Part shown: piece by piece, positions 1-21,220 of the stretch
How positions within the stretch are numbered: the stretch's first letter is position 1
Layout: each line of letters begins with the position of its first letter
DNA from: a virus
Direction: 5' to 3' (one strand)
DNA: 21,220 nt
Virus record (IMG/VR): IMGVR_UViG_3300043427_000319
Location: 1 to 21,220 of that record
Notes under the pieces: generated by a model
The model's database searches: none
Told to the model about the DNA's origin: nothing
What the model saw: only the letters and a program-made list of their open reading frames with translations
Translations under genes and position numbers: made by a program

Positions 1-41
1 TTGCCAAGAGCGATGTAAAAGGTTGTTGGAAGTCGGGTCAT
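1..41 (-). CDS. 5' end of a possible leftward gene (partial)
   Basis: Reading leftward from the ATG at 41-39 gives MTRLPTTFYIALG, open to the window edge. The composition looks like a real N-terminus, and a GGGG-containing purine stretch lies 6-9 bases upstream of the ATG. Thirteen residues are too few to assign a family. It would be transcribed away from the 352-982 genes, so the 42-351 gap would be a divergent intergenic region. The reading could be chance. Confidence 0.35.
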   Translation of the reverse strand, partial: MTRLPTTFYIALG

Positions 42-145
42 GGTGCATCCCCATCGGTTAGAGTTTCGATGCCCCGACCATACCACCCCCATCGCATCAT
101 GCAACACAGAAAATAGCTTGCGGCAGAAAAAAATCCGCCCTAGCC

Positions 146-175
146 TTGCTGCATGTTTACTTGCTGCATGTTAAG
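146..175. repeat. Tandem pair of 15-base units (iteron/operator-like)
   Basis: TTGCTGCATGTTTAC at 146-160 is followed directly by TTGCTGCATGTTAAG at 161-175, matching at 13 of 15 positions. The ATGTTTAC core recurs at 7844, 7916 and, with one change, 7854 in the other large gap. Tandem spacing near one and a half helical turns is compatible with a dimeric DNA-binding protein. No binder is identified. Confidence 0.55.
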
Positions 176-298
176 TGGCGCATTTCTGCGGTAGCTAACG
201 CGGGCGGTCGTCATAACCTGCTGTCATTCGTGCGCCACGCTTCAGGGTCATAACGGCGGATGACGGAAACGCGGGCGTTCCCCTGCCAGAGTGGGGGC

Positions 299-327
299 TT
301 TACCAATCTGCAACACTGCAATATTGT
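299..327 (+). promoter_or_regulatory. Candidate sigma70-type promoter for the 352-982 genes
   Basis: TTTACC at 299-304 and TATTGT at 322-327 each match the -35/-10 consensus at four of six positions and are separated by 17 bases. A start near 334 would leave a short leader before the AGGAAA ribosome site at 341-346 and the ATG at 352. The palindrome CAATATTG (319-326) overlaps the -10 and could be an operator. Unverified. Confidence 0.35.
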
Positions 328-351
328 GTGGCATCAACACAGGAAAGCGCC

Positions 352-495
352 ATGACCCGCGACAAAATCATCCACTGCCGTCTGACATCAGAGCAACATG
401 CTGCCATCAAGGCCGCAGCCGAAGCAGCCAACCTGTCCATCACGCAGTATGTCGTGCGTGCCGCCTTGGCTGGGCAGGACGGGGCTAACAAATGA
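352..495 (+). CDS. Small ribbon-helix-helix-like DNA-binding protein
   Basis: This 47-residue protein starts at an ATG with an AGGAAA ribosome site 5 bases upstream. It has a short N-terminal strand (about residues 4-11, KIIHCRLT) followed by an Ala-rich helix (EQHAAIKAAAEAA) and a second helix beginning NLSITQYVVRAAL. The LT-x-E-x(4)-I-K-A-A-A-E pattern is typical of small ribbon-helix-helix proteins related to plasmid mobilisation accessory proteins and antitoxins (MobC/DUF1778-like). Such proteins bind DNA as dimers through the N-terminal strand. Its stop overlaps the next ATG (ATGA), so the genes are coupled. It may regulate its own promoter through the palindrome or repeats upstream, which is inference. 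No toxin partner is recognised in the next genes. Confidence 0.72.
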   Translation: MTRDKIIHCRLTSEQHAAIKAAAEAANLSITQYVVRAALAGQDGANK

Positions 496-761
496 ACCGC
501 TCCGACATCCTCGACGCTGCCAAGGAATACATCACCAAGGACCGCAACGCCACGCATGGGGACGCCGAACGCAACTTCGGCCTCATCGCAACGTATTGGT
601 CTGCGCACTTGGACGCAAACATCACCGCCCACGATGTGGCCGTGATGATGACCCTCCTCAAGCTGGCGCGCATCAAGTCAAACCATGCCAACCCTGACAA
701 CTGGGTGGATGGCTGCGGATACATGGCCTGCGGTGGCGAACTGGCGATGGAAGCGGCGTGA
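492..761 (+). CDS. DUF6378 domain phage protein
   Basis: The 89-residue protein matches my recollection of the DUF6378 family over nearly its whole length. Marks are RSDILDAAKEYITKDRNATHGD at the start (residues 3-24), then a YWSAHL segment, VAVMMTLLKLARIK in the middle, and NPDNWVDGCGYMACGGE near the end. The family is common in phages and prophages of alphaproteobacteria and has no established function. The helical, acidic layout with conserved His, Asp and Glu resembles all-alpha nucleotide pyrophosphohydrolases, but I cannot show catalysis. The ATG overlaps the stop of the ribbon-helix-helix gene by 4 bases, and its own end overlaps the next GTG start by 4 bases, so the three genes form one unit. 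Confidence 0.75.
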   Translation: MNRSDILDAAKEYITKDRNATHGDAERNFGLIATYWSAHLDANITAHDVAVMMTLLKLARIKSNHANPDNWVDGCGYMACGGELAMEAA

Positions 762-982
762 AGATCATACGCAGCGAACCAGAGTGGCATTGCATCAGGC
801 TCGGCATTCGTGGCCGCGAACCATCTCACGCAGAAAAAGTCGCCACCATCATCAACGTGCATGAGTTGAAGGGATATATGCTTCAACTGCACAAAGATGG
901 CCGCTTGGACGATGCAGCGAAAACCGCTATCGGCAAGCGCCTTGCCGATCTGGAAGCCCTGTATGGCCGCAAGTTAGGATAA
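758..982 (+). CDS. Hypothetical small protein, last gene of the rightward unit
   Basis: This gene begins with GTG inside the stop of the preceding gene (GTGA overlap) and encodes 74 residues. I do not recognise a family. The first half (KIIRSEPEWHCIRLGIRGRE) is mixed; the second half is predicted helical and charged (EKVATIINVHELKGYMLQL, then DDAAKTAIGKRLADLEALYG). There is no membrane segment or metal site. Its last 9 bases overlap the end of the leftward VRR-NUC gene, and its stop codon sits in the loop of a 10-bp hairpin. Tight coupling to its neighbour supports it as a real gene. Confidence 0.6.
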   Translation: MKIIRSEPEWHCIRLGIRGREPSHAEKVATIINVHELKGYMLQLHKDGRLDDAAKTAIGKRLADLEALYGRKLG

Positions 983-996
983 GTCGCTTGCGGCCA
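964..996. terminator. Hairpin at a convergent gene junction
   Basis: TGGCCGCAAG (964-973) and CTTGCGGCCA (987-996) form a perfect 10-bp stem around a 13-base loop. The stop codons of the rightward gene (TAA, 980-982) and of the leftward nuclease gene (TAA read from 976 to 974) both lie in the loop. The stem is present in both transcripts. No T-tract follows on either side, so it is not a canonical intrinsic terminator. It may act as a bidirectional stop or as a 3'-end protector. Confidence 0.6.
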
Positions 997-1417
997 GCCA
1001 AGCCTCAAGCGCCTGCCATGCCGCATCGCACCCCAATGCGACGCAAGCAAACGCTCCAGCCTTGGCCGATGCTGCAAGATATTCGCGCTGCCCGTCTTGC
1101 CATTTGCCAAGCGTAGGGTCTCGCCGCTTTAACTCGCAGACAAAGCTAACACGCGCCGGAATGATGATATCCGCGGCGCCAGGCGTCATGCCCTCGGCCT
1201 TGTGCCTCGCAACAGCCGCAAGCTGCTTGCCGATCCGCAAGCCCTCATTGCGAGGATGCAGCGCAATCCTGCCCCATGTGTCTGGGTAGGCCCGCCGAAC
1301 TCTGCTGAAAAATGTGATCTGCTCTTGATCTTCGGTAGCGCACTTGCCGCGAAACGTAAGATCGCCAAAGGTCATGACGCCATCTTGCGCGATATCTTGA
1401 AAGTCACTCAGCCGCAT
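974..1417 (-). CDS. VRR-NUC domain nuclease
   Basis: This 147-residue protein carries the core of the VRR-NUC branch of PD-(D/E)xK nucleases: an early ATEDQEQITFFSRVRRAYP helix (about residues 27-45), HPRNEG near residue 54, the metal-binding block TPGAADIII (about 78-86), and the catalytic strand FVCELKRRD (about 92-100) giving the E-x-K pair, followed by GKWQDGQREYL. The family includes stand-alone phage Holliday-junction or flap nucleases. Its ATG has a GAGG ribosome site and lies 14 bases inside the end of the helicase gene, so it is the last gene of the leftward recombination operon. Its product probably resolves or trims branched DNA made by the upstream enzymes. Confidence 0.85.
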   Translation of the reverse strand: MRLSDFQDIAQDGVMTFGDLTFRGKCATEDQEQITFFSRVRRAYPDTWGRIALHPRNEGLRIGKQLAAVARHKAEGMTPGAADIIIPARVSFVCELKRRDPTLGKWQDGQREYLAASAKAGAFACVALGCDAAWQALEAWLAASDLS

Positions 1418-3233
1418 GGCTCACCTCTGATGGTTCCAGATCTTCGGCGCGGTTGTATGCGCGGATTTCAAAAAACCCGCTTTCCGCATCCTTGCGATAT
1501 GTGATCGTATTGGGGGCAACTGTCCCACCCATCGTGGCTGCATCAAAAGCTGCCCACTGGGACTGGCCTCGAAGATGTTTGGCCTCTGGCATCACCCACG
1601 TTGTGAACTGCCTGTAAGGCGTCACCCACTCAACCCGCAGCGTTCTGTTGCCATTTCGGCTGATGTTTGGTGCAGCCGACATGCTTACAACGCGATCCGT
1701 CTGCAATCGCGTCGGATCTTGCTTCATCGCCTTGAAGTCGGCGCGCAGCTTCTCATTTGGGTCAACGATCTCGCCTTTGCAGGTGGAACAGTAACGAGCG
1801 GCAATGTCGTTTTCTCCGCTGCAATGCGGGCATTCCTTGAACGTCCATCGGTATCCGCACCGCTCATATTCGCCACGCCGTCCAGACTGCACCACCCCCA
1901 AGCATCTCCGACCGAAATGAACAGGGATCGGGCCAAAGTCCGACATGATCTGCTGTCCATCCAAATCAAGCGCATAACCAGCCTGGTCTCGCTGATAATC
2001 AAGATACTGTGGATTGGCAGTGAACTCGTTTTCATACCCGCAAGATGGGCATTCACATGTCATACCCCCCGCGCCACCGCCGCCCTTGCCTGCTTTCACA
2101 ACAGGCGCAAACAAGTCGCCATCTGGGCAGTGATCTTCAAGATTGGTGGTGTAGTCCAGCACAAGGCAATCCGCCTTGCCATCGTGCAAACGAAGCCCGC
2201 GCCCGATGATCTGCTGAAGCAAACCGATGCTTTCAGTTTTGCGAAGTATGGCGATCACATCCACATGGCTGGCATCGAAGCCGGTGGTCAGCACCGACAC
2301 GTTGACCAGATACTTGATCTTCTGCGCCTTGAACCTACGCAGGATGTTGTCTCGCTGTGCCTTCGGCGTCTCTCCGGTGACAATCTCCGACATCTCTGGC
2401 GGCAAGCTGGCCATGATCTCTTGCGCGTGCTTCACCGTCGCAGCAAAGAACATCACGCCCTTTCGATCGGCAGCTTGCGCGACGACATCGCCAACGATTG
2501 CCGCAGTCTTGCGCCCGTGGCCATGATAGGCGCGATCTACAGCATCCGCGTCAAACTGGCCGCGACTGTTCAACGCAAGCCCGCTGGTGTCGTATCCGCT
2601 GGCGTTGATCGTGCCGATCACTGGCCGCGTCAGGTATCCCATACCAATCAGCGTCCGCGCATCAATGCGGTAAACGCACTTTGCAAAGTATGGCTCGCGC
2701 GCAGTATCCTGGCCGTTGATGCTGCCGTTTTCATGCTCCCGAAATATCCATCCAGACCCCAAACGATACGGCGTTGCCGTCAGCCCACAAACGCGCAAGT
2801 TAGGATTGCCATCTCTCATTGCCTGGATAATGCCGCGCACTGTTGGCGTGATGCCGTGCGCCTCGTCCAAGATCACCAAGGCGTATCCACTCGGCCCTTC
2901 TTGTTGAAAGCGGCTGATCTTGTTCTTTACCGTCAACGGCGATCCAAAAACGACAGGATGGCGCAATTCTTTGCCGCCTGCACTGGCCGAGAACGTGCTT
3001 GCCTTGCTGCCGGTGGCTAGGAATTTTTCTCGATCCTGCATAACCAATTCGGCACTTGGAGCAAGGCACAGCACGCGCTTGCCTGTCATGGCGTGGATCA
3101 CGCGGGCAATCTCTGCAATGATGTGCGACTTGCCTGCGCCTGTTGCTGCGTCGATGATGAACGGCGATGCGCTGCGCTTCATCCATTCTAGGGCGGCATC
3201 TGCGGCTTCGCGTTGATATGGGCGCAAGGTCAT
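1404..3233 (-). CDS. Superfamily 2 DEAH-box helicase with C-terminal zinc ribbons
   Basis: The protein (609 residues from the ATG at 3233) has the SF2 set: a Q-motif-like LRPYQREA at 3-10, Walker A AATGAGKS at 29-36, DEAH at 123-126, TATP at 152-155, and a C-terminal RecA-like lobe ending in QQIIGRGLR. After the motor come two Cys clusters, CECPSCGY and CPHC...YCSTCKG, suggesting zinc ribbons, then about 120 residues of unclear fold. An in-frame TTG lies four codons upstream. The ATG at 3233 is preferred because it overlaps the YqaJ stop as ATGA. Phage members of this type work in DNA branch unwinding, recombination or replication restart. Its place between exonuclease and VRR-NUC genes supports a recombination role; the exact substrate is unknown. 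Confidence 0.9.
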   Translation of the reverse strand: MTLRPYQREAADAALEWMKRSASPFIIDAATGAGKSHIIAEIARVIHAMTGKRVLCLAPSAELVMQDREKFLATGSKASTFSASAGGKELRHPVVFGSPLTVKNKISRFQQEGPSGYALVILDEAHGITPTVRGIIQAMRDGNPNLRVCGLTATPYRLGSGWIFREHENGSINGQDTAREPYFAKCVYRIDARTLIGMGYLTRPVIGTINASGYDTSGLALNSRGQFDADAVDRAYHGHGRKTAAIVGDVVAQAADRKGVMFFAATVKHAQEIMASLPPEMSEIVTGETPKAQRDNILRRFKAQKIKYLVNVSVLTTGFDASHVDVIAILRKTESIGLLQQIIGRGLRLHDGKADCLVLDYTTNLEDHCPDGDLFAPVVKAGKGGGGAGGMTCECPSCGYENEFTANPQYLDYQRDQAGYALDLDGQQIMSDFGPIPVHFGRRCLGVVQSGRRGEYERCGYRWTFKECPHCSGENDIAARYCSTCKGEIVDPNEKLRADFKAMKQDPTRLQTDRVVSMSAAPNISRNGNRTLRVEWVTPYRQFTTWVMPEAKHLRGQSQWAAFDAATMGGTVAPNTITYRKDAESGFFEIRAYNRAEDLEPSEVSHAAE

Positions 3234-4093
3234 TTGACCACCCAATAGCTAGAACCCTTCCCGCGCCATTTCTCCAAATCTGCGTTTGGCAAAAGTTCCT
3301 TGACGGCTTTCGCATAGGCAATCGCGCCAGCCTTTTCGATCTTGGTCAGTTTGCGCCCAGCAAAGATCGTGTCTTTCTGCCCGGAAAGGCGCACCATGTC
3401 GGCAAGCAATTCCTTCTTGCGCTCCTCCGCACGATCAATGGCTTCGCAAATCTGATCGTATTCCGCAGCGATGCGGTGCGCTTCTGGCGTGTCGATGATC
3501 TGGCGCTTCGGTTCAATGTGGATCTCAGGGCTTTCCCGTTCGGCCAGATATTCAGCATAAAACTGGCGCAGACGGGGCAGGCTTTCGTCTTGCCAATCTT
3601 CGCTTGCGTGGACTGTTTCCAAGGAAGATCCGCGCGGCGACCACTGGTAAAAGTGCCACCATTCGCGGCCCGTTACCCACAGCGAAAATTGCACCTGATC
3701 GTAATAGTGCGGCTGATCTTCCAGCGACTTAAACGCTGGCGCGTCTTCTTTACGCAGCCCAAACGGGCATTTGATTTCAAGCCCGCCACTCTCGCCAATA
3801 AGCCCGTCAGGGCTGCACCCAGCCCAATCCTCGCGCGTGATAAATCCGACAGCATCAACGCGGTTGCCAACTTCCATCTGGTATTCAGTCAGCGCGCCAG
3901 CCTCGTTGCGCGCGCCGTATTCAGTGGCGATATTTCCCTCAAACTCTACAGACGCGCCGACCCATTCCCGCACCATCCTGCGCATTACATCGTCACGCGT
4001 TGCATACGGCGCATTGCCAAGAATTGCTCCCACCGATGATGCCGTGATCCGTCCCTTGCGCGCCGCAAGCCAAGCCTCAGTCCGCTGTTCCAT
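3230..4093 (-). CDS. YqaJ-type viral recombinase / exonuclease
   Basis: The start is taken as the ATG at 4093, giving 287 residues. GGAG lies 6 bases upstream, and the protein then opens with EQRTEAWLAARKGRITAS, the usual YqaJ/lambda-exo beginning. A 24-residue upstream extension is possible but lacks family character and runs into a hairpin. Visible active-site elements are GARNE (60-64), CSPDGL with Asp96, and LEIKCP with Glu106 and Lys108, then HYYDQVQFSLWVTG. This is the PD-(D/E)xK exonuclease that resects 5' ends to give 3' single strands in Red/RecET-like systems. A charged helical region fills the last third. It follows the SSB gene after a 114-base gap and overlaps the helicase by 4 bases. 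The partner that uses its single strands is probably the Sak4-like ATPase. Confidence 0.92.
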   Translation of the reverse strand: MEQRTEAWLAARKGRITASSVGAILGNAPYATRDDVMRRMVREWVGASVEFEGNIATEYGARNEAGALTEYQMEVGNRVDAVGFITREDWAGCSPDGLIGESGGLEIKCPFGLRKEDAPAFKSLEDQPHYYDQVQFSLWVTGREWWHFYQWSPRGSSLETVHASEDWQDESLPRLRQFYAEYLAERESPEIHIEPKRQIIDTPEAHRIAAEYDQICEAIDRAEERKKELLADMVRLSGQKDTIFAGRKLTKIEKAGAIAYAKAVKELLPNADLEKWRGKGSSYWVVK

Positions 4094-4121
4094 TTTCCGC
4101 TCCAAACATGTATAATAAAGT

Positions 4122-4181
4122 GTCCAGCGCCACGCCTCTGAATGCTCAGGGTAATCGGCTCCCACCTTCGTGGCGCTGGAC
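4122..4181 (-). terminator. Long inverted repeat between SSB-like and YqaJ genes
   Basis: GTCCAGCGCCACG (4122-4134) and CGTGGCGCTGGAC (4169-4181) are perfect 13-base complements around a 34-base spacer. In the leftward transcript the stem is followed by ACUUUAUUAUA, a weak U-rich tract, and then by the YqaJ ribosome site. It could be an attenuator or partial terminator that lowers exonuclease expression relative to SSB, an RNA-processing site, or a protein-binding palindrome. The loop is long for an intrinsic terminator. Confidence 0.5.
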
Positions 4182-4207
4182 TTCCGTTCAGATCAGATCA
4201 TGCAAGA

Positions 4208-4828
4208 TCAAAACGGAATATCATCTGCATCCAAATCGCGCCGAGCCGATGCGCCACCGCCAGTTCCAAAGTCATCGCGGCGCGCAGACCCGCCATCGCC
4301 AGTTGGCAATGCTTCATCCGCAGCGATGAACAACTCCTTTGCGCCTTTCGCCGCAACAGCAGACACCCAGTTGCCGTGCATCATGCCTCCGTTGCGCGTG
4401 TCAGGCATACTCCACCGCATCATCGTGCAGATCATCGGCTTTTTGGTCAGGTGCAGCAAATCGTCATTCGTTGGTCGGCCAGGCTTTGCCGTCAGCTTGC
4501 CACCGGCATTAGCATCAATCGCTGCCAGCATCTTGCGCGCCTTGTCACGCTTCTTGAGACCAGCAGCTTCGTCCTTCGCGCCGGGGTCAAGATCAAGCAC
4601 CCAGAGCTTGTGGAACACCTTGCGGTTTTTGTATTCCTCCGGCGCAAGGACTGTCCAGCGCGCAGAAATGAACTCCTCGCCGGTCTGCTTCATCTGCCAC
4701 TCGCAGTCGTCAATCATGGCCAGCACCGACGACCCCGCGGGGATCGGCCTGATGCTGCCGGACGGCACCTCATATTCAGTGCCGGTGTTGGCGGCTGTTT
4801 CGCCGTCGCTCAGATCCCAGAACCCCAT
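4208..4828 (-). CDS. Single-stranded DNA-binding-like protein (DUF669-like) with DDIPF tail
   Basis: The protein is 206 residues from the ATG at 4828; a GTG one codon upstream is an alternative. The ATG shares one base with the preceding TGA, and AAGGA lies 8 bases upstream. The N-terminal two thirds look like the phage DUF669/OB-fold type (PAGSSVLAMIDDCEWQMKQT, then FISARWTVLAPEEYKNRKVFHKLWV). A Gly/Arg/Asp-rich linker with a repeated SARRD unit follows, and the protein ends DADDIPF. An acidic tail ending in I-P-F is the partner-binding end of bacterial SSB, so it likely coats single-stranded DNA and recruits phage or host proteins. Position between a Sak4-like ATPase and a YqaJ exonuclease supports this. 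Fold assignment is inferred; the tail is directly seen. Confidence 0.82.
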   Translation of the reverse strand: MGFWDLSDGETAANTGTEYEVPSGSIRPIPAGSSVLAMIDDCEWQMKQTGEEFISARWTVLAPEEYKNRKVFHKLWVLDLDPGAKDEAAGLKKRDKARKMLAAIDANAGGKLTAKPGRPTNDDLLHLTKKPMICTMMRWSMPDTRNGGMMHGNWVSAVAAKGAKELFIAADEALPTGDGGSARRDDFGTGGGASARRDLDADDIPF

Positions 4829-5619
4829 CACTCAATTCCTTCTTCATGGGTTTTCGGTTTTTCCCCGCCCAGCGACGGGATGACTTTTGCCAGCGGGTTT
4901 TCCCCAAGGCGGTATTCCAGCGGTTCGGTGATGCCGTAGCGGTTCTTGCTGACATTCGCCGCAGTCGCATGGCAGACCATTTCCAGATCCCCCGTGCTGA
5001 TCGCCTTCTTGCGGTCGCCATCATCGCCCTTCGTAAAAGTCACCAGCCGCAGGAACCCGACCACATCTACATCGTCCGTATATGGCGGCTGCGACTTCGC
5101 GGGCAGGCGCAACGTCCAACGCATATAATCGTCAACGTCTGGCAGCTTCAGCGTTTCAACATCAGCGTGCGCCACGAAGACAACGTGCATCCCGCGCTTT
5201 TCGTTTGCCAACCCCGCGCCCTTGCGGACGCGCTGGTGCATCGCTGCAATCGCGGCAGGCCCAGCCCCATAACCGCCGAGGGCTTGGTTGATGCTCTTGG
5301 CCTTCGGGTCTTGCGCCAGAACATCAGCCACAAACAGCCGTTCCAGCGCAGTAACGCTGTCAATCACCAGCGTCTGGTAGTCATGCGGCTCGTGGATCAC
5401 CGCCGTGATCTGTTCCCAAAGCTGCGTGGCGTTTTGCAGCAACGGAAACGCGTCAGGGCGCTTGCCTGCGGGAATGGCCTGCATCCCATCCTCGGCACGG
5501 ATGAAGATCGGCTTCGGAAACGCAGCCGCAAGGCTCGTTTTCCCGCGCCCGGCATCGCCACACACAGTGACGATCACATGCCGATCAACCGGCTTGCGGG
5601 CTAGTTCCATGATGGACAT
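4828..5619 (-). CDS. Sak4-like RecA-fold ATPase
   Basis: The 263-residue protein has Walker A GDAGRGKT at 21-28 and Walker B LVIDS with Asp87, followed by VTALERLF. A His-containing strand, HVVFVAHAD, comes near residue 150. The size and layout fit the short RecA/RadA-core proteins (Sak4 family) that phages use with their own SSB for single-strand annealing or strand exchange. AAGGA sits before the ATG at 5619; an in-frame ATG three codons on is possible. It is the first gene of the leftward operon, downstream of a divergent promoter region, and is followed at once by the SSB-like gene, the classic partner. Other P-loop NTP-binding phage proteins of similar size cannot be excluded. Confidence 0.85.
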   Translation of the reverse strand: MSIMELARKPVDRHVIVTVCGDAGRGKTSLAAAFPKPIFIRAEDGMQAIPAGKRPDAFPLLQNATQLWEQITAVIHEPHDYQTLVIDSVTALERLFVADVLAQDPKAKSINQALGGYGAGPAAIAAMHQRVRKGAGLANEKRGMHVVFVAHADVETLKLPDVDDYMRWTLRLPAKSQPPYTDDVDVVGFLRLVTFTKGDDGDRKKAISTGDLEMVCHATAANVSKNRYGITEPLEYRLGENPLAKVIPSLGGEKPKTHEEGIE

Positions 5620-5681
5620 GGAGTGTATCCTTTCTGTTTGGCACCTTGTGCCTCGCCTGGCCGGAGCAGGCTCTCAACCCG

Positions 5682-5720
5682 GCTTGACCACATTGCAAAA
5701 TGCGCGCATGAATGTCAAGC
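5682..5720. promoter_or_regulatory. Overlapping divergent promoter/operator candidate
   Basis: GCTTGAC (5682-5688) and GTCAAGC (5714-5720) are inverted 7-base arms around a 25-base centre that contains the palindrome TGCGCGCA (5701-5708). On the minus strand TTGACA at 5718-5713 is a perfect -35, with TGCAAT 15 bases on as a short-spaced -10. On the plus strand TTGACC (5684-5689) has a weak ATGAAT at 5708-5713. The two promoters would interleave, giving mutually exclusive firing toward the Sak4-like and Cro-like genes. The Cro-like protein is a natural candidate binder (inference). Confidence 0.4.
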
Positions 5721-5754
5721 GGTGCGTCTATGCACAACGAAAGGAAATCAGACA

Positions 5755-5943
5755 ATGTTGACGATGGCCCAAATCAGGGAACTTCTTGCCGATCGAAAGC
5801 TAGATGTTGTGTCTGCGAAGACAGGTCTGCACCGAAACACGCTTTCGGCGCTGCGCGATGGCCGCAACGCAAACCCGACGCTTCGCACCTTAGAGGTGCT
5901 TTCGGAATACTTTGCGGTGCAGTGTGACAGGGTTTCGCGCTGA
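5755..5943 (+). CDS. Small Cro/XRE-like helix-turn-helix regulator
   Basis: The ATG at 5755 is preceded by AAGGAAAT and gives 62 residues. The helix-turn-helix is visible: IRELLADRKLDVVSAKTGLH (about 6-25) then RNTLSALRDGRNANPTLRTLEVLSEYF (about 26-52), with the N-P-T-L-x-T-L signature of the Cro/C1 family. There is no dimerisation or cleavage domain, as in short Cro-like proteins. The open frame extends upstream to 5623, but that part crosses the promoter region and is not protein-like. It lies opposite the Sak4-like gene across a compact control region and is coupled (TGATG) to the next gene. It probably sets the switch between leftward and rightward early transcription; its target is not shown. 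Confidence 0.82.
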   Translation: MLTMAQIRELLADRKLDVVSAKTGLHRNTLSALRDGRNANPTLRTLEVLSEYFAVQCDRVSR

Positions 5944-6338
5944 TGGCCGACGACTTTACAGCGTGGCGCGCATCGCATGTTGCTGTCCGCGCCATTCAAG
6001 AGTTGGACATTTGGGCCGAGCATGACGCCGAAGCTGTGGCTTGGGCGTGCTATGATTGGCTGCACATGCGTGAAGCTGGCTTGCCGACGCTCTCGTTGGT
6101 AGATGGCAAAGCCCGCGAAGATGCGCGCTTCTGGGCCGAAACCGCGCACCCGGCAGAGCTTGAATGCTACGCCTTGGCGGCGATGGATCGCCTCGGCGGG
6201 ATCAGCGGTGGCCATGCCTTGTTTGCGTCAAGGCAGATCAAGAGGCTGGTCGGCGCACTGTTCAAGCGCATGTCTCCTGGCGAACAAAAGGCTTTCACCG
6301 CGTGGGCCGCAAAGCAGATAGAGGATACTGAAAAATGA
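5943..6338 (+). CDS. Hypothetical phage protein between regulator and helicase-like ATPase
   Basis: This 131-residue protein starts at an ATG sharing one base with the regulator's stop. I do not recognise a named domain with confidence. It is helical and Trp/Ala-rich: DFTAWRASHVAVRAIQEL, then DAEAVAWACYDWLHMREAG, then EDARFWAETAHPAELECYALAAMDRL, and a basic stretch with KRLVGALFKRMSPGEQKAF. No signal peptide, membrane segment or metal motif is seen. A 4-base ATGA overlap with the downstream ATPase suggests joint translation and possibly a shared role in replication initiation or loading, which is inference from position. Confidence 0.65.
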   Translation: MADDFTAWRASHVAVRAIQELDIWAEHDAEAVAWACYDWLHMREAGLPTLSLVDGKAREDARFWAETAHPAELECYALAAMDRLGGISGGHALFASRQIKRLVGALFKRMSPGEQKAFTAWAAKQIEDTEK

Positions 6339-7834
6339 GCGCCGATGATTTTGCAGACTTTGAGGCTGGCTATAACGGGGCAAAATTCGGGCAGTCGTCG
6401 CAATCCTATCCGCAAGACGAGTTCAGTGCTGACGACTTCGCGCCGCCATCTCCAGAAGCCCCGGAAAGCAACGACGCCTTTCCTCCACCGTTTTCGCTTG
6501 ATGGCATTGATCTGCTGACGCCGCCAGGCTTCGTCGGAGACGTTGCCGCATGGATTGACAGCCAATGCCGTTATCCGCGCCGCAGGCTTGCTGTCGCAGC
6601 CGCATTGGCGACGATTGGCAATATCGGCGGCCTGCGCCACGAAGACGCGCGTGACGGCGTTACAGCGAACCTATTGGCTTTCTGCGTTGCCGCCTCTGCC
6701 ACCGGCAAGGAAGCCGTCATGCAGGCTTGCACGGATCTGCACATCGCCGCCGGCGTTCACTACGCCTTGCAGGGCGGCATCAAGTCAGAACAGGAAATCA
6801 TGCGAAACCTGGTCGAGCATCAGGCCGCATACTACATCATTGACGAAATCGGCATCTTTCTCATCAAGGTCAGAAACGCCCAGCGCAGGGGCGGCGCTGC
6901 TTATCTGGAAAGCGTCTTTGGCGCGATCATGTCGGGATACTCCAAAGCCAACAGTCGAATGCTGTTGCAGGGAGACACAAAGCGCGAATTGCGCAAGCTG
7001 TTCAGTGGAACTATGGCCAAGGCCGAAGATGATGGGCGCACCGACCAAGCAGACCGCGCACGGCGGATGCTGAAGATGGTTGATGAAGGGTTGGAAAGGC
7101 CTTTCCTGTCGGTTGTCGGGTTCACGACGCCTGGAACATTTGACCAGATCATGGATGGGGAAACGGCAACGCAGGGCTTTGTCGGTCGCGCCATCATCGT
7201 TGCGGAAACAGACAACAACCCGTCAGAGCGCGAAGGCTTCCGAAAGCGCCCCATGCCAGAGAACCTCGCCATGCGATTGGCGCAGATCTTCCACGGCGGA
7301 AACTTTGACATGATGACGGACGGCGCGCGCGTTGAGTATGCCGGTTCGCGCGAGTTGGTGCAGACCACAGACGAAGCCAGCGACATGCTTAAGAGAGTGT
7401 CAAAGTGGCTGCACGCATATGCCGAAGACATGGGCGAGAACACGGGAGAGGCGTCCGTTGCCATGATCCGCCGCGCTTATGAACTCATCGCAAAGATCAG
7501 CTTCATCCTTGCCATCCCGACCGCCACCAGAACGGCGGAGCATGTGCGCTGGGCCTTCGCCTATGTGCGCTCCGAACTTGATGCCAAGATCAAGCTGGTC
7601 TTCGCCAATGACAACTCCAAGGACCGCCCAGAGGAAGCCATCGCCGCGCGCGTCATCAACTACATTGACCCGGAAAAGGGCGCGTCAACGCGGGTTCTTG
7701 CGAACAGAATGCGGATGAAGCCGGAAGCCTTGGAACCGATCCTTGCGAAGATGGAGCGGGCCGGGATGATCCGCAGCGAACAAGGCAAGAAGCCGTGGAA
7801 GGGCAAGCTGCCGGATATTTGGACGCTTGTGTGA
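6335..7834 (+). CDS. DUF3987-like / primase-helicase-type ATPase
   Basis: The 499-residue protein begins with about 55 disordered acidic residues containing SADDFA twice (2-7 and 31-36). A predicted P-loop domain follows: AASATGKEA around 119-127 as an atypical Walker A, where Glu replaces the usual Ser/Thr after GK, and YYIIDEIG at 166-173 as Walker B. The Gly-Lys-Glu/Asp form is seen in phage and plasmid helicase proteins of the DUF3987/primase-helicase group. The last 70 residues look like a winged helix (ARVINYIDPEKGASTRVLAN, then ALEPILAKMERAGMIRS). It most likely unwinds or initiates at an origin, and it lies directly before the AT-rich, repeat-bearing gap. No primase (Toprim or AEP) domain is visible in this chain. 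Confidence 0.75.
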   Translation: MSADDFADFEAGYNGAKFGQSSQSYPQDEFSADDFAPPSPEAPESNDAFPPPFSLDGIDLLTPPGFVGDVAAWIDSQCRYPRRRLAVAAALATIGNIGGLRHEDARDGVTANLLAFCVAASATGKEAVMQACTDLHIAAGVHYALQGGIKSEQEIMRNLVEHQAAYYIIDEIGIFLIKVRNAQRRGGAAYLESVFGAIMSGYSKANSRMLLQGDTKRELRKLFSGTMAKAEDDGRTDQADRARRMLKMVDEGLERPFLSVVGFTTPGTFDQIMDGETATQGFVGRAIIVAETDNNPSEREGFRKRPMPENLAMRLAQIFHGGNFDMMTDGARVEYAGSRELVQTTDEASDMLKRVSKWLHAYAEDMGENTGEASVAMIRRAYELIAKISFILAIPTATRTAEHVRWAFAYVRSELDAKIKLVFANDNSKDRPEEAIAARVINYIDPEKGASTRVLANRMRMKPEALEPILAKMERAGMIRSEQGKKPWKGKLPDIWTLV

Positions 7835-7843
7835 TGGCGAAAG

Positions 7844-7925
7844 ATGTTTACACATGTTTGCACAATGTTTTTGCGTGTTTTTATCGTGTAAGTCATTGAT
7901 TTCATTGAATTTACCATGTTTACAC
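7844..7925 (+). repeat. ATGTTTrCAC iteron-like repeats
   Basis: ATGTTTACAC at 7844-7853, ATGTTTGCAC at 7854-7863 and ATGTTTACAC at 7916-7925 are copies of one 10-base unit; a degenerate ATGTTTTTGC starts at 7865. The first two are head-to-tail with 10-base periodicity, one helical turn. GTTTACAC recurs inside the imperfect palindrome at 8062-8082. The shared core with 146-175 suggests one binding protein for both regions. Confidence 0.55.
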
Positions 7926-8193
7926 AAATTCGGTCGTAAGAGACATATAAAGACCCATAAGAGGGACCCATATAGGGGGTCTAGGGATAGGATATGTAAG
8001 TATATATATAATGTGTAAATGTATAATATCTTAAGAAATCCCTTACAGGCCAAGCACTTACAGTTTACACGGCGTGTTAAAACTTCCGTGTAATGTGAAA
8101 ACATTAAAGCCCATCACTTCGCACTTGACCGCCCCCCGTTTCGTGTTGCAAGGTGGGGGCGCGCAGCAGCGCACAACCTCCCTGCTTAACCTA

Positions 8194-8219
8194 CCCCCGG
8201 CCTCGGTCGGGGGGCTTTT
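8194..8219 (+). terminator. Terminator-like hairpin just before the SNF2 gene
   Basis: CCCCCG (8194-8199) pairs with CGGGGG (8208-8213) around an 8-base loop and is followed by GCTTTT (8214-8219). The shape fits an intrinsic terminator for rightward transcripts. It lies 16 bases before the start codon of the next gene and covers the approach to its AAGGAAA ribosome site, so it could also be a leader attenuator. Confidence 0.6.
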
Positions 8220-8234
8220 CCCAAGGAAACAAGA

Positions 8235-9623
8235 ATGAGCCTAGAAGAATATCGCGCGTTCATCGCATCACGCGCGCGCCACACAGCCAAGCAAGGCTTC
8301 ACGCCGCACCAAATCAACGAAGCCGCAAAAGCGCACCAAGATACCGTGCTGCGGTTCGCAATCGAACAAGGTAAGTCAGCAGCATTCCTGGACACAGGGC
8401 TTGGAAAGTCGTTCATCGAGCTTGAGTTCGCGCGCCAGTGCGCCGAAGAAACCAACAAGCCATCCCTGATCCTGACACCACTCGCAGTCGCAGGCCAAAT
8501 GGTCCGCGAAGGCCAGAAGTTCAACATAAACGCACGCCAAATTCGCGAGCAGTCAGAAGTCGGACAAGGCGTCATGGTCGCAAACTATGAACGCCTAGTA
8601 AAACTTGACCCAGCCAGCTTCGGTGCCGTCATCCTCGACGAAAGCAGCATCCTCAAAAGCTACGCCAGCAAAACACGCGTCCTGATCCAAGACGCATTCC
8701 GCGATACGCCATACAAACTCGCAGCAACCGCAACACCATCGCCAAACGATCACACCGAACTCGGAAACCACGCAGAGTTCCTTGGCATCATGCGCCAGCA
8801 AGAAATGCTGTCAAAATGGTTTATCAACGATACCAGCACAGCTTCCCAAGAATGGCGGCTCAAAGGCCACGCACAAGCCGACTTCTGGGCTTTCGTCGCG
8901 TCATGGTCGCGTTGCGCCACCCTGCCGTCGGACCTTGGCGGCGATGATACGGGATACATCCTGCCACCGATCGACGAGCGCATCCACGAAGTCGCAGCCG
9001 ACCGCATGGAAAACATCGGGCAAGGAATGCTGTTCCGCATCCCTGAAATGTCCGCAACCAGCTTCCACGAGGAAAAGCGACTGACCCTGCGCCAGCGCTG
9101 CGAAATGGCGGCAGAACTGGCAAACCATGACAAGCCCGTCACCGTCTGGTGCGAAACCAATGAAGAAAGCGCCATGCTTGCCAAGATGATCAACGGCGCC
9201 ATTGAAGTGCGCGGCGATCAAGACCCTGACGAAAAAGAGCGCCGACTTCTGGGGTTTGCTGACGGCCAATACCGCGCCATTGTCTGTAAGCCAAAGCTCG
9301 CAGGGTTCGGCGTCAACTGGCAACACTGCGCCCATGCAGTTTTCGCTTCCATCAGCTTTTCATATGAGCAACACTACCAAGCGAAGCGGCGAAGCCACCG
9401 CTTCGGCCAATCCCAACGCGTCCGCAACGACATCGTAATCAGCGATACAGAAGCCAGCATCTGGAACGTCATCAACGTCAAATCAGCCAAACACGACGAA
9501 ATGAAACGCCGCATGGCCGATGCCATGAAATCAGCACAAACCGAAGCGCAAGTCAGGGTAAAATACGACCGCCCAATTGACTTGGCGTTTCCTGAATGGA
9601 TCAAAGAGGAGAAAACAGCATGA
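8235..9623 (+). CDS. SNF2-type superfamily 2 helicase/translocase
   Basis: The 462-residue protein starts at an ATG preceded by AAGGAAACAAGA. Motor motifs are all present: FTPHQINEA as a Q-like start (22-30), Walker A DTGLGKS at 53-59, motif II as DESS at 135-138, TATP at 165-168, and motif VI as RRSHRFGQSQRV in the C-terminal lobe, the SNF2 Q-x-x-GRxxR-like region with RxGQ. DESS in place of DEAH or DEGH is found in phage SNF2 proteins. It is short for the family, with no added reader domain. The gene overlaps a DNA methyltransferase gene by 4 bases, a pairing seen in many phages, which suggests joint action on DNA modification, replication or defence against host restriction. The precise role is unknown. 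Confidence 0.88.
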   Translation: MSLEEYRAFIASRARHTAKQGFTPHQINEAAKAHQDTVLRFAIEQGKSAAFLDTGLGKSFIELEFARQCAEETNKPSLILTPLAVAGQMVREGQKFNINARQIREQSEVGQGVMVANYERLVKLDPASFGAVILDESSILKSYASKTRVLIQDAFRDTPYKLAATATPSPNDHTELGNHAEFLGIMRQQEMLSKWFINDTSTASQEWRLKGHAQADFWAFVASWSRCATLPSDLGGDDTGYILPPIDERIHEVAADRMENIGQGMLFRIPEMSATSFHEEKRLTLRQRCEMAAELANHDKPVTVWCETNEESAMLAKMINGAIEVRGDQDPDEKERRLLGFADGQYRAIVCKPKLAGFGVNWQHCAHAVFASISFSYEQHYQAKRRSHRFGQSQRVRNDIVISDTEASIWNVINVKSAKHDEMKRRMADAMKSAQTEAQVRVKYDRPIDLAFPEWIKEEKTA

Positions 9624-10612
9624 GCAAACAACCAGAATATAGCGGTAAATGGTGGGCGTTGCATAACTCGGATTGCATTGAGGGCATGCATGCCATGCCT
9701 GAGCATTCGGTAGACTGCATGGTCACGTCAATCCCATTCGGTGATCTGTTCGTTTACAGCGACAGCGAGCGTGACCTTGGCAACGCTGGCGAAGGTGACG
9801 CGTTCCTGAACCAATATCGTTTCTTTGCAGAAGCCTTGACCCGCGTCATGAAGCCTGGCCGCATCGCCTGCATCCATGTTACCGATCTGCCAACCCGCAA
9901 GGGCAAGCACGGATACATCGGCCTGCAAGACTTTTCTGGCGAAGTGATCAAGGCGCACGACGATGCAGGCATGATCTACCACAGCCGCGCGACGATCTGG
10001 AAAGACCCGGTAGTTGAAATGCAGCGCACCAAAGCCCTTGGTCTGCTTTACAAGCAGATCCGCAAAGACAGCACCATGAACCGCGTCGGGATGCCGGACT
10101 ATATGCTGTTTTTCCGCGCCCCCGGTGAAAACCCGGATCGTGTGGAACACGCCGCGCCGGGTGATACGCAAGCCGCAATGCCAATCGTCAAGGCTTGGCT
10201 GCACGAAATGCATCGCCAAGGACTTGCATCCGAAACGCCAACGGATGAGCAAATCGCCGCACTCCTGCCCTATGCAGAGTTTGACGTTTACGAATGGCAA
10301 AAGCTGGCATCGCCCGTCTGGATGGATATTGAGCAAGGCAACGTTCTAAACCGCATGAAGGCACAAAACGACGAAAAGCACGTGTGCCCGTTGCAACTTG
10401 GGATTATTGAGCGTTGCTTGCGCCTCTACAGCAAGCCCGGCGACGTGGTGATGGACCCGTTCAACGGCATCGGATCGACAGGCTATCAAGCGGTCAAGAT
10501 GTTCCGCCGCTATCTCGGATTTGAACTCAAGCCGGAATATGCCGCAATGGCCGACCGAAACCTGAAAGAAGCCGAGGCATCGGCGGGCGGATTGTTTGGA
10601 GATGCAGCATGA
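9620..10612 (+). CDS. Beta-class DNA methyltransferase (N6-adenine or N4-cytosine type)
   Basis: Starting at the ATG of the ATGA overlap (9620), with GAGGAG upstream, the protein has 330 residues. The catalytic motif IV comes first, as VTSIPFGD (SIPF at 37-40) with SERDLGN shortly after. The AdoMet motif I comes last, as DPFNGIGSTG at 279-288, followed by the YLGFELKPEYA motif. This IV-then-I order defines the beta class (PF01555-like). SIPF differs from the usual D/N/S-P-P-Y/F/W. Phage members often have relaxed forms, so activity is likely but unproven. The central region with PDYMLFFRAPGE would hold target recognition. The target sequence cannot be read from here, and no cognate restriction enzyme is present. 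Codon choice looks less C/A-rich than in the two flanking genes. Confidence 0.9.
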   Translation: MSKQPEYSGKWWALHNSDCIEGMHAMPEHSVDCMVTSIPFGDLFVYSDSERDLGNAGEGDAFLNQYRFFAEALTRVMKPGRIACIHVTDLPTRKGKHGYIGLQDFSGEVIKAHDDAGMIYHSRATIWKDPVVEMQRTKALGLLYKQIRKDSTMNRVGMPDYMLFFRAPGENPDRVEHAAPGDTQAAMPIVKAWLHEMHRQGLASETPTDEQIAALLPYAEFDVYEWQKLASPVWMDIEQGNVLNRMKAQNDEKHVCPLQLGIIERCLRLYSKPGDVVMDPFNGIGSTGYQAVKMFRRYLGFELKPEYAAMADRNLKEAEASAGGLFGDAA

Positions 10613-10962
10613 CCCACCCACTCGAAACCAAAATCCTCGCAGCCCTTCAGAAAGGGCCGAAAACCCCGCAGGAAATCCGCGACGATATCGGCGAGCATGA
10701 CAAGTCGCTTACCAGCATGATGACATACCTCCTGCGCACCGAAAAAATCAGCCGCGAACAACTCAGCAAAGGCCGCTGGCGTTACTACATCGGCACAACC
10801 GCCCCAAACTGGACAGGATACGTGCCAGACAAGCCCAAATCCAAAGCGCCACCCAAGGCCAGCATTCCGGTAAAGCGCATCAACGTCGCGCGGTCATACT
10901 TCGGAGAAGCGCCGCCGATCATCATTACGCTTCCACTCGCGCCTTGGGAGGTGGCGGCGTGA
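10609..10962 (+). CDS. Small winged-helix-like protein
   Basis: The 117-residue protein overlaps the methyltransferase stop by 4 bases. Residues 1-60 have the order helix-helix-recognition helix-wing: LETKILAALQKGPKTPQEIR, then DKSLTSMMTYLLRTEKISRE, then GRWRYYIGT. This fits a MarR/BlaI-style winged helix of the kind that controls or assists phage transcription. The second half is basic and Pro-rich (PDKPKSKAPPKASIPVKR) and probably disordered. There is no metal site. It may be a DNA-binding partner of the modification genes or a late regulator; only the fold type is supported. Confidence 0.6.
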   Translation: MTHPLETKILAALQKGPKTPQEIRDDIGEHDKSLTSMMTYLLRTEKISREQLSKGRWRYYIGTTAPNWTGYVPDKPKSKAPPKASIPVKRINVARSYFGEAPPIIITLPLAPWEVAA

Positions 10963-11258
10963 TGGAGTGGCAACCGATTGAGACAGCGCCGAAGGATGGG
11001 ACGTGGGTTCTTCTCTGCGGCGGATCAGCCTGCGATGGCGATGAAAACTATCATTGGTCATTTAACGACCCGATAAAGCAAATTGAACAAGATGCAGCCA
11101 TTGCAGCAACCAACGCGCGGCCAGTTGTCGCCCGATGGGAAGAGGAAAACGCAAACTACCGTGGCGGCGCTTGGGCCTACGCAGCATGGGATAGCGCATG
11201 GCGTAGCTTTTACGAAAACCCCACCCACTGGATGCCCCTGCCGGAGCCGCCAAAATGA
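10962..11258 (+). CDS. DUF551-like small phage protein
   Basis: The ATG at 10962 shares one base with the preceding stop and gives 98 residues. It opens EWQPIETAPKDGTWVLL and closes THWMPLPEPPK, the two ends typical of DUF551-type phage proteins, whose function is not established. A Trp-rich middle (AWAYAAWDSAWRSFY) lies between them. A TTG start six codons earlier is in frame but would overlap the previous gene more deeply. These proteins are usually found among accessory early or middle genes, as here. Confidence 0.72.
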   Translation: MEWQPIETAPKDGTWVLLCGGSACDGDENYHWSFNDPIKQIEQDAAIAATNARPVVARWEEENANYRGGAWAYAAWDSAWRSFYENPTHWMPLPEPPK

Positions 11259-11452
11259 CCCACCACCACCACGAAACCCTCATCTGGCGGGGCATTACGC
11301 CGCCGCCACCCGGATCACGAAAAACAACTTGCCCGCAATGCAGCCATCGGCGAAAAAAGAAAACCGAACGCTGCCTGTCCATCTACCCAAGCACAAACCT
11401 CATCGCATGGCGCTGCCACAACTGCGGATGGGAAGACGAGGAAATGATATGA
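11255..11452 (+). CDS. Stand-alone primase-type zinc ribbon
   Basis: This 65-residue protein is almost only a zinc ribbon: CPQC at 26-29, then SHRRKKKTERCLSIYPS, then CHNC at 54-57 followed by GWEDEE. The CPxCSHxRKKK...CLS...W.CHxCGW arrangement is that of the N-terminal zinc-binding domain of phage primase-helicases (T7 gp4/Twinkle type), which reads the priming trinucleotide. Here the chain stops right after the ribbon, with no Toprim or helicase domain. It overlaps its neighbours by 4 bases on each side, so it is a designed small gene and not a decayed end. It may supply template recognition in trans or act as a regulator (inference). Confidence 0.78.
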   Translation: MTHHHHETLIWRGITPPPPGSRKTTCPQCSHRRKKKTERCLSIYPSTNLIAWRCHNCGWEDEEMI

Positions 11453-11712
11453 AGGAACGTGTAATGGTTGCCTTCTACCACAAAGGCCGAAAGAAATTCG
11501 TGCCGTGGCTGGCCCTTGAACTGGCCCGCAAAATGAACCGCGACCCGGATCTGGTTGTCAACGACCTGAAAGGACTAGCCCAAGACGGGCTGGCAAAGTC
11601 AAACCGCATCATGCGCGGCAATACCACATTTTCCACATGGGAATTAACCAAAGCAGGGCAGGATGAGGCGTTGCAGATCATCCGGGCAGAAGAAATGGTG
11701 AGGGCGAGATGA
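11449..11712 (+). CDS. Small helix-turn-helix-like protein
   Basis: The ATG at 11449 overlaps the zinc-ribbon stop as ATGA and gives 87 residues; the longer open frame upstream is not used. The sequence suggests a winged helix: LALELARKMNRDPDLVVNDL as the helical pair, LKGLAQDGLAKSNRIM as recognition helix and wing start, FSTWELTKAGQDEALQII as the last strand and helix. The T-x-A-G-x-x-E-A ending is typical of small MarR-like domains. It probably binds nucleic acid; target and role are unknown. Confidence 0.6.
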   Translation: MKERVMVAFYHKGRKKFVPWLALELARKMNRDPDLVVNDLKGLAQDGLAKSNRIMRGNTTFSTWELTKAGQDEALQIIRAEEMVRAR

Positions 11713-12194
11713 CCCCCACCCAAATCCTCCGCATCTGGCGCGCTGATGTCCGCCGTTGGCATCACAGCACCGACCACCGCCTGCGCAACAGCGGCGACGG
11801 TATCCAAGCCCATCAATGCCGCGTTGCACAACTCCTCGCACTCATCTTCCCAAACTGCACCAAAGAAGAACTCCTGGAAGCCCTATTCCATGACGCCCCA
11901 GAAAGCTGGACAGGCGACGTATCCTATACCGCAAAACAAATCCCCATCATCAAAGACGCCCATAACTGGGCCGAAGCTGATACCGCCCTGCGCCTCGGCC
12001 TCCCAGCATCCACAAGCAACCGCGTAAAGCTATGCGATGGCATCGACTGCCTCCTATGGGCAAACAGCCGCGCATCTGATACAATGCACGCCAATGGATG
12101 GCCGGAACACCTCCGCGCCGTCCTCTCACAAGCACGTGACCTCGGAGTGGGCGAGATCGTGGCAGGAATGTTCGAAAAGGCAGGTGTTCGCTAA
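11709..12194 (+). CDS. HD-domain 5'-nucleotidase, YfbR-like
   Basis: The 161-residue protein carries HD metal ligands: His35 in QAHQCRVA, His61-Asp62 in FHDAPESWTGDV, and Asp110 in VKLCDGID. The H-D-A-x-E-x-x-T-G-D block is close to YfbR-type deoxyribonucleoside 5'-monophosphatases, which adjust nucleotide pools. Phages often carry such enzymes with replication genes. It lies just before the terminase genes, coupled by a one-base TAATG overlap. Substrate preference cannot be read from the sequence. Confidence 0.85.
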   Translation: MTPTQILRIWRADVRRWHHSTDHRLRNSGDGIQAHQCRVAQLLALIFPNCTKEELLEALFHDAPESWTGDVSYTAKQIPIIKDAHNWAEADTALRLGLPASTSNRVKLCDGIDCLLWANSRASDTMHANGWPEHLRAVLSQARDLGVGEIVAGMFEKAGVR

Positions 12195-12529
12195 TGGGGG
12201 AAAAAGCGACATACGAAGTCGGTAAAGGCAAGCCGCCCAAAAACCGACGCTTCGGACAGCCCGAAGGTAATCCGCCAGGAAAAACATCAGAGCAGAAACG
12301 GGCCGAAATGAAGGCCGCAGAACTCGCCAAGCAGCTTGAGGCGCGATTGCTTGCAGCCTTGGCTGCTCAGGATGACGCAATGCTGATTGAAAGCCTCACG
12401 GGCAGCGACATTACGCGGCTGATCAAGACTGCGATGGATCGGGAATATGGAACGGCAACCCAGAAGGTTGAGGCATCTGGCACAAACGGCGGGCCGATGA
12501 TCATCCAGTGGAAAAATGCAGATAGTTGA
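12194..12529 (+). CDS. Probable small terminase subunit (DUF5681-type N-terminus)
   Basis: This 111-residue protein sits directly upstream of, and overlaps by 14 bases, the large terminase gene, where a small terminase is expected. It opens with a basic Gly/Pro segment, VGKGKPPKNRRFGQPEGNPP, the DUF5681 signature (KPPKNRRF..GQ..GNP.G), then a charged helical region (SEQKRAEMKAAELAKQLEA), and a C-terminal part with ATQKVEASGTNGGPMIIQWK. DUF5681 proteins are often annotated as phage packaging or small terminase proteins. No helix-turn-helix is obvious, so the call rests on position and family resemblance. Confidence 0.65.
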   Translation: MGEKATYEVGKGKPPKNRRFGQPEGNPPGKTSEQKRAEMKAAELAKQLEARLLAALAAQDDAMLIESLTGSDITRLIKTAMDREYGTATQKVEASGTNGGPMIIQWKNADS

Positions 12530-13775
12530 AATCCCATATGCGCCGCGAAAGCAGCTCATGCCGTTCCACAATCGTAAGGAGCGGTTCGCCTGCATCGTGG
12601 CGCATAGACGCTTCGGAAAAACCGTTGGCGCAATCAACGACCTAATCAAGACGGCAATCAGCCTTAATCGGCAAAACGTCCGATGCGGATACATTGCGCC
12701 ATACTTCAATCAGGCCAAGGCTATCGCGTGGGACTACATCAAAGAATTTACAGCGCCAATACCAGGCATGGCTTACAACGAGAGCGAACTGCGCGCCGAC
12801 TTCCCTAACGGCGCGCGACTTCGCTTGTTCGGGGCCGACAACTACGACGCAATGCGCGGGCTTTACTTTGATGATGTGGTGCTAGACGAGCCAGCGGACT
12901 TCCCGGCAAGCGCATGGCCGACCGTTATCCGGCCAGCTCTAGCTGATCGACAGGGGCGCGCCACCTTTATCGGCACGCCGAAAGGCAAGAATGAGTTTTG
13001 GGAAATCTACGACAAGGCAACGCGGGATGATAACTGGTTCACGCTTGTCCTGCCTGCTTCGCAGACGCTCATCATTTCGCAGATAGAACTGAACGACGCG
13101 CTAAAGACTATCGGGCCGGATCGTTACGATCAGGAATTTGAGTGCAGCTTTGAAGCCGCAATCATTGGCGCATACTATGGCAAAGAGATGAAGGAAATCG
13201 CCGCAGACGGACGCATTCGCAACATCATGCCAGAGCCGCAGATCGGCGTCGTGACGGCATGGGACTTGGGGATGGATGACACAACGTCAATCATTTTCGC
13301 CCAGTTCATCGGCAACGAAGTGCGGATCATTGACCACATTGAAGACAGCGGCCAAGGGTTGGCCCATTACGCGCGATTGCTGGCAGACAAGCCTTACACC
13401 TACCTTGCCCATGTCCTGCCCCACGATGCCCGCGTGCGAGAGCTTGGAAGCGGCGTATCACGCATTGAAACGCTAGAAGGCCTTGGCCTGCGCAACATCA
13501 CCATTGCGCCGAACATACCGATTGAGGACGGCATTCAGGCTGTCAGGAATGGTTTGGCGCGCACGTTCATTGACCAAAAACTGAACCGCCTCATTGAGGC
13601 GCTTAAGCAGTATCAGCGCGATTGGGACGACAAAAGCAAAACCTGGAGATCAAGGCCAAAGCACGATTGGACCAGCCATAGCGCAGACAGCATGCGCTAT
13701 CTGTTTGTCGGGTATCGGCAGGTGGATGACGAATGGGGCGCACCGCTGCGGCGCAATTTGCGAAGCGTGCTGTGA
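12516..13775 (+). CDS. terL: Terminase large subunit
   Basis: The 419-residue protein has the packaging ATPase motifs: Walker A AHRRFGKT at 29-36, Walker B VVLDEP with Asp124-Glu125, and a coupling segment TFIGTPKGKNEFW. The C-terminal RNase-H-like nuclease begins at VTAWDLGMDDTTSI (Asp250) and ends with the HDWTSHSADSMRY motif near 390. The length is typical of short TerL proteins, and both domains are intact. It powers DNA entry into the capsid and cuts concatemers. The next genes are tiny proteins and then an adaptor, with no portal. The packaging style (cos or pac) cannot be told without an alignment. Confidence 0.96.
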   Translation: MQIVEIPYAPRKQLMPFHNRKERFACIVAHRRFGKTVGAINDLIKTAISLNRQNVRCGYIAPYFNQAKAIAWDYIKEFTAPIPGMAYNESELRADFPNGARLRLFGADNYDAMRGLYFDDVVLDEPADFPASAWPTVIRPALADRQGRATFIGTPKGKNEFWEIYDKATRDDNWFTLVLPASQTLIISQIELNDALKTIGPDRYDQEFECSFEAAIIGAYYGKEMKEIAADGRIRNIMPEPQIGVVTAWDLGMDDTTSIIFAQFIGNEVRIIDHIEDSGQGLAHYARLLADKPYTYLAHVLPHDARVRELGSGVSRIETLEGLGLRNITIAPNIPIEDGIQAVRNGLARTFIDQKLNRLIEALKQYQRDWDDKSKTWRSRPKHDWTSHSADSMRYLFVGYRQVDDEWGAPLRRNLRSVL

Positions 13776-13811
13776 TGTGCTAGGGTGGCGCTGACATTGT
13801 AGGGGCCATCC

Positions 13812-13988
13812 ATGAAAAAACCCAGCAAAGCAGACGCCAAGGTCGCCAAGGTCATGGGCGAATACAAGCGCGGAACGCTGCACGGCGGTGTTGATCCGGC
13901 TGGCCCTAAGAAAGCGCCCGTCGTGAAATCGCGCAAACAAGCCATCGCCATCGCTTTCAGCAAAGCTGGAAAGGCACGCAAGAAATGA
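13812..13988 (+). CDS. DUF6496-like small basic protein
   Basis: This 58-residue gene follows terminase after a 36-base gap containing AGGGGCC before the ATG. The centre reads VMGEYKRGTLHGG, then KAPVVKSRKQAIAIAFSKAG, and the end is KARKK. That matches the small DUF6496-type proteins (MGE-K-G-LHSG, KSRKQAIAIA) common in phage packaging clusters and of unknown function. It is very Lys-rich and lacks Cys. Its stop overlaps the next start (ATGA). A DNA-binding or virion-associated role is likely from composition only. Confidence 0.7.
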   Translation: MKKPSKADAKVAKVMGEYKRGTLHGGVDPAGPKKAPVVKSRKQAIAIAFSKAGKARKK

Positions 13989-14080
13989 AAAAGCCTGTCA
14001 AGTTTACGCCCTGCAAGGGATGCCCGAACCCCGCCAAGTGCAAGGCCATGGGCCGCTGCATGATGAAGGGCAAGAAGTGA
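13985..14080 (+). CDS. 31-residue Cys-rich basic microprotein
   Basis: This very short open frame is linked to both neighbours (ATGA before, TGATG after). It encodes KKPVKFTPCKGCPNPAKCKA followed by MGRCMMKGKK. Four Cys (10, 13, 19, 25) in C-x2-C-x5-C-x5-C spacing and about nine Lys suggest a zinc-knuckle-like nucleic-acid binder or a disulfide-stabilised peptide. The exact coupling on both sides is the main evidence that it is real. No family is recognised. Confidence 0.6.
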   Translation: MKKPVKFTPCKGCPNPAKCKAMGRCMMKGKK

Positions 14081-14226
14081 TGGCAAAGGGTCTTTATGCT
14101 GCGATTAACGCCAAACGCGCCCGCATCAAGGCCGGATCTGGCGAGAAAATGCGGAAGCCTGGCGACAAAGGCGCGCCCACGGCTGCGGCGTTCAAGGCTT
14201 CGGCAAAGACGGCGAAGAAAAAATGA
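14080..14226 (+). CDS. Small basic phage protein (MAKGLYAxINAKR type)
   Basis: This 48-residue protein starts at an ATG sharing one base with the previous stop. It opens AKGLYAAINAKRARIKAGSG, continues EKMRKPGDKGAPTAAAF, and ends in a KASAKTAKKK tail. I recognise this as a short protein seen in many phages near terminase or adaptor genes, without a proven function. The high Lys/Ala content fits a DNA-binding or packaged protein. A longer frame reaches back to 14020 but would override the Cys-rich gene; the internal ATG is better placed. Confidence 0.68.
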   Translation: MAKGLYAAINAKRARIKAGSGEKMRKPGDKGAPTAAAFKASAKTAKKK

Positions 14227-14522
14227 AAACACCGGCATGGCAGCGGAATGAAGGAAAGAACCCGAAAGGCGGTTTGAACGCCAAAGGCCGCGCGTCTGCC
14301 AAGGCTGAGGGCATGAACCTGAAGGCGCCCGTCAAGTCTGGCGACAACCCGCGCCGCGCCTCGTTCCTAGCCCGCATGGGCAACATGCCGGGGCCTGAGC
14401 GCAAGGATGGCGAACCGACGCGGCTTCTGTTATCCTTGAACGCATGGGGCGCGTCCAGCAAGGCCGACGCCAAGGCGAAGGCTAAGGCCATTTCGGCCCG
14501 CAATGAGGCGAAGAAGAAATGA
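14223..14522 (+). CDS. DUF6321-like phage protein
   Basis: The 99-residue protein carries the marks of DUF6321: AWQRNEGKNPKGGLNAKGRA at the start (5-24), LKAPVKSGDNPRRASFLARMGNMPGP in the middle, and GEPTRLLLSLNAWGASS. It ends in a Lys/Ala repeat tail (KADAKAKAKAISARNEAKKK). The family is widespread in phages and often lies beside small genes such as those just upstream. Its role is not known; Lys-rich tails are common in proteins that touch DNA inside the head. It is coupled to both neighbours by 4-base overlaps. Confidence 0.75.
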   Translation: MKTPAWQRNEGKNPKGGLNAKGRASAKAEGMNLKAPVKSGDNPRRASFLARMGNMPGPERKDGEPTRLLLSLNAWGASSKADAKAKAKAISARNEAKKK

Positions 14523-15130
14523 CCATCACCAACTTCGGCACACTCAAAACGGCCATTGCAGACACTCTGAACCGGGACGACCTCACATCGGCCATCCCAA
14601 CCTTCGTGCGGCTGGCCCAAGCGCAGCTCAATCGCAAGATCCGCTCGCATCGGCAGATCACGCGTGGCAGCCTGACGATTGACGCGCAGTTTGAAGCACT
14701 GCCGGCGGATTGGCTGGAAACGATCCGCATCACGATGGACGCCAACCCGATCCGCGTTCTGACGCAGATCAGCATGGACGACCTGACACGCTATCGGACC
14801 GCGACCGATAATTCTACAGATGCACCCGTTTACTTTTCTCACAACGGGACCGACATCGAACTGTTCCCCACGCCAAGCACGTCCTACACCGGGCAAATCA
14901 CATACTATGCTAAGATCGCGGCGCTGTCGGCTGATGGGGATACCAATTGGCTGCTGACAAATCACCCCGACGTTTATCTTTATGGCGCGCTGGTGCATAC
15001 TGCGCCATACCTGAAGGATGACGCGCGCATTGCCGTTTGGGCTGGATTGTTGGCGCAGGCAATGAACGAAATTGAAGAAGAAAGCAACGCGGCTCGGTTT
15101 GGCTCACCGCTGCGGATGAGGATGAAATAA
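14519..15130 (+). CDS. Head-to-tail adaptor (phage adaptor protein)
   Basis: The 203-residue protein has the layout of the podovirus adaptor family (P22 gp4, T7 gp11 or SU10 adaptor type): an N-terminal helical half beginning TNFGTLKTAIADTLNRDDLT, IPTFVRLAQAQLNRKIRSH, a beta-rich centre with ALPADWLETIRITMD and GTDIELFPTPS, and a C-terminal helix bundle (LTNHPDVYLYGALVHTAPYL). Such proteins form a ring under the portal and connect it to tail parts. It shares 4 bases with the upstream gene and 1 base with the fibre gene. The expected portal gene is not before it. Confidence 0.8.
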   Translation: MTITNFGTLKTAIADTLNRDDLTSAIPTFVRLAQAQLNRKIRSHRQITRGSLTIDAQFEALPADWLETIRITMDANPIRVLTQISMDDLTRYRTATDNSTDAPVYFSHNGTDIELFPTPSTSYTGQITYYAKIAALSADGDTNWLLTNHPDVYLYGALVHTAPYLKDDARIAVWAGLLAQAMNEIEEESNAARFGSPLRMRMK

Positions 15131-16065
15131 TGGGAACGACGACCACAACCTTCGCTCTCAATAAGCCCAACGTTGGCGGCGACGATAACGCTTGGGGGAC
15201 CGATTGGAACACGAACGCGGACAAGCTGGATGACTTGCTTGACGGCACGACTGCGATCAAGCCGGACCTCGATGCGGGGCTGTGGAAAGTCGGCGGCGTT
15301 GCGGTCACATCAAGCGCGGCGGAACTGAACATCCTTGACGGCGCCACGCTGACGGTCACTGAGCTAAACTACGTTGACGGCGTGACTTCGGCGATCCAGA
15401 CCCAGCTTGATGGCAAACAGGCGCTTGATGCGGATCTGACGGCTATTGCGGGCATTTCGTCAAATGGCCTCGTTGCCCGCACTGGTGCTGGCACAGCAGC
15501 GGCCCGAACAATCACTGGCGGCACGTTTGTCAGTGTGACAAATGGTGATGGAGCAAGTGGCAACCCAACACTAGACTTGTCAGCCGCAGCGGTTGTCACA
15601 GCCTCGGAAACGATTGCGTCAAATAACAATGACACGACCCTGCCGACGAGCGCAGCGGTCAAGACGCATGTTGATGCCTTCAAGATGTCCTTGCTTGGCA
15701 CGCTCACAACCACGTCAGGAACAACGCAGACACTGAGCGGCCTCAGCCTGACAAACTACAACTACTTGTTCATCACCTATATTGGTGTTTCTCATAACAG
15801 CGGCGTTAATCAGTCTCTTCAAATTGAGGGCATTCAAGCCACCACTACTTATGACAGCGCATCCACACTTCGCGGGACAACAATCCTTGAGATCGCTTCT
15901 GGCACTGGGATTGGGTTGATTACTGACTCTCCGGCAAATGGAAGCGGTGCTGGCACAACAAGAGCTTTTGACTGTGTTTTTAGTGCTGGGTCAACGTCTA
16001 TTTCGTTTACATGGAGTGCTGGTGCATCCTTCGATGCTGGCACTATTCGGGTGTATGGAGTCTGA
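15130..16065 (+). CDS. Tail fibre protein
   Basis: This 311-residue protein starts by overlapping the adaptor stop by one base. The N-terminal 40 residues (TFALNKPNVGGDDNAWGTDW) are typical of phage fibre bases. Then come fibre repeats: SSAAELNILDGATLTVTELN and YVDGVTSAIQTQLDGKQ, about residues 61-97, and DADLTAIAGISSNGLVARTG. The last half is Thr/Ser/Gly-rich and beta-like, ending in FDAGTIRVYGV, probably the receptor-binding end. From about 15720 the third codon positions become T-rich and GC falls, unlike the first half, suggesting an exchanged tip. The gene just after may be a chaperone or accessory. Confidence 0.85.
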   Translation: MGTTTTTFALNKPNVGGDDNAWGTDWNTNADKLDDLLDGTTAIKPDLDAGLWKVGGVAVTSSAAELNILDGATLTVTELNYVDGVTSAIQTQLDGKQALDADLTAIAGISSNGLVARTGAGTAAARTITGGTFVSVTNGDGASGNPTLDLSAAAVVTASETIASNNNDTTLPTSAAVKTHVDAFKMSLLGTLTTTSGTTQTLSGLSLTNYNYLFITYIGVSHNSGVNQSLQIEGIQATTTYDSASTLRGTTILEIASGTGIGLITDSPANGSGAGTTRAFDCVFSAGSTSISFTWSAGASFDAGTIRVYGV

Positions 16066-16466
16066 TGATGTTCACTGAAGAAATCACGGATGCTCAAACT
16101 GGGGTTAAAACTGTTCGTCAGTTTACTCAGGAAGAAATCGATGCTGTTACGGCAAAGATTGAAGCTGCTAAGGTCAATCAACGGGAAGTGATGTCCCTGT
16201 CCTTCGCCCAACTCCTGATCGGCCTAGTCGCAGAGGCGTGGATCACCGAAGCAGAAGGCGATGCGTGGCTCACTGGCACACTGCCGGCGCCTGTTCTCAG
16301 CCTGATTGCAACGCTCCCAGCGGAGCAGCAGTTTGCGGCCAAGGCCCGCGCTATCGCGCCGTCTGTCGTGCTGCGGAACGATGCTCTGGTCGTTGCCCTC
16401 GGCGCAGCTCAGGGCAAAACCGCAGAGCAGCTTGACACGTTTTTCACGACCTACGCGCAGGTGTAA
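16065..16466 (+). CDS. Hypothetical tail-fibre-associated protein
   Basis: Two ATGs in a row (16065 and 16068) follow GGAG. The second has the better 7-base spacing and the first overlaps the fibre stop, so the product has 132 or 133 residues. The first part is a charged region (EEITDAQTGVKTVRQFTQEE), followed by LSFAQLLIGLVAEAWITEAEG, and LPAPVLSLIATLPAEQQFAAKARA with VLRNDALVVALG. It ends EQLDTFFTTYAQV. I recall similar proteins after phage fibre genes, with no assigned function. The first 120 bases share the low-GC codon style of the fibre tip, and the rest returns to the genome norm, placing a composition change near 16190 within the gene. Confidence 0.65.
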   Translation: MMFTEEITDAQTGVKTVRQFTQEEIDAVTAKIEAAKVNQREVMSLSFAQLLIGLVAEAWITEAEGDAWLTGTLPAPVLSLIATLPAEQQFAAKARAIAPSVVLRNDALVVALGAAQGKTAEQLDTFFTTYAQV

Positions 16467-16469
16467 CGC

Positions 16470-17942
16470 ATGCCTCTGGTGCCGCTCGCCATCCCAGCCG
16501 GTGTCTATCGCAACGGCACCGACTTGCAAGCGTCAGGCCGCTGGCGCGATGCGTCTTTGGTGCGCTGGGCTGACGGAACCATGCGGCCCGTAGCAGGCTG
16601 GGAGGCGCGGTTTGACATCAACGATGCGGTCCCGCGCGGAATGCACGCTTGGCGGGATTTGAACAACAACCGCTATATCGCTGTTGGCATGTGGGATAAG
16701 CTCTATGCCATTTCGCAGGCCGGAACCATCACAGACATCACGCCTGCAGGTCTGACCACGGGCGTTGCTGTCGCAACGCAGAACCTTGGCTATGGCGGCG
16801 GGCTTTACGGCGTTGGCGCATATGGAACGCCTAGATCCGATAGTGGCAGTTTTATTGAGGCAACCACGTGGTCGCTGGACAACTGGGGCGAAGAATTGGT
16901 TGCCTGCTCCAACGCGGACGGCGATTTGTATGCGTGGGATCTGGACGTGTTGAACAACGGCGTCACCATTCCAAACGCGCCAACCAACAACCTCGGCCTG
17001 ATTGTCACCGAAGAACGCTTCCTGTTCGCCTTGGGCGCGGGCGGCAATCCCCGCCTTGTGCAATGGTCAGACCGCGAAGACCGCGAACTGTGGACGCCTG
17101 CCGCGACTAACGAGGCGGGCGATCTTGAACTGCAGACTTCCGGCCAGATCATGCAGGCACTGCGCACGCGCGGGCAAACGCTGATCTTGACCGACATTGA
17201 CGCGCACACGGCAACCTATCAAGGCCCGCCGTTTGTCTATGGCTTCGAGCGGGTTGGATCTGCTTGCGGCACAATCTCACGCAAGGCTGCGGCATCTGTG
17301 GATCAGGGCGTGTTCTGGATGGGGAACGGATCGTTCTTTGTCTATGCGGGCGGGACCGTGCAGGAAGTGCCGTGCGAAGTCGTGGATTACGTTTTCAGCG
17401 ACATCAGCAGCACGCGCCGCTCGCATATCTGGGCAGTGTCCAACGCGCAGCACTCGGAAATCTGGTGGTTTTATCCATCAAGCGGAGCGACCGAATGCGA
17501 CCGCTATGTGTCGTTTAACTACCTTGAGCGCCACTGGGCGATTGGCACACTTGATCGCACCGCTGGCATAGATCGGGGCGTTTTCGCAACGCCAATCTGG
17601 ATTGATGCCACCGGCCAAGCATACAATCACGAAACAGGCACATCCTACAGCGGCGCCAGCATCTATGCCGAAAGCGGGCCAATCAGCCTTGGGGCTGGAG
17701 ATCAGGTGGCTGTCTGCACGATGATGATCCCGGACGAAAAGACGCAAGGCCAAGTGACGGCCACGTTCAAAACGCGGTTTCATCCAAACGACACGGAACG
17801 CAGCTACGGGCCTTACACGATGGCCAATCCTACCGATGTGCGCTTTACCGGGCGGCAGGTGCGGATGCGGATTAACGGCACGGCCACCGATTGGCGGGTT
17901 GGCATTCCAAGCCTTGACATGAAGCCCGGAGGATTGCGGTGA
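16470..17942 (+). CDS. Tail nozzle / packaged-DNA stabilisation-like protein
   Basis: The 490-residue protein begins 3 bases after the previous stop. It is beta-rich with regularly spaced aromatic and Gly strands (RWADGTMRPVAGWE, RYIAVGMWDKLYAIS, GEELVACSNADGDLYAWD, RFLFALGAGGNPRLVQWSD, HIWAVSNAQHSEIWWFYPSS), like a beta-propeller or P22 gp10/T7 gp12-type tail nozzle. The C-terminal part (TFKTRFHPNDTERSYGPY, then VRFTGRQVRMRINGTATDWR) looks like a separate beta-sandwich. Position after the adaptor and fibre genes supports a tail-hub role at the DNA exit channel. Fold assignment is from pattern, not alignment; its exact place in the virion is not proven. Confidence 0.65.
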   Translation: MPLVPLAIPAGVYRNGTDLQASGRWRDASLVRWADGTMRPVAGWEARFDINDAVPRGMHAWRDLNNNRYIAVGMWDKLYAISQAGTITDITPAGLTTGVAVATQNLGYGGGLYGVGAYGTPRSDSGSFIEATTWSLDNWGEELVACSNADGDLYAWDLDVLNNGVTIPNAPTNNLGLIVTEERFLFALGAGGNPRLVQWSDREDRELWTPAATNEAGDLELQTSGQIMQALRTRGQTLILTDIDAHTATYQGPPFVYGFERVGSACGTISRKAAASVDQGVFWMGNGSFFVYAGGTVQEVPCEVVDYVFSDISSTRRSHIWAVSNAQHSEIWWFYPSSGATECDRYVSFNYLERHWAIGTLDRTAGIDRGVFATPIWIDATGQAYNHETGTSYSGASIYAESGPISLGAGDQVAVCTMMIPDEKTQGQVTATFKTRFHPNDTERSYGPYTMANPTDVRFTGRQVRMRINGTATDWRVGIPSLDMKPGGLR

Positions 17943-18589
17943 GGGTTCCGCCCGTCATTGGCGAGCGCTGGCAGGTATGGGCCGAGGATCTGCGGCGCTA
18001 TCTCGGCAAGGCGCAATCGCAACTTTCCGCCAAGGAAGCAGCGTCATCCGCAAATGAGGATGGCGTTATTCTTTGGGATCGGGCCAACGGCTATCCAGTT
18101 GTGTCCAAGGGCGGCGTGTTTCGGCAAATCCTCTTGGCCGATGGATACGCCATTCTTGGCCAAGATGCTGACGTTACAGCAGCCGCTGCAGACACGGCTT
18201 ATAAAATAACACTGGACGGCATTGCGCTGCAGGGCATCACGCTGACAGGATCACCGCTCACAGACATCACGTTTGTGGAAACAGGCTTATATGAGCTTTC
18301 GTTTACGGCGCAGATCGCATCCTCGTCGGCCAGCACAATTGAGTTTCGCTTTTGGCCGCGCATTAATACGTCTGACGTAACGGGCAGCACCATCGTGGCC
18401 AGCTTGCACAACAACGGCGCAACGATTGTGGTCAGCCGCACGGCAATCTTCAGCATGACAGCGGGCGATGTGCTGAATGTGATGTGGGCAACGTCCAGCA
18501 CCAACGGATCGCTAAAGGCGCACGCGGCAACGGCTTACGCACCGGCATCGCCTTCCGTGACGCTGGCAATTACAAGGGTGCAGGCATGA
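17939..18589 (+). CDS. Virion protein with C1q/TNF-like C-terminal domain
   Basis: This gene uses GTG in a 4-base overlap with the previous stop and gives 216 residues. The first 70 residues contain RWQVWAEDLRRYLGKAQSQL and GVILWDRANGYPVV. From about residue 75 on there is a jelly-roll pattern: FVETGLYELSFTAQIASSSA, IEFRFWPRINTSDV, AIFSMTAGDVLNVMWATSS, PASPSVTLAITRVQ. This is the C1q/TNF-like fold found in phage head or tail decoration and collar proteins. Role on the virion surface is inferred from fold and position. It is co-translated with the nozzle-like and GNAT-like genes. Confidence 0.68.
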   Translation: MRVPPVIGERWQVWAEDLRRYLGKAQSQLSAKEAASSANEDGVILWDRANGYPVVSKGGVFRQILLADGYAILGQDADVTAAAADTAYKITLDGIALQGITLTGSPLTDITFVETGLYELSFTAQIASSSASTIEFRFWPRINTSDVTGSTIVASLHNNGATIVVSRTAIFSMTAGDVLNVMWATSSTNGSLKAHAATAYAPASPSVTLAITRVQA

Positions 18590-18945
18590 ATATCATCGAG
18601 GCCAACCGCCATCACATTGAGGCTGCGCTGGAATACAGCGGCGACACGCACATTTATGAAGATGTGGAGCGCGGTATCATTGAGGGCCGAATGCAGATAT
18701 GGCCGGGCAAGAAAAGCGCAGCCGTGACAGAGATAGTCCAATATGCTAGAAAGAAGGTGCTGCATATCTTTTTGGCCGGCGGTCAGATGGATGAACTGGT
18801 TGACATGATAGACAGTGCAGCAGCATGGGGCCGGACGCAGGGTTGCACGGCGCTTACAATGTCAGGGCGCAAAGGCTGGGAACGAGTGCTTGCGCCTCAT
18901 GGCTTTAAGCCCGTGATGATCGTGATGGAAAGGGCAATCGAATGA
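18586..18945 (+). CDS. GNAT-like small virion-cluster protein
   Basis: The ATG at 18586 overlaps the preceding stop (ATGA) with AAGGGTG upstream and gives 119 residues. An upstream open frame reaches 18484 but lies inside the previous gene. The second half has a GNAT-like arrangement: VTEIVQYARKKVLHIFLAGG, a helix DELVDMIDSAAAWGRTQGC, then TALTMSGRKGWERVLAPHGF and VMIVMERAIE. The GRKGW-x-RVL-x-x-x-GF turn is common in GNAT-type phage proteins; T7 gp13-like internal virion proteins look similar. The acetyl-CoA loop (R/Q-x-x-G-x-G/A) is not clear, so it may be non-catalytic. A role in tail or internal-core assembly is inferred from position. Confidence 0.62.
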   Translation: MNIIEANRHHIEAALEYSGDTHIYEDVERGIIEGRMQIWPGKKSAAVTEIVQYARKKVLHIFLAGGQMDELVDMIDSAAAWGRTQGCTALTMSGRKGWERVLAPHGFKPVMIVMERAIE

Positions 18946-19643
18946 GCGGCGGCGGAAAAGGCGGAAGCTCCACAACGCAAGTAAAGGTTCCGGCTTGGCT
19001 GGAAAGCGCGGCGCGTCAAGATCTAGCGCGCGCTGATCAACTGGCCCAGATTGGATACACTCCATACTACGGGCCGGATGTCGCGGCGTTCAGCCCTATG
19101 CAGCAAGCAGCGTTTGAAGGCACAAACCAAGCCGCTGCGGCGTTCGGGATGCCCACCGCGCAAGGCGCGGGGATGCCAGCACCTCAGACTTTTGCGGGCG
19201 GAGTGCAGGGCTATTCGTCGGCTCCGCTCTATCAGCAATCGCTTGACGCGCTGCGTGCTGAAGCGCCGGGACAATATGCGGCCCTGACTGCGCCATTCAT
19301 CAACCCAGTCACGGGCGCTGCGCCGGCTGCGCCGTTTGGGACCAGTGGCGCACAAATAACGCCGAACACGCCAACAAGCGCAGCACTAATCGGTGCAATG
19401 AGTGGCGGGGGCGGTGGCGGAGGTGTTCCTGTCAGAACTGGAACATCTGGCGGGGGGAAGGGTGGAACTACATCAATCAACACGCCGATGTCCTACCTTC
19501 CGGGCGGCGTGAATACGGCAAATCCGAGCAGCACCATTAATAGGGTTGCCGCAGCGCTTTCCGGCCCGCAGGGCGCGCCAACCTCATCTAGCCGCCCAGT
19601 GGCGCGGCCTACAACTACGACAGCCACCAGTGGAGGCAAGTAA
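18942..19643 (+). CDS. Gly/Pro-rich internal-virion or tail-like protein
   Basis: The 233-residue protein overlaps the GNAT-like gene by 4 bases. Its N-terminal 70 residues form a recognisable phage virion segment (KVPAWLESAARQDLARADQL, GYTPYYGPDVAAFSPMQQAA). The rest is low-complexity: Ala/Pro/Gly runs, a stretch of Gly-Gly repeats near residue 154, and a Thr/Ser-rich end. No enzyme motif is present. In podovirus-like phages such proteins lie between tail genes and the lysozyme and are part of the ejection apparatus or hub; the assignment is positional. Confidence 0.62.
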   Translation: MSGGGKGGSSTTQVKVPAWLESAARQDLARADQLAQIGYTPYYGPDVAAFSPMQQAAFEGTNQAAAAFGMPTAQGAGMPAPQTFAGGVQGYSSAPLYQQSLDALRAEAPGQYAALTAPFINPVTGAAPAAPFGTSGAQITPNTPTSAALIGAMSGGGGGGGVPVRTGTSGGGKGGTTSINTPMSYLPGGVNTANPSSTINRVAAALSGPQGAPTSSSRPVARPTTTTATSGGK

Positions 19644-19644
19644 A

Positions 19645-20274
19645 ATGTCAGGCGCATCAAATCCCGCGCAAACTATGCAGCCACAGGCAGGCGGAAACGT
19701 GTTCAATCAAGCCGCCGGCGCTTACAATGCCGCGCTGCAAGGCCCGAACATTGCGCAGTTTGCCAACCCGTTCCAGCAGCAAGTGATCAACCGCACGATG
19801 GGCGACATTGGCGCGGCGCAACAGATGGCGCAGAACCAACTGGGCGCACAAGCAACGGCAGCGCGGGCTTTCGGTGGATCTCGCCAAGGCGTGGCGGAGG
19901 CGCAGACCAACGCAGGCTTTATCAAACAACTGGCTGACACATCTGCCAACTTGAACATGCAGGGCTTCAACACGGCTCTCGGTGCGGCGCAAAATCAACA
20001 GCAGATGCTGTCCCAACTTGCCGGTCAGGGCTTCGGCTTCGGCCAGCAACTGAACCAGCAGCAAATGCAGCAAGGCGCGCTGCAGCAAGGCCTGATGCAG
20101 TCTCTGATTGACGCCGCGCGGGGGCAATATGCTGGCTTCACTGGCGCTCCGCAGCAGGCTCTGACGCTTCCGTTGGCAGCACTTGGTGGCGCGAGCATGG
20201 GGCAGCAAACGCAGACGCAGACCCAGAAGCCGGGCCTGTTTAACTATCTGTCTCTGGGGCTTGGGCTGCTCTGA
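19645..20274 (+). CDS. Gln/Ala-rich internal virion-like protein
   Basis: The start is the ATG at 19645, with GGAGG 8 bases upstream, giving 209 residues; upstream in-frame codons overlap the previous gene and look unlike protein. It has an Ala/Gln-rich alpha-helical body: FANPFQQQVINRTMGDIGAA, QQMAQNQLGAQATAARAFGG, a long helix with FIKQLADTSANLNMQGFNTA, and QQLNQQQMQQGALQQGLMQS. A Gly-hydrophobic C-terminus follows (FNYLSLGLGLL). This is the style of T7 gp14-type or P22 ejection proteins that leave the head with the DNA. No catalytic motif is seen. It is coupled to the tail lysozyme gene by one base. Confidence 0.62.
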   Translation: MSGASNPAQTMQPQAGGNVFNQAAGAYNAALQGPNIAQFANPFQQQVINRTMGDIGAAQQMAQNQLGAQATAARAFGGSRQGVAEAQTNAGFIKQLADTSANLNMQGFNTALGAAQNQQQMLSQLAGQGFGFGQQLNQQQMQQGALQQGLMQSLIDAARGQYAGFTGAPQQALTLPLAALGGASMGQQTQTQTQKPGLFNYLSLGLGLL

Positions 20275-20930
20275 TGGAACAGGAAATCATCGCTGGATTG
20301 GTCGCGCGAGGACTGTCCCTGCCTGTTGCGCAGGGCATCGTTGCGAACATGAAAGCGGAAAGCGGCTTGCAGCCCGGTATCAACGAGATTTCTCCCGTTG
20401 TGGCAGGCTCACGTGGCGGCTTTGGCCTAAACCAATGGACCGGCCCGCGCCGAGTGGCGTATGAGCAATTTGCAGCCGCACGAGGTGCGCCGCTGGACGA
20501 TCTGCAAACGCAGCTAGACTTCACCATGTATGAGTTGCAAGGGCCGGAACGGGCGGCATATACAGCGCTTGAGGGTGTAGAAAATCCTATTGAGGCGGCG
20601 CGCATCTATTCTGAGAAATTTTTGCGCCCCGGCATTCCGAACATGGACAAGCGGCTGGGTTATGCGGCAGACATTGCCGGGCTGCCTATGCCTGAAATGC
20701 CGTTGTCTATGGGCGTGACAACCGCAGCGCCTGCAATGGCCATGCCTGCCGCCGATCCATTCGAGGGCATGGGGCTGCTTTCGCGCTTCGCTGCAAGCCG
20801 TGGCATTGCGCAGGATGCAGAAGCTGCACCTCTGGCGAACCTGCTTAACATCATCACGCAAAAGAAAGATCCGCGATTGGCTGATGAAGCCAAACGGCGC
20901 GGCGGTTTCTTCGGACTATTGGGGGCGTAA
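20274..20930 (+). CDS. Tail-associated lysozyme
   Basis: The 218-residue protein matches the phage tail lysozyme family: VAQGIVANMKAESGLQPG with a predicted catalytic Glu at residue 29, SRGGFGLNQWTGPRR (46-60), and an alpha-helical lysozyme fold continuing through LQTQLDFTMYEL and EAARIYSEKFLRPGIPN. This family cuts the cell wall during DNA entry and usually sits in the tail hub or internal core. The C-terminal third (from about 140) is Met/Pro/Ala-rich and not part of the enzyme. No signal peptide or holin neighbour is present, consistent with a virion-borne enzyme rather than an endolysin. Confidence 0.88.
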   Translation: MEQEIIAGLVARGLSLPVAQGIVANMKAESGLQPGINEISPVVAGSRGGFGLNQWTGPRRVAYEQFAAARGAPLDDLQTQLDFTMYELQGPERAAYTALEGVENPIEAARIYSEKFLRPGIPNMDKRLGYAADIAGLPMPEMPLSMGVTTAAPAMAMPAADPFEGMGLLSRFAASRGIAQDAEAAPLANLLNIITQKKDPRLADEAKRRGGFFGLLGA

Positions 20931-20931
20931 C

Positions 20932-21220
20932 ATGGCAATCAGCATGGAAGAACTGATGCGGGCCTTCGGGCGACCGATGAATCCCAACGTGCAGCAGGTT
21001 CAAGATATGTCCATTCGCGGCATCCAATCGCAGCCTGCCCAAGCGCCCGCACAAACGCCCATGCCTGCGCCTGCGCCGCAGCAACAGCGCGGGCTTCTGG
21101 GCGGCTTCTTTGGGCCGCAGGGGCGCGATGCCCGTGCGCGCCTGGCGATTGCATTGGAAGGCATGACGATGAACCCCAACCAGGCATTGGTTGGCGAGTT
21201 GCAGCGCGGCATTGAAACGC
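20932..21220 (+). CDS. Virion-cluster protein, 5' part only
   Basis: The reading frame starts at the ATG one base after the lysozyme stop and runs off the window end after 96 codons. The N-terminus (AISMEELMRAFGRPMNPNVQ) is followed by a Pro/Gln/Ala-rich linker and GLLGGFFGPQGRDARARLAI, then ALEGMTMNPNQALVGELQRG. The GFFGPQGRDARxRLAxALEGM segment resembles N-termini of phage internal or tail proteins next to lysozyme genes, as far as I recall. Its total length and any enzymatic domain are outside the window. Confidence 0.65.
   Translation, partial: MAISMEELMRAFGRPMNPNVQQVQDMSIRGIQSQPAQAPAQTPMPAPAPQQQRGLLGGFFGPQGRDARARLAIALEGMTMNPNQALVGELQRGIET

Follow-up and report, generated by a model that had tools for sequence, protein, structure and literature searches.

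What do four very small and strongly basic genes do between the terminase and the neck adaptor of a virus? They lie in an IMG/VR record of 21,220 bases (57% GC), classed as linear and possibly a fragment, which was analysed over its whole length and is called the window hereafter. A preliminary description of its sequence proposed that the four products condense or neutralise packaged DNA, or are ejected with it, as a set of nucleoid-like proteins lying where portal and scaffold genes are usually found. Below, we argue that the four genes encode putative holders of the viral DNA, which probably act during or after packaging.

A cassette of four small basic genes

The four genes are present as first described, with 58, 31, 48 and 99 residues and overlaps of 1 or 4 bases (successively 4, 1 and 4 bases from ORF1 to ORF4; Table 1). 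A gap of 36 bases separates terL from ORF1, while the start of the adaptor gene overlaps the stop of ORF4 by 4 bases and the gene after the adaptor starts at 15130, with a 1-base overlap. Further downstream on the same strand, positions 18942–19640 weakly match a family of DNA ejection proteins (phrog_4287, E 2.5e-4).

Table 1. The four cassette genes and their two flanking anchors in the window.
Feature	Description	Position	Strand	Evidence
terL	Terminase large subunit, upstream anchor outside the cassette	12516..13775	+	Pfam Terminase_6N E 2.2e-7; phrog_2 E 1.3e-37
ORF1	58 aa, DUF6496 family, two predicted helices	13812..13988	+	PF20106 E 3.4e-9
ORF2	31 aa, Cys4 mini-protein C-x2-C-x5-C-x5-C, possibly zinc-knuckle-like	13985..14080	+	Conserved Cys, pN/pS
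ORF3	48 aa, phrog_16028 family	14080..14226	+	phrog_16028 E 2.8e-24
ORF4	99 aa, DUF6321 domain and basic C-terminal helix	14223..14522	+	PF19846 E 2.9e-19; phrog_4689 E 2.1e-26
Adaptor	SU10-type adaptor, downstream anchor	14519..15130	+	PF24175 (SU10_adaptor) E 1.5e-40

All four proteins are basic and lysine-rich, as had been noticed at the outset: for ORF1, ORF2, ORF3 and ORF4, the isoelectric points are 10.8, 10.1, 10.9 and 10.9 and the net charges +14, +10, +12 and +15, with lysine accounting for 65–90% of K+R. Per residue, the cassette ORFs carry a net charge of +0.15 to +0.32, against +0.07 at most in the 26 non-cassette ORFs of the window taken as genes, a comparison set from which 19643–20274 was left out. 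Moreover, purifying selection acts on all four frames. Their pooled pN/pS values against 8 relatives are 0.18, 0.12, 0.21 and 0.13, respectively (the value for ORF1 includes a comparison with L066, shortened by a contig end), and the frames are thus conserved in relatives, on which the initial proposal depended. This selection and the family matches detailed below rule out chance ORFs.

Two further explanations were rejected. First, the C-terminal lysine runs might have been a side effect of the overlapping starts, but the tails are equally basic when there is no overlap: K+R in the last six residues reach 4.00 without overlap (n = 41) vs. 3.74 with overlap (n = 95) in the ORF1 family, 3.88 (n = 41) vs. 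3.57 (n = 103) in the ORF3 family and 3.22 (n = 32) vs. 2.89 (n = 131) in the ORF4 family. Tails rich in lysine thus remain in genes whose stop is free of any overlapping start codon, and the start of the next gene does not account for them. Second, the four proteins are not copies of one another, all six profile–profile comparisons having a probability below 1%; judged from these profiles, the cassette is made of four distinct protein families.

The four protein families

The four Cys reported in the 31 residues of ORF2 were found, and all of them are invariant in an alignment of 10 sequences. Among 74 ORFs (found in 74 of 80 listed loci) retrieved with a pattern that already fixed the first three Cys, the fourth lies 4–6 residues past the third in 73. 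ORF2 thus has four conserved residues of metal-binding type at fixed spacing, and is possibly zinc-knuckle-like. Searches of Pfam, PHROGs, NCBIfam and PADLOC with ORF2 were negative, as were those of Pfam and PHROGs with five of its relatives. The mini-protein, in the form C-x2-C-P-x-P-x-K-C-x5-C (window 13985–14080; L342–L460), is a widespread phage family.

ORF3 matches phrog_16028 over profile positions 3–49 of 50, and its family shows the consensus GLYANIxAKRxRIKAGSGEKMRKPG, with 15 invariant columns in 44 sequences. Two sets of candidates were discarded as ORF3-like: “LYxNINKKKK” peptides from two Pelagibacter phages, which score no better than E 0.12 and 9.6 with the profile, and gp59 of Syn5, which the profile does not report. 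In tblastn searches of the phage collection, ORF3 gave no match and ORF2 three matches only (E 5–9), but such absence means little because the low-complexity filter was on; the profile did find ORF3 in P-SCSP1i.

ORF4 belongs to PF19846 (DUF6321), with 69.9 bits for a cut-off of 28.5 and all 72 positions of the profile covered (1–72). Its AlphaFold2 model is a compact helical fold (pLDDT 90.8, pTM 0.75), and 12 columns are invariant in 70 sequences, W, R and P residues among them, as would be expected of a domain with a specific partner. The phrog_11180 profile matches ORF3 then ORF4 at successive positions, which indicates that both are joined in one protein there. Searches of PDB sequences with ORF4, ORF1 and ORF3, singly and as profiles, gave nothing better than E 0.87. 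Likewise, the best hits of the ORF4 model in the PDB are at E 5.9 with Foldseek and, among 16 chains, at Z 2.4 with VIA-align, and this lack of a match does not make the fold a new one. For the cassette proteins of the window, nothing was obtained from NCBIfam or PADLOC. The ORF4 fold also matches part of two uncultured-phage proteins of BFVD, A0A6J5N5R9 and A0A6J5R4H4, of 679 and 1143 aa and annotated as Ferritin/DPS-domain and AAA-domain proteins, respectively.

A domain that is predicted to be compact, is invariant at W, R and P residues and is encoded by a gene overlapping the adaptor gene in the window would also suit an assembly chaperone for neck proteins, the positive charge of the cassette being then incidental. 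We hold this to be very improbable, since a strong lysine bias is common to four distinct families, whereas the 26 other ORFs of the window have at most +0.07 net charge per residue. The distribution of DUF6496, the family of ORF1, argues in the same direction, with one match per genome in nine bacterial genomes searched whole and no phage neck gene recognised by eye in five bacterial DUF6496 neighbourhoods.

ORF1 scores 37.4 bits against PF20106 (DUF6496; cut-off 24). Its AlphaFold2 model, made of two helices, is less sure than that of ORF4 (pLDDT 81.3, pTM 0.62), and a fold search with this model against the PDB gave nothing significant. DUF6496-like letters seen by eye in a protein of Sf-CH8 went unreported by the ORF1 profile at E up to 10. 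In a scan for DUF6496 in bacteria and archaea (80/111 loci kept), 7 of the 80 loci also hold ORF3 or ORF4 matches, so that some of these “bacterial” loci are probably phage DNA. When the 87 rows of the DUF6496 profile are sorted by what follows the domain, 67 end soon after it, 12 bear a lysine/arginine-rich extension and 8 another extension; these classes are crude, as the SAP/Rho_N expression matched none and Rho_N-like cases fall in the other two. A Pfam scan covering 10 of 19 extended proteins found HC2 (PF07382) over the cut-off in two (from a Chitinophaga genome and a Ramlibacter MAG) and, below the cut-off, HC2 in two and Rho_N in six of the remaining eight, while NCBIfam histone H1-like models matched four HC2-type bacterial tails below their cut-offs only. 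DUF6496 proteins with histone H1-like lysine/alanine tails can be seen in bacterial genomes and MAGs (L320:7911-8471, L333:2831-3253, L306 and L307).

The tailed bacterial proteins are a candidate family of nucleoid proteins. HC2 is a low-complexity family, the matches of which are partly driven by composition, and the tails support an association with DNA without proving it. ORF1 shares its richness in lysine with the bacterial histone H1-like proteins, some bacterial DUF6496 proteins even bearing an HC2-scoring tail, but phage ORF1 has no such tail and, like ORF2, ORF3 and ORF4, no HC2 match at E ≤ 1.

Conservation and genomic context of the cassette

Gene order was examined in 247 sequences (the window, a piece of it, and the loci fetched for its relatives). 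All four ORFs occur together in 11 of them, i.e., in 8 other contigs once the window, its piece and one duplicate are removed. The preliminary description had asked whether the order of the four genes is conserved: ORF1–ORF2–ORF3–ORF4–adaptor is kept in 8/8 of these contigs, with terL upstream in all six that reach that far. The start of the adaptor gene overlaps ORF4 in five of the eight and is separated from it by about 200 bases in the other three, so that coupling to the adaptor is not universal. Outside the all-four contigs, the pieces of the cassette reshuffle, often staying close: within 1.5 kb, ORF3 accompanies 47 and ORF1 24 of the 80 matches listed for ORF4, ORF4 accompanies 48 and ORF1 16 of the 80 listed for ORF3, and ORF4 accompanies 28 and ORF3 16 of the 79 listed for ORF1, though relatives were chosen by similarity to window genes, on contigs that are often short, and these linkage counts do not amount to a random sample.

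A scan with a degenerate Cys4 pattern returned at least 120 loci, close relatives of the window included. Of the 120 listed, 111 were counted (the other 9 had no motif-bearing ORF of at most 120 aa) and compared with 120 control loci picked by an unrelated 14-base pattern. Within 2 kb, ORF1, ORF3 or ORF4 is found in 84/111 listed Cys4 loci vs. 0/120 controls, the SU10-type adaptor in 42/111 vs. 1/120, and a terL of this type in 48/111 vs. 11/120; beyond 2 kb, the controls show ORF1, ORF3 and ORF4 matches in 1, 2 and 2 loci. The tiny basic cassette is therefore a real, recurring gene set.

The preliminary description held that portal and scaffold genes usually lie in this slot. This does not apply to G001, a close relative of the window, in which both genes and that of the major capsid protein are some 9–13 kb downstream of ORF4. 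The order in G001, established for genes of at least 120 codons and read in part with PHROGs, is terS, terL, (ORF1–ORF4), adaptor, a 281-aa gene, the gene of a 504-aa protein homologous to the product of the 490-aa virion structural gene of the window, a 216-aa gene, a 265-aa gene, a gene of DNA-ejection type, a 220-aa gene, one whose PHROG description reads “released from the phage upon host infection”, a 582-aa gene and then the genes for portal, scaffold and major head protein. Since the portal, scaffold and capsid genes are intact downstream, nothing has been replaced by the cassette.

The two ejection-related matches of G001 and the small size and basic nature of the cassette proteins are what could be anticipated if the latter were ejected early-infection proteins, riding with the DNA to protect it or to target the nucleoid, transcription or translation of the host. 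This reading nevertheless appears quite unlikely to us. The cassette has no match to PADLOC models (which cover defence systems only), and DUF6321 is common to phages of cyanobacteria, Pelagibacter and Methylophilales, a range more in keeping with a phage-intrinsic partner than with a target in the host.

In tblastn, ORF4 matched 487 of 50,697 phage records, which come mostly from Synechococcus, Prochlorococcus and Pelagibacter phages and include many near-identical isolates. In T4-like cyanophages, DUF6321 stands at the end of proteins of 165–517 residues encoded between terS and terL (Sf-CH8, S-SM1, Syn9, S-CREM2, S-SZBM1 and S-SCSM1), while in S-CREM1 a stand-alone DUF6321 gene precedes terL, with one small gene between them. 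P-SSM4 departs from this in both location and arrangement, its gene being beside DNA-metabolism genes. In MEP402 (Methylophilales phage) and Hodr (Pelagibacter phage), DUF6321 keeps company with other lysine-rich mini-genes that precede terL, from which two and six genes separate it, respectively; in the Pelagibacter phages Greip and HTVC204P, it belongs to a series of small genes adjoining DNA-metabolism genes. In the T7-like Prochlorococcus phage P-SCSP1i, mutually overlapping homologues of ORF4 and ORF3 (E 7e-22 and 9e-29) sit between the genes for the major capsid protein and tail tubular gp11. Syn5, and P-SSP7 over 45,000 of its 45,176 bases, gave no convincing match to any cassette ORF.

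Several neighbouring genes deserve mention in their own right. Other lysine-rich mini-genes precede terL in MEP402 (gp48, gp49 and gp51; L003:7882-8717), a 132-aa protein of Hodr (L002:8306-9386) looks by eye like gp49 joined to gp48, and gp59 of Syn5 (L256:42932-43060) is a lysine-rich mini-gene immediately before terL. Moreover, DUF6321 proteins of 81–83 aa from Greip (L004:3876-4127) and the Synechococcus phage MinM2 (L005:4995-5240) are annotated “RecA-like recombination protein”, which looks like a misannotation.

The recurrent proximity to terL, both in the Cys4 loci and in phages as different as S-CREM1, five cyanophages with a terS–terL placement (Sf-CH8, S-SCSM1, S-CREM2, S-SM1 and Syn9) and MEP402, brings us to the main rival explanation. 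Here, the proteins would be packaging cofactors foreign to the virion, working on the terminase, the concatemer ends or the portal and leaving before the particle is completed. Against it, the P-SCSP1i pair stands between capsid and tail genes, and no terL appears in the stretches seen of P-SSM4, Greip and HTVC204P. We consider such cofactors a serious but rather unlikely solution, for which the composition of virions is also relevant.

Virion evidence and possible function

In S-CREM2, gp137, the C-terminal part of which matches DUF6321 over the Pfam cut-off, is listed among the proteins of CsCl-purified virions with 4 unique peptides and 4.1% coverage (PMC10665884, Table 3). The adjacent gp136 (L253:4302-5015), a lysine-rich protein of 237 aa, is likewise reported in virions, with 8 unique peptides. 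In S-SCSM1, for which mass spectrometry is reported to have identified 45 virion proteins (PMC9602691), ORF29 (SSCSM1_29, 517 aa) has DUF6321 at residues 445–515 and is labelled “virion protein” in its record. In contrast, the DUF6321 protein of S-SZBM1, SSZBM1_192, is absent from the 30 virion proteins of the published list (PMC9146016, Table 1). DUF6321-bearing proteins are thus reported in the virions of two phages out of three, the two positive preparations speaking against non-virion cofactors and the S-SZBM1 list in their favour. Reported totals of virion proteins are 14 for S-CREM1 and 41 for S-SM1. The large cyanophage proteins could, however, owe their presence in virions to their other regions.

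P-SCSP1u is near-identical to P-SCSP1i and should therefore encode homologues of ORF4 and ORF3. Its cryo-EM description mentions no decoration protein, and the account of model building names the capsid, portal, adaptor, fibre and nozzle (PMC10575957). That the pair goes unreported in this capsid would agree with packaging cofactors, but flexible internal proteins would be invisible in such cryo-EM.

Altogether, the idea of a DNA-condensing or ejected nucleoid-like set survives in part. In its favour, the genes are real, conserved and linked to terminase and neck genes, two cyanophages are reported to have large DUF6321 proteins in their virions, and the modules that accompany DUF6496 in some bacteria, which are histone H1-like or, under the cut-off, Rho_N-like, point to DNA; support for DNA-associated virion proteins as the function of the cassette is moderate and indirect. 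What finds no support is bulk neutralisation or condensation. ORF4 is predicted to be compact and has strictly conserved residues, it overlaps a low-copy neck gene, and one set of the four proteins brings a net charge of +51 for about 80,000 phosphates (assuming a genome of 40 kb), so that neutralising 10% of them would require about 157 copies of each. The product of a neck adaptor gene is normally present in about 12 copies. The cryo-EM of P-SCSP1u, with no decoration protein reported, points the same way. Bulk charge neutralisation by the cassette is thus unlikely.

The reading that we favour, tentatively and at a little under even confidence, is that of four mini-proteins encoded among packaging and neck genes and associating with phage DNA, either at the packaging vertex or within the head. 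The cassette would be made together with the terminase and the neck adaptor, in amounts nearer those of neck proteins than of the capsid protein. ORF1 and ORF3 would contact DNA through their lysine-rich helices and tails, ORF2 might be a zinc-knuckle-like nucleic-acid-binding peptide, and ORF4 would be a small folded domain binding DNA, a head or terminase protein, or both. Of the set, the DUF6321 part at least would remain with the particle. We infer the DNA contact, the metal binding, the location in the head (that of the small stand-alone forms included) and the low copy number.

Known systems offer partial likenesses. The internal head proteins IPI–IPIII of T4 are small, basic and packaged with the DNA, as is proposed for the cassette proteins, which are also small and basic; a capsid-targeting sequence and cleavage by the prohead protease are features of the T4 proteins. 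Basic proteins encoded by the virus itself also occur in the virions of PBCV-1, where A278L and A282L are described as found with the DNA and the MC1-like A437L is listed at about 2,178 copies (PMC3281028). PBCV-1, however, is an algal virus, and its basic proteins are reported in hundreds to thousands of copies. Regarding the families themselves, ORF1, ORF4 and ORF3 are members of DUF6496, DUF6321 and phrog_16028 by profile score, all three catalogued without a function, and the window adds their joint operon with a Cys4 mini-protein. In the open-licence PMC literature, no paper was found that names DUF6321 or DUF6496, no description of this joint operon was found, and searches for lysine-rich or histone-like phage virion proteins brought up nothing on the cassette families.

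At its broadest, the hypothesis would be that of a transferable phage “chromatin kit”, four mini-protein families travelling together or in part among different tailed phages (DUF6321 also as the last domain of larger basic proteins in cyanophages) to organise the genome in packaging and in the head. We mention it as a speculation that is more likely wrong than right by a wide measure.

These cassette families, catalogued without a function, are common in aquatic phages. Because the four genes are conserved together and linked to terminase and neck genes, they allow a direct test of whether tailed phages have dedicated proteins for handling packaged DNA, besides motors and cations, while the uncatalogued 31-aa Cys4 family illustrates how conserved small-protein content has been overlooked by phage annotation. 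According to PMC3281028, evidence is lacking that phage genomes are neutralised by basic proteins to any great extent. If true, a DNA-associated cassette would change the common assumption about basic proteins in phage genomes.
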